Shown: piece after piece, positions 1 to 64,000 of the stretch
Layout: each line of letters opens with the position of its first letter
Position numbering within the stretch: the first letter of the stretch is position 1
From: Pseudophaeobacter sp. EL27
Lineage (GTDB): Bacteria > Pseudomonadota > Alphaproteobacteria > Rhodobacterales > Rhodobacteraceae
NCBI RefSeq assembly: GCF_900313025.1
Contig: NZ_OMPQ01000013.1
Span: 62,001 to 126,000 of the forward strand
Length of the DNA: 64,000 nucleotides
Direction of reading: 5' to 3'
The notes under the pieces: generated by a model
What the model saw: the letters and a program-made list of their open reading frames with translations, nothing else
The model's database searches: none
What the model was told of the DNA's origin: nothing
Translations under genes and position numbers: made by a program

Positions 1-539
1 CCGAAGAACTGCTGGATGGCACCCTCACGCTGGATCCCCGCAATGGTCCCGCCCGGTATTACTACGGTTTGCTGCAGGGGCAACTCAACCGTCCCGACAT
101 TGCCTTCAAGGTCTGGGCTGATACCCTGCGTCAGGGGCCCAAAGGTGCGCCCTGGATCAACGGCATCGAGGCGCAGATCGCAGAAATGGCCTTCCGCGCT
201 GGCGTCGATTACACCCCCATTGCCCCGCCTGCGGCCCCAGGCGCCGCCGCTCCTGCCCTTGCCGGTCCCAGCGCCGAAGACCTGTCGGCAGCGCAGGAAT
301 TGACTGTCGATGAGCGCCAGGAAATGATCCGGGGCATGGTCTCACGCCTGTCCGATCGCCTGGCCACCGAAGGCGGCTCGGCGCCGGAATGGGCACAGCT
401 GATTGGTGCTCTGGGCGTTCTGGGTGAACGGGACCGGGCCCAGGCCATCTATACCGAGGCCAAAACCCGTTTCTCGACAGATGCAGAGGCTCTGGCGGGT
501 CTTGAAGCCGCTGCAAAACAGGCAGGGTTAACGCCATGA
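1..539 (+). CDS. ccmI: cytochrome c maturation protein CcmI, C-terminal part (5' end outside window)
   Basis: The frame is open from base 3 and ends with TGA at 537-539, so only the C-terminal ~178 residues are present. A TPR-like stretch (LDPRNGPARYYYG, then a second helix with QLNRPDIAFKVW) is followed by an Ala/Pro-rich linker and another helical repeat region (ERDRAQAIYTEAKTRF, then LAGLEAAAKQAG). This resembles the periplasmic CcmI/CycH part that holds apocytochrome c for the haem lyase; the family call is by pattern only. The stop overlaps the ruvX start (ATGA), so the genes are translationally coupled. Another TPR protein cannot be excluded without the N-terminus. Confidence 0.7.
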   Translation, partial: EELLDGTLTLDPRNGPARYYYGLLQGQLNRPDIAFKVWADTLRQGPKGAPWINGIEAQIAEMAFRAGVDYTPIAPPAAPGAAAPALAGPSAEDLSAAQELTVDERQEMIRGMVSRLSDRLATEGGSAPEWAQLIGALGVLGERDRAQAIYTEAKTRFSTDAEALAGLEAAAKQAGLTP

Positions 540-1009
540 TCTATGAAGATTTCGAGGAATTCGCAAAAGCAGCCCCCGGCTTTACCGCGCTTGCGGGTCT
601 GGACTTTGGCGACAAAACCGTTGGCGTTGCGATCTCGGACCGAATGGGGACGGTTGCGACTCCGCTGGAAACCATCCGGCGCAAGAAATTCACGCTGGAT
701 GCCGAACATCTGTTTGAGATCGTCAAGAAGCGCGAGGTCGGCGGGCTGGTGCTTGGGCTGCCGCGCAATATGGACGGCTCCGAGGGGCCGCGCTGTCAGA
801 AAACCCGCGCCTTTGCCCGCAACCTGTCCCGCCTGACAGAGCTGCCTATCGGGTTTTGGGACGAACGTCTCAGCACCGTGGCCGCTGAAAGAGCGCTATT
901 AGAGGCAGATACGTCACGCAAACGTCGCGCAGAGGTTATCGATCATGTGGCGGCTTCCTATATCCTGCAGGGAGCACTTGACCGTATGAGGCACCTGAAG
1001 AATGACTAA
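536..1009 (+). CDS. ruvX: putative Holliday junction resolvase / pre-16S rRNA nuclease RuvX (YqgF)
   Basis: This 157-residue protein has the YqgF signatures: GLDFGDKTVGVAISD near residues 21-35 (first catalytic Asp), VLGLPRNMDGSEGPRC in the middle, and the C-terminal FWDERLSTVAAERAL plus DHVAASYILQGAL with the acidic residues of the RNase H-like fold. Family members process the 5' end of 16S rRNA and were first proposed as Holliday junction resolvases. The N-terminus has about 20 extra residues before the fold. The start ATG overlaps the upstream stop and the 3' end overlaps the next gene by 8 bases, so it belongs to one + strand operon. Confidence 0.93.
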   Translation: MIYEDFEEFAKAAPGFTALAGLDFGDKTVGVAISDRMGTVATPLETIRRKKFTLDAEHLFEIVKKREVGGLVLGLPRNMDGSEGPRCQKTRAFARNLSRLTELPIGFWDERLSTVAAERALLEADTSRKRRAEVIDHVAASYILQGALDRMRHLKND

Positions 1010-1244
1010 GAGCGACGGCAAAGAGGTTTGGCAGCGGGATGAGATCCAATCTCCCTGCATCAACATATGCGTGGTCCACCCCGAGGCCCGCATCTGCACT
1101 GGCTGCTATCGCTCGATTGATGAGATCACCAGCTGGTCAAAGATGAGCAACGCGGAACGCGCTGATGTCATGGCAGACCTGCCGGGCCGCGCAGGCAACC
1201 TGACCAAACGACGCGGTGGTCGCTCCGCCCGGCTCAAACGCTGA
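1002..1244 (+). CDS. DUF1289 small cysteine-containing protein
   Basis: The 80-residue product carries the DUF1289 pattern: SPCINICVVHP, then ARICTGCYRSIDEITSW, then a basic tail ending in RSARLKR. Four cysteines (one pair plus a CxxC-like pair) suggest metal or Fe-S binding, but no function is established. It starts inside the last codons of ruvX. Many proteobacteria carry a DUF1289 protein in housekeeping operons. The function remains unknown. Confidence 0.85.
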   Translation: MTKSDGKEVWQRDEIQSPCINICVVHPEARICTGCYRSIDEITSWSKMSNAERADVMADLPGRAGNLTKRRGGRSARLKR

Positions 1245-1253
1245 TCACCCCCG

Positions 1254-2054
1254 CTAGGCCTCATTGATCCAGGCAGACACCCCGCCAATCAGATCAGGGC
1301 GGAAATAGGCGATGGCGCGCCCCTGCCCCGTTGCATCAGCCCCTGGTGTCTTCTCCCAAGCAGCGACACCGTGCAGGCAGAGCCTATGCATCAGATAGGC
1401 CTCACCGGGCCGCGCATGAACGGCGACCTTTGCACAGGTTTCAAACACCTCGGCACGCGCTGTCTTATAGGCCTCGGTCACGTCAACCTGATGCCAGGTC
1501 TCAGGCGCATGTCCATGAAAGGCCGCAGCAAAACCGCGACGCATCACCTCGTGACTGCCCTCCCAGATCACTAGGGGGGCGGCCTCAGCCGGGCTTGGGT
1601 TGAGCGGAATGCCCAGCACCCAGGCATGTGGCTCTTCGACCCGGCGATTGCGGGTGGTACCAAACATCTTTACCCCATCAACATGGGCCGCATCGCGACG
1701 GGACCGGTAGCGGAAAGCGGCCTCATTTTCGCCGAAGCGCGGACGTGGGTAGCCGGGATAGACCACGGAAACCTGAGCCTTATGCAAATCCGCGATGCCA
1801 CCAAAATGCTGCGCAATGAAATCCAAGGGCGCACCGCGCAAAGCTGGACCTCCCGGCAGGGTTCCGCGCAGATCATTGTCTAAGGCGTCAACGCCAATGA
1901 ACCAGGTGCCCTCACAATCGAGCCACTCCGCATGGATCGGATCCTGCGCCGCCTTTTGGGCCAGTGGCCGCGCATAGGCTGCCCACTCCGCCAAGGCGCT
2001 GTCATGGTCAAACCGGGTCCAGCCGCGTTTCAAAAACTCCTGCCACTGCGTCAT
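1254..2054 (-). CDS. PhyH-like Fe(II)/2-oxoglutarate dioxygenase family protein
   Basis: The product is about 266 residues from the ATG at 2054 (MTQWQEFLKRGW); an upstream in-frame ATG at 2075 is also possible. A double-stranded beta-helix dioxygenase pattern is visible: AAHVDG gives the His-x-Asp pair, LCLHGVAAW the distal His, and GRAIAYFRP the Arg that would bind 2-oxoglutarate. Enzymes of this fold hydroxylate varied small molecules; the substrate cannot be read from sequence. It stands alone on the - strand, converging with the ruvX operon with only a 9-base gap, and no terminator hairpin is evident between them. Confidence 0.7.
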   Translation of the reverse strand: MTQWQEFLKRGWTRFDHDSALAEWAAYARPLAQKAAQDPIHAEWLDCEGTWFIGVDALDNDLRGTLPGGPALRGAPLDFIAQHFGGIADLHKAQVSVVYPGYPRPRFGENEAAFRYRSRRDAAHVDGVKMFGTTRNRRVEEPHAWVLGIPLNPSPAEAAPLVIWEGSHEVMRRGFAAAFHGHAPETWHQVDVTEAYKTARAEVFETCAKVAVHARPGEAYLMHRLCLHGVAAWEKTPGADATGQGRAIAYFRPDLIGGVSAWINEA

Positions 2055-2194
2055 CGCAGCCTCCACCATTTGCACGAGAAAGCGACAAAGCCTTCAGATT
2101 TGGCTTATACCCGTCGCGCAGAGACCCTAGCTACAGCAGCTGCGGCAAACCCTACCCGGCAAGCGGCGTTCGCGATAGATCACGTCTTTGTGCA

Positions 2195-3223
2195 TCACAC
2201 CGCAATTGGCTCACGCACAAGCTGACCCAGAGCCTGTTGCACCAGTTCAGGACCTGATCCCGGGCGGCTTGCCCCCTCCGACAGCATGCGCCGCCAGGCC
2301 CGCGCACCGGGACGACCGGCAAAAAGCCCCAGCATATGCCGGGTGATCTGATGCAACCGCGCGCCCTGCCCCATCTGGGCCTCAATATAGGGCAGCATCT
2401 GCATCACCACCTCAAAGGGATCGCGCACCTCCCCGGAACCAAAGATCCGCGCATCCGCCGCAGCCAGAATATCAGTCGGCTGATGATAGGCGGCACGCCC
2501 CACCATGACCCCGTCCAGCCCTTGCTCCAATTGCGTGACAGCCGCATCCAAAGTATCAATGCCGCCATTGATTGAGATATGCATATCGGGATAGGCGCGC
2601 TTCATCTCATGCACCAAATCATAATCCAGCGGCGGGATATCGCGGTTTTCCTTTGGTGACAGACCTTTGAGCCAGGCCTTGCGGGCATGGATGGTCACAC
2701 GTTGGCACCCGGCAGCGCGAATTTTTTCCAAAAACACAGGCAAGATATCGCGTGGCTCCTGCTCATCCACGCCAATGCGGCATTTCACCGTGATCTCCAC
2801 GGCCACCTTGGCGCGCATCTCGGCAACACAATCTGCCACCAGATCGGGGCTCTGCATCAAAATGGCCCCAAAGGCCCCTGATTGCACCCGGTCACTGGGG
2901 CAGCCGCAGTTGAGGTTGATTTCATCATAGCCAGCTTCACCACCGAGCAACGCAGCCTGCGCCAATTCAACCGGATCCGAACCACCAAGCTGCAGGGCCA
3001 CGGGATGCTCTTCCACGTTGTGATCCAGCAGATGCAAGGCGCCCCCGCGCACCAATGCAGGCGCCGTCACCATTTCCGTATAAAGCAGCGATTGATGGCT
3101 CAGCAGCCGATGCAGATACCGGCAATGTCGATCGGTCCATTCCATCATGGGGGCAACGGAAAGGCGCGCAGCCCGCCGAACATCAGAAAACCCTGTTTTT
3201 TCTTGTTTTTTTGGATTCGCCAT
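2195..3223 (-). CDS. dusA: tRNA-dihydrouridine(20/20a) synthase DusA
   Basis: The FMN-dependent enzyme reduces uridine in the tRNA D-loop. Visible signatures are RLSVAPMMEWTDRHCRYLHR at the start of the TIM barrel, EINLNCGCPSDRVQSGAFGA with the catalytic Cys, VTIHARKAWLKGLSPKENR, and ISINGGIDTLD followed by GVMVGRAAYHQP in the phosphate-binding region. HARKAWL and the length are typical of the DusA subgroup. I chose ATG 3223 (MANPKKQEK) because the 39 residues encoded upstream in frame do not resemble the family. The decayed integrase starts about 260 bp upstream on the other strand. Confidence 0.93.
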   Translation of the reverse strand: MANPKKQEKTGFSDVRRAARLSVAPMMEWTDRHCRYLHRLLSHQSLLYTEMVTAPALVRGGALHLLDHNVEEHPVALQLGGSDPVELAQAALLGGEAGYDEINLNCGCPSDRVQSGAFGAILMQSPDLVADCVAEMRAKVAVEITVKCRIGVDEQEPRDILPVFLEKIRAAGCQRVTIHARKAWLKGLSPKENRDIPPLDYDLVHEMKRAYPDMHISINGGIDTLDAAVTQLEQGLDGVMVGRAAYHQPTDILAAADARIFGSGEVRDPFEVVMQMLPYIEAQMGQGARLHQITRHMLGLFAGRPGARAWRRMLSEGASRPGSGPELVQQALGQLVREPIAV

Positions 3224-3483
3224 TTTGCGCGTTTTCCCCGTTTCGGCCCGATTTAGCCCCGTTTTTGAGTGCAGTGCTACAGAATGTAGCACCGACGGCG
3301 CCGTGTAGCACTTTTTTTCGCCTGAGTTCCAGCACTCCAAATCATGCGCTGCCGGGCAACCACCCTATCCCATCGGTTTTCCCCCATTCAGCCCGATCGC
3401 CCCCGGTTTGGGTTTCAAACCCAATCAAACCCGCTTCCGAAAAAACCGAACGATCAGATGTCGCAGCCATGGAAAACCCGTGA

Positions 3484-4368
3484 CTGAAAGGAACTCCCAG
3501 GGGAACTATCACAGAGCGCCTCAAGACCAATGGCAAGTCGAGCTTCACTGCCCAGATCCGCAAGAAGCAAAAAGGCAAGGTCATCCTCAATTTGGTCGAG
3601 ACATTTACCTCGGAACAGGCCGCGAAAAACTGGCTAAAGCGTCGTGAAGCCGCATTGAAAAAGCCAGGGGGATTGTCGCGCGCCGTAAACGCGAAGGCAC
3701 GCAAAAGCGTTGCCGATTGCATAAGCGATTACATCGACGCCTCCCCTGAAGGTTTTGGGAAATCAAAGTCTCAAATGCTGAGCTATTTTCAACGATTGGA
3801 TTTCGGCGCGTCTGCCATAGAGGATCTTGCGGCGCGGGATTTTGTGAAACTCGCAATGGAGCTTCTTTCAGGGCTTCAAGCTCGACCTTCTGATCCGAAC
3901 AAGGACACGCCATCACACGACACCTTCAAGCCCCGCAAACCTCAAACGGTCAACGGCTACATGGTGACGTTGGGCACGCTTATCCGCTTTGGTGGGCCGA
4001 TCTGTGGGGTCACCATGCCGCAAGCAGAGTTCGAGGAGGCGATGCGCACCCTTCAACATCAGAAGATCGTGACGAAATCAGCGCAACGGACCCGTCGACC
4101 AACTCTCGACGAGCTCGACTTGCTGATGGACCATTTCGTCAACGGCTATCGAGCAAACCCTCGCATGGTGCCCATGCACAAAATCGTGGCTGCAGCGATC
4201 TTCGAAACCCACCGCCAAGGAGCCCTTCTACTGCAAACTTGGGCTGATTATGACCTGGCGAATGAAGCGAGGGCACATATGCGCTCGTCAGGAACTCTCG
4301 CCAGGAAACAAATCTGTCTGCGTTCTTGTCGCTGTCCGGTATTGCCATGTCTCTCTCCCAACTGTTGA
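3484..4368 (+). pseudogene. tyrosine-recombinase (phage-type integrase) remnant
   Basis: From 3484 the frame reads GTITERLKTNGKSSFTAQIR, then KGKVILNLVETFTSEQAAKNW, the usual N-terminal beta-sheet/arm-binding layout of phage-type integrases, followed by a core-binding-like helical region to about residue 240. The only in-frame ATG upstream (3469) meets TGA after four codons. After FETHRQGALLLQTWADYD the sequence no longer matches an integrase and ends in LPCLSPNC, so the R-H-R-Y catalytic domain is missing. I infer 5' damage plus a frameshift or truncation. The remnant lies 450 bp before tRNA-Asn, a usual integration target. Confidence 0.65.
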
Positions 4369-4817
4369 CAGCCTCTCTGCTACGACCTCAACTTGGGTTC
4401 AGGTCAAGAAGAAAACTCAATGACCGGTTTTTGACCAAATGAAGGCTGAAGGCTTGCCAAACCTGGTGCTGTTTTACAATGCCCAGACCATACGTGCCGT
4501 AGCATGGCCCCTCTTTCAGGAACTTGGCGAACAAATAGGCGCAAAGGAGGAGAGGAACCAAGATTGTGACGGGCAGTTTCCTGCCGCCGCAGCTTGGGTT
4601 CTGACGCCCTTCGTCACCTCGCTTCTCACAGTAAACGCCTTCGAAAATTGCCTGTGGTTCCCACCCAACTCCCGGCTTACGCACTGTTTCATGCCATTAG
4701 CGAAAGGGTTTCATCTCGCCCCCGCCAGACAGGGATGTAGGGAGGAAGAAAAAACTTTGGTTTGGTGTATTTTTCTTCTGGACGCGCAAAAATACCAAAG
4801 CTATACGGAGCCCACAT
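4369..4817 (+). other. non-coding or decayed spacer between integrase remnant and tRNA-Asn
   Basis: About 450 bases lie between the integrase remnant and the tRNA. Frames are open on both strands (to 4684 on the - strand, 4439-4936 on the + strand) but none has a recognisable domain, and the + strand one runs straight through the tRNA gene. I read this as decayed island DNA, presumably carrying the tRNA promoter in the last 100 bases. Confidence 0.5.
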
Positions 4818-4892
4818 TCCGGCGTAGCTCAGCGGTAGAGCAGTTGACTGTTAATCAATTGGTCGTAGGTTCGATCCCTACCGCCGGAGCCA
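4818..4892 (+). tRNA. tRNA-Asn (anticodon GTT)
   Basis: A full cloverleaf can be drawn: acceptor TCCGGCG pairs with CGCCGGA, followed by discriminator G and an encoded CCA. The D-arm region is GCTCAGCGGTAGAGC. The anticodon arm GTTGA-CTGTTAA-TCAAT gives anticodon GTT. The T arm is GTAGGTTCGATCCCTAC. Length is 75 bases. It is transcribed alone and is followed two bases later by a strong terminator. It sits inside the decayed island and may have been the integration target. Confidence 0.97.
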
Positions 4893-4893
4893 T

Positions 4894-4930
4894 AAAAAGC
4901 CACCAAGCTCAACAGCTTGGTGGCTTTTTT
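4894..4930 (+). terminator. Rho-independent terminator of tRNA-Asn
   Basis: A 16-base stem (AAAAAGCCACCAAGCT with its complement) closes a CAAC loop and ends in a run of six T, directly after the tRNA CCA. Confidence 0.9.
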
Positions 4931-4969
4931 GGTTGAGTAGAGGAAATCCTGTAAAACCCTACAGTTTGC

Positions 4970-5524
4970 TCATAGGTTCATTGAACCAATTTCTATTCGC
5001 TTTGCCGCCTGCCCCAGCTGGTGCCCAATTTTACCCCCCCAGGAATTCTGCACGATGAAGCCGCGCGAGGTATAGCCATCAACTGCAAAAGCATGTCCCC
5101 CCGCGGCAGCTGGAGCCGGAATAGTCTTCCCTCTCCCATTCATCATAGCGCCGCGCAGCGATATTGAGCATCTATTCGCTGTCTTTTTCTGGAGCGGGGG
5201 CAAGGCAACCGGGGCATCAATCGGTTCGGTCCGCCAGAACTCCAGTGCTTTTTGATACCAGGACAGATAGGTCACAACAGCGGCAAGGCCAAAGCCGGTG
5301 CAGGCACGCTATGCGCCCTGATCAAGCGCCATCTCTGATCGGAGATACTGATCCAGAAACAAGGAGACTTGTTTGCCAGAAGGGTACTGCGAAGACAGCG
5401 ACACAAGCTGTGGGCGAAATTCGCGATCTTTAAAATCAATGCGACCTGGGCGGGCGTCCAATAATGTGAAAAATGCCTCCTTGCTTGATTTCTTCAAGCA
5501 ACGCTGCTGCCGATACAGCCACAT
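4970..5524 (-). pseudogene. C1 (papain-type) cysteine peptidase, decayed
   Basis: Reading the - strand from 5524, the frame gives DARPGRIDFKDREFRPQLVS, then ALDQGA, a TAG at 5309-5311, and continues in the same frame as RACTGFGLAAVVTYLSWY, the usual region of the papain active-site Cys. Near 5175-5110 a different frame reads MLNIAARRYDEW then EDYSGSSCRG, a conserved stretch of these peptidases. The first frame then resumes with GGHAFAVDGYTSRGF and IVQNSWGG, holding the active-site His and Asn. So there is a nonsense codon, compensating frameshifts and a deletion that joins the Cys half to the His/Asn half. The gene is dead. The 225 bases upstream (to 5751) are AT-rich and hold nothing I recognise. 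Confidence 0.8.
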
Positions 5525-5751
5525 GAAGAGCTCAACCTATAGAAAGTTCGCTCAAATCACTTTCCATTCCGCCTATATTACACATTTCCCGATTCCAAAA
5601 ATCGACAAAGGCCTCCTCATACCACCACCTAGTAATTTGATAAGAATAATAAAACTTGTGACCCCCATAACTTCACAGAGCAACAATATCTGCCTCATGG
5701 GGGCGGGTCCGGTTTGATCAAAGACAGCAGTTCCGAGTCAGAAAGCAAAGT

Positions 5752-5791
5752 AAAAGGGGCGGAGGAGATCAGTCCTTCCGCCCCTTTTTTT
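5752..5791. terminator. bidirectional terminator downstream of the TRAP operon
   Basis: AAAAGGGGCGGA pairs with TCCGCCCCTTTT across a short loop; A-runs and T-runs on both sides let it work in either direction. It lies 29 bases beyond the dctM stop on the - strand. Confidence 0.8.
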
Positions 5792-5819
5792 CAGGTTGAG
5801 CTTGAGATCAGACCCCGCG

Positions 5820-7223
5820 CTACTGAGCCAGGCTTGGCAGGTAGAGCACAATCGACGGGAAGGCGACCAGAAGCGCGATGGTCACCCCATCGGCGATAAA
5901 GAAGGGCATTACCCCGCGGAACACATCCTGCACGCTCAGATCATCGCGCACACCAGCCACAACAAAACAGTTGAGACCAATTGGCGGGGTGATCAGGCAG
6001 AACTCGGCCATCTTCACCACCAGAATGCCAAACCAGATCGCACACATCGTCCCCGACATGCCAAAGGCACTGTCGGCAGCGGCAACGCTTTCGCCGCCAT
6101 TCAGCGCCATGACCGCCGGATAGACCACCGGCAGGGTGAGCAGCAACATGCCAATGGCATCCATGAACATGCCCAGCACCGCATAGGCCAGCAGGATGCA
6201 GATCAGGATCACCATGGGCGACATCTCGAGGCTGGTGATCCAGTCAGAGAAGGCACCGGGCAGATCGGCAAAGCCCAGGAAACGCACATAGATCAGCACC
6301 CCCCAGATGATGGTGAAGATCATCACGGTGAGCTTGGCAGTTTCCAACAGCGCCGATTTGAACTCGCTCCAGCGCATGCCACGCCACAGCGCCATGCAGA
6401 AGACCACAAAGGCCCCCAGCGCGCCGCCCTCGGTCGGGGTGCCCCAGGCATCGCCGCCAAAGGGGTTGTAGACAAAGCAGATGATGATGACGACGACAAA
6501 GACGATCGGCAGCGCACCGGGCAGGGATTCAAAGCGCTGGCGCCAGGTAAAGCCTTTGACCGGGGGGCCGACGTTTTTGAACACCAGCGCAATGCCGACG
6601 ATCAGCAGCACATAGACCACGGCACTAAAGGCTCCGGGAATGAACCCTGCTAGCAGGAGCTTGCCCACATCCTGTTCCACAATGATGGCATAGATCACCA
6701 GGATAGCTGAGGGCGGGATCAGCGAGGCCAGCGTGCCGGCGGCAGCCACCACGCCTGCGGCAAAGCGCTTGTTATAGCCAATCGCCAACATCTCGGGGAT
6801 GGCGATACGGGCAAAAACAGCCGAGGTCGCCACGGAGGCGCCAGAAACGGCGGCAAAGCCAGCGGTGGCAAAGACGGTGGAGACTGCCAGCCCACCGGGC
6901 AGCCAGGCAATCCAGCGTTTGGCGGCCTCAAACAAGGCACGGGTGAGACCGGCATAATAGGCCAGATAGCCGATCAGGATAAAGGTCGGGATCAGGCTCA
7001 GCGCTTGGCTCGAGACCTTGGAATGCGGCACCTGCCCGGCAATTTTGACCGACACGGTGAGCGCCTTGCCAAATTTGTCGGGGCTATAGCCAAACTTGGC
7101 CCAGAAAATCCAGATCAACCCGACAAGCCCGGCCAGACCAGCGGCAAAGGCCACCCGCATGCCGACAACAACCAGCACCAGCAGGAAGCTCGTGACCCAG
7201 AGGCCAATTTCAATTGGTTCCAT
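5820..7223 (-). CDS. dctM: TRAP transporter large permease (DctM type)
   Basis: The 467-residue, highly hydrophobic protein shows the DctM layout: an N-terminal membrane segment starting MEPIEIGLWVTSFLLVLVVV, the ATSAVFARIAIPEML region, GTLASLIPPSAILVIYAII, and a C-terminal half with MDAIGMLLLTLPVVYP and AEFCLITPPIGLNCFVV. About 12 membrane spans are expected. It forms the sodium-driven channel with the small permease, whose stop lies 5 bases upstream. The substrate of this TRAP system is not readable from sequence, and no catabolic gene adjoins it. Confidence 0.93.
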   Translation of the reverse strand: MEPIEIGLWVTSFLLVLVVVGMRVAFAAGLAGLVGLIWIFWAKFGYSPDKFGKALTVSVKIAGQVPHSKVSSQALSLIPTFILIGYLAYYAGLTRALFEAAKRWIAWLPGGLAVSTVFATAGFAAVSGASVATSAVFARIAIPEMLAIGYNKRFAAGVVAAAGTLASLIPPSAILVIYAIIVEQDVGKLLLAGFIPGAFSAVVYVLLIVGIALVFKNVGPPVKGFTWRQRFESLPGALPIVFVVVIIICFVYNPFGGDAWGTPTEGGALGAFVVFCMALWRGMRWSEFKSALLETAKLTVMIFTIIWGVLIYVRFLGFADLPGAFSDWITSLEMSPMVILICILLAYAVLGMFMDAIGMLLLTLPVVYPAVMALNGGESVAAADSAFGMSGTMCAIWFGILVVKMAEFCLITPPIGLNCFVVAGVRDDLSVQDVFRGVMPFFIADGVTIALLVAFPSIVLYLPSLAQ

Positions 7224-7228
7224 GTCTG

Positions 7229-7882
7229 CTACCCCTGCCCGCCAATGGCGTCATTGTCATGACCGCTCAATTGTTCCGCCTCAGCCGCAGCCTGTTCCGC
7301 TGCATCCTGGATAAGCGGCACCGCAACCGGAGCCTCCAGCCCCAGCACCATGGCCCGGCCGTAGCCCCAGGCCTGCAGCACCAGACGCAGGCAGAGCACC
7401 GAAAAGGCAACTGGCACCAGCAGTTTGGCAGGCCAGATCGGCAGGCCGATATCGATGGAACTGTCGCGGCTCCACAGGGGCGCTGCAAAATCAAAGGAGC
7501 GGGTAAAATGCGACCAGCTGCCCCAGACCAGGGCCAACATCAGCACCAGGATCAACAGGACAGAGATCAGTTCAAACAACCACAGCGCCCGTCCCCGCAG
7601 CGAACCGATAAGGATATCCATACGGATGTGGCTGCCATCGCGCTGCACATAGGCGATGCCCATAAAGGCAATCAGCGGCATCGCCTGTTCGATCCAGTCA
7701 ACGTAGCCGGGCAGCGGCGCATTCATCGTATTGCGGCCGCCAACCGAAACAACAGCCAGCAGCATCAGTGAAAAGACTGCCAGCCCGCTGACCAGCGCAA
7801 GCAGCTGCTCCAGCCCTAGCAATTTGCGGTCAAGACGGCTGATCAGACTGCCATCTTCCAGCACCGCAGCGTTTCCCGCCAT
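7229..7882 (-). CDS. dctQ: TRAP transporter small permease (DctQ type)
   Basis: The product has about 217 residues with the four-span DctQ pattern: a first span around LLALVSGLAVFSLMLLAVVS, then MPLIAFMGIAYVQRDGSHIRMDIL (the conserved region before the second pair), and two later spans. The ATG at 7882 follows an AAAGGTGG ribosome site; a GTG at 7891 would overlap that site. It partners the large permease, which starts 5 bases after its stop. The C-terminal tail is cytoplasmic-looking and long (Ala/Glu-rich, ending near GHDNDAIGG). Confidence 0.9.
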   Translation of the reverse strand: MAGNAAVLEDGSLISRLDRKLLGLEQLLALVSGLAVFSLMLLAVVSVGGRNTMNAPLPGYVDWIEQAMPLIAFMGIAYVQRDGSHIRMDILIGSLRGRALWLFELISVLLILVLMLALVWGSWSHFTRSFDFAAPLWSRDSSIDIGLPIWPAKLLVPVAFSVLCLRLVLQAWGYGRAMVLGLEAPVAVPLIQDAAEQAAAEAEQLSGHDNDAIGGQG

Positions 7883-7916
7883 GGGGCCCACCTTTCATTA
7901 GAGGGTTCCAGGAAAT

Positions 7917-7950
7917 AGAAAACGGGGCCGAGAGATCCCTCTCAGCCCCG
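7917..7950 (-). terminator. hairpin between dctP and dctQ (likely attenuating terminator)
   Basis: On the - strand, CGGGGCTGAGAG pairs with CTCTCGGCCCCG around a 4-base loop and is followed by TTTTCT. It lies inside the operon, after the binding-protein gene, where partial termination would give more binding protein than permease. Confidence 0.8.
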
Positions 7951-7967
7951 ATGTCATGCAGGCGCTC

Positions 7968-8984
7968 TTAGTTCCCAGCGCGGGTGTCTTCCAGTGTCTT
8001 CAGCACCAGATCATAGAGCTCCTGGCCTGGGATGCCCTGGGCTTCCATGTCTTTGATCCACTGTTCGCGGATCGGATCCGCCGCAGTGGCGCGGAAAGCA
8101 GCCAGTTCGGCCTCTGGCAGCATGACCTTGGCCACGCCTTTTTCTTCCAGAACGCTGTCCCATTTGTCGAGCAGCGCGCCATAGTTGGCCAGATAGTGCG
8201 AGATCGCCTCGTCTACCGAGCTGTCCAGCGCGGTGCGCTCTGCGTCAGACAGTGCGTCATAGGCGTCGGTATTGACCACGACGGGGCAGTTCACCGTGCC
8301 GGGGTTCAGGTTGGCGGTCCACCACTCAGCGCGGTTGATGGTGCCAAAGGCCAGATGCGCGTGCTGGGCAAAGGCAACGGTATCTACAACGCCGCTTTCC
8401 ATGGCGTTATAGGCCTCGGTCGCGGTGACGGATGTTGGCACCGCACCAACGGCAGAGAAGGCTTTGCCGATACCGCCGGTGGCACGGACGCGCATGTCTT
8501 TGAACTCGGCAACCGCATCACGGGGCTCACCGGTGCCAACGATATTGTACTGTGGCATGGGCGAGGTCATCAGCAGCTTGGCGTTCCAGCGGGCCAGATC
8601 CTTTTGCGCCGCCTCATGGCCGTAGACGGCATGGCTCACGGCCACTTCTTCTTCCAGGGTGTTCACCCCGAGGAAAGGCAGTTCCAGCACCGTGATCGAG
8701 GGGTTCTTGTCGCGGTGATAGCCGGCACAGAACTGCGCCATCTCAAAGGCACCGATGGAGATCCCGTCAAGGTTTTCTTTGTTCTTGGACAGACCACCAT
8801 AGCTGATGTTCAGGGTGAATTCGCCATTGGTCTTGGCGCTGACCAGCTCGGCCAGTTTCTCAACATGCTCGGTAAAGGCGCGACGCTTGCCCCAAACCGA
8901 TACGTTCCACTCAGTCGCAGCGGCTTCACCAACGAGTGCAAAGCTGGCAGCAACCGTCACAGCGGCAGTCAAAATCGTCTTCAT
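7968..8984 (-). CDS. dctP: TRAP transporter substrate-binding protein (DctP type)
   Basis: The 338-residue protein begins with a Sec signal peptide (MKTILTAAVTVAASFALVGEAAA) and is periplasmic. The DctP fold is shown by FEMAQFCAGYH, then a MPQYNIVG strand, the DMRVRATGG segment whose Arg normally binds the substrate carboxylate, and the YNAMESGVVDTVAFA segment. The substrate is probably an organic acid, from the family. It is the first gene of the - strand TRAP operon, with nearly 600 bases of upstream spacer that must hold its promoter. Confidence 0.92.
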   Translation of the reverse strand: MKTILTAAVTVAASFALVGEAAATEWNVSVWGKRRAFTEHVEKLAELVSAKTNGEFTLNISYGGLSKNKENLDGISIGAFEMAQFCAGYHRDKNPSITVLELPFLGVNTLEEEVAVSHAVYGHEAAQKDLARWNAKLLMTSPMPQYNIVGTGEPRDAVAEFKDMRVRATGGIGKAFSAVGAVPTSVTATEAYNAMESGVVDTVAFAQHAHLAFGTINRAEWWTANLNPGTVNCPVVVNTDAYDALSDAERTALDSSVDEAISHYLANYGALLDKWDSVLEEKGVAKVMLPEAELAAFRATAADPIREQWIKDMEAQGIPGQELYDLVLKTLEDTRAGN

Positions 8985-9573
8985 TCTGTTCTTCTCCCAT
9001 GTTGCGCCCGTCCCTGTCCCCGGGGCCCTATCGGGCGACGGTTCGGCAGGCGCTTGGCCGATAAGCTAACGGCAAGAGACACAGCTGCCAAGCCCAGAGG
9101 GCCGCCAAATCAAAGAGTTTACATCTGCAGCTGCAAGGGGACGGGAGTGAACTGTGACCCTGCTCGGATGACGCACAAAGTCACCTATCCGGGCGCAACA
9201 AAATTGCGCAAGATGGCCTGACTTTGTCTCTATTGCGCCGAGCGAGGCACAAAATGCCGCAGGTAAAGAAGCCTCTGAAACGGCTCTCACACCCATTTAG
9301 GGTGCATTTTTCCTATCCTTTACAAAAATACCGGCCCCAAACCGTTGACTCCTAATCTCCATATTCACAAGGGTTTTTGTTTACATATTGGTAACAAATT
9401 TTCAGGTTTTACCCGAGCAGGGAAATTCATTTACAAGCAAATCGTTATTTTCCCGTATCTTATTCACTTATTTTCCACTCACCCTATGATCACCGTGAGG
9501 GAAGGAAACGGTTTGACAGTCACGCCCAGCAGTTGTGGTGTCGGACCGACTAGATATCTGGGAGGAGAACAGC
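8985..9573. promoter_or_regulatory. divergent control region between TRAP operon and acs
   Basis: This 589-base spacer separates two outward-facing operons. Short open frames here look like chance. The acs-proximal half (9300-9480) is AT-rich. It contains an imperfect inverted repeat whose arms are TTTGTT (9376-9381) and AACAAA (9393-9398), a possible regulator site. I cannot place -35/-10 boxes with confidence. Confidence 0.45.
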
Positions 9574-11535
9574 ATGTCACAGCAGCCCGTAGGTCAGGCC
9601 CACGCGCCATCCGAGGAAACCGTTGCCCGCGCCCATGTGGACAGTGCCAAATACGATGAAATGTATGCCGCTTCGATCAACGATCCGGAGGCGTTCTGGG
9701 GAGAGCACGGCAAACGGATCGACTGGATCAAGCCCTTCACAACGGTGAAGGACGTGAATTACAGCTTTGGCGAAGTCTCGATCAACTGGTTTGCTGACGG
9801 CACTCTGAACGTCTCAGCCAACTGCATCGACCGCCATCTGGAAACCCGCGGTGACCAGACTGCGATCATCTTTGAACCCGACGATCCTGAAGAGGCCGCG
9901 CAGCACATTACTTATAAAGAGCTGCACCGCCGCACCTGCCGCATGGCCAATATCCTGGAAACCATGGGCGTGCGCAAAGGCGACCGGGTGGTGATCTATC
10001 TGCCGATGATCCCCGAAGCCGCCTATGCGATGCTGGCCTGTGCCCGTATCGGCGCGATCCATTCGATCGTCTTTGCCGGCTTCAGCCCCGATGCGCTGGC
10101 CGCACGGGTCAATGGTTCAGACGCCAAGGTGGTGATAACCGCAGATGAGGCCCCCCGTGGTGGCCGCAAGACACCGCTGAAATCCAATGCTGACGCCGCC
10201 CTCTTGCACTGCAAGGACACGGTGAAATGCCTGGTGGTCAAGCGCACCGGTGGCCAGACCACCTGGGTGGCCGATCGTGACTATGACTATAACGAGATGG
10301 CGCTGGAAGCGAACGACTACTGCAAACCCGCAGAGATGAACGCTGAAGACCCGCTCTTTGTACTCTATACATCGGGCTCCACCGGCCAGCCCAAGGGCGT
10401 TGTACATACCTCGGGTGGCTATCTCGCCTATGCGGCGATGACCCATGAAATCACCTTTGATTACCACGATGGCGATATCTACTGGTGCACCGCTGACGTG
10501 GGTTGGGTCACCGGCCACAGCTATATCGTCTATGGACCGCTGGCCAATGGTGCCACCACCTTGATGTTCGAAGGCGTGCCAACCTACCCCGACGCCAGCC
10601 GTTTCTGGCAGGTCTGCGAAAAGCACAAGGTCAACCAGTTCTACACGGCTCCAACCGCACTGCGCGCCCTGATGGGTCAGGGCAATGAATGGGTTGAGAA
10701 ATGCGATCTCTCCTCGCTGCGCCTGCTGGGCACCGTGGGCGAGCCGATCAACCCCGAAGCCTGGAACTGGTACAACGACGTGGTCGGCGGCGGCCGCTGC
10801 CCCATCGTTGACACCTGGTGGCAGACTGAAACCGGTGGCCATCTGATGACGCCGCTGCCCGGCGCCCATGCCACCAAGCCTGGCTCAGCGATGAAGCCCT
10901 TCTTTGGTATCAAGCCCGTGGTTCTGGATCCGCAGTCCGGCGAAGAGATCTCTGGCAATGGTGTTGAGGGTGTTCTCTGCATCAAAGACAGCTGGCCCGG
11001 TCAGATGCGCACGGTCTGGGGCGATCACGAGCGCTTTCAGAAGACCTATTTCTCTGACTACAAAGGCTACTACTTCACCGGCGACGGCTGCCGTCGCGAT
11101 GAAGACGGCGACTATTGGATCACTGGCCGCGTCGATGACGTGATCAATGTATCCGGTCACCGGATGGGAACCGCCGAGGTCGAAAGCGCGCTGGTGGCTC
11201 ATGCCGCCGTCGCCGAGGCCGCTGTGGTGGGCTATCCACACGACATCAAAGGTCAGGGCATCTATTGCTATGTCACCCTGATGAATGACCGCGAGCCCTC
11301 TGATGAACTCTTGAAAGAGCTGCGCACCTGGGTCCGCACCGAGATTGGCCCGATTGCCAGCCCCGATGTGATCCAGTGGTCCCCCGGCCTGCCCAAGACC
11401 CGCTCCGGCAAGATCATGCGCCGTATCCTGCGCAAGATTGCCGAAAACGACTTTGGCGCTCTGGGTGATACCTCGACACTGGCCGATCCTTCGGTGGTCG
11501 ATGATCTGATCGCCAACCGGGCAGTAAAGGGGTAA
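9574..11535 (+). CDS. acs: acetyl-CoA synthetase (AMP-forming)
   Basis: The enzyme makes acetyl-CoA from acetate, CoA and ATP, releasing AMP and PPi. About 653 residues carry all Acs signatures: the [18 protein letters not shown] helix, [18 protein letters not shown] (ATP loop), [36 protein letters not shown], and the C-terminal [15 protein letters not shown] with the Lys whose acetylation silences the enzyme. ATG 9574 follows GGAGGAG; an upstream GTG frame lacks a site. adk follows after 7 bases. Confidence 0.97.
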
Positions 11536-11542
11536 CTGGAGC

Positions 11543-12226
11543 ATGACAAGTGATGTAATGACCCGCCCCGCTGTTCTCATTCTTCTCGGCCCTCCCGGCG
11601 CCGGGAAGGGTACACAGGCCCGCGTTCTGGAAGAGAAGTTTGGCCTTGTTCAACTCTCGACCGGAGACCTTCTGCGCGCTGCCGTGGCTGCCGGCACCGA
11701 GGCCGGTAAGGCCGCCAAGGCCGTGATGGCTTCCGGTGGTCTGGTCTCTGATGAGATCGTGATCAACATCCTGCGCGACCGTCTGGCGGAACCAGACTGT
11801 GCCAAGGGGGTCATCCTTGATGGCTTCCCCCGCACCACCGTTCAGGCCGAGGCGCTGGATGTTCTGCTGGCTGAAACCGGTCAGAAGATCAACGCCGCGA
11901 TCAGCCTGGAAGTAGATGACAGTGCCATGGTGACCCGGGTTTCCGGGCGCTACACCTGCGGCGGTTGCGGCGAGGGCTACCACGACAGTTTCAAGCAGCC
12001 AGAAGTTGCCGGAACATGCGACAAATGCGGCAGTCAGAACATGACCCGTCGCGCTGATGACAATGCCGAAACCGTCGCCAGTCGTCTGGCGGCCTATCAC
12101 GAACAGACCGCACCGCTAATTGCCTACTACAAGGGCAAAGACGCATTGCAAATCATTGATGCAATGGGAGAAATCGAGGCGATCTCTGGGGGCCTAACCA
12201 AGATCGTTTCCGAAGTAACGAGTTAA
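11543..12226 (+). CDS. adk: adenylate kinase, zinc-lid long form
   Basis: The product (up to 227 residues) has the P-loop LLGPPGAGKGTQ, the AMP-binding LSTGDLLRAAV, the DGFPRTTVQAEAL motif and a long LID with CGGCGEGYH and CDKCG, a four-Cys zinc site. It interconverts AMP + ATP and 2 ADP. Placed 7 bases after acs, it would recycle the AMP that acs makes. Roseobacters normally carry another adk in the ribosomal-protein operon, so this may be a paralogue; that is an inference. Either the ATG at 11543 or the internal ATG at 11558 could be the start. Confidence 0.95.
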   Translation: MTSDVMTRPAVLILLGPPGAGKGTQARVLEEKFGLVQLSTGDLLRAAVAAGTEAGKAAKAVMASGGLVSDEIVINILRDRLAEPDCAKGVILDGFPRTTVQAEALDVLLAETGQKINAAISLEVDDSAMVTRVSGRYTCGGCGEGYHDSFKQPEVAGTCDKCGSQNMTRRADDNAETVASRLAAYHEQTAPLIAYYKGKDALQIIDAMGEIEAISGGLTKIVSEVTS

Positions 12227-12344
12227 ACTTTTAAGTTTCCAGGGGGGCCGTCGGCTCAGCGGTCCCCCACACCACATATTGGAATATCCGTGTAGATTTG
12301 CCGACCCTCCGTCGGCGGAATTGCGGAGCAATGCCCGAAGTCCT

Positions 12345-12360
12345 GTTTTCACGTGAAAAC
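12345..12360. promoter_or_regulatory. perfect 16-bp palindrome, candidate operator
   Basis: GTTTTCACGTGAAAAC is a perfect palindrome 77 bases before the DUF4212 start. It has no T-run and is too short and AT-flanked to be a terminator, so a dimeric regulator site is likely. The binding protein is unknown. A weaker GC hairpin (12243-12268) lies between it and the adk stop. Confidence 0.55.
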
Positions 12361-12436
12361 ACCGGCACGGGCAAACAGAGAGCGCTTGCCTGATTGACCT
12401 CTCAATCGGGTCCTGGAGGAAGAAGGAGGAGCCGCA

Positions 12437-12721
12437 ATGGCGGACCACACAACAAACGCTGCACAGACAGCCGAGGCCGATAAGGGCTATTGGCAGGCCA
12501 ATGTGCGGATCATTCTTGTCAGCCTAGTGATCTGGGCTGTCGTTTCATTTGGTTTTGGCATTCTGCTGCGTCCGATGCTGTCCGGCATTGCCGTTGGTGG
12601 CACGGATCTGGGCTTCTGGTTTGCCCAGCAGGGGTCGATCATGGTCTTTTTGGGCCTGATCTTTTTCTACGCCTTCCGGATGAACAAGCTGGACCGTGAA
12701 TTCGGCGTCGAGGAGGAGTAA
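12437..12721 (+). CDS. DUF4212 small subunit of an SLC5-type symporter
   Basis: The 94-residue membrane protein has two hydrophobic spans (around VRIILVSLVIWAVVSFGFGI and GSIMVFLGLIFFYAFRMNKL) with a polar N-terminus. This is the DUF4212 layout, whose genes precede VC_2705-type sodium:solute symporters, as here (3-base gap). A purine-rich GGAAGAAGGAGGAG ribosome site lies upstream. It is analogous to YjcH beside ActP, though not identical to it. Its role in transport is unproven. Confidence 0.9.
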   Translation: MADHTTNAAQTAEADKGYWQANVRIILVSLVIWAVVSFGFGILLRPMLSGIAVGGTDLGFWFAQQGSIMVFLGLIFFYAFRMNKLDREFGVEEE

Positions 12722-12724
12722 ACA

Positions 12725-14509
12725 ATGGATCAGTTTACCATCAACCTGCTGTTTGTGGGCACGTCCTTCGCGCTCTACATCGGCATCGCGATCTGGGCCC
12801 GCGCGGGCTCCACATCGGAATTCTACGCGGCGGGTCGCGGTGTGCACCCCGTCACCAACGGTATGGCCACAGCGGCCGACTGGATGTCTGCGGCCTCCTT
12901 CATCTCGATGGCGGGCCTGATTGCCTTTACCGGCTATGACAACTCGTCCTTCCTGATGGGTTGGACTGGTGGCTATGTGCTGCTCGCGCTGCTGCTCGCC
13001 CCCTATCTGCGCAAGTTCGGCAAGTTCACCGTTTCCGAGTTCATCGGTGATCGGTTCTACAGCCCAACCGCGCGTATCGTGGCGGTGATCTGCTTGATCG
13101 TTGCCTCGACAACTTACGTTATTGGTCAGATGACTGGCGTGGGCGTGGCCTTTGGCCGCTTCCTCGAAGTCTCCAACACCGCAGGGCTGTTAATTGGCGC
13201 CTGTGTTGTGTTCGCCTATGCGGTGTTCGGAGGCATGAAAGGCGTGACCTATACACAGGTTGCGCAATACTGCGTGCTGATCATGGCCTATACCATTCCG
13301 GCCATCTTCATCTCGCTGCAGCTGACCGGCAACCCAATCCCTGCCCTGGGTCTGTTTGGCGATCATGTCGCCTCGGGTGAGCCTTTGTTGCAAAAGCTGG
13401 ACGCTATCGTGCGGGAGCTGGGCTTTAACGAGTATACCGCTCACCATTCCGACACCTTCAACATGGTGCTGTTCACCCTGTCGCTGATGATCGGTACCGC
13501 GGGTCTGCCCCACGTGATCATGCGTTTCTTCACCGTACCCCGCGTGGCAGATGCCCGCTGGTCCGCTGGCTGGGCGCTGGTCTTTATCGCCCTGCTGTAT
13601 CTTACCGCGCCGGCCGTGGGTGCCATGGCGCGTCTGAACATCACCGATATGATGTGGCCCAATGGCACAGATGCGGCAGCGGTTTCGGTCGAGCAGATCG
13701 AAAACGATGCACGCTATGACTGGATGGCGACCTGGGAAAAAACCGGTCTCCTGGCCTGGGAAGACAAGAACGGCGATGGCCACATTCAGTATTACAACGA
13801 CAAGAATGCTGACATGCAGGCCAAAGCGGCTGAAAACGGCTGGACCGGCAACGAGCTGACCAAGTTCAACCGTGACATCCTGGTTCTGGCCAACCCTGAA
13901 ATCGCCAACCTGCCCTCTTGGGTCATTGGTCTGGTGGCTGCAGGTGGTCTGGCGGCGGCGCTGTCAACGGCGGCTGGTCTGCTGCTGGCGATCTCTTCCG
14001 CTGTGTCGCACGATCTGATCAAAGGTTCGATCAACCCGAATATCTCGGAAAAAGGCGAGCTGCTGTCAGCCCGTATTGCCATGGCGGTTGCCATTGCGGT
14101 TGCCACCTACCTGGGTCTCAACCCTCCCGGCTTTGCGGCGCAGACTGTGGCCCTGGCCTTTGGTCTGGCGGCGGCCTCGATCTTCCCGGCACTGATGATG
14201 GGGATCTTCTCTAAGAAGATCAACAACACCGGTGCTGTGGCAGGTATGCTGGCTGGTCTGGGCGTCACCCTGATCTACATCTTCCTGCACAAGGGCTGGC
14301 TATTCATTCCGGGCACCAACTCCTTCACCGATGCGGATCCGCTGCTGGGCACGATCAAGTCGACCTCCTTTGGTGCCATCGGTGCCGCGGTCAACTTCAC
14401 CGTTGCCTATGTGGTTGCCGGCATGACCAAGGAAACCCCGCAGGAGATCAAAGATCTGGTCGAAAGCGTGCGCATCCCACGTGGCGCAGGGGCTGCACAG
14501 GATCACTGA
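12725..14509 (+). CDS. sodium:solute symporter, acetate-permease-like (VC_2705 family)
   Basis: The 594-residue SLC5 protein shows the family core: FYAAGRGVHPVTNGMATAAD in span 1, FTGYDNSSFLMGWTGGYVLL, TTYVIGQMTGVGVAFGRF, MIGTAGLPHVIMRFFT, and AALSTAAGLLLAISSAVSHD. It probably imports acetate or another short-chain acid, inferred from the acs operon upstream. A hydrophilic insertion between later spans (residues ~320-390) contains DKNGDGHIQYYN (~347-358), an EF-hand-like calcium loop lacking the final Glu. A terminator follows the stop. Confidence 0.92.
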   Translation: MDQFTINLLFVGTSFALYIGIAIWARAGSTSEFYAAGRGVHPVTNGMATAADWMSAASFISMAGLIAFTGYDNSSFLMGWTGGYVLLALLLAPYLRKFGKFTVSEFIGDRFYSPTARIVAVICLIVASTTYVIGQMTGVGVAFGRFLEVSNTAGLLIGACVVFAYAVFGGMKGVTYTQVAQYCVLIMAYTIPAIFISLQLTGNPIPALGLFGDHVASGEPLLQKLDAIVRELGFNEYTAHHSDTFNMVLFTLSLMIGTAGLPHVIMRFFTVPRVADARWSAGWALVFIALLYLTAPAVGAMARLNITDMMWPNGTDAAAVSVEQIENDARYDWMATWEKTGLLAWEDKNGDGHIQYYNDKNADMQAKAAENGWTGNELTKFNRDILVLANPEIANLPSWVIGLVAAGGLAAALSTAAGLLLAISSAVSHDLIKGSINPNISEKGELLSARIAMAVAIAVATYLGLNPPGFAAQTVALAFGLAAASIFPALMMGIFSKKINNTGAVAGMLAGLGVTLIYIFLHKGWLFIPGTNSFTDADPLLGTIKSTSFGAIGAAVNFTVAYVVAGMTKETPQEIKDLVESVRIPRGAGAAQDH

Positions 14510-14518
14510 TCCCTCCCT

Positions 14519-14568
14519 GGACGGGCCATTCCTTTGAGGCTAACGCCTTTATGGTCCGTCCCTTTTTA
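14519..14568 (+). terminator. terminator after the symporter gene
   Basis: GGACGGGCCAT pairs with ATGGTCCGTCC (one mismatch) over a 21-base loop and is followed by CTTTTTAT. It may be partial, since the next gene lies 80 bases further on the same strand. Confidence 0.7.
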
Positions 14569-14647
14569 TCCTCATGCCCGCCCCGGTTACTGCCCGGGCG
14601 GGCATCCCCATTCTTCCCAAGTGGCCTTTAGTCCTACAGGTGCATTG

Positions 14648-16471
14648 ATGCCGATTTCCGAAACCGATCTGATCCGCTTTCTCACCTCCGTTCATCCCTA
14701 TGACAGTCTCGAGCTGAGCAGGCTGCGGGATCTGGCGCCAAAGTTTCAAGTCCTGTCGGTCAATCCCGGTGAGACCATCTATGAGCTGGGCACCGATCTT
14801 GCCGGGCTGTATCTGGTGCATCACGGCGAGGTCGAAGTTTTTGACGAAAACGACATGGCGATCTCGATCCTGGGTCCGCGCAATTCCTTTGGTGAACGCG
14901 GGCTGACACGTGGCGGTCGCGCTGTCACCTCGGCGCGCGCCAGCATTGCAACTGTACTGCTATTGCTGCCCCGCGCGGATTTTGACGCCCTGATGCAGGC
15001 CGAACCTGCGGTCACGCGTTTCTTTGATCGCCGCCGCCCCGATGCGCCGATCCAGAACGGGCTCACCACCACCCGCGCCGAGACCTTTATGGCGGCCCCC
15101 CCCGTGACCTGTTCTGCGGGCCTCACCTGCCAGGGAGCGGCGCAGCTGATGCGTCAGCACCATATCTCCTGTGTCTGCATCAGCGATGGCGATACATTGC
15201 TGGGCATTCTGACCACCCGGGATCTGACAGAGAAACTGCTGGCCGAGGGACTGCCCTTTTCCACCCCAGTGTCGCAGATCATGACCAAAAACCCCCGCAG
15301 CCTGCCGCCCTCGGCCATTGGCTCGGATGTGCTGCATGCCATGATGGAGCACCACATCGGCCATATCCCGGTGGTGCTGAACAATCGGTTGCTTGGCATT
15401 ATCACCCAGACCGACCTCACCCGGTTTCAGGCGGTCAGCTCAGCCGAGCTGGTCTCCAGCATCGCCCGCGCGGGTAGTGCCGAGGAGATGGCAGCGGTCA
15501 CCGCCGAGATCCCCCGGCTGCTGGTACAGCTGGTGGCCGGCGGCAACCGCCATGAGGTGGTGACCCGGTTGATCACTGATATTGCTGATACCGCCACCAG
15601 ACGGTTGCTTGCCCTTGCAGAAACGAAGCTTGGCCCCGCCCCCGTGCCCTATCTCTGGCTTGCCTGTGGCAGCCAGGGCCGCCAGGAACAGACCGGAGTT
15701 TCGGATCAGGACAACTGCCTGATCTTGGCAGATGAGGCGACAGAAGCGCATGACGCCTATTTTGCCGCGCTGGCGGAATATGTCTGTGATGGGTTGAACA
15801 CCTGCGGCTATGTCTATTGCCCCGGTGATATGATGGCGACCAATAGCCGGTGGCGGCAACCTCTGCACGTCTGGCGGGAGTATTTTGGCGGCTGGATCAC
15901 CAAACCCGGCCCCGAGGCCCAGATGTTGGCCTCGGTGATGTTTGATCTTCGCCCCATTGGCGGCGACACCAGCCTGTTTGCAGGGCTACAGACCAACGTC
16001 CTGGCCTCGGCCTGTGCCAATTCGATCTTTGTGGCCCATATGACCTCAAATGCGCTGAAGCATACCCCGCCCCTGGGACTGTTGCGCGGCTTTGCCACCA
16101 TTCGCTCAGGCGAGCATCGCAACACCCTGGATATGAAGCACAATGGTGTGGTGCCGGTGACGGATCTGGGGCGGATCTACGCCTTGCAGGGCGAGATTGC
16201 CGCGGTGAATACCCGCGCCCGCCTGGAAGCTGGCGCCGCCGCTGGCGTCATCAGCCCCAGCGGCGCCCGCGATCTGCTGGACGCCTATGATTTGATCGCC
16301 CAGACTCGGTTGGAACATCAGGCGGATCTTGTGCGCCAGGGGCAGATACCTGACAACTATTTGGCGCCATCAGATTTGTCTGACTTTGAGCGAAGTCATC
16401 TGCGTGACGCCTTTGTCGTGGTAAAAACCATGCAATCGGCGCTGGGGCACGGTAAGGGCATGTTAGGATAG
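14648..16471 (+). CDS. cNMP-binding / CBS / DUF294 nucleotidyltransferase-like protein
   Basis: The 607-residue cytoplasmic protein has four parts: a cyclic-nucleotide-binding-type domain (residues ~20-125, with GETIYELGTDLAGLYLVHHG), a CBS pair (~145-262, with LLGILTTRDLTEKLL and LLGIITQTDLTRF), a DUF294 nucleotidyltransferase-like core (GSQGRQEQTGVSDQDNCLIL at 341-360, matching the GSxGRxE...SDxD signature of GlnD-type enzymes), and a DUF294_C helical tail. The catalytic acidic pair is intact. Substrate is unknown; UMP or AMP transfer to a protein is a guess. ATG 14648 is chosen because the upstream in-frame extension is not domain-like. Confidence 0.9.
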   Translation: MPISETDLIRFLTSVHPYDSLELSRLRDLAPKFQVLSVNPGETIYELGTDLAGLYLVHHGEVEVFDENDMAISILGPRNSFGERGLTRGGRAVTSARASIATVLLLLPRADFDALMQAEPAVTRFFDRRRPDAPIQNGLTTTRAETFMAAPPVTCSAGLTCQGAAQLMRQHHISCVCISDGDTLLGILTTRDLTEKLLAEGLPFSTPVSQIMTKNPRSLPPSAIGSDVLHAMMEHHIGHIPVVLNNRLLGIITQTDLTRFQAVSSAELVSSIARAGSAEEMAAVTAEIPRLLVQLVAGGNRHEVVTRLITDIADTATRRLLALAETKLGPAPVPYLWLACGSQGRQEQTGVSDQDNCLILADEATEAHDAYFAALAEYVCDGLNTCGYVYCPGDMMATNSRWRQPLHVWREYFGGWITKPGPEAQMLASVMFDLRPIGGDTSLFAGLQTNVLASACANSIFVAHMTSNALKHTPPLGLLRGFATIRSGEHRNTLDMKHNGVVPVTDLGRIYALQGEIAAVNTRARLEAGAAAGVISPSGARDLLDAYDLIAQTRLEHQADLVRQGQIPDNYLAPSDLSDFERSHLRDAFVVVKTMQSALGHGKGMLG

Positions 16472-16493
16472 CACATCGCTTGGGGCTTATGTC

Positions 16494-16527
16494 GGAGCCT
16501 CCGGCGGGAATATTTTTGGAAAGATGA
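16494..16527 (-). repeat. dispersed roseobacter intergenic repeat, inverted partial copy
   Basis: GGAGCCTCCGGCGGGAATATTTTTGG is, on the - strand, the CCAAAAATATTCCCGCCGG core of the repeat seen at 21293, 24770 and 58058. The second hairpin is missing. Confidence 0.55.
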
Positions 16528-16570
16528 TAGGCCCAGGGTTTCACAACACCCGGGCAGTCTTGGGGGAAAG

Positions 16571-17089
16571 ATGTTTCTGGAACTGATCGCTGTGATTTTT
16601 GCCGGTATCGCTGTTGCCGGGGTGGTGATGCTGATCAACAGCGCCACCGGGGCGCGACTGCCGCGCTGGCTGGCGCCAGTGGCGGCGGGTCTGGCGATGA
16701 TTGGTGTGACGGTTGCTTCGGAATATAGCTGGTACAGCCGCACCGAGGCCAATCTGCCCGAAGGGCTGGTGGTGGCCGAGGTGGTGGAGAGCCGCAAGCT
16801 CTATCGCCCCTGGACCTATCTGGTGCCACTGAGCGAGCGCTTTGTTGCGGTGGACCTGGCCACCCGGCGCAGCCATCCAAAGCAGCCGGACCAGCATCTG
16901 GCAGAGGTGTTCTTTTTTGGCCGCTGGGCGCCGATCAGCCAGCTCAGCATTGTTGCGGATTGTGCTAATTGGCGGCGCGCAGCGGTGGAGGCTGAGACCC
17001 GGTTTGCCGAGGATGGCAGTATTGGTGGCGTAAACTGGGTCTCCCCCCCTGCTGAAGACCCGCTCTTGACCACCACCTGCGGAGGCTGA
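16571..17089 (+). CDS. hypothetical membrane-anchored protein
   Basis: The 172-residue protein has two N-terminal hydrophobic spans (FLELIAVIFAGIAVAGVVML, then LAPVAAGLAMIGVTVASEY) and a soluble C-terminal half of ~120 residues beginning LPEGLVVAEVVESRKLYRPW. I recognise no domain. It is sandwiched between the DUF294 gene and the exonuclease gene (4-base gap to the latter), so co-expression with both is likely. The soluble part ends with two Cys (VADCANWRR, TTTCGG) that might pair in the periplasm. Confidence 0.75.
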   Translation: MFLELIAVIFAGIAVAGVVMLINSATGARLPRWLAPVAAGLAMIGVTVASEYSWYSRTEANLPEGLVVAEVVESRKLYRPWTYLVPLSERFVAVDLATRRSHPKQPDQHLAEVFFFGRWAPISQLSIVADCANWRRAAVEAETRFAEDGSIGGVNWVSPPAEDPLLTTTCGG

Positions 17090-17093
17090 CCCC

Positions 17094-18548
17094 ATGTTGA
17101 CCCATCTGAGCCTGCGTCTGCGGATTTTCTTGTTTTTCTGCCTCCTCGCCCTGGGCGCAATTGCTGTCAGCCTGGGCAGTCTTTGGCTGAGCTATCAACG
17201 GGCAGCGACCCCAGCCCTGCTCGATCCCTTTATTTTTGCCGGCCTGCTTGGCACCTTTGCAATTCTTGGTATCTGCGCAGGCATATGGCTGCTGTTTGAT
17301 GAGAATGTCGCCAAGCCAATCGAAGTTCTCGCCTCAGAGATGCGGTTGCGTGCCCATGGGGGGGTGTCCCGGGGTATTGATGCCAAGACAGCACGCTATC
17401 TGGGTGATCTCGCCCCTGCTGCGGCTGGGTTGGCCGGGCAGCTTGGTGACACCACCCTGTTGACCGCGCGCAATATCGCTGAGGAAACGGCGCGGCTGGA
17501 AGCAGATAAACGCCAGTTGACCGCGCTCCTGAGTGAGCTGCCAGTCGCAACGGTGATGCTGGGCGCAGATCATCGCATCGTGCTTTATGATGCCCAGGCG
17601 GCAGTGGTTCTGGCGCAGATTGCCCACCCTCGCCTGAATGCCTGCCTGTTTGACTACCTGGACCAAGTGGCTCTGGAAGCCGCCTATAGCCAGATGATCA
17701 AGACGGGCAAGGAGGTGCAGGCGCAGGTGACGGGCCGGGACGAGGCGCAGAGCTATCTCGTGCACCTAAAGCCACTAGGCCAGGGGGAAGGCTATGTGCT
17801 AATCTTTGATGCCGCCGTTGCCAGAATCGCCCCTGACGCCGCCCGGCCCCTGATTTACGATTTTGAGCTTCTCGAGCGCCCGCTGCAGGATATTGGCGAA
17901 CGGAGCCTGAAAGATCTGTGCTTTGCGGTGTTTGATACCGAAACCACCGGACTGTTGCCACATAAGGATGAGATCGTCCAGATTGGGGCCGTCCGGGTGC
18001 TGAACGGCCGCATGATCGAGGGGGAGCAGTTTGATACGCTGGTCGACCCGCAGCGGCCCATCCCCGAGGCCTCGACCCGGGTGCACGGGGTCAGCAATGC
18101 CATGGTGCAGGGAGCCCCGGTCATTACAAAAGCGGCAGCCCAGTTTCACCTCTTTGCCAAGGATGCGGTGATTGTGGCCCATAACGCGCCATTTGACATG
18201 GCCTTTTTGCGCCGTCACGCCAAGGCAACCAGGGTAGAGTGGGATCATCCGATCCTGGATACTGTATTACTGAGTGCAGTGCTGTTTGGATCCTCGGTTC
18301 CGCACACGCTGGATGCGCTCTGTGAACGGCTGGATATCACCATCCCGCCTGCCCTGCGCCATACGGCCCTGGGCGATGCCCATGCAACCGCAAGCGCCCT
18401 GGTGCAAATGATCCCCATGCTGCAGGCGCGCGGCTTTAACAGCCTGGAACAGGTGATTGAGCAAACCCGCCGCCATGGACGGCTGCTGGAGGACCTCAAT
18501 CCAGTGGACAATCACGGCAGCACATGGCAGGCAGGCGAAAAGACCTGA
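17094..18548 (+). CDS. membrane sensor-like protein with DEDDh 3'-5' exonuclease domain
   Basis: 484 residues. Residues ~10-33 and ~45-68 are membrane spans with a short periplasmic loop; ~70-115 resemble a HAMP linker (NVAKPIEVLASEMRLRAHGG); ~145-240 look like a PAS domain (PVATVMLGADHRIVLYDAQA). The DnaQ-type exonuclease follows at ~275-440 with all DEDDh residues: D281/E283 in FDTETTG, D368 in AHNAPFDMAFL, and H423/D428 in HTALGDAHA. The front half is built like a sensor kinase, but the output is a nuclease. Ligand and nucleic-acid target are unknown. Confidence 0.9.
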   Translation: MLTHLSLRLRIFLFFCLLALGAIAVSLGSLWLSYQRAATPALLDPFIFAGLLGTFAILGICAGIWLLFDENVAKPIEVLASEMRLRAHGGVSRGIDAKTARYLGDLAPAAAGLAGQLGDTTLLTARNIAEETARLEADKRQLTALLSELPVATVMLGADHRIVLYDAQAAVVLAQIAHPRLNACLFDYLDQVALEAAYSQMIKTGKEVQAQVTGRDEAQSYLVHLKPLGQGEGYVLIFDAAVARIAPDAARPLIYDFELLERPLQDIGERSLKDLCFAVFDTETTGLLPHKDEIVQIGAVRVLNGRMIEGEQFDTLVDPQRPIPEASTRVHGVSNAMVQGAPVITKAAAQFHLFAKDAVIVAHNAPFDMAFLRRHAKATRVEWDHPILDTVLLSAVLFGSSVPHTLDALCERLDITIPPALRHTALGDAHATASALVQMIPMLQARGFNSLEQVIEQTRRHGRLLEDLNPVDNHGSTWQAGEKT

Positions 18549-18561
18549 AGTGAGGCGCGCG

Positions 18562-19062
18562 ATGCCAGAAACCAGTTTTATTCCCGCCGCTGACACGGCC
18601 CGGGCCTATCGGGATGCTCTGGGCTATTTTGCCACCGGGGTCACCGTTGTGACCACCCTTTCGCAAGACCGCCCCCTGGCGATCACAGTGAACAGTTTCA
18701 CCTCGGTTTCGATTGAGCCGCCGCTCCTGCTCTGGTGCCCTGATCGCAGCTCGCTGCGTCACGATACATTTGTCGCCGCAGAACGCTTTGCCATTCATGT
18801 GCTTGCCGAAGATCAGCTGGAGCAGGCGCAGCATTTTGCCCGCGATGGCGAGGGGTTTACCCAGGCCAACTGGCACAAAAGCGCGGCTGGAACTCCGGCC
18901 CTGCACGGCTATATCGCCCGGTTTGAATGTCAGAAATTTGAGGCTCATCCCGCTGGGGATCACACCATCATTTTAGGGCAAGTCACAAAGGTCACCACCC
19001 GCCCAGGCAAAGGTTTGATCTTTAAACGGGGCCAGTTTGGCGGCTTTTTGGAACAGTCTTGA
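18562..19062 (+). CDS. flavin reductase family protein (FMN-binding split barrel)
   Basis: The 166-residue product starts at ATG 18562 (MPETSFIPAADTARAYRDA), 13 bases after the exonuclease stop. LGYFATGVTVVTTL, DRPLAITVNSFTSVSIEPPL, LRHDTFVAAERFAIHVLAEDQ and GDHTIILGQVTKV are the flavin-reductase-domain signatures. Such enzymes reduce FMN/FAD with NAD(P)H, often for a two-component monooxygenase; no oxygenase adjoins it. It closes the + strand block. Confidence 0.9.
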   Translation: MPETSFIPAADTARAYRDALGYFATGVTVVTTLSQDRPLAITVNSFTSVSIEPPLLLWCPDRSSLRHDTFVAAERFAIHVLAEDQLEQAQHFARDGEGFTQANWHKSAAGTPALHGYIARFECQKFEAHPAGDHTIILGQVTKVTTRPGKGLIFKRGQFGGFLEQS

Positions 19063-19098
19063 GGGCGCCCCCTTGTTCGCTCTGAAAACACCCAAATG

Positions 19099-19135
19099 AA
19101 AAACCCGCCCAACCATCAGGTTCGGCGGGTTTTCC
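19099..19135. terminator. terminator after the flavin reductase gene
   Basis: AAAAACCCGCC pairs with GGCGGGTTTT around a 14-base loop, followed by TTCC. A-run and T-run on both flanks suggest it serves both the + strand operon and the converging ABC operon. Confidence 0.8.
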
Positions 19136-19185
19136 TTTAGCCTGCCCGCCCTTAGCAAGTTTTCAGGCAAGGGCGAGAATTTGGC

Positions 19186-20172
19186 TTATTTCAGAGCCGC
19201 GTCGGTGATGACATGGGTCCAGGCGCCTTCTGGGGCTTTGGTGATAACCGGCGAAGAGCCACCTTCGAGCAGGGTCTGTACTGTGCGCTCATAATCGGCT
19301 GGGTCCAGGGCACCATTGCTGCCTGCGGTTAGCTTGGCCACTTCCCGCATCATACGCTGCTGGTGAACTTCGGTCTGGGCACCGGAGGCATCGTTCTCCA
19401 GAATGATTTCTGCTGCCTCATCAGGATGGGCTTCGGCATATTTCCAGCCCTGCATCGAGGCGCGCACAAAACGCTCCATCTTGGACACAAAGGCCGGATC
19501 ATCCAGGTTCTCTTCCAGAACATAGAGACCATCTTCCAGCGTCGCGACGCCCTGGTCCTCATATTTGAAGGTGATCAGCTCATCCTCGGAAACACCGGAA
19601 TCGATCACCTGCCAGTATTCATTATAGGTCATGGTCGAAATACAATCGGCCTGACGCTGCAGCAGTGGATCAACGTTAAAGCCCTGCTTCAGAACTTCGA
19701 CGCCCATTTCACCCTTGGCTTCGGTGGAGATGCCCAGCTTGCTCATCCAGCTCATGAAGGGGAATTCATTGCCAAAGAACCATACACCCAGGGTGCGGTT
19801 TGACAGGTCAGAAGGCTCGGCAATACCTGTGTCATTCCAGCAGGTCAGCTGCATGCCCGAGCTTTTGTAAGGCTGGGCGATATTGACCAGCGGCAGACCC
19901 TTTTCGCGCGCCGCCAGGGCCGCTGGCATCCACTCAACCGTAACATCGGCGCCGCCGCCTGCAATCACCTGGGTTGGGGCAATATCCGGCCCCCCTGGCA
20001 GAATGGTGACATTCAGATCCTCAGCTTCATAGAAGCCTTTGTCCAGAGCCACGTAGTAGCCAGCGAACTGTGCCTGTGTCACCCATTTCAGCTGCAACTT
20101 CACGTCATCCGCAGCCTGGGCCGCGCCGACAGATGCAAGCGCCAGACCGGCGGCTGTCAAAATGTGTTTCAT
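19186..20172 (-). CDS. ABC transporter substrate-binding protein, NMT1/THI5-like (probable pyrimidine importer)
   Basis: A 328-residue periplasmic protein with signal peptide MKHILTAAGLALASVGAAQA. The NMT1-like opening KLQLKWVTQAQFAGYYVALD and KGFYEAEDLNVTILPGG are clear, as is the GGGADVTVEWMPAALAA segment. The family binds pyrimidine-like rings such as HMP, which fits the adjacent degradation genes; uracil or thymine as ligand is inferred. It is the last gene of the - strand operon but has a 220-base leader with its own candidate RutR site, so an independent promoter is likely. Confidence 0.88.
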   Translation of the reverse strand: MKHILTAAGLALASVGAAQAADDVKLQLKWVTQAQFAGYYVALDKGFYEAEDLNVTILPGGPDIAPTQVIAGGGADVTVEWMPAALAAREKGLPLVNIAQPYKSSGMQLTCWNDTGIAEPSDLSNRTLGVWFFGNEFPFMSWMSKLGISTEAKGEMGVEVLKQGFNVDPLLQRQADCISTMTYNEYWQVIDSGVSEDELITFKYEDQGVATLEDGLYVLEENLDDPAFVSKMERFVRASMQGWKYAEAHPDEAAEIILENDASGAQTEVHQQRMMREVAKLTAGSNGALDPADYERTVQTLLEGGSSPVITKAPEGAWTHVITDAALK

Positions 20173-20213
20173 GAGATCGTTCTCCCGTTGGTTATGATGA
20201 AAGCTTGCGCGAA

Positions 20214-20231
20214 TTTGACCCTTCGATCAAA
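20214..20231. promoter_or_regulatory. candidate RutR operator upstream of the ABC binding-protein gene
   Basis: TTTGACCCTTCGATCAAA keeps both outer arms of TTTGACCA-N2-TGGTCAAA with three core mismatches. It sits 42 bases before the start codon at 20172. Confidence 0.6.
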
Positions 20232-20393
20232 TATTTTTCTTAAGTTCTTGTCAGGCCTTCGGCCTGTTTGCGCAGCTATTGAGCATTAATTTTGAACCTG
20301 TGATCGATTTTTCACCATTCTTTCAGGTCGTCACCAGAGCGCCCCTCTGGTCTTATCCACCGCGCAGCACAGCCGACGCGATGGACTATTCTT

Positions 20394-21239
20394 TTAGCCC
20401 TGTTGCGAAGGGTGCCAGAAGGTCAAGCTTTTCTCGATCAGGGCGATTGTCCCGTAGAAAAACGACCCCGCCAATGCCGCCATGACAATCTCGGCCCAGA
20501 CCATATCCAGCGCCAGTTGCCCCACGCTGGTCGAAATCCGAAAGCCCATGCCCACAGTGGGGGAGCCAAAGAACTCAGCCACAATTGCCCCCACCAGCGC
20601 CAGGGTTGTCGAAATCTTCAAGCCATTAAAGATAAAGGGCAAAGCTGCGGGCAGACGCAGTTTGAAAAAGCTCTGCCAATAGCTGGCCGCATAGGTCTGC
20701 ATCAGATCCCGCTGCATGGCAGAGGTCTCGCGCAACCCGGCCACGGTGTTCACCAGCATCGGAAAGAACACCATGACCACTACAACGGCCGCCTTGGATT
20801 GCCAATCAAAGCCAAACCACATCACCAGAATTGGCGCGGTTCCCACAATGGGCAGGGCCGCCACAAAATTGCCCACCGGCAGCAGGCCACGGCGCAGAAA
20901 ATCACTGCGATCCACCGCCACAGCCATCAGCAATGCGGCACCACAGCCCATCACATAGCCAGACAGAGCGCCCTTCAGAAAGGTCTGCGACAGATCTTTC
21001 CACAGGATCGGCAGGGATGTGGCAAAGCGCTCCGCAATCAGGCTTGGTGCTGGCAGGATCACCAGTGACACCTCCAGCCCGCGCACCAAAAGCTCCCAGA
21101 CCAACAACAGCGTGACGCCAAAAATCACCGGAACCAGCAGCTTTACGGCCCGGGTCCCCGCGCTGGCACCATTGGCCAGGCGGCTGTTCACCCACCAGCC
21201 CAGACACCAGACCAAAACAGCAAGCAAAACCATCGTCAT
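20394..21239 (-). CDS. ABC transporter permease (SsuC/TauC/ThiX type)
   Basis: The 281-residue membrane protein has six or so spans. The inner-membrane-component signature with the EAA-like loop is seen at LMQTYAASYWQSFFKLRLPAALPFIFNG, preceded by GTAPILVMWFGFDWQSKAAVVVVM. It would form the channel with the second permease (21364-22281). Start is 21239 (MTMVLLAVL); ATG 21233 is also possible. A dispersed repeat sits between it and the upstream permease. Confidence 0.9.
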   Translation of the reverse strand: MTMVLLAVLVWCLGWWVNSRLANGASAGTRAVKLLVPVIFGVTLLLVWELLVRGLEVSLVILPAPSLIAERFATSLPILWKDLSQTFLKGALSGYVMGCGAALLMAVAVDRSDFLRRGLLPVGNFVAALPIVGTAPILVMWFGFDWQSKAAVVVVMVFFPMLVNTVAGLRETSAMQRDLMQTYAASYWQSFFKLRLPAALPFIFNGLKISTTLALVGAIVAEFFGSPTVGMGFRISTSVGQLALDMVWAEIVMAALAGSFFYGTIALIEKSLTFWHPSQQG

Positions 21240-21292
21240 CTGGCCTCTCCCCTGCTGTCTCGCGCATTGAGAACCAAAGGGGCCCTCGACTT

Positions 21293-21350
21293 CATTTGGC
21301 CCAAAATATTCCGGGGGAGCCGCATTTCTGCGGCGGGGGCAGCGCCCCCT
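21293..21350 (+). repeat. dispersed roseobacter intergenic repeat, copy A
   Basis: CATTTGGCCCAAAATATTCC is followed by GGGGG, a hairpin GCCGC-loop-GCGGC, and a second hairpin GGGGGC-AGC-GCCCCC. It lies between two permease genes of one operon. Confidence 0.75.
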
Positions 21351-21363
21351 TTAGACAATTGCA

Positions 21364-22281
21364 TCATGACGCCATCCCCATGCGTTTCAGCACATTTTTC
21401 TCAATCAACTCCAACAAGGCCACCAAAAGCCCCGCCAGGATGGCAGCCGCAAAGAGCGCAGACCAGATCTGCACCGTCTGGCCATAATAGCTCCCCGCCA
21501 ATAGACGCGCGCCAAGTCCGGCAACCGCCCCCGTCGGCAGCTCGCCAACGATGGCCCCCAGCAAAGACGCCGCAATCCCGATTTTCAGTGAGGTAAAGAG
21601 ATAGGGCATCGATGAAGGCAGTCGCAGCTTCCAGAACCCCTGGCTTGTATTGGCGCTATAGGTCTTCAGCAGATCCAACTGCATCGCATCGGGGCTGCGC
21701 AGCCCCTTCACCATGCCAACCACCACCGGGAAAAAGCTCAAGTAAGCCGAGATAACCGCCTTGGGCAGTATCCCCTGCACCCCGATGGAATAAAGCACCA
21801 CGATGATCATCGGCGCCAGGGCAATAATCGGAATAGTCTGGCTGACGATGGCCCAGGGCATCACTGACATATCCATCACTTTTGAATGCACGATCCCCAC
21901 AGCCAGCAAGATGCCAAGCCCTGTACCAATGACAAAGCCCAAGAGGGTCGCATTCAGCGTCACCTGCGCATGATAGACCAAGGAGCGTTTTGAGGTGACC
22001 TTCTTCATCACTGTGGTCTTCCACAGCTCAGAGATCACCTGATGTGGTGCCGGCAGGCGCGGACGATCCTGTTCCCAGGTCTGCGCGATGGCAAATGTGT
22101 TGTCAGCCACCAGCCCAAAACTCCCCATATCGCGCCGCACTTTTGAAGTCGCAGGCATGACTTCAGCGCCGCCACGCTCAGCTGCATCCAACACGCCCTT
22201 AATGTTCATCGGCACACAAGCCGCATACCAAAAGGCCAAAATGGCGGCGAGCACGGTCAGGACGGAAAGAAAAGTCTTCAT
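21364..22281 (-). CDS. ABC transporter permease (second subunit)
   Basis: The 305-residue protein has an N-terminal signal-anchor-like span (FLSVLTVLAAILAFWYAACV), a ~60-residue polar region, then the permease domain. The EAA loop reads LDLLKTYSANTSQGFWKLRLPSSMPYLF, preceded by SQTIPIIALAPMIIVVLYSIG. It pairs with the other permease, giving a heterodimeric channel as in riboflavin/pyrimidine-type importers. It starts 36 bases after the ATPase gene stop. Confidence 0.9.
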   Translation of the reverse strand: MKTFLSVLTVLAAILAFWYAACVPMNIKGVLDAAERGGAEVMPATSKVRRDMGSFGLVADNTFAIAQTWEQDRPRLPAPHQVISELWKTTVMKKVTSKRSLVYHAQVTLNATLLGFVIGTGLGILLAVGIVHSKVMDMSVMPWAIVSQTIPIIALAPMIIVVLYSIGVQGILPKAVISAYLSFFPVVVGMVKGLRSPDAMQLDLLKTYSANTSQGFWKLRLPSSMPYLFTSLKIGIAASLLGAIVGELPTGAVAGLGARLLAGSYYGQTVQIWSALFAAAILAGLLVALLELIEKNVLKRMGMAS

Positions 22282-22317
22282 TGCTCCCCCTCCCCTCCAG
22301 TTGTCGATATCAATGCA

Positions 22318-23139
22318 TCAATCATCGGCATGCCCTGCCCGCAGGCCCTCGCGCACGCGGTGGGCAATATCGATGAACTCCTGACTGTCGCGAATATCCA
22401 GCGGGCGTTCGCGCGGCAGCGTGCTCTCGATCACATCAGTGATCCTACCAGGGCGCGGTGACATCACCACGATCTTGGTCGACAGATAGACCGCTTCTGG
22501 AATTGAGTGGGTGACAAAGCCGATGGTCTTGTTGGTCCGTGCCCAGAGCTTCAACAGCTGCTCATTGAGGTGATCGCGTACGATCTCATCCAGCGCCCCA
22601 AAGGGTTCATCCATCAACAGGATATCCGCATCAAAGGCCAGCGCTCGGGCAATGCTGGCCCGCTGCTGCATGCCACCTGAGAGCTGCCAGGGATACTTGC
22701 CGCCAAAGCCCGCAAGTTCTACCAGCTCCAGCACCTGCTCAACCCGCTTGTCCTGCTCGGCTTTGGAATAGCCCATGATTTCAAGCGGCAGCTTGATATT
22801 CTTGGCAATGGTACGCCAGGGGTACAGCCCCGCCGCCTGAAACACATAGCCATAGGCGCGCTGCTTGCGGGCCTCATCCGGGCTCATGCCATTGACGGTA
22901 ATTGTGCCGCCAGTGGGATGTTCCAGCGCCGCCATCACCCGCAGAAAGGTGGTCTTGCCACAGCCCGAAGGACCAATAAAGGAGACAAAATCCCCCTTGT
23001 TGATGGTGAGGTTCACATCCTTCAGCGCCTGCACCGGCCCGTCATTGGTGGGAAAAACCAGATCCAGGTTCTTCGCTTCGACGACGGCCTCGGTGGATCC
23101 ATTTAGGACACCGGCCTGGGTAGTCGTTTGAGTATTCAT
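22318..23139 (-). CDS. ABC transporter ATP-binding protein (SsuB/TauB/ThiZ type)
   Basis: 273 residues with Walker A FIGPSGCGKTTFLRVMAAL, a Q-loop (GYVFQAAGLYPWRTI), signature LSGGMQQRASIARAL, Walker B DADILLMDEPFGALDE and the switch His in FVTHSIPEAVYL. It energises the two adjacent permeases. The length and PRPGRITD segment are usual for nitrate/sulfonate/pyrimidine-type importers. It follows the dihydropyrimidinase gene after an 80-base gap. Confidence 0.93.
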   Translation of the reverse strand: MNTQTTTQAGVLNGSTEAVVEAKNLDLVFPTNDGPVQALKDVNLTINKGDFVSFIGPSGCGKTTFLRVMAALEHPTGGTITVNGMSPDEARKQRAYGYVFQAAGLYPWRTIAKNIKLPLEIMGYSKAEQDKRVEQVLELVELAGFGGKYPWQLSGGMQQRASIARALAFDADILLMDEPFGALDEIVRDHLNEQLLKLWARTNKTIGFVTHSIPEAVYLSTKIVVMSPRPGRITDVIESTLPRERPLDIRDSQEFIDIAHRVREGLRAGHADD

Positions 23140-23219
23140 ATCTTCGCCTTATTCAGACTATGCGCGGGCCGCGCGCGGTCTCCCTGGCGCAGCCCTGCTC
23201 TTCGATTTATCGCCTGTGA

Positions 23220-24674
23220 TCAGACGCCAGTCGCGGGAATGCCTGATCGCTCAACGGGGCGCGGAGCTGTCAGTTCTTTCCAGGTCGATAGCGCCTTGTT
23301 CACGGTTGCATTGGCTTCGCGTTCCACAAAGCGGCCATGGCCTTCCTGGGTACGGATTTCGCCGTCATGCACAGCCACATGTCCCCGCGTCAAGGTAAAG
23401 CGCGGCAGTCCTTTGATCTCATGACCTTCAAAGACGTTGTAATCAATTGCCGATTGCTGGGTGCTGGCGGCGATGGTTTTGGACTTTTCCGGATCCCAAA
23501 CCACCAGATCCGCATCCGCCCCCACCAGAACTGCACCCTTTTTAGGATAACAATTCAGGATCTTGGCGATATTGGTCGAGGTCACAGCGACAAACTCATT
23601 TGGCGTGATCCGCCCCGTCGCAACCCCCTGGGTCCAAAGCATCGGCATCCGGTCTTCCAACCCGCCAGTGCCATTGGGGATCTTGGTGAAATCCCCCACT
23701 CCGTAGCGTTTCTGTTCGGTCGAGAAGGCACAGTGATCCGTCGCCACCACCGAGAGCGAGCCCGACTGCAGACCAGCCCAAAGACTGTCCTGATGCTGCT
23801 TGTTGCGGAAGGGCGGCGACATGACACGCCGCGCGGCGTGATCCCAATCAGGGTTGAAATACTCGCTCTCATCCAGGGTCAGATGCTGGATCAGCGGCTC
23901 GCCCCAGACGCGTTTGCCCTGCATCCGGGCACGGCGAATGGCCTCGTGGCTGTCCTCACAGGAGGTATGCACCACATAAAGCGGCACGCCGGCCATATCA
24001 GCAATCATGATAGCGCGGTTGGTGGCCTCGCCTTCGACCTGGGGCGGGCGGGAATAGGCATGGGCCTCGGGGCCGGTATTGCCTTCCGCCAGCAGTTTGG
24101 CCGAGAGTTCCGCCACCACATCGCCGTTTTCCGCGTGTACCATGGCAATGCCGCCCAATTCCGCCAGACGCTGGAAACTGGAATACATCTCATCATCATT
24201 GACCATCAAAGCGCCCTTATAGGCCATGAAGTGCTTGAAGGTATTGATGCCACGGGTCTCAATCACGGTCTTCATATCGTCAAAGACCTGCTCCCCCCAC
24301 CAGGTCACCGCCATATGGAAGGAGTAATCACAATTGGCCCGCGTCGACTTGTTGTCCCAACGCTTCAAGGCATCCAGCAGGCTCTCGCCCGGATTGGGCA
24401 GTGCAAAATCCACCACCATGGTGGTGCCGCCCGCCAGGCCCGCGCGGGTGCCGCTTTCAAAATCATCCGTCGAATAGGTGCCCATGAAGGGCATTTCCAG
24501 ATGGGTATGCGGATCAATCCCGCCCGGCATCACGTAACAGCCAGTAGCGTCAAGCTCCTCATCCCCCTTCAGGTTTGGCCCAATGGCAGTGATCACGCCA
24601 TTCTCAATCAAAACATCCGATTTATACGTCAGATCCGCGGTCACAATGGTCCCGTTCTTGATGACTTTACTCAT
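23220..24674 (-). CDS. hydA: dihydropyrimidinase (D-hydantoinase family)
   Basis: This cyclic amidohydrolase opens dihydrouracil or dihydrothymine to the N-carbamoyl-beta-amino acid. In 484 residues the metal ligands are visible: GGIDPHTHLEMPFMGT (HxH), FKHFMAYKGALM (the Lys that is carboxylated), MVHAENGDVV, YVVHTSCEDSHEAI and VVATDHCAFSTEQK (Asp). The length matches the family. It sits between the M20 hydrolase and the importer genes, and a dispersed repeat fills the gap to the M20 gene. Confidence 0.95.
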   Translation of the reverse strand: MSKVIKNGTIVTADLTYKSDVLIENGVITAIGPNLKGDEELDATGCYVMPGGIDPHTHLEMPFMGTYSTDDFESGTRAGLAGGTTMVVDFALPNPGESLLDALKRWDNKSTRANCDYSFHMAVTWWGEQVFDDMKTVIETRGINTFKHFMAYKGALMVNDDEMYSSFQRLAELGGIAMVHAENGDVVAELSAKLLAEGNTGPEAHAYSRPPQVEGEATNRAIMIADMAGVPLYVVHTSCEDSHEAIRRARMQGKRVWGEPLIQHLTLDESEYFNPDWDHAARRVMSPPFRNKQHQDSLWAGLQSGSLSVVATDHCAFSTEQKRYGVGDFTKIPNGTGGLEDRMPMLWTQGVATGRITPNEFVAVTSTNIAKILNCYPKKGAVLVGADADLVVWDPEKSKTIAASTQQSAIDYNVFEGHEIKGLPRFTLTRGHVAVHDGEIRTQEGHGRFVEREANATVNKALSTWKELTAPRPVERSGIPATGV

Positions 24675-24769
24675 GGTAAAACTCCCTGTCTCGGGCGCCT
24701 TTTACGCCCCTTTTTCTGGTTTTGGGACCAGCTCCCTGTTCAGTTGGCCCAATCAATTGTCCTGGACTT

Positions 24770-24830
24770 CATTTGGCCAAAAATATCCCGGGGGAGCGGC
24801 CTCCTAGGGGCCGCGGGGGCAGCGCCCCTT
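24770..24830 (+). repeat. dispersed roseobacter intergenic repeat, copy B
   Basis: CATTTGGCCAAAAATATCCC then GGGGGAG, a hairpin GCGGCC-loop-GGCCGC and a second GGGGC-AGC-GCCCC. Compared with copy A the first hairpin arms differ in sequence but still pair. Confidence 0.75.
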
Positions 24831-24837
24831 TCCCGCT

Positions 24838-26088
24838 TTAGGAAACGATTTCAGCCGTCTCCACCACCGCGTGAAACAGGACATTGCCTCCGGCTTCTGC
24901 CCAGTCCTTGCTGATCTCTTCCGCCTCATTGTGGCTCAACCCATCCACACAGGGGCACATGATCATCGCCGTTGGCGCAACCCGGTTGATCCAGCAGGCA
25001 TCATGACCCGCGCCAGAGATGATATCGAGATGCGAATAGCCCAGACGTTCCGCCGCGCTGCGCACAGCCGTGACGCAGGTATCGTCGAATTTCACCGGAT
25101 CAAAACCTCCGACTTTTTCAAACTCGATCTGCATATCCAGGGCTTCGACGATATCCTTACCTTCTTCGCGCAGGCGCAGCTCCATGTCCTGGATCACCTC
25201 CAGCTCAGGCGAGCGGAAATCAACGGTAAAGACCACTTTGCCAGGGATCACATTGCGCGAGTTGGGATAGACATCGATATGCCCAGCGGCACCAACCGCA
25301 CTGGGGGCATGGGACCAAGCGATCTCATCCACCGCTTCCAAGACCCGCGCCATGGCAAGACCCGCGTTGCGGCGCATCGGCATCGGCGTCGACCCGGTAT
25401 GGGCGTCCTTGCCGGTGATGGTCACTTGGGTCCAGCTGAGGCCCTGACCATGGGTAACAACCCCAATATCCTTGCCTTCGGCTTCCAGAATGGGGCCCTG
25501 TTCGATATGCAGCTCAAAAAAGGCATGCATCTTGCGTGCGCCAACTTCCTCATCCCCGCGCCAGCCGATACGGCTCAGCTCATCGCCGAATTTTTTGCCC
25601 TCGGCATCTGTCCGGTCATAGGCCCAGTCCTGAGTGTGAATGCCTGCAAAGACCCCCGACGACAGCATGGCCGGCGCATAGCGGGTACCTTCTTCATTGG
25701 TAAAATTGGTGGCCACGATGGGGTGTTTGGTCTTGATCCCCAGATCATTGAGAGAGCGAATGAGCTCCAGCCCGGCCAAGACCCCAAGCACGCCGTCATA
25801 TTTGCCGCCCGTGGGTTGGGTATCCAGATGCGATCCCACATAGACCGGCAGCGCATCCGGATCAGTGCCTTCGCGCCGGGCAAACATATTGCCCATCTGA
25901 TCCAACCCCATGGTGCAGCCCGCCTCTTCGCACCATTTCTGAAACAGCGCGCGCCCCTCGGCGTCTTCATCGGTCAAGGTCTGACGGTTGTTGCCCCCTG
26001 CGACGCCGGGGCCAATCTTGGCCATCTCCATCAGGCTCTCCCAGAGCCGATCGCCGTTGATTTTCAGATTCTGTCCCAAAGACGTCAT
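24838..26088 (-). CDS. M20-family Zn-dependent amidohydrolase, probable beta-ureidopropionase
   Basis: The 416-residue enzyme matches the N-carbamoyl-amino-acid hydrolase / allantoate amidohydrolase group: VYVGSHLDTQPTGGKYDGVL (metal His and Asp), TNFTNEEGTRYAPAML (Glu pair), FFELHIEQGPILE, and GAGHDACWINRVAPTAMI with the distal His. Next to the dihydropyrimidinase it most likely hydrolyses N-carbamoyl-beta-alanine to beta-alanine, CO2 and ammonia. ATG 26088 has AGGAAG upstream; the 68-residue in-frame extension before it is not protein-like. It heads the - strand operon. Confidence 0.92.
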   Translation of the reverse strand: MTSLGQNLKINGDRLWESLMEMAKIGPGVAGGNNRQTLTDEDAEGRALFQKWCEEAGCTMGLDQMGNMFARREGTDPDALPVYVGSHLDTQPTGGKYDGVLGVLAGLELIRSLNDLGIKTKHPIVATNFTNEEGTRYAPAMLSSGVFAGIHTQDWAYDRTDAEGKKFGDELSRIGWRGDEEVGARKMHAFFELHIEQGPILEAEGKDIGVVTHGQGLSWTQVTITGKDAHTGSTPMPMRRNAGLAMARVLEAVDEIAWSHAPSAVGAAGHIDVYPNSRNVIPGKVVFTVDFRSPELEVIQDMELRLREEGKDIVEALDMQIEFEKVGGFDPVKFDDTCVTAVRSAAERLGYSHLDIISGAGHDACWINRVAPTAMIMCPCVDGLSHNEAEEISKDWAEAGGNVLFHAVVETAEIVS

Positions 26089-26188
26089 CGCAGCTTCCTT
26101 CCTGTTCCCCCCGCTGGTCCCGCGGGTTATTCTTGGCTTGGCACCAATCGGTGGCTTTGAATCGTTGGCCGTTCTCCAATGAGTTGGA

Positions 26189-26206
26189 TTTGACCAACTG
26201 GTCAAA
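26189..26206. promoter_or_regulatory. RutR operator in the divergent promoter region
   Basis: TTTGACCAACTGGTCAAA is a perfect 18-bp palindrome with the RutR half-sites TTGACCA and TGGTCAA as known from E. coli. It lies 101 bases upstream of the M20 hydrolase start and 138 bases before the rutR start, so it can govern both directions. Confidence 0.85.
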
Positions 26207-26343
26207 CTCACGCTATCACGGAGACAGCACCAGTCAAGAAATTGAGTCATTTTGACTTTGAATTCCCCATGAAAAATGGGGCAAATGCGCAAATTGCGGG
26301 CGCTCTTACCCGCATAACGGACGTGAAGGATCGCTTATCCACA

Positions 26344-26958
26344 ATGCCCAAGGACCGATCACCTACCCGCATCCAGAAAAAGAATCGCGCCGCCATCCTG
26401 GAGGCCGCGCTCGAGGTCTTTTCAGCGCATGGATTTCGCGGCGCCACGGTGGATCAGATCGCCAGCCAGGCCGGGTTGTCGAAGCCAAATCTGCTGTATT
26501 ATTTCCCCTCCAAGGAGGCGATGTTCACCGCGCTTTTGTCCGAGTTGCTGGACACCTGGCTCGACCCAATGCGGGAGATCAACGCGGAGGGCGATCCGCT
26601 GGAAGAGATCCTCGCCTATGTGCAGCGCAAGCTTCAGATGAGCCGGGATTTCCCACGTGAAAGTCGGCTGTTTGCCAATGAGATCGTTCAAGGCGCGCCG
26701 CGGATGCTGGAGGCATTATCGACGGATCTGCGGGATCTTCTGGAAGAAAAATCTGCCGTGCTCGAAGGATGGATGGCAGATGGCAAGATCAACCAGACCC
26801 ATCCCAAACATCTGATGTTTTCGATCTGGGCACTGACCCAGCATTATGCGGATTTTGATGTTCAGGTGCGGATGCTCATGGGGCAGGAAGATCCCTTTAA
26901 CGCAGCCCCTGAATTCCTGGAAACCTTTTATCGCCGGATGCTTACGCCGATAAGTTAA
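26344..26958 (+). CDS. rutR: TetR-family pyrimidine regulator RutR
   Basis: About 204 residues. The N-terminal HTH reads AILEAALEVFSAHGFRGATVDQIASQAG, then LSKPNLLYYFPSKEAMFTALL, very close to E. coli RutR, as are RDFPRESRLFANEIVQGAPRM and FSIWALTQHYADFDVQV in the ligand domain. RutR is released from DNA by uracil or thymine. Here it neighbours a reductive pathway rather than rutA-G. Several ATGs are in frame; 26344 (MPKDRSPTR) gives the best family match. It points away from the hydrolase operon. Confidence 0.92.
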   Translation: MPKDRSPTRIQKKNRAAILEAALEVFSAHGFRGATVDQIASQAGLSKPNLLYYFPSKEAMFTALLSELLDTWLDPMREINAEGDPLEEILAYVQRKLQMSRDFPRESRLFANEIVQGAPRMLEALSTDLRDLLEEKSAVLEGWMADGKINQTHPKHLMFSIWALTQHYADFDVQVRMLMGQEDPFNAAPEFLETFYRRMLTPIS

Positions 26959-27017
26959 GGATAATTAACCATTTTCAGGCCGTAAAGACTTCTAGCGGCC
27001 AGATTGGTTGAGAATTG

Positions 27018-27049
27018 AAAAAGGGCAGCGCCGAGGCGCTGCCCTTTTT
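27018..27049. terminator. bidirectional terminator between rutR and preA
   Basis: AAAAAGGGCAGCGCC pairs with GGCGCTGCCCTTTTT over a GA(G) loop. It lies between the converging rutR and preA genes. Confidence 0.9.
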
Positions 27050-27079
27050 GTTTCAAATCAGCTCATTAAGATCTGAGGC

Positions 27080-28384
27080 TCATTCTGCCGCAGTGGCTGA
27101 TGGGTTGTTGGGATGGGTCGTCCAATTGGCATATTCATCAGAGACCACCTTGCCGGTGCGCTCATCAATCTGGCCAGCCGGAACCTCTTCCATGGTGATG
27201 CAGCCTTCAATCGGGCAGACATTCACGCAGAGATTACAAGCAACGCATTCATCATCCTTAACGGTGAAAACACGATCGGCGCTCATCTCGATAGCCTGGT
27301 GCGAGGTGTCTTCGCAGGCGGCAAAGCAACGACCACAGCTGATGCAGTCTTCCTGGTTGATCTTCGCCTTGGCGATAAAGTTCAGATCCAGATACTGCCA
27401 GTCGGTCACATTCGGAACAGCCATGCCGATGAAGTCCTGGGTCGAGGTATAGCCCTTTTCATCCATCCAGTTGGACAGGCCGGAAATCATCTCTTTCACC
27501 ACGTTGAACCCATAGGTCATCGCGGCGGTGCAGACCTGCACATTACCCGCGCCAAGCGCCATGAATTCTGCGGCATCCTTCCAGGTGGTAACACCACCAA
27601 TGGCAGAGATCGGCAGATCATGTGTTTCGGGGCAGCGGGCGATTTCGGCAACCATGTTCATGGCAATCGGTTTTACCGCCGGGCCACAATAGCCACCATG
27701 TGTCCCTTTGCCTCCAACGGTTGGCTCTGGCGCCATCTGGTCCAGATCCACGGAGACAATGGAGTTGATGGTATTGATCAGGCTGACCGCGTCACCGCCA
27801 CCATTTTTGGCCGCGCGTGCTGGGAAACGCACATCGGTGATGTTTGGCGTCAGCTTCACGATCACTGGCTTGGAATAGTATTTCTTGCACCATTCGGTGA
27901 CCATCTGAATGTACTCGGGCACCTGGCCCACGGCCGCGCCCATACCGCGCTCTGCCATGCCATGGGGGCAGCCAAAGTTCAGCTCGATACCGTCGGCACC
28001 AGTGGCCTCAACCTTGGGCAGGATCGCCTTCCAGGCTTCCTCCTCGCAGGGCACCATGATCGAGACGATCACGGCGCGATCCGGATAGTCCTTCTTGACG
28101 CGGGTAATTTCCTCGAGATTGATCTCCAGCGAGCGATCAGTGATCAGCTCGATGTTGTTCAGCCCCAAAAGGCGACGATCAGCACCAAAGATCGCGCCAT
28201 AGCGCGGACCATTGACGTTGACCACGGGGGGACCTTCAGAGCCGAGGGTCTTCCAGACCACCCCGCCCCAGCCGGCCTCGAAGGCACGGCGTACGTTATA
28301 TTCTTTGTCCGTCGGTGGCGCCGAGGCCAGCCAGAACGGGTTTGGGGATTTAATACCCAGAAATTCTGTTGTCAGATCAGCCAT
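27080..28384 (-). CDS. preA: NAD-dependent dihydropyrimidine dehydrogenase subunit PreA
   Basis: The FMN/Fe-S subunit reduces uracil and thymine. About 434 residues: a DHOD-type barrel with PNPFWLASAPPTDKEYNVRR, ELNFGCPHGMAERGMGAAVG (catalytic Cys), VIVKLTPNITDVRFPARA and ISAIGGVTTWKDAAEF, then a C-terminal ferredoxin part with CISCGRCFAACEDTSHQ and CVACNLCVNVCPIEGC (two 4Fe-4S clusters). ATG 28384 has AAGGAAC upstream; ATG 28402 would include the ribosome site. It follows preT by 58 bases. Confidence 0.96.
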   Translation of the reverse strand: MADLTTEFLGIKSPNPFWLASAPPTDKEYNVRRAFEAGWGGVVWKTLGSEGPPVVNVNGPRYGAIFGADRRLLGLNNIELITDRSLEINLEEITRVKKDYPDRAVIVSIMVPCEEEAWKAILPKVEATGADGIELNFGCPHGMAERGMGAAVGQVPEYIQMVTEWCKKYYSKPVIVKLTPNITDVRFPARAAKNGGGDAVSLINTINSIVSVDLDQMAPEPTVGGKGTHGGYCGPAVKPIAMNMVAEIARCPETHDLPISAIGGVTTWKDAAEFMALGAGNVQVCTAAMTYGFNVVKEMISGLSNWMDEKGYTSTQDFIGMAVPNVTDWQYLDLNFIAKAKINQEDCISCGRCFAACEDTSHQAIEMSADRVFTVKDDECVACNLCVNVCPIEGCITMEEVPAGQIDERTGKVVSDEYANWTTHPNNPSATAAE

Positions 28385-28442
28385 TTGTCTGTTCCTTTTC
28401 ATGCTCGCTTGGGGCTCTCGACCAGCAAGAGCCCCGGCTTGC

Positions 28443-29777
28443 TCAGCCCATCAGGCTCGCGTGAATATCCATTGCGGCGTCGCGGCCCTCGGCCACGGCG
28501 GTCACGGTGAGGTCTTCGCCACCCGAGGCACAATCGCCCCCGGCCCAGACATTCGCCACCGAGGTGCGCCCTGTGGCGTCCACCATGATCTTGCCCCCCT
28601 CCAGCTCAACCGCATCGGGCTGGCCTTCCAGGCTTTGACCAATGGCCTTGTAGACCTGCTCTGCCGCCAGGCGAATTGTCTCGCCGGTGCCACTCACGCG
28701 ACCATCTTCTACTTTGGTATATTCCAGCTCGATTTCCGCAGCAGCGCCATCACCGTGAATTGCCTTGGGCATCACGTTGAACATCAAGGTCACACCTTTG
28801 GAGGCCGCGAGGTCCTGTTCAAACCGGCTGGCGCCCATTGCATCGCGGTCACGACGATAGGCGATTGTGACGTTTTCAGCCCCCAGAAGTTTGGACTGCA
28901 CAGCGGCATCCACCGCCGTCATGCCACCACCGATCACCACAACATTGCGGCCCACTGGCAGTGCGCTCAGATCTTCCGCCTGGCGCAGCTCTTCAATGAA
29001 GTTCACGGCATCGCGCACACCATCCATGTCTTCGCCTGCAGCACGCAGGGCGTTCACCCCGGCCAGACCAATTGACAGGAAAACCGCGTCATAATCAGAT
29101 TTCAACCCGTCCAGCGACAGTTCCGCATCCAGCTTCTTGCCGTAATCCATGGTGATACCACCAATTTTCAGCAGCCAGTCCACTTCGCGGGCGGCAAAGT
29201 TTTCGGTGGATTTATAGGCCGCGATACCAAACTCATTCAGACCACCGGCCTTTGCCTTGGCATCATAGACCACAACATCATGGCCCAACATCGCCAGACG
29301 ATGCGCCGCCGACAGTCCAGCAGGACCGGCGCCAACAACGGCAACCTTTTTGCCAGTGCTTGCCGCACGGCTATAGGGGTGCACGTCCTTTTCCATCAGC
29401 GTATCAGTGGCGAAGCGCTGCAGACGGCCAATCTCGACCGGCTTGCCTTCGGCGGCTTCGCGGACGCAGGCCTCTTCGCAAAGTGTTTCTGTTGGACAGA
29501 CCCGTGCGCACATGCCGCCCAGGATGTTCTGGTCCAGAATGGTCTTGGCCGCAGAGGATGGATGGCCTGCCTGAATCTCGCGGATGAACTGCGGGATGTC
29601 GATACTGGTGGGACATGCGGTCATGCAGGGCGCATCATAGCAAAAATAGCAACGATCCGCGGCCACAGCGGCCTCATGTGCGTCATAAGCGGGGTGCAGA
29701 TCCCCAAAGTTGTCGGCGATATCCGCAGCGGCCAATCGCCCTGCCTGAATGCCTGATGCCTGATGGCTACTCGCCAT
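28443..29777 (-). CDS. preT: NAD(P)-dependent dihydropyrimidine dehydrogenase subunit PreT
   Basis: The electron-input subunit has about 444 residues in GltD-like order: an N-terminal Fe-S part (CYFCYDAPCMTACPTSID, then GGMCARVCPTETLCEEACVR), an FAD loop VAVVGAGPAGLSAAHRLAML and an NAD loop NVVVIGGGMTAVDAAVQSK, ending with NVWAGGDCASGGEDLTVTAV. It passes electrons from NAD(P)H to PreA. ATG 29777 is preceded by AGGGAGA. The candidate RutR site lies 57 bases upstream of the start. Confidence 0.95.
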   Translation of the reverse strand: MASSHQASGIQAGRLAAADIADNFGDLHPAYDAHEAAVAADRCYFCYDAPCMTACPTSIDIPQFIREIQAGHPSSAAKTILDQNILGGMCARVCPTETLCEEACVREAAEGKPVEIGRLQRFATDTLMEKDVHPYSRAASTGKKVAVVGAGPAGLSAAHRLAMLGHDVVVYDAKAKAGGLNEFGIAAYKSTENFAAREVDWLLKIGGITMDYGKKLDAELSLDGLKSDYDAVFLSIGLAGVNALRAAGEDMDGVRDAVNFIEELRQAEDLSALPVGRNVVVIGGGMTAVDAAVQSKLLGAENVTIAYRRDRDAMGASRFEQDLAASKGVTLMFNVMPKAIHGDGAAAEIELEYTKVEDGRVSGTGETIRLAAEQVYKAIGQSLEGQPDAVELEGGKIMVDATGRTSVANVWAGGDCASGGEDLTVTAVAEGRDAAMDIHASLMG

Positions 29778-29833
29778 TGGGTGTCTCCCTGACTGTGTTC
29801 TTCTTCGACTCAAAGAGTGCCACAGTTTGATTT

Positions 29834-29849
29834 TTTATCAACTGGTAAA
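29834..29849. promoter_or_regulatory. candidate RutR operator upstream of preT
   Basis: TTTATCAACTGGTAAA is a near-perfect palindrome with the central CAACTGG of the site at 26189 and a symmetrical G-to-T change in each arm. It is 57 bases upstream of preT. The rest of the 290-base spacer (to 30071) is AT-rich and shows no gene. Confidence 0.6.
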
Positions 29850-30071
29850 ATTTTGAAAGCTGCAAATTTCTACGTTAAACCAACAAAATTGTCGCTTAAG
29901 ACCCTGAAAATACTCAAATGTTGCCAATGCCTATTTCTCAGGCATTTCCTGTTGCAAATTGAAAACCCGCGTTTTGACAGGGAAACAGGTTTCATTTTGA
30001 AACGCCGCACCGCAGAAATTTCAGACACATCAGCCCCAATGCACGCCCCGCGCCCCACGGTCTGAGCAAAC

Positions 30072-30097
30072 AAAAAGGCCGGAGATCTGCTCCGGCC
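30072..30097 (-). terminator. terminator of the RidA gene
   Basis: Read on the - strand, GGCCGGAG-CAGAT-CTCCGGCC is followed by TTTTTG, about 35 bases beyond the RidA stop. Confidence 0.85.
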
Positions 30098-30130
30098 TGC
30101 TGATAGGGTTTTGTTCCAGGGGTCCCAGGA

Positions 30131-30529
30131 TTAGCTGGGCAAGACAGCTGTTGCTTCGATCTCGACCTTGGCCTCATCTTCGACGAGCGCAGAAACAACA
30201 ACCATGGTCATGGCGGGAAAGTGGTAGCCCATGACGGCCCGATAGGCCGCTCCGACCTCGCCCTGATGCGCCAGGTATTCAGCCTTGTCTGTCACGTACC
30301 AGGTCAGACGGGTGATATCGCTGGCCTGCCCGCCTGCGGTCTCAACCACGTCCAGAATATTGCGCAGCACCTGACTCATCTGGCCGATAAAGCCATGTTC
30401 TTCAAAAACCTGGTCCGCATTCCACCCGATCTGTCCGCCAACAAACAACAGCTTGCCCTCGGCAACCATACCGTTGGCATAGCCCTTGGCCGGCTTCCAT
30501 CCTTCGGGATGTACAGAAATGGCAGGCAT
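30131..30529 (-). CDS. RidA family protein (YjgF/YER057c/UK114)
   Basis: 132 residues with the RidA plan: VAEGKLLFVGGQIGWNADQV, QVLRNILDVVETAGGQASD, ITRLTWYVTDKAEYLAHQGE and the C-terminal FPAMTMVVVSALVEDEAKVE with Glu. RidA proteins hydrolyse reactive enamines; RutC of the Rut pathway belongs to the same superfamily. It lies next to the pyrimidine genes but has its own terminator and spacer, so a link to them is only suggestive. It might equally go with the Rieske operon upstream. Confidence 0.9.
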   Translation of the reverse strand: MPAISVHPEGWKPAKGYANGMVAEGKLLFVGGQIGWNADQVFEEHGFIGQMSQVLRNILDVVETAGGQASDITRLTWYVTDKAEYLAHQGEVGAAYRAVMGYHFPAMTMVVVSALVEDEAKVEIEATAVLPS

Positions 30530-30703
30530 AGGGCTCTCCTCTTGATCACTTGCTATCTACAAACAGGTTGTTTTTTCAGCTGTTGTCGTAATATCAGGCA
30601 GAGGCAATATATTTCAAGCTTAAAATTTATAACCCTGAAGCAAATTTGACCCAATCCGCAGTCTACCTGTGTTTCAGTCAAGCAATGGGACCGGGTCTCG
30701 ACA

Positions 30704-31759
30704 TCAGGATCTAAAATCCACTTCCAGCCATTCTGTCTGCGCAACACTTTGACAGCTCAGGATCTCTCCCTTGCCGATATCGCTGTCCTCCAGAGCCATC
30801 CGGTTGCGCATATGCACCGTGCCATCGCTGATACGGGCCCGACAGGCGCCACAGACACCGGATTGGCAGCTAAAGGGAACTGACAACCCATTGGAGCGGA
30901 TCGCCGCAAGCAGGGTCTGACCTTCCTCCACAGGGATGTCATGAGACCCGCTGGGCAAATGGAGCCGCAGAGTTGCCGCACATCCCGTCACGCTACTATC
31001 CAGCTCCTGGGCACCGCCAAAGCTCTCCATGTGGATCCGGTTGGCAGGCACATCCACCCCCATCAGGGCTGACTTTACGTCCCCGTTCATCGCGCCGGGC
31101 CCACAGATCCAGTACTGCACATCCTGCGCCACGGGTGGCGTTTCGCCAATGGCAGCCCTGACCGCGTCAGCATCCAGGCGGCCACTGCGCCAAAGCGAAA
31201 ACCAACTCAGCAGTTTTGGTGCAGACAGGGTGTGACGCAGGGAAAACCGGTCAGGGTGCAGCGCCGCCAATTGATCCAACTCTTCGCGAAACAGGATCTC
31301 GTCAGCAGAACGATTACCAAAGATCAGATGCGCCACGGAATGGGGTTCATCGCTCAGAACGGCGTGGATCATGGCAAACAGAGGCGTGATGCCACTGCCC
31401 GCGCCAAAGAAGTAATGAGTGCGCCGGGCGGGCCGGTCAGGCGCCAAAACAAAACGACCAAAAGGCAGTGCCACCTCGATCTGATCCCCCGGTGAAAGCG
31501 CCGTGGCGATATGGTTGGAGACCAACCCGCCCTTCTCACGCTTCACCGTAATACGCAGGGGCGCACCGGGCGGGTTTGACACCGTATAGCTGCGCCGCTG
31601 CTCCGCTCCGTTCAGATCAAACCGCAGAGTGACATGCTGCCCCGCCTCCCAAGAGAAACTCTCACTCGCCCCGGCAGGAAGATCAAAGGTGACGCTGGTG
31701 GCTGCTCCGCCGATTTCTGGGCGCAGTTCTTTGATCGTCAGTCTGTGAAATTCAAACAT
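30704..31759 (-). CDS. Rieske-oxygenase reductase component (FAD/NAD plus C-terminal 2Fe-2S ferredoxin)
   Basis: 351 residues from ATG 31759 (MFEFHRLTIKELRPE). Domains in order: FAD-binding barrel (RRSYTVSNPPGAPLRI), NAD-binding fold (YFFGAGSGITPLFAMIHAVL) and a plant-type ferredoxin with CQSGVCGACRARISDG and LSCQS. This order is that of reductases feeding Rieske oxygenases. Its start overlaps the oxygenase stop by 8 bases, so the two are translated together. The longer in-frame extension to 32068 runs inside the oxygenase gene and is rejected. Confidence 0.92.
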   Translation of the reverse strand: MFEFHRLTIKELRPEIGGAATSVTFDLPAGASESFSWEAGQHVTLRFDLNGAEQRRSYTVSNPPGAPLRITVKREKGGLVSNHIATALSPGDQIEVALPFGRFVLAPDRPARRTHYFFGAGSGITPLFAMIHAVLSDEPHSVAHLIFGNRSADEILFREELDQLAALHPDRFSLRHTLSAPKLLSWFSLWRSGRLDADAVRAAIGETPPVAQDVQYWICGPGAMNGDVKSALMGVDVPANRIHMESFGGAQELDSSVTGCAATLRLHLPSGSHDIPVEEGQTLLAAIRSNGLSVPFSCQSGVCGACRARISDGTVHMRNRMALEDSDIGKGEILSCQSVAQTEWLEVDFRS

Positions 31760-32927
31760 TGTCAGCTGTCGCTTTTGCCTGAAGCGCCATAAAGTCCAGA
31801 ACCGCCTGCTGGTGGTGTGTGATCGGGCTTTCGCCGACCGCCGCAGGTCCAATCTCCAGATAGGGGCTGGTGAGCGATTTCTGCTGCTGTTCGCAGGCGT
31901 AGATATCTTCCGAGGTAAAATCGCCCGAAGCCATCGGATCCTCTTCGCCCGCAGCATCCTCACCGCTGTATTTGGGACCACCAAACCCCTGCCAGAACCC
32001 GGCGCTGCGCCATTCCTGCTTGGTGAATTCCCAAGCCGAGACATCAGCGAGCTTGGTGCGGTTTTCAATCCGCGTCAGATCAGGCCCGAGGGGGGTGATT
32101 ACAAAGATATTCCAGCTGTCCTCGCTGGCCCCCAGACCGATGCCGGGAAACAGCATCGGCACCCAGGCGCCCACATGAGGTTCGGGGATCACCCGCGGGC
32201 TGGGCAGGTTCTTTTCCAGCTCTTTTGCGTAATCCGGCGCCGGGGGTTCCCAGAAATGATAATGTGGTCCTTTCCAGCCATATTCAGCCCGGGCGTGATC
32301 ATACATATGCAGCGTGTTGGAATGCAGATGGCTCAGGTGGTAGACGTCGATGTAGTTCTCGACCACGATCTTCCAGTTGGCCTTGATCTCGTAGCTGCGC
32401 CGCGCCTCGGGGTATTCGACCAGTTCCGCTGGATTATGCGGCCCCAACAGCGGCTCCACCTCGCCAAACCACTCCGCCAAGGTCGGCGCGTCCGCGTCCG
32501 GGTGCACAAAGAGCATGCCGCGCCAGATATCAACACTGGCAGGTTTCAGCCCCAGGCAGCCCTTATCCAGACCGCCGGGGTATTCGCTCTCCTCATCCGG
32601 CACCGAGATCAGGTTACCTTCCAGATCATAGGTCCAGTCATGATAGGGGCAGGTCAGCGCCTTTTGCGTTTTGCCAACCGCGCGGATCAACTGGGTGCCG
32701 CGATGGCGGCAGATATTGTGAAAGGCCCGCAGGCGATGATCACGTCCCATGACGATAAAGATATTGTTCAACCCGGCCTGAACCGACAGGTAGTGCCCCG
32801 GCTCGGGCAGATCCTCACGCAATCCGGCATAGCGCCAGCTGCGCGAGAAGATGAGCTGCTGTTCGCGGTCAAACCACTCTTGCGAGGTATATGCCTCAAC
32901 AGGCAGACGGTGGTACATCTTGGTCAT
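31752..32927 (-). CDS. Rieske non-haem iron oxygenase, alpha subunit type
   Basis: 391 residues from ATG 32927, 5 bases after AGGTGA. The Rieske domain shows CRHRGTQLI and CPYHDWTYDLEG (CxH...CxxH). The catalytic domain has ENYIDVYHLSHLHSNTL with the Asp bridge and two His of the mononuclear iron. Hydroxylation or demethylation of an aromatic or quaternary amine substrate is typical; the substrate is unknown. The partner reductase follows immediately and a small membrane protein precedes it. Confidence 0.93.
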   Translation of the reverse strand: MTKMYHRLPVEAYTSQEWFDREQQLIFSRSWRYAGLREDLPEPGHYLSVQAGLNNIFIVMGRDHRLRAFHNICRHRGTQLIRAVGKTQKALTCPYHDWTYDLEGNLISVPDEESEYPGGLDKGCLGLKPASVDIWRGMLFVHPDADAPTLAEWFGEVEPLLGPHNPAELVEYPEARRSYEIKANWKIVVENYIDVYHLSHLHSNTLHMYDHARAEYGWKGPHYHFWEPPAPDYAKELEKNLPSPRVIPEPHVGAWVPMLFPGIGLGASEDSWNIFVITPLGPDLTRIENRTKLADVSAWEFTKQEWRSAGFWQGFGGPKYSGEDAAGEEDPMASGDFTSEDIYACEQQQKSLTSPYLEIGPAAVGESPITHHQQAVLDFMALQAKATADNV

Positions 32928-32938
32928 CTTGTCACCTT

Positions 32939-33202
32939 TCACAGCAGCCAGGCAGCATATTGTGGAAACAGGCTCACGGCGACCATCATCAGGCCAAACA
33001 AGGCCCAGAGGGTCACCACAGCCCAGAACAGAATTGGGTCTTTGGAACGTTCGACATCAAAAACCAGCGCGGTCTGCCCTGCCATGACCGAGGGCACGAT
33101 CCACCATAGAAACAACAGCCCCCAGAGCCAGTAGACCTGCAAGACGGCCGCCAGCAAAAGCACAGGCAAAGCCAGATAGTTCATCACACGCATCTTACTC
33201 AT
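32939..33202 (-). CDS. hypothetical small membrane protein in the Rieske operon
   Basis: 87 residues with two or three hydrophobic spans (MNYLALPVLLLAAVLQVYW, LLFLWWIVPSVMA, WAVVTLWALFGLMMVAVSL). I recognise no family. ATG 33202 follows GGAGTAAGC that overlaps the end of the TetR gene (5-base gap). The stop is 11 bases before the oxygenase start. Its fixed position inside the operon suggests a role in substrate entry or in holding the oxygenase at the membrane; this is a guess. Confidence 0.75.
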   Translation of the reverse strand: MSKMRVMNYLALPVLLLAAVLQVYWLWGLLFLWWIVPSVMAGQTALVFDVERSKDPILFWAVVTLWALFGLMMVAVSLFPQYAAWLL

Positions 33203-33207
33203 CTAGC

Positions 33208-33807
33208 TTACTCCGGGCTGAGGTCTTGGGTCAGGCTTGCAGCCAGGATCATGGCTGATTGCTTCATCTCTGCGCGCCAGTTTTTGGGCGGCTTCAGAGG
33301 CGAGATTGAATCGAGGGTCACATAGGGCGCCACAATCCCCTGCGTGACGGCCCGAATGCGCCCTACCCTTGCCTCCGGGGCCACACGGCGCAGGGTCGCC
33401 TCCACCGCATCGATAAACCGCGCCAGACTATCCAGCAGCGGGTCGCGCATGTCGGGATAATCGGCAACCGCGACGATCAGGGCCTGCCAGGCCAGCATAA
33501 GGCGTGGATCGCTTGTCGGATCATCGCGGTAAAGCAGCTCCACCAGCCCCGCAGCGGTCTCCACCGCACCAAACTCTGCCTGCATAAACCCGGTGAGAGC
33601 GGCATATTCCGCCACCACATGCGCAGCCAAGGCTGCAGTCATCTCTTCCTTGTTGCCCAGATAGTGACGCAGCAAAGGGCGTTTGACACCTGCCTCTTTA
33701 GCGATGCGCTCCTGGGTCGCCCCGTCCAGCCCGTAACGGGCGACACAGGTCAAATAGGCGTCCAGAATTTGCTCTGACCTTTGGTCCTTCAAACTGGGGC
33801 GTGACAT
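33208..33807 (-). CDS. TetR-family regulator of the Rieske operon
   Basis: 199 residues from ATG 33807 (MSRPSLKDQRSEQ); a longer start at 33837 would cover the promoter-side palindrome. The HTH is QILDAYLTCVARYGLDGATQERIAKEAG then VKRPLLRHYLGNKEEMTAAL. The C-terminal ligand domain is not recognisable beyond the family. Two matching palindromes lie just upstream, so autoregulation of the whole four-gene operon is likely. The inducer is presumably the oxygenase substrate. Confidence 0.9.
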   Translation of the reverse strand: MSRPSLKDQRSEQILDAYLTCVARYGLDGATQERIAKEAGVKRPLLRHYLGNKEEMTAALAAHVVAEYAALTGFMQAEFGAVETAAGLVELLYRDDPTSDPRLMLAWQALIVAVADYPDMRDPLLDSLARFIDAVEATLRRVAPEARVGRIRAVTQGIVAPYVTLDSISPLKPPKNWRAEMKQSAMILAASLTQDLSPE

Positions 33808-33821
33808 GGCGACTCCGTTTA

Positions 33822-33871
33822 TTGTCATTTCTGACAAATAACCTCTGTGAGTTTTTTGTCAAGAATGACAA
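33822..33871. promoter_or_regulatory. tandem TetR operators TTGTCA-N4-TGACAA
   Basis: TTGTCATTTCTGACAA (33822-33837) and TTGTCAAGAATGACAA (33856-33871) share identical 6-base arms and 4-base spacers, and start 34 bases apart. They lie 15 bases upstream of the TetR start codon. Confidence 0.85.
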
Positions 33872-33912
33872 TTAATGCACTCAAGACCTCTCACGCCCAA
33901 TAGCCGCAAAGC

Positions 33913-33945
33913 AAAAAGCCCTGTCTCAGATCATGAAACAGGGCT
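33913..33945 (-). terminator. terminator of gapR
   Basis: Read on the - strand, AGCCCTGT pairs with ACAGGGCT over a 13-base loop and ends in TTTTTGC, 58 bases beyond the gapR stop. Confidence 0.85.
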
Positions 33946-34002
33946 CCAAATTTCTTGTGGCACTGGCGAGCCAGCGCTGATCAGCAAAGCATGTGCTTGG
34001 CC

Positions 34003-34266
34003 TTAGGTCATTCCCAGGGCTTCTTTGTACATCTCAAGCACCGCTTCTTCTTCGGCGATATCGTCTTTGTCCCGTTTGCGGAGCCTGATAATGGTGCGCA
34101 CCACCTTTACGTCGTAGCCGCGTCCTTTGAGTTCCGCAAAGACCTCTTTTTGCTGCTCGGCGATGTCCGCCTTTTCCTGATCAAGCCGCTCAATACGCTC
34201 GACGAACTGGCGCAGTTCTCCTGCGGTTACTTTGTAGGAGTCGCTCGCTTCTTCATGGTCTGTCAT
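34003..34266 (-). CDS. gapR: DUF2312 nucleoid-associated protein GapR
   Basis: The 87-residue coiled-coil protein matches DUF2312/GapR almost end to end: AGELRQFVERIERLDQEKAD, IAEQQKEVFAELKGRGYDV, VVRTIIRLRKRDKDDI and the AVLEMYKEALGM tail. GapR binds overtwisted, AT-rich DNA ahead of replication and transcription forks in Caulobacter. It stands alone with its own terminator. The 277 bases upstream show no gene. Confidence 0.95.
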   Translation of the reverse strand: MTDHEEASDSYKVTAGELRQFVERIERLDQEKADIAEQQKEVFAELKGRGYDVKVVRTIIRLRKRDKDDIAEEEAVLEMYKEALGMT

Positions 34267-34543
34267 GGATGCCTCATTTTACTGCTGTCATGAGATAGGG
34301 ATTGGGGAAAGGGGATAGCGACAGAGCGCCCCTATCGCAAGACAGGAAACGGTCAGATGCGGTTTCTCGCCCCTCCCCGGGTCGACCTGAAGCAGGTCAG
34401 CCCGCACAAAAGACAAACAAGTCCAACTTCGGACACATGCCGCCCGCCCCGCTCCGGATCTCAACTCCCAATGGGCATCGCCTTGTGTCTAAGCTGTCAA
34501 TCCGCTAATCGCACAGCTGTGCAAATGATGCAGGAGCCGCGCC

Positions 34544-34762
34544 ATGTTTGAAATCCTCGTCTGGGCCGGAGCCGCCCTGTCGATCGCCGGTCTGATTGGC
34601 CTGATGGGCTGCATTGTGCATGTTGTCCGGGCACGTGGCAAAAACCTGAGCGACGAGGAGTTGCGCGCGGTGGTTCAGAAGGTGCTGCCCTTCAATCTCG
34701 GCGCCCTGTTTCTCTCTGTCATAGGCCTGATGCTGGTCATGGTGGGGATCTTCCTGGGCTAA
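34544..34762 (+). CDS. hypothetical two-span membrane protein
   Basis: 72 residues: span 1 VWAGAALSIAGLIGLMGCIV, a short charged loop (RARGKNLSDEELRAVVQKV) and span 2 ALFLSVIGLMLVMVGIFLG. No known domain. The codon use and clear two-helix design make it look real, and an AGGAGC site precedes the ATG. Function unknown. Confidence 0.7.
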   Translation: MFEILVWAGAALSIAGLIGLMGCIVHVVRARGKNLSDEELRAVVQKVLPFNLGALFLSVIGLMLVMVGIFLG

Positions 34763-34859
34763 CAAAAACCCAGGTCAGCCAAAAACCTATCGGCAGCACT
34801 GCTTGCATCCAACCAGCGCTAGCCGCAGCCTATCCTAATTGAGGGTCAGCTCGACGGGT

Positions 34860-35072
34860 TTAGACCGGCATATTGTCGAACTGGCTTTCAGTTTCTTCAT
34901 CAGACAGCTCTACATCCAATTGGTGCAAGCGGCGCGGAATGGTGATCCCTTCGATTCGCAATTCACTCAGCAGATGCAAAAACGCAGGACGCAGGGCCAG
35001 CCGCGCCTCTGCGGGTTCCTGGCGAATTTTCTCAGCCAGTGTTTCGGCCTTGTTCAACAGCGCGCTGGTCAT
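34860..35072 (-). CDS. hypothetical 70-residue protein
   Basis: A small, mostly helical acidic protein (KAETLAEKIRQEPAEARLAL, then PAFLHLLSELRIEGITIPRR, then DEETESQFDNMPV). A GGAG-containing site (GGAGATGAAATATC) precedes the ATG. No family recognised. Length and composition suggest a genuine small soluble protein. Confidence 0.65.
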   Translation of the reverse strand: MTSALLNKAETLAEKIRQEPAEARLALRPAFLHLLSELRIEGITIPRRLHQLDVELSDEETESQFDNMPV

Positions 35073-35430
35073 GATATTTCATCTCCTCCAATACTCTTCT
35101 GCCCCGCTTAGCTATCTGCCCCTGCGCGTCTCACGTGCCGGGAACCGCTTGAATCCAGGGGTTGAGGGCACTGTAGCCAAGGCGGGAACCAAAAATGCGG
35201 AAATCATCGTAAAACTCGACAACTCTCCCTCAACATCATCAGCCTACATCTCTGACGGGTCGGGGTCCTTGAGACAGGTCAAAACCTGAGACAATTCAGG
35301 CTCTCCACCCCTTCCCAAGACCCTGGCCAAAAAGTTTCTTTGCATTAATCTCTGCTCAAAGCTACCGCAGCACTTGAAACATATTCCTTATTTTGTATAT
35401 ATCTATTGAAACGAAAGGGAGTGCCCACCG
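35073..35430. other. spacer upstream of the persulfide block
   Basis: About 360 bases between the divergent 70-residue gene and the MBL gene. The last 100 bases are AT-rich (TTATTTTGTATATATCTATTG) and probably hold the promoter of the + strand sulfur genes. No open frame here is convincing and I see no clear regulator palindrome. Confidence 0.4.
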
Positions 35431-36294
35431 ATGAACCCCACCGTCAAAGCCTTTTTCGACGAGGCCACCAACACTGTCTCCTATGTTCTACAGGACCCCG
35501 AAGGGTCAGCCTGTGCTGTGGTGGATTCCGTCTTGGATTTTGATCACGCCTCGGGGCGCACTGATACCAGCTCGGCTGATAAGATCATCGCCTGGATCAA
35601 AGCAGAAGGTCTGAGTTGTGAATGGGTTCTGGAGAGCCATGTGCACGCCGATCACCTCTCCGCAGCCCCCTATCTACAGGAGCATCTGGGCGGCAAGATC
35701 GGCATTGGCGCCAATATCACGGTGATTCAGGATACCTTTGGTAAGGTCTTTAATGAGGGCACCGCATTTCAGCGCGATGGCAGCCAGTTTGACGCCCTGT
35801 TTGAAGAGGGCGACAGCTTTATGATTGGCCAACTGCGCGGTGACGTGCTGCATACGCCGGGCCATACCCCTGCTTGCCTGACCTATGTGGTGGGTGATGC
35901 GGCCTTTGTTGGCGATACGCTATTCATGCCTGATTTTGGCACTGCCCGCTGCGATTTCCCTGGTGGTTCTTCTTCGGAACTGTACCAGTCGATCCAGAAG
36001 ATTCTGGCCCTGCCCGATCAGACACGCATCTTTGTTGGTCATGACTACAAGGCACCTGGACGCGATGACTACGCCTGGGAGACCACGGTTGGCGAGCAAC
36101 GGGCGCTGAACGTGCATATTGGCGAGGGGCGCCCGCTGGAGGAGTTCACCGCCATGCGCGATGCCCGCGATGCCACCTTGGCAATGCCGCGACTGATCCT
36201 GCCGTCGCTGCAGGTCAATATGCGTGCAGGCCAGATGCCGGAGCCGGATGATCAGGGCGATGTCTTCCTAAAACTGCCGATCAACAAGATCTGA
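35431..36294 (+). CDS. MBL-fold hydrolase, persulfide-dioxygenase-like
   Basis: 287 residues with all metallo-beta-lactamase-fold ligands: HVHADHLSAAPYL (HxHxDH), HTPGHTPACLTYVVGD, FVGDTLFMPDFGTARCDFPG and IFVGHDYKAPGRDDY. TARCDFPGG and the short C-terminus place it in the ETHE1/Blh group that oxidises glutathione persulfide to sulfite. Neighbouring YeeE and DUF442 genes support a sulfide-detoxification role. No ArsR-type BigR regulator or sqr gene is adjacent. Confidence 0.88.
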   Translation: MNPTVKAFFDEATNTVSYVLQDPEGSACAVVDSVLDFDHASGRTDTSSADKIIAWIKAEGLSCEWVLESHVHADHLSAAPYLQEHLGGKIGIGANITVIQDTFGKVFNEGTAFQRDGSQFDALFEEGDSFMIGQLRGDVLHTPGHTPACLTYVVGDAAFVGDTLFMPDFGTARCDFPGGSSSELYQSIQKILALPDQTRIFVGHDYKAPGRDDYAWETTVGEQRALNVHIGEGRPLEEFTAMRDARDATLAMPRLILPSLQVNMRAGQMPEPDDQGDVFLKLPINKI

Positions 36295-36464
36295 GCCCCC
36301 ACCGAAGTAGCTCAGGCGACCAAAGGATGGGCCGCCTGCCCCATTGGTCCAACCGTGGTGTTTACTGACGCCTCGCGGAATAGCCCTCGCACGCGGGGCT
36401 GCTTGGCTCTGGCGCCAATGGCCCCTCACCACTCGATACCCAAGTCAAAATAGGAACGCGCAAA

Positions 36465-36893
36465 ATGGAAACGGATTGGATCTGGGGGCTCGTCGGAGGC
36501 GGCCTTATTGGATTGGGAGGCGCTGTCTTCCTGCTCGGCAATGGCCGCATCATGGGGGCCAGCGGCATCCTGGGTGGCCTGGTTGATGGCAGCGGCCGCA
36601 GCAACATGGCAGAGCGCCTGGTCTTTTTGGTTGGAGTGCTGGTCACACCATTGCTGCTTTTGCCCCTCTATGAGCGGGGTGTGGACACCCATTTGACCAG
36701 CAATATCGCGGTGATCGTCGTCGCAGGCCTGCTGGTTGGTATTGGCACCCGAATTGCCAATGGCTGCACCTCTGGCCATGGCGTTTGCGGCATATCCCGC
36801 CTGTCTCTGCGCGGCATAGTTGCCACCGTATTCTATATCCTGGCCGGGGGGCTCACCATTGCCCTGTTCCGCCACATCCTGGGAGTGATCTGA
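36465..36893 (+). CDS. YeeE/YedE-family sulfur transporter half, N-terminal type
   Basis: 142 residues with four or so spans: [50 protein letters not shown] and the conserved [20 protein letters not shown] with the Cys used by YeeE proteins to pass on thiosulfate-type sulfur. It is half the length of a full YeeE; the next gene supplies the rest (TGATG overlap). The pair likely forms a heterodimer like PmpAB. Confidence 0.9.
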
Positions 36894-37327
36894 TGCAGCG
36901 TTTGTTTCTCTCCCTTCTCTCCGGCAGCCTGTTTGGGGCTGGGTTGTTTGTCTCCGGCATGACCGACACCACCAAGGTACAGGGCTGGCTGGATGTCTTT
37001 GGCAATTGGGATCCAACCCTGGCCTTTGTCATGGGGGGCGCCATTATTCCGATGTTTATCGCCTGGCGTCTGACAACGGGGCGTCGCCCCCTCGTCGGCG
37101 GAGACTTCCCAGATGCGCCACGTCCGGAAATGGATCACCGGCTGATCACCGGCTCGGTGCTGTTTGGCATGGGCTGGGGCCTGGCCGGGCTCTGCCCCGG
37201 ACCGGCAATTGCCTCTCTCAGCTACAATGGCTCTGGAGGCCTGATCTTTATGGGAGCGATGCTTTTAGGCATGGGGGCTGCACCATTTTTTGGGCGGCAA
37301 CTGGACGGGCTGGCAGCAAAGGTTTAA
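36893..37327 (+). CDS. YeeE/YedE-family sulfur transporter half, C-terminal type
   Basis: 144 residues from ATG 36893, which shares bases with the stop of the previous gene. SLLSGSLFGAGLFVSGMTD and TKVQGWLDVFGNWDPTLAFVMGG, then SVLFGMGWGLAGLCPGPAI (Cys in LCPGPA) are the second-half YeeE signatures. It acts with the first half in the inner membrane, presumably moving sulfane sulfur. The DUF442 gene follows 10 bases after its stop. Confidence 0.9.
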   Translation: MQRLFLSLLSGSLFGAGLFVSGMTDTTKVQGWLDVFGNWDPTLAFVMGGAIIPMFIAWRLTTGRRPLVGGDFPDAPRPEMDHRLITGSVLFGMGWGLAGLCPGPAIASLSYNGSGGLIFMGAMLLGMGAAPFFGRQLDGLAAKV

Positions 37328-37337
37328 AGACCCAGAC

Positions 37338-37766
37338 ATGGATGCACGTGTGATCACCCCCCGCTACGCCGTCTCGCCGCAAATCTCGGCCGAAGACATG
37401 CCTGCCATTGTTGCTGACGGTTTCAAGACGGTGATTTGTAATCGCCCGGATGCCGAGGTTCCACCCAGCCATCAGGCCGCTGCCATTCGCGCCGCTGCTG
37501 AGGCCGCAGGGCTGGAGTTTCGCGAACTCCCCCTCACCCATCAGACAATGACGCCGGAAAATATCGCGCAACAGCGCGCCTATTATGAGGAATGCCCAGG
37601 TCCGGTTCTGGCCTATTGCGCCTCTGGCACCCGGTGTTCGGTGGTCTGGTCGCTGGGCGTTGCCTCCGAGATGAGCCCGGACGAGATCCTAAGCAAAACG
37701 AACGCTGCTGGCTATCAACTGGATGGCCTGCGCCCAGCTCTGGAAACGATTGCTGCCAGCTCATAA
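37338..37766 (+). CDS. DUF442 / TIGR01244-type phosphatase-like protein
   Basis: 142 residues from ATG 37338 (MDARVITPRYAVSPQIS). AEDMPAIVADGFKTVICNRP and LAYCASGTRCSVVWSL (Cx5R loop, CASGTRC) define the family, which is fused to MBL-type persulfide dioxygenases in Blh proteins. Here the two parts are separate genes of one operon. It may be a sulfur-carrying or protein-phosphatase-like enzyme. Confidence 0.88.
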   Translation: MDARVITPRYAVSPQISAEDMPAIVADGFKTVICNRPDAEVPPSHQAAAIRAAAEAAGLEFRELPLTHQTMTPENIAQQRAYYEECPGPVLAYCASGTRCSVVWSLGVASEMSPDEILSKTNAAGYQLDGLRPALETIAASS

Positions 37767-37841
37767 GCGGATAATCGTTCGCCTCGCAGCTAGTTCCTGC
37801 ACATCAGAGCCTGAACTGTGGTGATTGATACTTTTAAACTC

Positions 37842-37868
37842 AGGCCCGGCCATTTTCTGGTCGGGCTT
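37842..37868 (+). terminator. hairpin after the sulfur block
   Basis: AGGCCCGGCCA pairs with TGGTCGGGCTT (wobble pairs included) around a TTTTC loop, 75 bases past the DUF442 stop. The T-run is weak, so terminator is likely but not sure. No gene is seen from here to 38032. Confidence 0.5.
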
Positions 37869-38032
37869 GATCTCTTTTGCGCTGACACTGCCCTACTCCA
37901 TGAAACAACCACGGAGGAAAGCAAGCGCCCCAAATAGAGACACTCAAACAAAAAACGGCGCAATGCACCGTTTCGTCTTATCAAATTGGTTTTGATTGGG
38001 ATTGCTTCAGAAAGCAGCGCGATCAAACAGCG

Positions 38033-39397
38033 TCACAGCCCTGATGCGGCATCCCCCTCCAGGCCTGCGAGTTTTGATATCTCTGCCGCCGCATCATCCG
38101 GGTTGAACTGGTCCATGCCGTCGCCTAACCCGCCAAAGTCTCCCATGGGGGCCGCAGCCAAATCACCACCCAGGTCACCGCCCAGATCGCCTAAGCCAGC
38201 GCCAAGATCTGCCCCCAGGTTAGCACCCAGGTCCATTCCCAGATCAGCTCCTAAACCAGCGCCAAGGTCACCGCCCAGCCCGGCGCCAAGATCGCCGCCC
38301 AATCCGGCTGGGTCATCCCCCATCCCGTCCAGGGCAAGCCCGCCTGCCGGTGCCCCAAAGCCCATTGGATCATCCAGTGGATCCTGCAGATCCTGCGCCG
38401 CAATCCCCAGATCCAGCGCTGCGGGTTCTTCGATCATCGGCAGGGAGGGCGGGGCGTCAGAGCCGATACTATCGGCAAAACCATCGCCCAGATGCGCCGG
38501 ATCAGGCTGCGCCGCCCGGCCCGTGCTCAGCCGGACTGCGCGCGCGCCGTTCAACTGCCCAAGACGTCCCTTGGCAATGGAATGCCCGGTAATATCGAGC
38601 AAATCGGTTTCATACAAAAAGGCCTGATCCAGCGGCAGAACCTCGCCCACCTTCAGGGCAGAGAATTCGTTGAGAGGGACGCGAACCTTGCACAGAATCG
38701 CTGAGAGCTCGGCGCGCATGGCGCCCATGCCACCCGCCAGCGATGGGCCTGCCTTTGCCCCGCTCAAACCCAGCTCCTCCAGGGTAGGTTCCGGCAGGAT
38801 CAGCTTTAGCTCCCCCTGCATCGCCCCAACAGCCAGATCCACAGTCAAAGAGATCAGCCGGTAATCTTCGGCCTCCATTCCCAGGACCAGCGACCGCACA
38901 TTTTCGATCTGGGCGCCGTAGCGATAGCCAGAAAAGATCAGCTGGTCTCTTTCTCCCTGCAACAGCGCCTGCACCTTGGAAAAGGCCTTTTCCAGGAACT
39001 CAGCCGTCATGGCGGCATCGGTTGGTGTGTAGTTGCGCTCGGATGGAGCCTTGCCCATGATCTGACCAATGGTCTGTTTCTGGATCAGCGCTGTGACCAG
39101 CGCGGCATCCATGGTTGCTGCCCCAAGACGCCCGTTGGGGCCATCCAGAACCACAAGCAGATCCTTGTCCGACAGATCCTCGGTTAGGTCTTCGGGCGCA
39201 CGATTGACCTGGCGCACCGCCAGAACAGCCAAAGGCAGATCGCATTGTTCCGAGGCCGCGCGAGCAAGCGACCGGCGCAAAGCTTTGAGCGTGAAAGACC
39301 CTTTTTGAGCCGCCCCCCCATCCTTTGACGCCGCAAGTTTGCGCGCGAGTCCACCAGACCCGCCGCTACCAGCTTGCTGTTTTTCCGCTTCAGACAT
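38033..39397 (-). CDS. FliM/FliN-domain (SpoA-type) protein with Gly-Asp-Leu repeat tail
   Basis: 454 residues. The N-terminal part is a FliM-like core (LVVLDGPNGRLGAATMDAAL, TPTDAAMTAEFLEKAFSKV). A surface-presentation/FliN domain at ~230-295 reads RAELSAILCKVRVPLNEFSA, then LPLDQAFLYETDLLDITG. The tail (~355-425) is a low-complexity run of DLGAGLGGDLG-like units. It resembles a flagellar motor switch protein but is not in a flagellar operon; it lies 68 bases downstream of the SLC5 kinase gene, same strand. Role uncertain. Confidence 0.75.
   Translation of the reverse strand: MSEAEKQQAGSGGSGGLARKLAASKDGGAAQKGSFTLKALRRSLARAASEQCDLPLAVLAVRQVNRAPEDLTEDLSDKDLLVVLDGPNGRLGAATMDAALVTALIQKQTIGQIMGKAPSERNYTPTDAAMTAEFLEKAFSKVQALLQGERDQLIFSGYRYGAQIENVRSLVLGMEAEDYRLISLTVDLAVGAMQGELKLILPEPTLEELGLSGAKAGPSLAGGMGAMRAELSAILCKVRVPLNEFSALKVGEVLPLDQAFLYETDLLDITGHSIAKGRLGQLNGARAVRLSTGRAAQPDPAHLGDGFADSIGSDAPPSLPMIEEPAALDLGIAAQDLQDPLDDPMGFGAPAGGLALDGMGDDPAGLGGDLGAGLGGDLGAGLGADLGMDLGANLGADLGAGLGDLGGDLGGDLAAAPMGDFGGLGDGMDQFNPDDAAAEISKLAGLEGDAASGL
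38150..38315 (-). repeat. degenerate in-gene repeat encoding Gly-Asp-Leu units
   Basis: The codons for GGDLGAGLG recur with small changes (GACCTGGGCGCTGG-like units on the - strand), giving about eight near-repeats. They stay in frame and vary at third positions, so the protein sequence is kept. Confidence 0.75.
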
Positions 39398-39465
39398 CAG
39401 CCATCAACCTGCACGTTTTGCGCTCCCTTTTTAATTGTCTTAACGACCGTTCGTTACCAAGATCT

Positions 39466-42159
39466 TTAAAACGCAGTCTCAGAGAGAATTTTCCGCTCAA
39501 ATGGCAGGGAAATTCTGAAACTGCCACCACTTTGTCCAGCGAGGTATGTGATGTCGCCCCCAAGGCGCTGCATAATCTCACGACAAATCGCCAGCCCAAG
39601 CCCGGCTCCCCCGGCGCGTTCAGGGCTAACACGAGAGAATTTCTCAAAAATTAACTGCTGATGATCTGCGGGCACACCGCTGCCATTATCGGTGAAATCA
39701 ATCCAAACTTCGCCCAGGCTGCGGGTCACCCGAATGGTGAGTTCCGCCGGATCACCGTCGCAATACTTCTGCGCATTGGCAATCAGGTTGATAAAGACCT
39801 GCGCCAGCCGATCCAGATCTGATGAGATCCTTATCTCTTCGGTTTTGGGATCCCTGTGCACCTGAATGGGATGATCCGATCCCGCTAAGGCGGTAGAGAC
39901 CGCATGGTCCATGACCTCGCGCAGGGTGCCTGCCGACATGTTCAAACTGACCTGGCCGCTTTCCAGCACGCTCAGATCCAGCAGATCATTCAACAACCGG
40001 GTCAAGCGCAGGGCCTCATCGTGGATGATGGTGGCATAGCGGGTCTTCTCTGACAGTGGCATATCGCCGTCATCGCGCAGGATCTCGGAGAAGGCCCGGA
40101 TCGAGGTCATCGGGGTGCGCAGCTCATGGCTCACCTGACTGAGAAAGGCATCTTTTTGTTGGGAAATCTGGGTCAGCTTCTCATTTGAGACCCGCAGCTG
40201 CCGTGCCGTGCGTGACAGCTCTGCCGACTGCTCCTCCAGCTGGTTGGAATACTCCAGCATCTGCGCGGTTTCATCCGCCACCGCCAACAGATCCTGTACC
40301 GAAACCGAAGAGCCGCCAACAATCTGGCCGATCATCGCATGGGCCGCCGCCGCCCCGATGGAGGCACCCAGCTCACGCTCCAGCCGCTCCAGAAAAGCCG
40401 GGGTTGGCTCTGGCAGAGTGCCACGCCCCCCTTGTCGCGCCAACTCGCGTTGGAAAAATGCCTGGGCCTCAGTGGCGCCCAAAATTCGCTGCGACATCAC
40501 CATCAGATCTTCGCTCTGCGCCACCGATCCGGTCCAGCCCCGCGGGCCAGAGGAATGTTCGAACACATTAACAAACTGCGCCCCCTGCAGTCGCTCAATC
40601 GGGCTGGGAAAGGTCATCAGCGAGACGACACAAAACGCCACGGCGTTGAGGCTCATCGACCAGAGCACCGCATGTACGGTTGAATCCAGGCCCTCAATAC
40701 CAAACAGCGCCTGCGGGCGCAGCCAGGACAGGCCAAACAACCCCTCGGCGAGAATGTGATCCGGCAATAGCCCGCCGCCCAGAGCAGGCAGCAGCATGGT
40801 ATAGACCCAAATGGCAAAGCCCACAGACAATCCGCTCAGGGCGCCGGTGCGGGTCGCCCCGCGCCAGAACAGCCCGCCCACAAGAGCCGGCAGCATTTGC
40901 GAAATACCGGCAAAGGAGATCAGCCCCACTGCAGCCAGGGCTGCCCCACCGCCGGAAAACTTGTAGTAAAAATACCCCAGCCCCAGAATGACAGCGATTG
41001 AAATCCGGCGGGCAAACAGTACGACATTGCGCACATCCCCCGAAACCGAAGCCCCCTCGCCGCCCTGCAAATGCAGCCAGATCGGCATCACTATATGGTT
41101 CGACACCATGGTTGACAGCGCCATGGCCGCCACGATCACCATCGAGGTGGCCGAGGAAAACCCGCCCAGGAAAGACAGCATCGCCAGCCCTTGCTGGCCC
41201 TGCGACAAAGGCACGGTCAGAACAAAGAGATCCGGGTTGGATCCGGGGGGCAGCAGCTCCAGCCCGATGGCGGCGATCGGCACCACAAACATGGAGATCA
41301 ACAGCAGGTAGAGCGGAAAGGCCCAGGCCGCGACCCGCAGATGGCGCTCATCCTCGTTTTCCACCACCATGACCTGAAACATCCGGGGCAGACAAACAAA
41401 GGCCGCCGCCGACAAAAAGGTGATGGTGGCCCAGCGTCCGCCGTCGACCTTCCAGTCGCCAATCCGCGAGGCATCAATTCGCGCCAGGGTTTCACTCACG
41501 CCGTCCGACAGGCCCCAGACCACAAAGATCCCCACCGCAAGCAGCGCCAGCAGCTTGATCACCGCCTCCAGAGCGACAGCGGTGACCACGCCATGGTGTC
41601 GCTCATTTGCGTTGAGATTGCGGGTGCCAAACAGGATGGCAAAGATCGCCAACCCCGCCGTCACCCAGAACACCGTGGTGGTTTCGTGGTAGCTGCGCAG
41701 CGGATCGGCCTCGGCGAAGATCGCAAAAGACAGGGTAATGGACTGAAGTTGCAGCGAAATATAAGGGGTGATACCAATCACCGCCAATACTGTGACACCA
41801 ATGGCCAGCGCATTGGATTTGCCATAGCGCGCCGACAGAAGGTCCGCGATAGAGGTGACGCGCTGGCTGCGCCCAACCCGAACCAGCTTGCGCAGCCCCC
41901 ACCACCAGCCAATCATCACCAAAGTCGGCCCCAGGTAAATGGTAAGGAATTCCAGACCAGAGCGCGCCGCATAGCCCACCGCGCCGTAAAAGGTCCAGGC
42001 GGTACAATAGATCGACAGCGACAGCGTATAGATCAGCGGCGAGCGCATCCATCTGGCGCTTTGGCCCCGGGCGGCGCGACGATCCGCGACAAAAGCCACA
42101 AAGAACAACAGCGCCACATAGGCCAGACAGACCAGCGCCAACACATTGAGCGAGGCCAT
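39466..42159 (-). CDS. SLC5-type sensor histidine kinase (CrbS/CbrA-like)
   Basis: 897 residues from ATG 42159. The first ~560 form an SLC5 symporter-like domain (SIYCTAWTFYGAVGYAARSG, SFLGGFSSATSMVIVAAMAL, LISFAGISQMLPALVGGLFW). Then a STAC-like stretch (FLERLERELGASIGAAAAHA), a coiled coil, and the kinase: FLSQVSHELRTPMTSIRAFS (H-box), NLIANAQKYC (N-box), WIDFTDNGSGVP and GGAGLGLAICREIM (G-boxes). No PAS domain is evident. It likely couples substrate sensing to phosphorylation of the nearby response regulator. Confidence 0.93.
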   Translation of the reverse strand: MASLNVLALVCLAYVALLFFVAFVADRRAARGQSARWMRSPLIYTLSLSIYCTAWTFYGAVGYAARSGLEFLTIYLGPTLVMIGWWWGLRKLVRVGRSQRVTSIADLLSARYGKSNALAIGVTVLAVIGITPYISLQLQSITLSFAIFAEADPLRSYHETTTVFWVTAGLAIFAILFGTRNLNANERHHGVVTAVALEAVIKLLALLAVGIFVVWGLSDGVSETLARIDASRIGDWKVDGGRWATITFLSAAAFVCLPRMFQVMVVENEDERHLRVAAWAFPLYLLLISMFVVPIAAIGLELLPPGSNPDLFVLTVPLSQGQQGLAMLSFLGGFSSATSMVIVAAMALSTMVSNHIVMPIWLHLQGGEGASVSGDVRNVVLFARRISIAVILGLGYFYYKFSGGGAALAAVGLISFAGISQMLPALVGGLFWRGATRTGALSGLSVGFAIWVYTMLLPALGGGLLPDHILAEGLFGLSWLRPQALFGIEGLDSTVHAVLWSMSLNAVAFCVVSLMTFPSPIERLQGAQFVNVFEHSSGPRGWTGSVAQSEDLMVMSQRILGATEAQAFFQRELARQGGRGTLPEPTPAFLERLERELGASIGAAAAHAMIGQIVGGSSVSVQDLLAVADETAQMLEYSNQLEEQSAELSRTARQLRVSNEKLTQISQQKDAFLSQVSHELRTPMTSIRAFSEILRDDGDMPLSEKTRYATIIHDEALRLTRLLNDLLDLSVLESGQVSLNMSAGTLREVMDHAVSTALAGSDHPIQVHRDPKTEEIRISSDLDRLAQVFINLIANAQKYCDGDPAELTIRVTRSLGEVWIDFTDNGSGVPADHQQLIFEKFSRVSPERAGGAGLGLAICREIMQRLGGDITYLAGQSGGSFRISLPFERKILSETAF

Positions 42160-42482
42160 CAGCTCCGCTCGTCCTGCGGGCCGCCATCGGTCCAGTGCCC
42201 AGCCCAAAGCTGCACGGCCAGACCAAAGGCAAAGCTGAGGGCAATCAACCCGCCCCAGACCGCAAAGATATAGGTGATCGCAGCAGAGGTCGCCATGCCG
42301 GCCTGATTGCCGGGAGCGGGATAGGGATCCGGATTTGGCCACATCAGGGGCACCGTAAACAGCAGGGCACCCAGAATCGGCAGCAACCGGGCAATATCCA
42401 TCAGGCGACGGCGGCGATAGGTGCGCCGCTCCACAAAGGGGCTGTTGGGCTCAGCCTGATGTCCGGCCCCGTCGCCGCGCAT
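42159..42482 (-). CDS. hypothetical small membrane protein of the kinase operon
   Basis: 107 residues with an N-terminal basic region (VERRTYRRRRLMDIARLL) and two spans (LLPILGALLFTVPLMWP and AITYIFAVWGGLIALSFAFG). Its stop overlaps the kinase start (TGATG), implying coupled translation. The position recalls small subunits of SLC5 proteins (DUF4212), but the sequence is not clearly of that family. Start could be 42482 or the ATG at 42401. Confidence 0.75.
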   Translation of the reverse strand: MRGDGAGHQAEPNSPFVERRTYRRRRLMDIARLLPILGALLFTVPLMWPNPDPYPAPGNQAGMATSAAITYIFAVWGGLIALSFAFGLAVQLWAGHWTDGGPQDERS

Positions 42483-42496
42483 TTACAGCGCCCCCG

Positions 42497-42907
42497 TCAC
42501 TGGGCAGCGTCCTGTGACGCTGTTTGCGGGGCCTGATAGGCCTGCGCATAGAGGTCGCGGACTGCTGTCAGCACTTCGGAATTGGAAAAGGGTTTGGTCA
42601 TGAACCGGGTGACCCCGGCCTTTTCCGCCATCTCACGGTCCTTCAACTGGCCCCGCGCGGTCAGCATCAGAACCGGAAGAGGTTGCAACTCCTCTACCAA
42701 GCGCAGTTCTTGAATTACTTCGAGACCACTTTTTCCAGGCAGCATGAGATCCAGGATCACCAGATCAGGGCCGGCGGCCTGAATGACCTCAGCCGCATCA
42801 CTGCCATTGCCATGCACATCCACAGTCCAGTTGTCACGGGTCAACAGAAACCGGATGGCCTCAGCGATATTCGGCTCATCTTCGATTAAAACGACATGTC
42901 TGCTCAT
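42497..42907 (-). CDS. single-domain response regulator
   Basis: 136 residues, a CheY-like receiver: IEDEP (acidic pair at 9-11), VILDLMLPGKSG with phospho-acceptor D53, MLTARGQ, and TKPFSNSEVLTAV with the conserved Lys. No output domain follows; the short Gln/Ala-rich tail ends at residue 136. The cognate kinase is the SLC5-type enzyme two genes downstream. How it affects transcription without a DNA-binding domain is open. Confidence 0.93.
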   Translation of the reverse strand: MSRHVVLIEDEPNIAEAIRFLLTRDNWTVDVHGNGSDAAEVIQAAGPDLVILDLMLPGKSGLEVIQELRLVEELQPLPVLMLTARGQLKDREMAEKAGVTRFMTKPFSNSEVLTAVRDLYAQAYQAPQTASQDAAQ

Positions 42908-43002
42908 TGGCAGATATTCCTCCCAGCGCGGCTGTTTCAGGCAGTTTTGCCCTCCGTCGCGTCCTTATCCCCCACCAGACTACCCTCCTGCGCCCGCAGC
43001 TG

Positions 43003-44301
43003 TCAAAACTCTTCCTTCAAGATTGAGGGTTCACGGCGCGCTTCGCAGGTTTGACGCGGACAGATCCGACAACTGCTGCCGACCGGATGCGCCTGCGCTG
43101 GCACATCGCTTTGCGGCAGAATCAGCATCACCGCATGATAAAGCGGGTCACGTTCAAAGGAGCTGGGGCCGTGGTTCCAGGCCACAGCCAGGCATTCAAA
43201 ACCCAGGGCGCTGCGCCCCTGTTGCACCACATTGCGCCGCAGGGGCACATCGGGGCGTTGTAATGCGGTATAAATCGGCCACAGCGGACAGGACGCGCCA
43301 AAGCGCGGCAGGGCAAAACCGGCCACTGGTTTACGAAACAGGATCGACCCCGAAGCATCACAAACCACCAGCCCGGCATCCTGCCCCAGCACATCAACCG
43401 GCAGAACTCCCAGTCGGCGCAGGACCACCGGCAGAGCGACGTTAAACCGCAGCGCCAGTGCCGATGGGTCCAACCCCTGGGACTGTATACTCTGCGCCAC
43501 TTCCTTGAGCGGCATCAGTTCTGCGTCGCTTTGATATTGTTCCAATGCGCCCCGGGCAATCATCCGGGCCGAGTCACTGACCAGCTCCGGCGCTGCCGCA
43601 ACCAGCTCTTTAGGGGAACTCTGCCCCTGCTCCAGATCTGGAAAGTGATAACTGTGGGACAGAAAAAACTCCTCGGCCTCTTCCTGCGGCACACCGCGAC
43701 GCTCCGCGCTGCTGTCGCTTTCATCGAGAAAATTCACCAATGCCCGGCTGCTTTCGGCCAGGCGTCGGGAGTCCTCGTTAAGGTTATTATGAAAACGATC
43801 ACGCCATTCCTGCTCCAACTCCCCGGTTTCCGCCAGAATTGAGGCAGTCGAGCGGATCGCGGCCGCCGTCGACAGCACCTCATGCAACGACGCCGCCAGA
43901 TGCGGATCATGGGTCAGACGATCCGACAGTGTCTCAACGGTGCGTTCCAACCTGGAAATGCGCTGGTGATTGCTGGCCAGAACCTCGGCCCAGCCAGGGA
44001 AACGACCGGCAAACTCATCAGTACGGTCCAGCTCCGCCACTTTCGGGCCAGCATCCGCTGCGGCCTCCCGCAGAGCGGCAATCAGTGCCGCCTCGGCACC
44101 TTCGGTCAGCATCGAGGGTTCAACCCCCAGAACCTGTGCCAGATCCACCAGAAGTTTACCGCCGATTCTGCGGCGGTTGTGCTCAATAAGATTGAGGTAA
44201 GAGGCCGAGATTCCGGCCTTGCGCGCCAGCTCTGCCTGTCGAATACCAAGCATCAAACGCCGTTCCCGAATACGGCTGCCTGTCAACGTGTCGCGCGCCA
44301 T
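43003..44301 (-). CDS. XRE-family regulator of the ScfR/RamB group (short-chain acyl regulator)
   Basis: 432 residues from ATG 44301, preceded by GGAGGC. The N-terminal HTH is IRERRLMLGIRQAELARKAG, then ISASYLNLIEHNRRRIGGKL. A middle region has an IrrE/ImmA-like fold (LALRFNVALPVVLRRLGVLP). The C-terminal domain carries CRICPRQTCEARREPS, the cysteine motif of ScfR-type proteins that control acetate, propionate or isocitrate lyase genes. Family ligands are acyl-CoA-linked; the targets here are not known, but repeats upstream suggest autoregulation. Confidence 0.92.
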   Translation of the reverse strand: MARDTLTGSRIRERRLMLGIRQAELARKAGISASYLNLIEHNRRRIGGKLLVDLAQVLGVEPSMLTEGAEAALIAALREAAADAGPKVAELDRTDEFAGRFPGWAEVLASNHQRISRLERTVETLSDRLTHDPHLAASLHEVLSTAAAIRSTASILAETGELEQEWRDRFHNNLNEDSRRLAESSRALVNFLDESDSSAERRGVPQEEAEEFFLSHSYHFPDLEQGQSSPKELVAAAPELVSDSARMIARGALEQYQSDAELMPLKEVAQSIQSQGLDPSALALRFNVALPVVLRRLGVLPVDVLGQDAGLVVCDASGSILFRKPVAGFALPRFGASCPLWPIYTALQRPDVPLRRNVVQQGRSALGFECLAVAWNHGPSSFERDPLYHAVMLILPQSDVPAQAHPVGSSCRICPRQTCEARREPSILKEEF

Positions 44302-44363
44302 GAGTTGCCTCCCTGTCAAAACCCCACCTTTTCAACGGCTTTCTGCATTGCAACATAACAAAA

Positions 44364-44406
44364 TTTACAGAATACCGGTGAATACTGTGCATTTGTTTAC
44401 AGAATA
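44364..44406. promoter_or_regulatory. direct repeats upstream of the ScfR-type gene
   Basis: TTTACAGAATA occurs at 44364-44374 and again at 44396-44406, exactly 32 bases (three helical turns) apart, 63-105 bases before the regulator start and on the same side as the ABC operon promoter. Confidence 0.6.
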
Positions 44407-44534
44407 GATGATCAATTCAAGGGTTTTATTGCGCAATTTTACAAGTCCCTCCCATACTGATTTTGCACAAAACGTGCAGACGCCCGGGCAGAAGTGAGGA
44501 GCTGTTCAGCGTTTTACACATAAGGGAGGATTTT

Positions 44535-45881
44535 ATGTCCAAGTCAGCATTCTCGCGTCGCGGGGTCCTGAAGTCAGGTGCTCTCGCAGGCACTGGCCTT
44601 GCGCTTCCAACAATTTTCACCGCGTCTTCCGCAGCCGCGTTCACCAATGACCCAACCGGTAGCTCGGTCACCTTGGGTTTCAACGTTCCACAGACCGGCC
44701 CCTATGCCGATGAGGGCGCCGACGAACTGCGCGCCTATCAGCTGGCCGTTGAGCACCTGAACGGTGGCGGCGACGGCGGCATGATGAACACCTTCTCGTC
44801 CAAAGAGTTGCAGGGCAACGGCATCCTGGGCAAAGAAGTCAAATTCGTCACCGGTGACACCCAGACAAAATCTGATGCGGCCCGTGCTTCGGCCAAGTCG
44901 ATGATCGAAAAAGACGGCGCCGTCATGATCACCGGTGGCTCCTCCTCCGGTGTGGCCATTGCTGTTCAGGGTCTGTGCCAGGAAGCTGGCGTGATCTTCA
45001 TGGCGGGTCTGACCCACTCCAACGACACCACCGGTAAAGACAAGAAAGCCAATGGCTTCCGTCACTTCTTTAACGGTTACATGTCCGGTGCGGCGCTGGC
45101 GCCAGTGCTCAAGAACCTCTATGGCACTGACCGGAACGCCTATCACCTGACCGCCGACTACACCTGGGGCTGGACGCAGGAAGAATCCATCGCGGCCGCC
45201 ACCGAAGCGCTCGGCTGGAACACCGTGGAAAAAGTGCGCACGCCACTGGCTGCCACTGACTTCTCTTCCTACATTGCCCCTGTTCTGAACTCCGGTGCGG
45301 ACGTGCTGGTTCTGAACCACTACGGCGGCAACATGGTGAACTCGCTGACCAACGCGGTTCAGTTTGGCCTGCGTGAGAAGGTCGTGAATGGCAAGAACTT
45401 CGAAATCGTAGTTCCGCTCTATTCGCGCCTGATGGCCAAGGGTGCGGGTGCCAACGTTAAGGGCATCCACGGGTCCACCAACTGGCACTGGTCCCTGCAG
45501 GACGAAGGCAGCCAGGCCTTTGTACGGTCCTTCGGCACCAAATACGGCTTCCCGCCCAGCCAGGCGGCGCACACCGTTTACTGCCAGACCCTGCTCTATG
45601 CAGATGCGGTTCAGCGCGCGGGTTCCTTCAACCCATGTGCCGTGGTCGAAGCTCTGGAAGATTATGAGTTCGACGGTCTGGGCAACGGTAAGACACTGTA
45701 CCGTGGTGAAGATCACCAGTGCTTCAAAGACGTTCTGGTCGTACGTGGGAAAGAAAACCCCACCTCCGAGTTTGACCTTCTTGAAGTTGTCGAAGTCACA
45801 CCTGCTGCACAGGTTACCTACCCTGCGGACCACCCAATGTTTGCCGGTGGTGCATTGGGCAGCTGTAACTCGGGCGCCTAA
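44535..45881 (+). CDS. ABC transporter substrate-binding protein, branched-chain amino-acid/amide type
   Basis: 448 residues from ATG 44535 with GGGAGGA upstream. A Tat-like signal (SRRGVLKSGALAGTGLALP) directs it to the periplasm. The Leu/Ile/Val-type binding fold is shown by TLGFNVPQTGPYADEGADE, GAVMITGGSSSGVAIAVQGL and GAALAPVLKNLYG then AYHLTADYTWGWTQE. Ligand is not readable; family members bind amino acids, amides, urea or aromatic acids. It opens a five-gene operon. Confidence 0.92.
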   Translation: MSKSAFSRRGVLKSGALAGTGLALPTIFTASSAAAFTNDPTGSSVTLGFNVPQTGPYADEGADELRAYQLAVEHLNGGGDGGMMNTFSSKELQGNGILGKEVKFVTGDTQTKSDAARASAKSMIEKDGAVMITGGSSSGVAIAVQGLCQEAGVIFMAGLTHSNDTTGKDKKANGFRHFFNGYMSGAALAPVLKNLYGTDRNAYHLTADYTWGWTQEESIAAATEALGWNTVEKVRTPLAATDFSSYIAPVLNSGADVLVLNHYGGNMVNSLTNAVQFGLREKVVNGKNFEIVVPLYSRLMAKGAGANVKGIHGSTNWHWSLQDEGSQAFVRSFGTKYGFPPSQAAHTVYCQTLLYADAVQRAGSFNPCAVVEALEDYEFDGLGNGKTLYRGEDHQCFKDVLVVRGKENPTSEFDLLEVVEVTPAAQVTYPADHPMFAGGALGSCNSGA

Positions 45882-46057
45882 GTCAGGTCGTCTCAGCCGG
45901 GCGCTCACAGTCGCGCCCGGCACTTAATCTTTATTCTGACATCCCGGTTTCACCTGCCGCGGCCTTGGCCGTAGAGGCGTGCCGTCAAGACGGGGCATGA
46001 GGCCCTGCGCAGTCGGAATCCACCACTTCCACATCGAAGAACCCAAGGGTGGGGACA

Positions 46058-47080
46058 ATGGACGCAATCCTATTGCAAATTTTAAACGGGCTGGACAAAG
46101 GCTCTGCCTATGCGCTGATTGCGCTAGGCCTGACACTCATTTTTGGCACGCTGGGCGTGGTGAACTTTGCCCATGGTGCATTGTTCATGATCGGCGCCTT
46201 CTGCGCTGTCACCGTGCAGCGCTTGCTGAGCCTCAGCTATGAGGTCGTCGACGAGACCCAAAAGGATTTCCTTGGCAACCCGCTGAAAGTAAAGACATCC
46301 TATGTGGAAAGTTGGTTTGGTCCAGAAATGGGCGGTGCCATAATAGACTGGGCGGTGCCCATCGCGATCATCTTTGCTATTCCTATCATGATCCTCATTG
46401 GATTTGTCATGGAACGCGGGCTGATCAAGCATTTTTACAAGCGTGAGCACGCGGATCAGATCCTGGTGACCTTTGGCCTCGCCATCGTGCTGCAGGAAGT
46501 GATCAAGTACTTCTACGGCGCCAACCCAATTCAAACAGCCTCCCCCGAGGCCTTGAGCGGTGTTGCAAATGTCGGTGCGCTCTTCGGGACGGAGATTTTC
46601 TATCCGGTCTGGCGTATCGTCTACTTCTTCTTCTCGGTTGTCATCATCGGCGGCATCTTCTCCTTCCTGCAGTTCACCACCTTTGGCATGGTTGTGCGCG
46701 CTGGTATGGCAGATCGTGAAACCGTGGGCCTGCTGGGCATCAATATCGACCGCCGCTTTACCATCATGTTTGGGATTGCTGCCGCTGTCGCGGGGCTTGC
46801 CGGGGTGATGTATACGCCGATCAACTCCCCCAACTACCACATGGGCATGGACTTTCTGGTGCTGAGCTTTGTGGTTGTGGTTGTGGGCGGCATGGGCTCC
46901 CTGCCCGGCGCCGTTCTCGCGGGTTTCATGCTGGGTATTCTTGAGGCCTTTGCCTCGATGAACGAAGTCAAATCTATCCTTCCCGGTATCGACCAAATCA
47001 TCATCTACGTCGTTGCGATCATCATTCTGCTCACCCGTCCGCGGGGTCTGATGGGCCGCAAAGGTGTGATGGAGGAATAA
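46058..47080 (+). CDS. ABC transporter permease, LivH type
   Basis: 340 residues from ATG 46058, with AAGGGTGGGG upstream (a GTG nine bases earlier overlaps that site). LNGLDKGSAYALIALGLTLI and LGVVNFAHGALFMIGAFCAV open the LivH fold; the C-terminal FVVVVVGGMGSLPGAVLAGF is the usual end. A ~35-residue polar insertion (EVVDETQKDFLGNPLKVKTS) is unusual for LivH. It pairs with the LivM-type permease (3-base gap). Confidence 0.93.
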   Translation: MDAILLQILNGLDKGSAYALIALGLTLIFGTLGVVNFAHGALFMIGAFCAVTVQRLLSLSYEVVDETQKDFLGNPLKVKTSYVESWFGPEMGGAIIDWAVPIAIIFAIPIMILIGFVMERGLIKHFYKREHADQILVTFGLAIVLQEVIKYFYGANPIQTASPEALSGVANVGALFGTEIFYPVWRIVYFFFSVVIIGGIFSFLQFTTFGMVVRAGMADRETVGLLGINIDRRFTIMFGIAAAVAGLAGVMYTPINSPNYHMGMDFLVLSFVVVVVGGMGSLPGAVLAGFMLGILEAFASMNEVKSILPGIDQIIIYVVAIIILLTRPRGLMGRKGVMEE

Positions 47081-47083
47081 CAC

Positions 47084-48286
47084 ATGTTCGGACTTGATAA
47101 TAAAGACACTCGGATGCTCTTGGTCGTCGCTGTACTGACGCTCTGCGCACCCTTCATCCTCAATCCTTTCCCCACCGACAGCGCCATGGCGCAGTTCAAT
47201 GCGGGCTACCCGGATTTGATGCAACGCTTTGTGATCTTTGGCATCTTTGCCATCGGTTTCAATATCCTCTTTGGCCTCACCGGCTATCTCTCCTTTGGTC
47301 ACGCGGCCTTTCTGGGTGTCGGTTCCTACTCCGCCGTCTGGATGTTCAAACTGCTGAGCATGAACGTGGTGCCTGCCATCCTGCTCTCGGTGGTGATCTC
47401 AGGCCTGTTTGCGCTGCTCATCGGCTTTGTCTCTCTACGTCGCTCAGGCATCTACTTCTCAATCCTGACGCTGGCTTTTGCGCAGATGTCGTTCAACCTC
47501 GCTTACTCAGTCCTGACCCCGATCACCAATGGGGAAACCGGTCTGCAGCTGACCCTGGACGATCCCCGTATCCTGGGTGTCTCGGCTACCGCTGACGGCT
47601 CGATCCCGGTGACCAGCCTGTTTGGTCTGGAGATGCGCTCAACCTTTGAGATGGCTGTTGGCCCCTGGGCCTTCCAGTTCAACGCTGGGTACTATCTCTG
47701 TGCGCTGATCCTGCTGGCGGCCTTCTACCTGTCGATCCGGATCTTCCGCTCGCCCTTTGGCATGATGCTGCGGGCTGTGAAGTCAAACCAGCAGCGGATG
47801 AACTATACCGGCCTCAACACCAAGCCCTACACTCTTGCCGCCTTTGTGATTTCCGGCATGTATGCGGGTCTGGCCGGTGGTCTGATGGCCTCGATGGACC
47901 CCCTTGCAGGCGCCGAGCGTATGCAGTGGACCGCGTCTGGTGAAGTGGTTCTGATGACCATCCTCGGCGGTGCTGGCACCCTGATTGGTCCGGTTCTGGG
48001 CGCAGGCTTCATCAAATACTTCGAGAACATCTTCTCCAAGATCAACGACCATGTTTTGCACGGCTGGTTCAGCTTTATGCCAGATGGGCTCGAGGACTTT
48101 GTGGTCTTCATCATTCACCCCTTCATCGGCAAGGGCTGGCACCTGACCCTGGGAATCCTGTTCATGCTGGTTGTGGTCTTCCTGCCGGGTGGTCTGGTTG
48201 AAGGTGGTCAACGCATCGCCAAATGGGTGAAGGGTCGCAAGAACAAAGACGACTCTACCTCAGCCACGAAAACCCCTGCGGAATAA
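47084..48286 (+). CDS. ABC transporter permease, LivM type
   Basis: 400 residues, ~9 spans: [59 protein letters not shown] and [20 protein letters not shown] are LivM signatures. A polar C-terminal tail ([14 protein letters not shown]) faces the cytoplasm. It forms the channel with the LivH-type subunit; the ATPase genes follow. Confidence 0.93.
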
Positions 48287-48298
48287 GGAGACGGATTG

Positions 48299-49054
48299 AT
48301 GGGTATTCTTGAAGTCAAAAACGTAGGCAAACGCTTTGGTGGTCTACAGGCGCTGGGAGATGTTAATCTCAGCGTCAAGGAAAACACCGTCCACGCCATT
48401 ATCGGACCCAATGGCGCGGGCAAATCGACCCTGTTGAATTGCCTGGTGGGCAAGCTGATCCCCGACACCGGATCGGTGATGTTTGACGGTCAATCAGTGC
48501 TGGGGCGCAAACCCTTTGAGATCAACCAGATGGGCATCAGCCGCGTGTTCCAAACGCCCGAGATCTTTGGCGATCTCTCGGTTTTGGAAAACATGCTGAT
48601 CCCCTGCTTTGCCAAACGGGATGGCGCGTTCTCCTTGAATGCGATCACCTCGGTGCCCAGCGAAAAAGACGTGCTGGAAAAGGCCGAAGCCATGCTGGAA
48701 GAGATGAACATGGCGGACAAGCGGCATATGCACGCGGCCTCGATGTCGCGCGGGGATAAACGCCGCCTTGAGATCGGCATGTGCCTGTCGCAGGAACCGC
48801 GTCTGCTTTTGTTGGATGAACCCACCGCCGGTATGGCGCGGGCCGATACCAACAACACCATTGATCTGCTGAAAGAGATCAAGGAGCAGCGCGACATCAC
48901 CATCGCCATCATCGAGCACGACATGCATGTGGTGTTCTCGCTGGCGGATCGGATCACAGTTCTGGCCCAGGGCACGCCTCTGGTCGAGGATGATCCGCAG
49001 AACATCCGTGGCAACCCCAAAGTGCGCGAAGCCTATCTCGGCGAGTCGGCGTAA
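48299..49054 (+). CDS. ABC transporter ATP-binding protein, LivG type
   Basis: 251 residues from ATG 48299, with AAGGAG about 10 bases before it. Walker A IIGPNGAGKSTLLNCLVG, Q-loop GISRVFQTPEIFGDLS, signature SMSRGDKRRLEIGM (a variant of LSGG), Walker B PRLLLLDEPTAGMARADT and the switch His IAIIEHDMHVVFSLAD. It energises import together with the LivF-type ATPase. The SRGDKR signature in place of LSGGQ is a point of note. Confidence 0.93.
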   Translation: MGILEVKNVGKRFGGLQALGDVNLSVKENTVHAIIGPNGAGKSTLLNCLVGKLIPDTGSVMFDGQSVLGRKPFEINQMGISRVFQTPEIFGDLSVLENMLIPCFAKRDGAFSLNAITSVPSEKDVLEKAEAMLEEMNMADKRHMHAASMSRGDKRRLEIGMCLSQEPRLLLLDEPTAGMARADTNNTIDLLKEIKEQRDITIAIIEHDMHVVFSLADRITVLAQGTPLVEDDPQNIRGNPKVREAYLGESA

Positions 49055-49129
49055 ACGGACATTTCCCGCCCATCCTGACAGGCGACAAACCTGCGTCAGG
49101 ATGGGTCAGGGCAAGAAAGGACAAGACAG

Positions 49130-49885
49130 ATGAACGTCAAACCCGACTTCTCCAAGAACGCCAATCAGGCGACCACTGCGCCGGCCTTTTTGTCGGTCTG
49201 GGACATGCATGCCTATTATGGCGAGAGCTATATTGTGCAGGGCATCAATTTTAACGTCCATGAGGGCGAAATCCTGGCGCTGCTGGGCCGCAACGGCGCG
49301 GGCAAGACCTCGACCCTGCGCTCCATCGCGCGCATCGGCGATCCGCAGGTGACCCAGGGGGAGATCTGGTTGGATCACCAGCCGCTGCACCTGATGGAAA
49401 GCCATGAGGCCGCCACTGCAGGTCTGGGGCTGGTGCCCGAAGACCGCCGTATCATTGCCGGCCTCACAGTTGAGGAAAACCTGCAGCTGGCCCAGATTGC
49501 CCCGCCCATCGGCTGGTCGATTGAGCGCCTGTATGACCTGTTCCCGCGTCTGGGCGAACGTCGCAAGCAAGAGGGCGTGACCCTGTCGGGTGGTGAGCAG
49601 CAGATGCTGGCAATTGCCCGCGCATTGGCCCGCGACATCAAGGTGTTGTTGCTGGATGAACCCTATGAGGGCCTCGCACCGGTGATCGTGGATGAGATCG
49701 AAAAGACCCTCATGCACGTCAAGGAACAGGGCATGACTACCATTCTGGTGGAGCAAAACGCGGTACGGGCGCTGGAACTGGCAGACCGGGCTGTGATCTT
49801 GGACACCGGCGGCATCGTCTTTGACGGCACCGCAGCCGAGGTTCTGGAAAATGCCGAGCTGCGCGCCGAATACCTGGCGATCTGA
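49130..49885 (+). CDS. ABC transporter ATP-binding protein, LivF type
   Basis: 251 residues. After a 20-residue polar leader comes LSVWDMHAYYGESYIVQGIN, Walker A LLGRNGAGKTSTLRSIARI, GLGLVPEDRRIIAGLTVEEN, signature LSGGEQQMLAIARAL, Walker B KVLLLDEPYEGLAPVIVDEI and the switch region TTILVEQNAVRALELAD. It is the last gene of the operon and is followed by a terminator. Confidence 0.94.
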   Translation: MNVKPDFSKNANQATTAPAFLSVWDMHAYYGESYIVQGINFNVHEGEILALLGRNGAGKTSTLRSIARIGDPQVTQGEIWLDHQPLHLMESHEAATAGLGLVPEDRRIIAGLTVEENLQLAQIAPPIGWSIERLYDLFPRLGERRKQEGVTLSGGEQQMLAIARALARDIKVLLLDEPYEGLAPVIVDEIEKTLMHVKEQGMTTILVEQNAVRALELADRAVILDTGGIVFDGTAAEVLENAELRAEYLAI

Positions 49886-49937
49886 TCGTAAGACACTCCC
49901 CGTTGCACGGGCCAAAAGCCTAAAGCAACATCTCCCT

Positions 49938-49971
49938 GACCGGCCTCCCTCTGGGACGCCGGTCTTTTTTC
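49938..49971 (+). terminator. terminator of the five-gene ABC operon
   Basis: GACCGGC pairs with GCCGGTC with inner CTCCC/GGGA pairing, followed by six T. A second GC hairpin at 49993-50015 (GGGGCGGC with GCCGCCCC) lies just beyond and may stop the converging gene on the other strand. Confidence 0.85.
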
Positions 49972-50042
49972 TTGTGCCATTGAACACAACTAGGGGCGGC
50001 CCATTGTGCCGCCCCTTCTTCTTGTCGAGTCTGTATCAAGCG

Positions 50043-50426
50043 TTAGTAGGACAGAACCCCATTCTGGTTGGAAATGCCTTCAACTTCGATTGAGGTCTCA
50101 ATGAACTCGCCACTCCTGGTCCGACAGTTTGCCGTCAGCGTCACGGATCTGAGATCGCTCAACAGCCCGATGTTGCCACAGCTCTGCTGGAACGAGCTTG
50201 GCGCGCCATCATGGGTCAGGACGCCATTCTGATTGGAGATCCCACGGATGACAATGCTGGTTTGGTTGGCCTCGCCATTCGCACGCAGGCAAGTCGCGGT
50301 AATGCCGGCGTCATTGCCCAGATAGGAAAACTGGAAGTTTGAACAGGTGTTCTGAAAGGAGCTCCCGGCCCAAGCGGCTGTGCTCAGAATTGCCGCGGAA
50401 ATGGAAAGTGAACAAAGTAGCTTCAT
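50043..50426 (-). CDS. secreted cyanovirin-N homologue (CVNH-like)
   Basis: 127 residues with a Sec signal (MKLLCSLSISAAILSTAAWA) and two tandem ~50-residue repeats. Repeat 1 reads SSFQNTCSNFQFSYLG, ITATCLRANGEANQTSIV and ISNQNGVLTHDG; repeat 2 reads SSFQQSCGNIGLLSD, LTANCRTRSGEFIETSIE and ISNQNGVLSY. The C-x(n)-L-A-C and SI...N.NG.L pattern is that of the CVNH sugar-binding fold, with the two paired Cys in each repeat. The mature protein is periplasmic or secreted. Function in bacteria is unknown for most CVNH proteins. Confidence 0.8.
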   Translation of the reverse strand: MKLLCSLSISAAILSTAAWAGSSFQNTCSNFQFSYLGNDAGITATCLRANGEANQTSIVIRGISNQNGVLTHDGAPSSFQQSCGNIGLLSDLRSVTLTANCRTRSGEFIETSIEVEGISNQNGVLSY

Positions 50427-50561
50427 GGTAATTCCCCCTAAAGTTAAGTCGCAAAAGATCTGGCGACCGTTTTAGGAGACTAGACACCTTCGGCATTTTT
50501 GCAAGGCAACTCATCCGGGCTGAGCAAAGCAGCCCAGCTGCTACGAGGTTTTGCAACCGCT

Positions 50562-52061
50562 TCACAGCAACCGCGCCCGCAGTTCGGTCTTTAAGACCTT
50601 GCCATAGTTGTTCTTGGGCAGCTCTCCCACCTGGATATAGGCCTTGGGGCATTTGAAACGGGCGATCTGATCACGACACAGCGCGTCCAGCTCGGCCTCA
50701 GATGCCTGCCCAACCACAAAGGCCACCACCTCTTCGCCCCAATCCGAATGGGGACGCCCCACCACAGAGACTTCCTGGACCAGAGGGTGCATCAGCAGCA
50801 CCTCCTCGACCTCGCGCGGGTAGATGTTGGAGCCACCAGAGATAATCAGATCTTTGGAGCGATCCTGCAGGGTCAGATAGCCTGCGGCGTCCAACACCCC
50901 CATGTCGCCAGTCATCAGCCAGCCATCCTTTAGGGTCTGCGCTGTGGCCTGCGGGTTGTTCCAATAGCCCGGCATCACCGCGTCACCGCGCACCATGATC
51001 TCACCCAGTTCTCCCGCTGGCAGGGACTGCCCATCAGAGGCGCCAATCCGCAGCTCAACCCCGCTTTGGGCCCGCCCCACCCCGGCAAGACGCCTCTTCC
51101 AATCAGGATGCGCCCGGTCGCTCACCTCGGAGCGTTTGAGCGCCGTGATCCCCATCGGGCATTCGCCCTGACCATAGATCTGGATGAAGATCGGACCAAA
51201 ATGCGCCTCAGCCTCGATGATATCGGCCAGATACATCGGCCCACCCGCATAAATCACGCTGCGCAATCCTTCGCCCGATCTCCCCTGCGCCTTGGCCACG
51301 GCTGTCATGCGGGTGACCATGGTGGGTGCGGCAAAGATCTGCACCCGGGTAAAATGCGCCGCCAGATCAAAGATCTCCATCTCGTCAAAGCCGCCCGACA
51401 CCGGGCAGACATGGGCGGCACCAACCAGAACATGCAACATGTTATAGAGCCCGGCGCCATGGCTCATCGGGGCCGCATAGAGGATCTGATCCGCCCCGGT
51501 GGCCGCATCCACATCAGAGAAATAGCTCAATGAGACCGCCATCAGCATGCGATGGGTGATCTGTACCCCCTTGGGCTGCCCGGTGGTGCCGGAGGTATAG
51601 AACAGCCAGGCCAGATCCTGTGGATTCCGTTGCATAGGGGCCGCAATGGGGGCCGATGCCAAGGCAGCACGATAGACCTCCGCGCCTGTAGAGGTCACCG
51701 GGGTCGCTACCCCTACTGCAGACAGGGCATCGTCCAGACCGGGGCTGGTAAAGACCATGGCAGCGCCTGCATCCTGCAGGATGAACTGGGCTTCACGGCC
51801 GTGCAGCTTGGCATTGATCGGCACCGCCGCCGCACCTGCATACCAGATGGCATAAAGCGTGATCAGGTAGTCCGGGCAGTTCTTCATGAACAGGGCGATG
51901 CGATCGCCGGGCTCAACCCCCTGGGCCTGCAACCAACCGGCCAGTGCCGCCGCCTTTTGATGAAACCCCAGATAATCCGCGATCAACTCCTGCCCCAGAT
52001 AGAGCGCCGGACGCGCGCCATCAGATTGCGCCTGCCGATGCAGCCATTGCGCGATATTCAT
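50562..52061 (-). CDS. AMP-dependent acyl-CoA synthetase
   Basis: 499 residues of the ANL family. Signatures: GDRIALFMKNCPDYLITLYA, WLFYTSGTTGQPKGVQITHR (AMP loop), YGQGECPMGITALK (A5 region), MTGDMGVLDAAGYLTLQDRS, DLIISGGSNIYPREVEEVLL, and PKAYIQVGELPKNNYGKVLK with the catalytic Lys. It activates a carboxylic acid to its CoA ester; the acid is unknown. The closing NNYGK is typical of medium-chain or aromatic acyl-CoA ligases. It faces away from the PAS-LuxR gene, its probable regulator. Confidence 0.9.
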   Translation of the reverse strand: MNIAQWLHRQAQSDGARPALYLGQELIADYLGFHQKAAALAGWLQAQGVEPGDRIALFMKNCPDYLITLYAIWYAGAAAVPINAKLHGREAQFILQDAGAAMVFTSPGLDDALSAVGVATPVTSTGAEVYRAALASAPIAAPMQRNPQDLAWLFYTSGTTGQPKGVQITHRMLMAVSLSYFSDVDAATGADQILYAAPMSHGAGLYNMLHVLVGAAHVCPVSGGFDEMEIFDLAAHFTRVQIFAAPTMVTRMTAVAKAQGRSGEGLRSVIYAGGPMYLADIIEAEAHFGPIFIQIYGQGECPMGITALKRSEVSDRAHPDWKRRLAGVGRAQSGVELRIGASDGQSLPAGELGEIMVRGDAVMPGYWNNPQATAQTLKDGWLMTGDMGVLDAAGYLTLQDRSKDLIISGGSNIYPREVEEVLLMHPLVQEVSVVGRPHSDWGEEVVAFVVGQASEAELDALCRDQIARFKCPKAYIQVGELPKNNYGKVLKTELRARLL

Positions 52062-52195
52062 CGCCTGATCTCCTCCTGAATTGCGGGCTCTTTTACTCCC
52101 TCCCCGGAGTGTTGCGACAAAGAGCCTGTCAAAAACACCCTTCCATGGTGCAGCTTTCCCTTCAATTCCGCAAAAATACCCGGTTAATAGGAGCC

Positions 52196-52735
52196 ATGAG
52201 CGATTTAGCCTTTGACCATGCCCCCGTGGGCCTCGCCGTTTTGGAAAACCGTGTGATCAAGCGGTGCAATCTGCAGTTTGCAGCCACTTTCGGCGGCACA
52301 CCTGCGGATCACGCCGATGTGCTGATTGCCGAGCTCTACCCCAGCCAGGAAGATTACCATCGTATCGGCGAAGTGCTGCAACAGGACGAAGGCGCCAAAT
52401 CCGGCCTTTACAATGATGAACGCATTATGCGTCGCCAATCAGGCGAATTGTTCTGGTGCCGGGTACGGGGGCGCTCCATCAGCCCCGAGGACCCATTTCG
52501 CACTGGCGTCTGGTCCTTTGCCGATATTTCAGAGGACCGCCCCGTCGTTGGTCTCACCCCGCGTGAGCGCGAGGTGGCGATCCTGACTTGCAAGGGGCTC
52601 TCAGCCAAGGAAATCGGGCTGAAGCTGGATTTGTCCTATCGCACGATTGAAACGCATCGCGCCCATCTTTTGCAAAAATTCAACGCCCGCAAACTGCCCG
52701 AACTGGTGGCCAAGCTGAGCGGCATGCCGCTTTAA
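52196..52735 (+). CDS. PAS-LuxR family transcriptional regulator
   Basis: 179 residues from ATG 52196 with TAGGAG upstream. Residues ~5-110 form a PAS-like domain (HAPVGLAVLENRVIKRCNLQ, then SGELFWCRVRGRSISPEDPF); residues ~115-178 are a LuxR HTH (LTPREREVAILTCKGLSAKE, IGLKLDLSYRTIETHRAHL). It is divergent from the acyl-CoA synthetase with a 134-base spacer. A signal bound to the PAS domain probably alters DNA binding; the ligand is unknown. Confidence 0.9.
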   Translation: MSDLAFDHAPVGLAVLENRVIKRCNLQFAATFGGTPADHADVLIAELYPSQEDYHRIGEVLQQDEGAKSGLYNDERIMRRQSGELFWCRVRGRSISPEDPFRTGVWSFADISEDRPVVGLTPREREVAILTCKGLSAKEIGLKLDLSYRTIETHRAHLLQKFNARKLPELVAKLSGMPL

Positions 52736-52916
52736 CCGTTAGATATTGGCGAAAACTTTGGTGCAGAGATTGCGAATCCCGCCAAGCCCGCCCATTTTAT
52801 GCCCCAGATCGACAGCGCTTTCCTTGTGGTAAAGCTTCCCCTATAAGCGCTTCTAATTTCATGGCTGCCTATCTGGCAGACCAGTTGCAGACCTGTCGGA
52901 ACCGGCTGAGGACACA

Positions 52917-53408
52917 ATGACAAATAAAACGCACGAAGCAGATGTGGCATTCATCAAGGCCTTGGCCGAATTGCTGCGGGACAACGACCTGACCGAACTG
53001 GAGGTCAAGCGCGACTATAGCGAAGACGACAGCCTGAATGTGCGCGTCTCGCGTCAGGCCGTCGTGGCCGCGGCCGCCCCCGTTCAAGTGGCTGCCCCCG
53101 TGGCCGCCGCCGCACCTGCGGCAGCTCCTGCCCCTGCCGCCGCAGCGGCCCCTGCAGAAGATCCTGCCAGCCACCCCGGCGCTGTAACCTCGCCCATGGT
53201 CGGCACCGTCTACCTGCAGGCAGAGCCCGGCACCCCCGCCTTTATCAAGATCGGTGATCAGGTCAATGAGGGCGACACCCTGCTGATCGTCGAAGCGATG
53301 AAGACCATGAACCACATCCCGGCGCCAAAATCCGGTACCGTCAAGCGCATCCTGGTTGAAGATGGCGCCGCCGTCGAATTCGGATCTCCGCTGGCCATCA
53401 TCGAGTAA
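52917..53408 (+). CDS. accB: acetyl-CoA carboxylase biotin carboxyl carrier protein
   Basis: 163 residues: an N-terminal helical part ([20 protein letters not shown]), an Ala/Pro linker (~50-80) and a C-terminal biotinyl domain with [11 protein letters not shown] and [16 protein letters not shown], whose Lys carries biotin. It supplies the carboxylated biotin for malonyl-CoA synthesis in fatty acid formation. accC follows after 9 bases. Confidence 0.97.
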
Positions 53409-53417
53409 GGGCAGCCC

Positions 53418-54767
53418 ATGTTTGACAAGATCCTGATTGCCAACCGCGGAGAGATCGCGCTGCGCGTGATCCGGGCCTGCCGCGAGATGGGCATCAAATC
53501 GGTTGCGGTGCATTCCACCGCAGATGCCGATGCAATGCATGTGCGTATGGCCGATGAATCCGTTTGCATTGGCCCCCCTTCGGGCGCGCAAAGCTACCTG
53601 TCGATCCCGGCCATTATCTCGGCCTGTGAAATCACCGGTGCCCAAGCGGTGCATCCCGGCTATGGCTTTTTGTCCGAGAACGCCAACTTTGTGCAGATCA
53701 TCGAAGACCACGGGCTGACCTTTATCGGCCCCTCGGCGCAAGATATCCGCACCATGGGCGACAAGATCACCGCCAAGGACACCGCGCAGAAACTGGGTAT
53801 CCCGGTTGTGCCCGGCTCTGAGGGCGGCGTTCCCGATGTGGAAAGCGCCCGCAAAGCTGCTGCCGACATGGGATACCCTGTGATCATCAAAGCCACCGCC
53901 GGTGGTGGTGGGCGCGGTATGAAGGTGGCCACCTCGGCTGCTGATATTGACGTGGCTTTCTCCACCGCCCGCTCGGAAGCAAAAGCCGCCTTTGGCAATG
54001 ACGAAGTCTATATGGAGAAATACCTCCAGAAGCCGCGTCACATCGAAGTGCAGGTCTTTGGCGATGGCAAGGGCAATGGCGTGCATCTGGCGGAACGCGA
54101 CTGCTCGCTGCAGCGCCGCCACCAGAAGGTGTTTGAAGAGGCCCCCGGCCCCTGCATCACCCCCGAAGAGCGCGCCCGGATCGGCAAGATCTGTGCCGAT
54201 GCCGTTGGCGCCATGTCCTATTCCGGCGCCGGTACCGTTGAATTCCTCTATGAGGATGGCGAGTTCTATTTCATCGAGATGAACACCCGCCTTCAGGTGG
54301 AACATCCGGTGACCGAAGCGATTTTTGGTGTCGATCTGGTCCGTGAACAAATCCGCGTCGCCGCTGGCCTGCCGCTGTCCTTCACTCAGGACGATCTGCA
54401 GATCAACGGACACTCGATCGAGGTGCGGATCAACGCTGAAAAGCTGCCGAACTTTGCCCCCTGCCCCGGCAAGATCACCGCCTACCACGCCCCTGGTGGG
54501 CTGGGCGTGCGGATGGATTCTGCACTGTATGATGGCTATTCGATCCCGCCCTATTACGACAGCCTCATTGGCAAGCTGATCGTACATGGCCGCGATCGCC
54601 CCGAGGCACTGGCGCGTCTCAGCCGCGCCCTGGGCGAGCTGATCGTCGACGGCATCGATACCACTGTACCGCTGTTCCATGCCCTGTTGGCCGAGCCTGA
54701 CGTACAGTCCGGCGACTATGGGATACACTGGCTGGAGCGCTGGCTGGAAGAAAACCTCGGGGGCTGA
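53418..54767 (+). CDS. accC: acetyl-CoA carboxylase biotin carboxylase subunit
   Basis: 449 residues. [20 protein letters not shown] opens the N-domain; [16 protein letters not shown] is the ATP-grasp Gly loop; [40 protein letters not shown] and [20 protein letters not shown] complete the active site. It carboxylates biotin on AccB using ATP and bicarbonate. Gap to accB is 9 bases; a terminator follows. Confidence 0.98.
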
Positions 54768-54781
54768 TCCCCGATAGAACT

Positions 54782-54812
54782 GGGGCGCTCTGCAACAGAG
54801 CGCCCCTTTTTA
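54782..54812 (+). terminator. terminator of accBC
   Basis: GGGGCGCTCTG-CAAC-AGAGCGCCCC is a perfect stem followed by TTTTT, 15 bases beyond the accC stop. Confidence 0.93.
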
Positions 54813-54868
54813 CATTGATCACACGCCTTTCATGCCGCCTTTCCCTCCCTCGTTGTTCAGGCAAATTG

Positions 54869-55501
54869 ATGACCCTCACTCCGGATCTTTTGCTGCATGC
54901 CTATTCCATCGGTGTTTTTCCGATGGCCGAGCACCGCGAAGATGATGAGATCTTTTGGGTCGACCCCAAACAGCGCGGCATCTTTCCGATTGATCAGTTC
55001 CATATCTCCCGCTCCCTGGCCAAAACCATTCGCCGAAGCGCCTATGTGATTTCGGTAAACCGCGCCTTTGCCGAAGTGGTTCAAGCCTGCGCCGACCGCG
55101 AAGAGACCTGGATCAATGGTGAGATTTTTGACCGTTACCTCGATCTGCACGCTATGGGACATGCCCATTCGCTAGAGGTCTGGGATCAGGATCGGCTGGT
55201 GGGGGGCGTTTATGGCGTCTCTCTGGGGGGCGGCTTTTTTGGCGAGAGCATGTTTTCGCGCCAGCGCGATACGTCCAAAATTGCTCTGGCCTATCTGATG
55301 GATCGGCTGCGCCAAGCCGGGTTTCACCTCTGCGATACTCAGTTCCTGACCCCACATCTTGCCTCCCTAGGGGCGGTAGAGATCAGCCGCGCGGCCTATA
55401 AGGCGCGGTTGCACGCAGCGCTGGAGGTTGAGGCGGATTTTGACGCGCCTCAGTTGCCTTCGCCTGCACTGCTGTTGCAGCGAATGACCCAGACATCGTA
55501 A
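54869..55501 (+). CDS. aat: leucyl/phenylalanyl-tRNA--protein transferase
   Basis: 210 residues from ATG 54869. LLLHAYSIGVFPMAEHREDD and FWVDPKQRGIFPIDQFHIS open it; GHAHSLEVWDQDRLVGGVYG, then LGGGFFGESMFSRQRDTSKI and FHLCDTQFLTPHLASLGAVE are Aat motifs. It adds Leu or Phe to proteins with N-terminal Arg or Lys, marking them for ClpAP. Its last 52 bases overlap the end of the DUF2155 gene on the other strand. Confidence 0.95.
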   Translation: MTLTPDLLLHAYSIGVFPMAEHREDDEIFWVDPKQRGIFPIDQFHISRSLAKTIRRSAYVISVNRAFAEVVQACADREETWINGEIFDRYLDLHAMGHAHSLEVWDQDRLVGGVYGVSLGGGFFGESMFSRQRDTSKIALAYLMDRLRQAGFHLCDTQFLTPHLASLGAVEISRAAYKARLHAALEVEADFDAPQLPSPALLLQRMTQTS

Positions 55502-55860
55502 CGGGCGTGATCCAGCGCCGAAAGCGCCGGGCTAGAGGCAATCATCCAGCCGTCAAAAAACACTTCGCCGTTCAGCGGATCCCGAATGGTGAGATAGGCA
55601 TAGGCATCGCCGGTCGGGTTGGCTGCCGGATAGCGGCATTCGGTCAAGGTGACGATCAGACCATAAATCTCGGCGCTGCCACCGATCTGGACTTCGACAT
55701 CGGTATTGTGGCCGTTGACCTTATCCAAGCCCCGCAAAACAGCCGAAACACCGCGCTCCGCCGGTTCCTGCGCTGCAACCGGCGCCCCCAGGGTAAGCGC
55801 GGTCGCCAAACCAAGGGAGAGCCCGCGAAACAGGCCAGACATGCCAGCGACAGAAATCAC
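55450..55860 (-). CDS. DUF2155 periplasmic protein
   Basis: 136 residues with a signal peptide (LFRGLSLGLATALTLGAPVAA) and the DUF2155 core: AVLRGLDKVNGHNTDVEVQI, LTECRYPAANPTGDAYAYL and GWMIASSPALSALDHARYDV. Two Cys may pair in the periplasm. The start could be GTG 55860, which overlaps the MlaD-like stop (GTGA), or ATG 55842. The family has no proven function but commonly stands beside MlaD and NDUFA12 genes in alphaproteobacteria. Confidence 0.9.
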   Translation of the reverse strand: MISVAGMSGLFRGLSLGLATALTLGAPVAAQEPAERGVSAVLRGLDKVNGHNTDVEVQIGGSAEIYGLIVTLTECRYPAANPTGDAYAYLTIRDPLNGEVFFDGWMIASSPALSALDHARYDVWVIRCNSSAGEGN

Positions 55861-56309
55861 GAGTCGCCCCCGCTGCCCGAGACAAATTTCACCAGCAGCG
55901 AAATCAGGCTGACCGCGCCCTGCGTGTCTAGCACTTCATCGCCGGGTTCAAAGTTGAAGGGGGAACCACCTGGCATCACCTCGACAAAATTGCCGCCCAG
56001 CAACCCTTCCGAGGAAATGATCACCGAGCTGTCATCCGGCACCTCGATCCCCTCCAGAACCGAGAAACTGGTATCCGCCCGGAAGGTCTCTGCGTTCAGC
56101 TCGACCCCGGTGACAGTGCCGATCTTCACCCCAGCCAGGCGGACATCCGTGCCCACACCAACCCCTTCGAGCGAGCGGAAAGAGGCCGTGAGCTCATAAC
56201 CGCTGCTGCCTGTGGACAGCCCCGCGACCTGGCCTGCATAGACCGCGAACCCAATGGCCGCAGCCAAAACCAGCCCGCCTGTCAGAACTTCTGTTGTGTT
56301 TTGCGACAT
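55857..56309 (-). CDS. MlaD-like (MCE-domain) outer-membrane lipid transport protein
   Basis: 150 residues from ATG 56309 (MSQNTTEVLTG). A signal anchor (LTGGLVLAAAIGFAVYAGQV) is followed by a single MCE domain with YELTASFRSLEGVGVGTDVR, LAGVKIGTVTGVEL and SEGLLGGNFVEVMPGG. Family members form hexamers in the Mla pathway that moves phospholipids between membranes. The associated permease and ATPase are not in this window. Confidence 0.9.
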   Translation of the reverse strand: MSQNTTEVLTGGLVLAAAIGFAVYAGQVAGLSTGSSGYELTASFRSLEGVGVGTDVRLAGVKIGTVTGVELNAETFRADTSFSVLEGIEVPDDSSVIISSEGLLGGNFVEVMPGGSPFNFEPGDEVLDTQGAVSLISLLVKFVSGSGGDS

Positions 56310-56411
56310 CGCGTCTCTGCCTAGATCAATGGGTCTAAAAAGGGAAAGGACCAAAGAGCCATCTCGCTCTTGGGTCCATTAATATATATACGATCGGCCC
56401 TGGGGAGAGGC

Positions 56412-56798
56412 CTATTCCGGCACCCAGGCCTCATAGTCGCTCCGCGGCGCCGGGCTGCCCCCGCTGCGGATCGAGCCTGCAGGCGCATAGGCCTTCAGCG
56501 TGCCCGTCAGGTTTTCCTGATGCGGCTTTTCCCACTCCTTGTGGACCAGCGGCTTTTTGCTGGGCAGCTCATCAAAGGTGCGGTGCAGCCAGCCATGCCA
56601 ATCCGCACTAATGCGCGAGGCTTCGACTTCGCCGTTAAAGATCACCCAACGACGGCTGTCATCGGCGTTGTGGTAAAACACATTGCCCTGATCATCCTCT
56701 CCCACCTTGATCCCTTTGCGGGCGGTGAAGATCTGAGTATTCAGCGTCTGACCATTCCACCAGGTCACAGCGCGCAAAAGAGTGTTCAGGATTCCCAT
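56412..56798 (-). CDS. NDUFA12-like supernumerary complex I subunit
   Basis: 128 residues from ATG 56798 ([20 protein letters not shown]). [29 protein letters not shown] and [19 protein letters not shown], then [17 protein letters not shown] are diagnostic of NDUFA12/B17.2. In alphaproteobacteria this is an accessory subunit of NADH:ubiquinone oxidoreductase located outside the nuo operon, as here. It precedes the MlaD-like gene on the same strand by 102 bases. Confidence 0.95.
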
Positions 56799-56911
56799 GA
56801 ATGCCTCCGAAGATTTCCCTATCCGTATGACGTAAATTCCTGCCAAGGTCCAGTGGCTTGCAGCGGCATCCACTGGCCTTGGCAGGTTTTGGCAAGACTA
56901 ACCGGAGAGCC

Positions 56912-57475
56912 TTAAGTTTCAGTAGCCTCGGTCAGCTGTTCACAAAAGGTCAACCGGTTGCCAAAGGGATCGGTCAGCGTGATCTGCAGCCCCCAGGGCA
57001 CGGTTTCAATACCCGGGTTCAGACTGGGGTAATCCTTGGCCTGCAGCTCGGCATGGAAAGCTTTCACTTGTTGCATCGGAATGAAACACCGCCCACCGGG
57101 GGTGGCATCTCCGTGATGCTCGCTCACATGCAGCAAGCAGCTGGAGCGTGAGATCTGCTGATAAAGTGGTAGATGAGCCGCATGCCGGTGCTCCCAATCA
57201 ACGCGAAAGCCCAGGTAGTCGATGTAAAAGGCCTGCGCCTTGTCGCTATCAAAGCTACGGATGATCGGGATCGCCGGGCTGATCGGAATGGCCGGATCCG
57301 GTGAAGACCCAGAGGATCTTGCCGTGATCTGAGCCGCCAGCACATTCCAGTCCGGCAGATCAAATTGTCGCGCCACCAGTTCCAGCACCTGTGAATGAGA
57401 AAGCTTCAGCCCCTGCTCTGCCAAAGAGCTCCGCAGAGTTTTTGCCATGGCCTTGGCATCGGTAAAATTGCGCAT
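56912..57475 (-). CDS. glyoxalase-superfamily protein with N-terminal extension
   Basis: 187 residues. Residues ~1-50 (FTDAKAMAKTLRSSLAEQGL, then SQVLELVARQFDLPDWNVLA) form a helical domain seen in many such proteins; from ~68 the VOC fold reads IPIIRSFDSDKAQAFYIDYL, HVSEHHGDATPGG and ITLTDPFGNRLTF. The His/Glu metal set is partly visible. The gene may give resistance to or convert a small molecule; substrate unknown. Confidence 0.82.
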   Translation of the reverse strand: MRNFTDAKAMAKTLRSSLAEQGLKLSHSQVLELVARQFDLPDWNVLAAQITARSSGSSPDPAIPISPAIPIIRSFDSDKAQAFYIDYLGFRVDWEHRHAAHLPLYQQISRSSCLLHVSEHHGDATPGGRCFIPMQQVKAFHAELQAKDYPSLNPGIETVPWGLQITLTDPFGNRLTFCEQLTEATET

Positions 57476-57672
57476 TGCGCCTGTCCTTTTGCAACGGGAG
57501 AACCAGCTGTCAGCGCGCGCGTTACCTCAAGATCTCCCTGCATGGAAAGACGAAGTGCTTGGAAAGATTGATATGTTCACCCTGTCAGAAACGACTGCGC
57601 GCGGCAGGCCATATCAGCCTGCCGCCTTTCTAGCCCCAAAACATCAAAAGGACAATCTGGTAGTCGACTAAA

Positions 57673-58044
57673 TCAGGTGGTTTTAGGCGCCAAAGCGGTC
57701 ACTTCAATCTCGATACGATACTTGGGATCGATCAACCCGGTCTCAATCATGGTCGCCGCAGGTGGGTTGGCACCAAAGACCTCTGCCAGCATCGGCCAGC
57801 AGGCCTCAAACTCATGGCGATCCGGCAGGTAATAGGTCACCCGCACCACTTCTGCAAAACCACTCCCACCCTCTTGCAGCGCCTTACCAATGATCTCCAG
57901 AGCCGAGCGGCACTGGCTGACCACATCCTCGCCCTGCCCCACGGTACCGGCCACATGCACAAAACCGCCCGCGACCACGGCACGGCAATAGCCAACTTTC
58001 TTTTCAAACTCGCCGCCCGACGAAATACGCGTGATCCTGGCCAT
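57673..58044 (-). CDS. RidA family protein (second copy)
   Basis: 123 residues with RidA landmarks: YCRAVVAGGFVHVAGTVGQG, QCRSALEIIGKALQEGGSGF, EVVRVTYYLPDRHEFEACW and NPPAATMIETGLIDPKYRIE. It differs clearly from the copy at 30131 and belongs to another subgroup (RACT...IRIE-type end). Enamine or imine deaminase activity is the family role. Alone between the glyoxalase gene and a dispersed repeat. Confidence 0.9.
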   Translation of the reverse strand: MARITRISSGGEFEKKVGYCRAVVAGGFVHVAGTVGQGEDVVSQCRSALEIIGKALQEGGSGFAEVVRVTYYLPDRHEFEACWPMLAEVFGANPPAATMIETGLIDPKYRIEIEVTALAPKTT

Positions 58045-58057
58045 TAGTGATCCTTTT

Positions 58058-58119
58058 CATTTGGCCCCAAATATCCTGGGGGTGAGGGCCCAGCGGGCCC
58101 GAGGGGGCAAAGCCCCCCT
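58058..58119 (+). repeat. dispersed roseobacter intergenic repeat, copy C
   Basis: CATTTGGCCCCAAATATCCT then GGGGGTGA, hairpin GGGCCC-AGC-GGGCCC and second hairpin GGGGGC-AAA-GCCCCCC. First-hairpin arms differ from copies A and B yet still pair. Confidence 0.75.
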
Positions 58120-58133
58120 CCTCTTCTGATAAA

Positions 58134-58166
58134 CAAAAAATGGCCGATGTCGCAAGACATCGGCCA
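58134..58166 (-). terminator. terminator of clpX
   Basis: Read on the - strand, TGGCCGATGTC-TTGC-GACATCGGCCA is followed by TTTTTT, 38 bases beyond the clpX stop. Confidence 0.92.
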
Positions 58167-58203
58167 CTCCCAAAAGGTACTTTTAAACCTTTAACTCAGA
58201 GAC

Positions 58204-59472
58204 TTAACTCGCCGAAGCAGGCTCTTTTTCCGCATCTGTGTGGATCATCAGGGGCTGTGCATCAGAGGTCACCGCCTCCTCATTGACCACCACTTTGGTT
58301 ACGCTTTCCATTCCCGGCAGCTCAAACATGGTTTCCAAGAGCAGATCCTCAAGGATGGAACGCAGACCACGGGCACCGGTTTTCCGCTCAATCGCCCGCT
58401 TGGCAATCGCGCTCAGCGCCTCATCGGTAAAGTCCAACTCGGTCTCTTCCAGCTCAAACAGGCGCTGATACTGTTTCACCAGCGCGTTCTTGGGCTTGGT
58501 GAGAATGGTCACCAGGGCATCTTCGTCCAGATCTTCCAGCGTTGCCAGAACCGGCAGACGGCCAACAAATTCCGGGATCAGACCAAATTTCAGCAGATCT
58601 TCAGGCTCCAGCTCCTGGAAGATCTCCCCAACACCGCGGTCATCATTGTTGCGCACATCAGCCCCAAAGCCCATAGCAGAGCCCTTGCCGCGCTGTGCGA
58701 TGATGCGATCCAGACCGGCAAAGGCGCCACCACAGATGAACAGGATGTTGGTGGTATCCACCTGCAGGAATTCCTGCTGCGGATGCTTGCGACCGCCCTG
58801 AGGCGGGACCGAAGCAACCGTGCCTTCCATCAGTTTCAGCAGCGCCTGCTGCACGCCCTCGCCCGAAACGTCACGGGTAATCGAGGGGTTTTCCGATTTA
58901 CGGGTGATCTTGTCGACTTCGTCAATATAGACGATGCCACGCTGCGCGCGCTCGACATTGTATTCCGAGGCCTGAAGCAGTTTCAGGATGATGTTCTCGA
59001 CATCCTCGCCCACATAACCAGCCTCGGTCAATGTGGTGGCATCGGCCATGGTAAAGGGCACGTCCAGGATCCGCGCCAGGGTCTGGGCCAGCAGGGTCTT
59101 ACCACAGCCAGTGGGACCAATCAGCAGGATATTGGATTTTGCCAGTTCGATGTCATTACCGGCCTTCTGCGCATGGTTCAGACGCTTGTAGTGGTTGTGC
59201 ACCGCCACAGACAGAACCTTCTTCGCCATGGCCTGACCAATCACATAGTCATCCAGAACTTCGCAGATATCTTTGGGGCTGGGCACACCATCGGTTGCCT
59301 TCAGGCCGCTGGCCTTGGTTTCTTCACGGATAATATCCATGCAAAGCTCAACGCATTCGTCACAGATGAACACGGTGGGGCCCGCAATCAGTTTACGTAC
59401 CTCATGTTGGCTTTTGCCACAAAAGCTGCAGTAAAGCGTGTTCTTGCTGTCGCCACTCGAATTCGTCGCCAT
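58204..59472 (-). CDS. clpX: ATP-dependent Clp protease ATP-binding subunit ClpX
   Basis: 422 residues: a zinc-binding domain ([18 protein letters not shown], then CDECVELC), Walker [21 protein letters not shown], Walker [16 protein letters not shown], arginine-rich and sensor regions ([36 protein letters not shown]). It unfolds substrates for ClpP. It lies 144 bases downstream of clpP on the same strand, the usual arrangement. Confidence 0.98.
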
Positions 59473-59616
59473 GGTCTACCTTTCAGTCCGCTCGCAGGGC
59501 CGGTTTCTCCGGGCGCCGCGCCTATCAGTCAGCTTATGACAGCCCATCGGCGGCCACAATGTCAAAATATGTGCCCCGCTAATACCGGGGCACATGTTGT
59601 CTCTAAAAGGCGAGCC

Positions 59617-60249
59617 TTAGCTCTCCTCGTCGTCACCCTTGGCGCGGTTCTCAACGATCTCATCAATCAGACCAAAGGCTTTGGCCTCTTCAGGATCCAT
59701 AAAGTTGTCGCGCTCCAGCGCCGCTTCTACCTTTTCCAGCTCCTGGCCGGTGTGCTTGACGTAGATTTCGTTCAAGCGACGCTTGAGTTTCAGCGTCTCT
59801 TCGGCGTGGATCATGATGTCGGTGGCCTGGCCCTGGAAGCCACCAGAAGGCTGGTGCACCATGACGCGGGAATTGGGCAGCGAGAAGCGCATGCCTTTTT
59901 CACCAGCGGTCAGCAGCAAAGAGCCCATCGAGGCCGCCTGGCCGATAACCAGGGTTGATACCTTGGGTTTGATGTACTGCATGGTGTCGTAAATCGACAG
60001 ACCAGAGGTCACAACGCCACCGGGGGAGTTGATATACATCGAGATTTCTTTTGAAGGATTCTCGGCCTCAAGGTGCAGAAGCTGTGCCACGATCAGCGAG
60101 GACATGCCGTCATGCACCGGACCGTTGAGGAAGATAATCCGCTCCTTCAGCAGGCGGGAAAAGATATCATAGGCCCGCTCACCCCGGCTGGTCTGTTCGA
60201 CCACCATGGGCACGAGGGTATTCATATAAGTTTCTCTGGGATCAATCAT
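59617..60249 (-). CDS. clpP: ATP-dependent Clp protease proteolytic subunit ClpP
   Basis: About 210 residues. Catalytic Ser is in [19 protein letters not shown], His in [14 protein letters not shown], Asp in [18 protein letters not shown]. The N-terminal [18 protein letters not shown] and [18 protein letters not shown] are usual. I chose ATG 60249 ([15 protein letters not shown]) preceded by CAGG; ATG 60225 is the alternative. It makes the 14-subunit chamber fed by ClpX. Confidence 0.97.
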
Positions 60250-60595
60250 GCGAACCTGCCTGCGTTGTGTTATGTCCGGTACCATACCAGACAGAGTATT
60301 ACCTGAGTCTTAGTATCGCCCTCTTGGGCCTGCAAGAGGTGGCATTTGTTTTTACCGCTCTGTTCCCCCTCCGCCCCCAAGGAATTGCCATCTGTGACAC
60401 AGGTGTCGCAAAACATCCGAACGCTGTCGTTATTTCAGGGCTATTTGCCGCGCAGGCACAGTAAACGCACTATAGAAAAGGTCAAAGACGCGGCCGTGCC
60501 ATGATGTCGCAAATCGCATCCTGTCGATAGTTTACCACTACAGCCAGCTTCTTGCCTCAGCGGATTCTCCCCGCGCTTTGCAACAGGACACAGCC
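60250..60595. other. divergent spacer between clpP and the GlxA-type regulator
   Basis: About 346 bases between outward-facing genes. The half near clpP should hold its promoter. I see no gene, no convincing palindrome and no strong terminator in it. Confidence 0.4.
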
Positions 60596-61603
60596 ATGAC
60601 AGATGATAATTTTGTTCAAAAAGGTGCATCTGCCACCCTGGCGGTTCCGCATTCAGGTGCGCCACAGGATTTTTACTTCCACTTGCTGCCCAAAGCCACG
60701 ATGCTGCCAGTGGCCGCAGCAATCGAACCCCTGCGCATTGCCAATCAGGTCACCAACTCAAAACTCTATCGCTGGTTCATTCTGACAGAGGACGGCGAAC
60801 CGATCCGTTGCTCCAACGGAATGATGATCACCCCGGACATGGCGCTGCAGCCGATGCCTGCGGATGCCCTGGGGTTTGTCTGCGCCGGGGTTGAACCGCA
60901 ATCCACTGCGGGGGATGCCACCTTGAACTGGCTGCGCCGCGAAAGCCGCTTTGGTCGCTCGATAGGTGGGATCTGTACCGGCGCCTTTGCCCTGGCCCAG
61001 GCCGGATTGATCCGCGATCAGGCCTTTACGCTGCACTGGGAAAACCAACCTGGTTTTCAGGAGAGCTATCCTGACCTTGCGCCCTCGGCCAATAGTTTTG
61101 AGATCAGCGGAACCTTGATGACCTGTGGCGGTGGCAATGCCGCGACCGATCTGATGCTCAACCTGATCGAAGCACGTCATGGCAAACAACTGGCAATCAT
61201 CGTGGCCGATATGTGCCTGCATGTGCGCTCCGGTGGACAGGCCACACCGCAGAAATCCAACTATGCGGTGGCCATCGGCAGCCGCAACCAGCGGCTGTTG
61301 AATGCCTTGCAACTGATGCAATCCGCCATCGAGGACCCGCTCTCGATAGGAGAGTTGTGTGAGCAGCTCGATATCTCGCGGCGCCAGTTGGAGCGCCTGT
61401 TCTCGCGCTATCTGGATCAAAGCCCGATGCATGTCTATTTTGACATGCGTCTTGCCCATGCCTTTGCCCTGATGAATGAAACCGCGATGAGCGTTACCGA
61501 AATCGCCCTCGCCTCCGGTTTCAACAGCTCGACGCATTTCTCACGCCAGTTCAAACGAAAATTTGGGGCTTCGCCGCATTTTTTCCGCAAAGGTTGGAAC
61601 TAG
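60596..61603 (+). CDS. GlxA-family (DJ-1/AraC) transcriptional regulator
   Basis: 335 residues from ATG 60596 with AGGACA upstream. The N-terminal DJ-1/PfpI domain shows FYFHLLPKATMLPVAAAIEP and IGGICTGAFALAQAGL, with the Cys of the elbow. The C-terminal AraC domain has ISRRQLERLFSRYLDQSPMH and VTEIALASGFNSSTHFSRQF. Regulators of this group often control amine or amino-acid use (GbdR, ArgR types); the target here is unknown. A strong terminator follows. Confidence 0.9.
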   Translation: MTDDNFVQKGASATLAVPHSGAPQDFYFHLLPKATMLPVAAAIEPLRIANQVTNSKLYRWFILTEDGEPIRCSNGMMITPDMALQPMPADALGFVCAGVEPQSTAGDATLNWLRRESRFGRSIGGICTGAFALAQAGLIRDQAFTLHWENQPGFQESYPDLAPSANSFEISGTLMTCGGGNAATDLMLNLIEARHGKQLAIIVADMCLHVRSGGQATPQKSNYAVAIGSRNQRLLNALQLMQSAIEDPLSIGELCEQLDISRRQLERLFSRYLDQSPMHVYFDMRLAHAFALMNETAMSVTEIALASGFNSSTHFSRQFKRKFGASPHFFRKGWN

Positions 61604-61625
61604 AGACAGCGCTTAGCAGGAATGG

Positions 61626-61660
61626 AAAAGGCCGCAGTAGCGCCCACTGCGGCCTTTTCC
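61626..61660. terminator. bidirectional terminator between the regulator and methyltransferase genes
   Basis: AAAAGGCCGCAGT pairs with ACTGCGGCCTTTT over AGCGCCC. It separates the two converging genes. Confidence 0.9.
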
Positions 61661-61708
61661 TATTCAAATCAGGTCAATTGCCATCGCGGATGGAGGCAGA
61701 CACCTCGC

Positions 61709-63358
61709 TTATGCGGCAGCCTCATGGTTCGCCTGTGACGCTGCTGGTACCGGGAGAGCCTCTTCCGACATCTCGGTCTCTGCCACCTCTGACATAGCAG
61801 CGTCACCGGTCCCAGCCGGGATCAGCCCCAGCATCTTGCACAGGGGGAAACGTCGCGCTGCAAAGGCTGTTGCGCGGGCCTGCAAAACCGCAAGGTTTTC
61901 TTCATCTAGTTCCAGCACGCGCCCTTCATGGTTCAGACGCTGCCCCTGCGCTGACAGGATGCTCCAGACCAGAGAAGCCCATTCCATGGGGTCCTCCTTG
62001 CCTTCGCTATAGGCCAAAAGGAACAACTGCTCAAAGCGATCCAGCTCCACCCCGCCGCCAGTGACTGGCGAGGCCAGGAAGCGCAGCGTCTCGCTGTCTT
62101 CAGCCCGTTTGCAAACCGCCAGATTAAAGGCCTGACAGCCCGCCAGGCGACCCTCTGCGCCTTCCAATGGCAGACAGGGTGACAGAGTGCCCGAGCCGAC
62201 AAGGATCGTCAGCAAGCGGGAGATCTCCGCCCAGGTCATCTGGCCAAAGGCGCCCTGATCCAAAAGGCTGCGCACAGTGGCTGGCCCCGACCTAAGAGCC
62301 TGAAGAATTGGGCCGTATTGCGCCTGATCCAGTGCAATCTCCCCCTGTCGCCAGGACAGCTTTATAGGTCCACCGCCAAAGCGTTTCACCAGTGCAAGTG
62401 GGGTTTCGAACCAGGCCCCAATGGCCCCGCGTTCGGTATGGCGGCGACCGCCCTTTACAAACAGATCCGAGCGAAACTGCTCATTTACCAGAACATCCCG
62501 CAGGCTTTCACGCCGCACCGGATCGCTTTCACCGTCAAGCACTGCAATTTGCTCAGCGGTCAGGCAAATGTCATCGACATGGTCCATCACGCAGGTCGGC
62601 CCCAGAAAGTTCAACTTGGCCTCTGACAGCCCCCCTGCGAGATCAGCAAAATGAAACGGTGTCCAGTCAGCGTTGAACATTTCATGCGCAAGATAGTTTG
62701 CTGACATCTTCCCGGTGTTCTTCAGCCCTGCACTGGCCATGGGGTTTGATTTGAAATACTGCGCCCCCGCCCCTTCCAGGGTCTTGGCGAAATTCAAGGC
62801 TTCACCGATCCGCTCTTCCAGAGGCCCGGCGCCCTGTGCGGCGCGGTCCAGCAGAATGCGCCGCAATGGCATCATCGAGGCCCAGGCAGACAGGGAGTTA
62901 TAGCTGACATAGACCATGCCGCCAGATTTCAATCGTCGGCTGATAAAATCAATGATCAGCTGCTGGTTTTCCTCTGAAACCCAGCTCATCACCCCGTGCA
63001 ATGCAATCACGTCGAACTGCTTGGGGAGGCTGTCTTCTTCCTCAAAATCTGCAAAGGAACGTTCATAGAAGTGGACGTTGTTCAGATCTGCCTCTGCGGC
63101 CAGATCGCGGGCACCGGCAATATGTGCCGGGTTAAAATCCATTGCATGAAAATCAATATGCGGATTGGCTGCCGCCAGTACGTTCGCCGTGAATCCCTGC
63201 CCGCAGCCCAGCTCGCAATAGGTCAAACCTGGCTGTGCCAGCCCATGCTTTTGCCCCTTTGAAGTTGCAGCCAGAGCCATAGCTGTGGGCGTCATGTCAT
63301 GGAAAAAGTCATGAGTATAATCAATTTCGGCCACGTAGCCGGAAGTCCAGTCACTCAT
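61709..63358 (-). CDS. class I SAM methyltransferase with C-terminal regulatory domain
   Basis: 549 residues. Residues ~35-170 are a Rossmann SAM fold (TYCELGCGQGFTANVLAAAN, FHAMDFNPAHIAGARDLAAE, VIALHGVMSWVSEENQQLII, MVYVSYNSLSAW). Residues ~215-500 form a large all-helical domain of the 'methyltransferase regulatory domain' (PKMT-like) type. Family members occur near surface-polysaccharide or rhamnose genes, but their substrates are not settled. The Ala/Glu-rich tail (from ~515) is probably disordered. It diverges from the gene at 63700. Confidence 0.85.
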   Translation of the reverse strand: MSDWTSGYVAEIDYTHDFFHDMTPTAMALAATSKGQKHGLAQPGLTYCELGCGQGFTANVLAAANPHIDFHAMDFNPAHIAGARDLAAEADLNNVHFYERSFADFEEEDSLPKQFDVIALHGVMSWVSEENQQLIIDFISRRLKSGGMVYVSYNSLSAWASMMPLRRILLDRAAQGAGPLEERIGEALNFAKTLEGAGAQYFKSNPMASAGLKNTGKMSANYLAHEMFNADWTPFHFADLAGGLSEAKLNFLGPTCVMDHVDDICLTAEQIAVLDGESDPVRRESLRDVLVNEQFRSDLFVKGGRRHTERGAIGAWFETPLALVKRFGGGPIKLSWRQGEIALDQAQYGPILQALRSGPATVRSLLDQGAFGQMTWAEISRLLTILVGSGTLSPCLPLEGAEGRLAGCQAFNLAVCKRAEDSETLRFLASPVTGGGVELDRFEQLFLLAYSEGKEDPMEWASLVWSILSAQGQRLNHEGRVLELDEENLAVLQARATAFAARRFPLCKMLGLIPAGTGDAAMSEVAETEMSEEALPVPAASQANHEAAA

Positions 63359-63699
63359 AGTTTACCTCTTGGTCTGTCTAGAAATATGACGCGTTGGGAC
63401 AAACTGTCTAAAATTGGTGATGAAGTGGTTAAGGTCACGCTATTTCGATTCAATTTTGTTGGCCGCCACAGGCCCCGCGGCTGGGAGGCATCCCCTCGGG
63501 GTGCGCTGGACTAGCCCAGGCATCAGCCAGAGCCACAGTTTTTTGACCGGTAACCAGAGCCTGTGTCAGCACCCTCCTAGGTCTTGCGCCGATCAATATA
63601 AACCACCTATGATTGCGATTCTTTCTAACCACACTACAAAGATGCGGTGTCGGTCACAGGGATACTCATCAATTTTTGGCCACTAATTCGGGGATGTAA
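63359..63699. other. divergent spacer upstream of the methyltransferase
   Basis: 341 bases between divergent starts. Two short open frames occur (63299-63514 and 63414-63686), without recognisable domains. The stretch presumably holds both promoters; I see no clear operator. Confidence 0.4.
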
Positions 63700-64000
63700 A
63701 TGTTTAGCTATTTCACAAACTCGCCACGCAAAAACTCCAACCTGCAGATGCTCTACCAGTTTCGCGACACCCTGCAGGCCAATCTCTTATCCGTGCCCGC
63801 AGATGATGCCGTAATCTCTCCCACCATGGCAGCCCTGCGCAACAAGACGCAGCAGATTCTCGATGCAGCGACCTTTACCTGGGCTGCGGCCTATCAAGCC
63901 GAAAAGATGTTGGCCCATATTCGGCCCAAAGAATCTTTGACCATAGAAATCACCAAACAGATTTCTGCCCTGGCAAAACTCGACCTCAAAGCCGCAGATC
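63700..64000 (+). CDS. hypothetical protein, 3' end beyond window
   Basis: An ATG at 63700 opens a frame still running at base 64000 (100 codons visible). It begins MFSYFTNSPRKNSNLQMLYQ and continues with helical, Lys/Gln-rich sequence (AALRNKTQQILDAATFTWAA, then YQAEKMLAHIRPKESLTIE). No family recognised; no signal peptide or span in the visible part. It faces away from the methyltransferase, with which it may share regulation. Confidence 0.6.
   Translation, partial: MFSYFTNSPRKNSNLQMLYQFRDTLQANLLSVPADDAVISPTMAALRNKTQQILDAATFTWAAAYQAEKMLAHIRPKESLTIEITKQISALAKLDLKAAD

Follow-up and report, generated by a model that had tools for sequence, protein, structure and literature searches.

A predicted nucleotidyltransferase and a membrane-anchored predicted DEDDh exonuclease form a conserved functional unit beside monocarboxylate uptake genes in Rhodobacteraceae

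A DUF294 nucleotidyltransferase (NTase; 14648..16471, + strand) and a predicted membrane exonuclease (17094..18548, + strand) constitute a real functional unit in the window, the stretch of 64,000 nucleotides from Pseudophaeobacter sp. EL27 that was analysed. Both genes, and the gene for a small membrane protein between them (16571..17089, + strand), lie where a sequence-only reading had placed them. Within the host family, Rhodobacteraceae, the NTase and the exonuclease are present in the identical 48 of 81 genomes, with presence and absence intermixed within at least five genera, and 47 of these 48 also have an SLC5 symporter. Gene order is maintained in 39 of 40 family loci, and the order NTase-membrane protein-exonuclease in all 80 named loci. 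The contig scan matched only close Roseobacter-group relatives; a genome search provided the wider proteobacterial loci, with 51 more adjacent exonuclease-DUF294 pairs in other families, the genes often separated by -4 to +20 bp. One of these 51 loci (L200) encodes a single fused protein, exonuclease-CBS-CBS-DUF294. As the host genome has 3 RNase_T genes in total, adjacency to the NTase by chance is of the order of 0.1%. The co-occurrence expected from sequence alone is thus documented both in the family and in other Proteobacteria. Approximately 23 of the 59 DUF294 loci outside the family have no SLC5 gene within the up to 20 kb retrieved, so the pair is not everywhere tied to acetate uptake.

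Upstream of the three genes is the arrangement acs-adk-DUF4212-SLC5, all transcribed from the + strand. The conserved cluster opens with acs (acetyl-CoA synthetase, 9574..11535; ACAS_N, AMP-binding and AMP-binding_C domains), the position of which is unchanged in nearly all of the 40 family loci retrieved. There follows an adk paralogue (11543..12226; ADK and ADK_lid), present in most of these cassettes, which encodes the second adenylate kinase of the genome, the other copy being at G000:C7:46072. The symporter is encoded by a DUF4212 small-subunit gene (12437..12721; TIGR03647/PF13937) and a gene for an SLC5 sodium/monocarboxylate symporter of the VC_2705 family (12725..14509; TIGR03648, 820 bits). 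The small membrane protein has no Pfam or NCBIfam match. Two predicted helices, forming a TM hairpin, precede a domain of ~115 residues, and C131 and C170 are invariant in the 125 sequences across which the protein is conserved. It had been grouped with the pair, but outside the host family it adjoins the SLC5 symporter (L174, L182, L201, L202 and L205), and is not favoured as a third partner.

The NTase has a cNMP domain (residues 37-118), two CBS domains, DUF294 (287-423; 5e-49) and DUF294_C (460-600; 2e-45), with PF03445 and PF10335 in tandem scoring 166 and 154 bits against gathering cut-offs of 21 and 22.5. The motif GSQGRQEQTGVSDQDN is intact in the window protein and G341, S342, R345, D353 and D355 of the GS-x-x-R ... 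DxD core are invariant in 103 aligned sequences, in agreement with the intact catalytic core originally proposed; here and below, active-site conservation counts were read from alignment columns. The predicted structure (pLDDT 72, with an active-site loop of low confidence) has a GlnE-type fold, an NTase domain plus a helical bundle. Structure comparison of this model aligned residues 217-601 with the N-domain of GlnE (Z 25.5, rmsd 4.3, 339 aa), the C-domain of GlnE (Z 24.3) and DrrA (Z 21.7). The nearest folds to that predicted for the NTase are those of two protein adenylyltransferases, GlnE and DrrA. For DUF294 proteins, a widespread group, literature searches brought up no known substrate. 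The CBS pair resembles that of AcuB, for which a structure has been solved with AMP/ADP. Just 5 of 35 close relatives have the phosphate-binding-cassette arginine of the cNMP domain, R91, which makes canonical cAMP binding unlikely, and canonical cAMP control of the NTase is disfavoured.

The product of 17094..18548 is a predicted DEDDh exonuclease, with an RNase_T match at residues 279-435 (1.5e-34). The catalytic set D281, E283, D/E368, H423 and D428 is conserved almost without exception across 93 sequences; the first D and E are present in 93/93, the third acid in 92/93, and the H and final D in 91/93, the other two being alignment gaps. The exonuclease had been described as complete, and this holds. 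The sequence-only reading had named two grounds on which to abandon the proposal, no co-occurrence and catalytic residues missing from most homologues; both were checked and neither was found. In the AlphaFold model (pLDDT 80), a TM hairpin (7-36 and 43-89, with ~6 residues between the helices) leads into a long helix at 106-147; residues ~150-240 then adopt a PAS-like fold, and the exonuclease occupies 265-465. From the TM-HAMP-PAS organization suggested earlier, this model retains the TM hairpin and the PAS-like fold; no HAMP domain was detected by Pfam, and the Pfam match to PAS is weak and seen only in relatives. A response to an extracellular cue had also been suggested. With a predicted periplasmic loop of ~6 residues, no periplasmic domain and a PAS domain placed in the cytoplasm, the model argues against this, and extracellular sensing by the exonuclease is rejected on these grounds.

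We favour, at somewhat less than an even chance, a reading in which the DUF294 protein adds a nucleotide to some protein that takes part in monocarboxylate metabolism, a mark that the exonuclease then strips. For the substrate, the writer/eraser relation, the CBS and PAS ligands and regulator docking, we infer the following. The CBS pair would sense a cytoplasmic nucleotide, most likely AMP, ADP or ATP because Acs converts ATP to AMP, and the GlnE-like NTase would then put a nucleotide on a protein that serves to take up or activate monocarboxylates. The exonuclease would be its antagonist, as release of a 5′-NMP from a 3′ end could be the same chemistry when applied to a nucleotidylated side chain. 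The eraser encoded in the window would be anchored in the membrane, with the cytoplasmic PAS domain as its gate. As far as chemistry goes, a writer and an eraser of this kind are supported, as the sequence-only reading had suggested. We know of no DEDDh enzyme that carries out de-nucleotidylation, and it counts against the model that the exonuclease domain most resembles polymerase-proofreading enzymes, its nearest solved folds being those of the PolC exonuclease, epsilon and ExoX. The similarity of this fold to epsilon, ExoX, RNase T and 3′hExo would be expected if DUF294 proteins extended, and the exonuclease trimmed, the 3′ ends of tRNAs or small RNAs, so tuning translation on acetate or pyruvate. 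RNA-tailing enzymes do occur in the pol-beta superfamily, but the NTase half is nearest to the protein adenylyltransferases GlnE and DrrA, no RNA-binding domain was found in it by Pfam, and RNA is an unlikely target. It is very improbable that the NTase produces a small signalling nucleotide or oligonucleotide that the exonuclease breaks down. Second messengers are among the products of pol-beta-like enzymes, short oligonucleotides are substrates of DEDDh enzymes, and both proteins here have sensor domains; however, no recurring receptor or effector gene was seen in the loci, and the NTase fold is nearest to protein-modifying enzymes. No CD-NTase stands among the structural matches listed for the model, though a link to that family may exist.

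The pair had been put forward as undescribed, but has counterparts in Pseudomonas. In P. putida, the CBS-DUF294 gene and the RNase_T exonuclease gene downstream (pp_0354/pp_0353) form one operon within the CrbS/R (MxtR/ErdR) regulon; Pflu5625 and PA3232-PA3235 are further published counterparts, and a CrbR (ACTU) promoter motif has been described in Gammaproteobacteria. Deletion of the P. putida exonuclease delayed growth on pyruvate but not on acetate, and neither P. putida nor P. fluorescens showed a phenotype when DUF294 was deleted. Both the silent deletion and the pyruvate phenotype were counted against the writer/eraser model. A regulatory-nuclease role has been suggested for the exonuclease (Henriquez et al. 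2022), and it could turn over the mRNAs of carboxylate genes with the NTase merely co-regulated, as a phenotype from the exonuclease deletion only would fit. We consider this quite unlikely, as the identical distribution, close adjacency and fusion point to a function shared by the two proteins.

In other lineages, the exonuclease has ~700 residues, includes a histidine-kinase core and usually has its own single-domain response regulator; the short form in the window has neither the kinase core nor a dedicated regulator. The long form matches the DHp-CA core (hhalign 99.6%, E 6e-24, 222 columns) with a score of 130 versus 11-17 for column shuffles (n=20). The 12 aligned proteins have no SHELRTP-type motif and no phospho-acceptor histidine in the H-box, and the N-box is altered, so that, as judged from sequence, the long form carries a pseudokinase. 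With a kinase core that lacks this histidine, it resembles a sensor kinase that has taken on a nuclease as its output, and the exonuclease appears to have descended from a dead signalling kinase. The long form adjoins CrbS and a response regulator in L178, L180, L193, L196, L197 and L206. The window has a CrbS-like SLC5-histidine kinase, a probable acetate sensor (39466..42342, - strand; HisKA, HATPase_c), which matches the CrbS of L069 at 43% over 890 aa, and an adjoining single-domain response regulator (42497..42907, - strand), which matches the exonuclease-linked regulator better than anything else in the genome and forms a family-wide block with CrbS. CrbS is present, with its own regulator, in 80 of 81 family genomes irrespective of the cassette, and is rejected as a cassette member in the host family. 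Joint loss of the regulator and the kinase-like core was also considered as statistical proof of docking and rejected, as the tree contains 2-3 independent events, too few for this. In other lineages, the exonuclease would be gated by its dead kinase core and the dedicated regulator, often beside CrbS. A tentative and rather doubtful extension is a two-component branch with a nuclease output, in which a sensor histidine kinase would have lost its phospho-acceptor and gained a DEDDh exonuclease, the resulting protein would answer to the dedicated single-domain regulator and erase the mark of the GlnE-like enzyme, the regulator would be phosphorylated by CrbS, and the window would have a derived form from which pseudokinase and regulator have been removed. 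A tightly kept partner of opposite chemistry, the fusion, the Pseudomonas regulon and the dead-kinase ancestor make for a concrete, testable hypothesis. If true, monocarboxylate metabolism would prove to involve reversible nucleotidylation, or a two-component system to act through a nuclease, and each of these would be new.

As in the window, the Pseudomonas pair combines DUF294 with an RNase_T exonuclease and is linked to acetate/pyruvate use. The Pseudomonas version is simpler, with a soluble exonuclease for which neither a secretion signal is known nor a sensor described, whereas that in the window is a 484 aa membrane PAS-exonuclease; the Pseudomonas-type loci L181 and L184 encode soluble exonucleases of 208 aa. 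The window symporter is of the VC_2705/DUF4212 type, whereas the P. aeruginosa pair adjoins actP/yjcH. Compared with CrbS, the long exonuclease form lacks the phospho-acceptor histidine and has an appended nuclease, and the window form lacks the kinase core. DnaQ/epsilon, the PolC exonuclease, ExoX and RNase T share the DEDDh residues and fold with the window exonuclease, which differs in being membrane-anchored, in having a PAS domain and in having no linkage to replication genes. GlnD, the PII uridylyltransferase/uridylyl-removing enzyme, to which we presumptively assigned ORFs of ~950 aa that match PF03445 weakly, resembles the pair in combining, in principle, writer and eraser, but it removes with an HD domain where the candidate remover here is DEDDh, and senses through ACT rather than CBS, cNMP and PAS domains. 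GlnE, the glutamine synthetase adenylyltransferase/removase, and DrrA share an NTase fold and a C-terminal helical domain with the window NTase, which has a single NTase domain, CBS and cNMP-like regulators and no second removal domain; where GlnE has its removal domain, the window has an exonuclease gene alongside.

All three genes reported in the sequence-only reading were found on the + strand: a 607 aa DUF294 nucleotidyltransferase (NTase, 14648-16471), in which a cNMP-binding-like domain, a CBS pair, DUF294 and DUF294_C each exceed their Pfam cut-offs; a 172 aa small membrane protein (16571-17089) with no match in Pfam or NCBIfam; and a 484 aa membrane protein with an RNase_T exonuclease domain (17094-18548). 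Located 5' of the NTase, in the same direction, are acs, an adk paralogue, DUF4212 and a VC_2705-family SLC5 symporter gene. The paralogue, a second adenylate kinase gene (11543-12226), is positioned immediately behind acs, with the genome's sole other adenylate kinase gene located away from the cassette, and probably functions in recycling the AMP made by Acs. A flavin reductase-like gene (18556-19062) follows the exonuclease and is present in only 4 of 40 fetched family loci (L033, L036, L044, L053).

Neighbourhood analysis bore out a conserved co-occurrence of NTase and exonuclease, both within and beyond the Rhodobacteraceae. DUF294 and exonuclease genes are present in an identical set of 48 of the 81 family genomes, a DUF294 count that leaves out weak (~21-bit) matches to ~950 aa ORFs, taken to be GlnD, and 47 of these 48 also have a TIGR03648 symporter. 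The one exception, G006, has an ActP/DUF485 symporter in its place; its locus (L069) is a divergent cluster of acs, DUF485, ActP, CBS-DUF294, CrbS (an SLC5-histidine kinase), response regulator and long exonuclease genes, several of which overlap by a few bases. Cassette presence and absence are mixed within at least five genera (e.g. g4, g8, g24, g26, g37), with all parts gained or lost jointly. The order acs-(adk)-DUF4212-SLC5-NTase-small membrane protein-exonuclease is found in 39 of the 40 fetched family loci, and the order of the last three genes in 80/80 named loci, mostly from the Roseobacter group. Roseobacter-type cassettes are also present on contigs titled Nocardioides, Cytophagaceae and Enemella (L083, L146, L149), assemblies that are probably mislabelled or contaminated.

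Among 200 Proteobacteria, a DUF294 gene lies no more than 12 kb from 31 of 48 TIGR03648 symporters and, in 60 fetched non-family loci, a DEDDh exonuclease adjoins 51 DUF294 genes on the same strand, often with gaps of -4 to +20 bp. Locus L200 encodes a single 705 aa fused protein, exonuclease-CBS-CBS-DUF294-DUF294_C. As the EL27 genome has 3 RNase_T genes, chance adjacency of NTase and exonuclease is negligible. By our count, 36 of 59 DUF294-bearing non-family loci have an SLC5 symporter gene of the DUF4212 or DUF485 type; the pair itself thus forms the core, with a link to acetate that is frequent but not universal. Two loci, L185 and L190, have two DUF294 genes near one symporter and, in L185, each has an adjoining exonuclease.

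Loss of catalytic residues from most homologues, which by the sequence-only reading would have refuted the module, is seen in neither alignment. G341, S342, R345, D353 and D355 are invariant among 103 nucleotidyltransferases. All 93 exonucleases have D281 and E283, 92 have an acidic residue (D or E) at position 368, and 91 have H423 and D428, the other two showing alignment gaps there. The NTase AlphaFold model has a pLDDT of 72, with low confidence near the active-site loop. Its residues 217-601 match two domains of GlnE, the N-terminal one (Z 25.5, rmsd 4.3, 339 aa) and the adenylylation domain (Z 24.3), as well as DrrA (Z 21.7), and the CBS pair resembles many others, including that of AcuB solved with AMP/ADP. 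The cNMP phosphate-cassette arginine is kept in just 5 of 35 close relatives and so, judged from sequence, canonical cAMP binding by the NTase is unlikely. In the exonuclease model (pLDDT 80), a transmembrane hairpin is joined through a long helical linker to a PAS-like fold (residues ~150-240), which is followed by the DEDDh domain; among solved folds, PolC exonuclease (Z 23.5), DinG, epsilon and ExoX come nearest. With ~six residues predicted between the two helices and no periplasmic sensor domain in the model, direct sensing of an extracellular ligand by this protein is unlikely, and the response to an extracellular cue originally proposed is not supported. The small membrane protein, conserved across 125 sequences, has invariant C131 and C170, conserved W54 and P80-W81 and, by the positive-inside rule, a C-terminal domain that is probably periplasmic. 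As it adjoins the symporter (DUF4212/SLC5) in proteobacteria outside the family, we assign it to the transporter, rather than to the NTase/exonuclease module in which it had been placed.

Most likely, the DUF294 protein would attach a nucleotide to a protein (nucleotidylation) and the exonuclease would take this mark off again, with tuning by the cytoplasmic nucleotide state via CBS and further tuning via PAS or, in other lineages, via a kinase-derived module. Gene linkage, the fused protein, the active sites and the predicted fold are documented; the substrate, the direction of antagonism and the ligands are what we infer.

Long forms of the exonuclease (open frames of 630-820 aa), present at 18 of 40 family loci and eight loci elsewhere, have about 180-230 additional residues separating PAS from exonuclease. 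In 12 long forms, hhalign matched this stretch end-to-end to the DHp-CA core of CrbS kinases (99.6%, E 6e-24, score 130; 20 column-shuffled controls scored 11-17), and the H-box histidine is absent. By this comparison of sequences, the exonuclease seems to derive from a kinase. A single-domain response regulator gene is directly upstream of the long form at 11/18 family loci and 8/8 loci elsewhere, and beside the exonuclease in 0/22 short forms, 0/80 named loci and 0/~43 soluble forms; a CrbS-like SLC5 kinase is on the opposite side in L178, L180, L193, L196, L197 and L206. The tree implies about three changes of the pseudokinase and about two of the regulator, and with so few events their loss together is suggestive, not significant. 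An open-access literature search found no paper on an exonuclease that combines a kinase core with a linked response regulator. The window exonuclease is a short form, with neither pseudokinase core nor adjoining regulator. CrbS (39466-42342, - strand) and a response regulator related to the exonuclease-linked one (42497-42907, - strand) lie 21 kb from the cassette, in a block found in 20/20 sampled genomes. Nearly all 20 genomes, with or without the acetate cassette, share the gene order of this block (38033-44319, - strand): a ScfRs-type short-chain acyl-CoA regulator, the single-domain response regulator, the CrbS-like SLC5 kinase and a protein with a FliMN_C domain.

The pair was initially considered undescribed, but in P. 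putida, pp_0354 (CBS protein) and pp_0353 (RNase_T) are published as an operon under MxtR/ErdR (CrbS/R) control (PMC9927547). Growth on acetate or succinate showed no phenotype upon deletion of pp_0354, and deletion of pp_0353 delayed growth on pyruvate, not on acetate (PMC9927547). The CrbS/R regulon of P. fluorescens includes Pflu5625, a cAMP-binding/CBS/nucleotidyltransferase protein without a phenotype (PMC5715377), and P. aeruginosa PA3232-3235 are induced ~16-fold on propionate (PMC9765439). Given these reports from Pseudomonas, the pair is already known.
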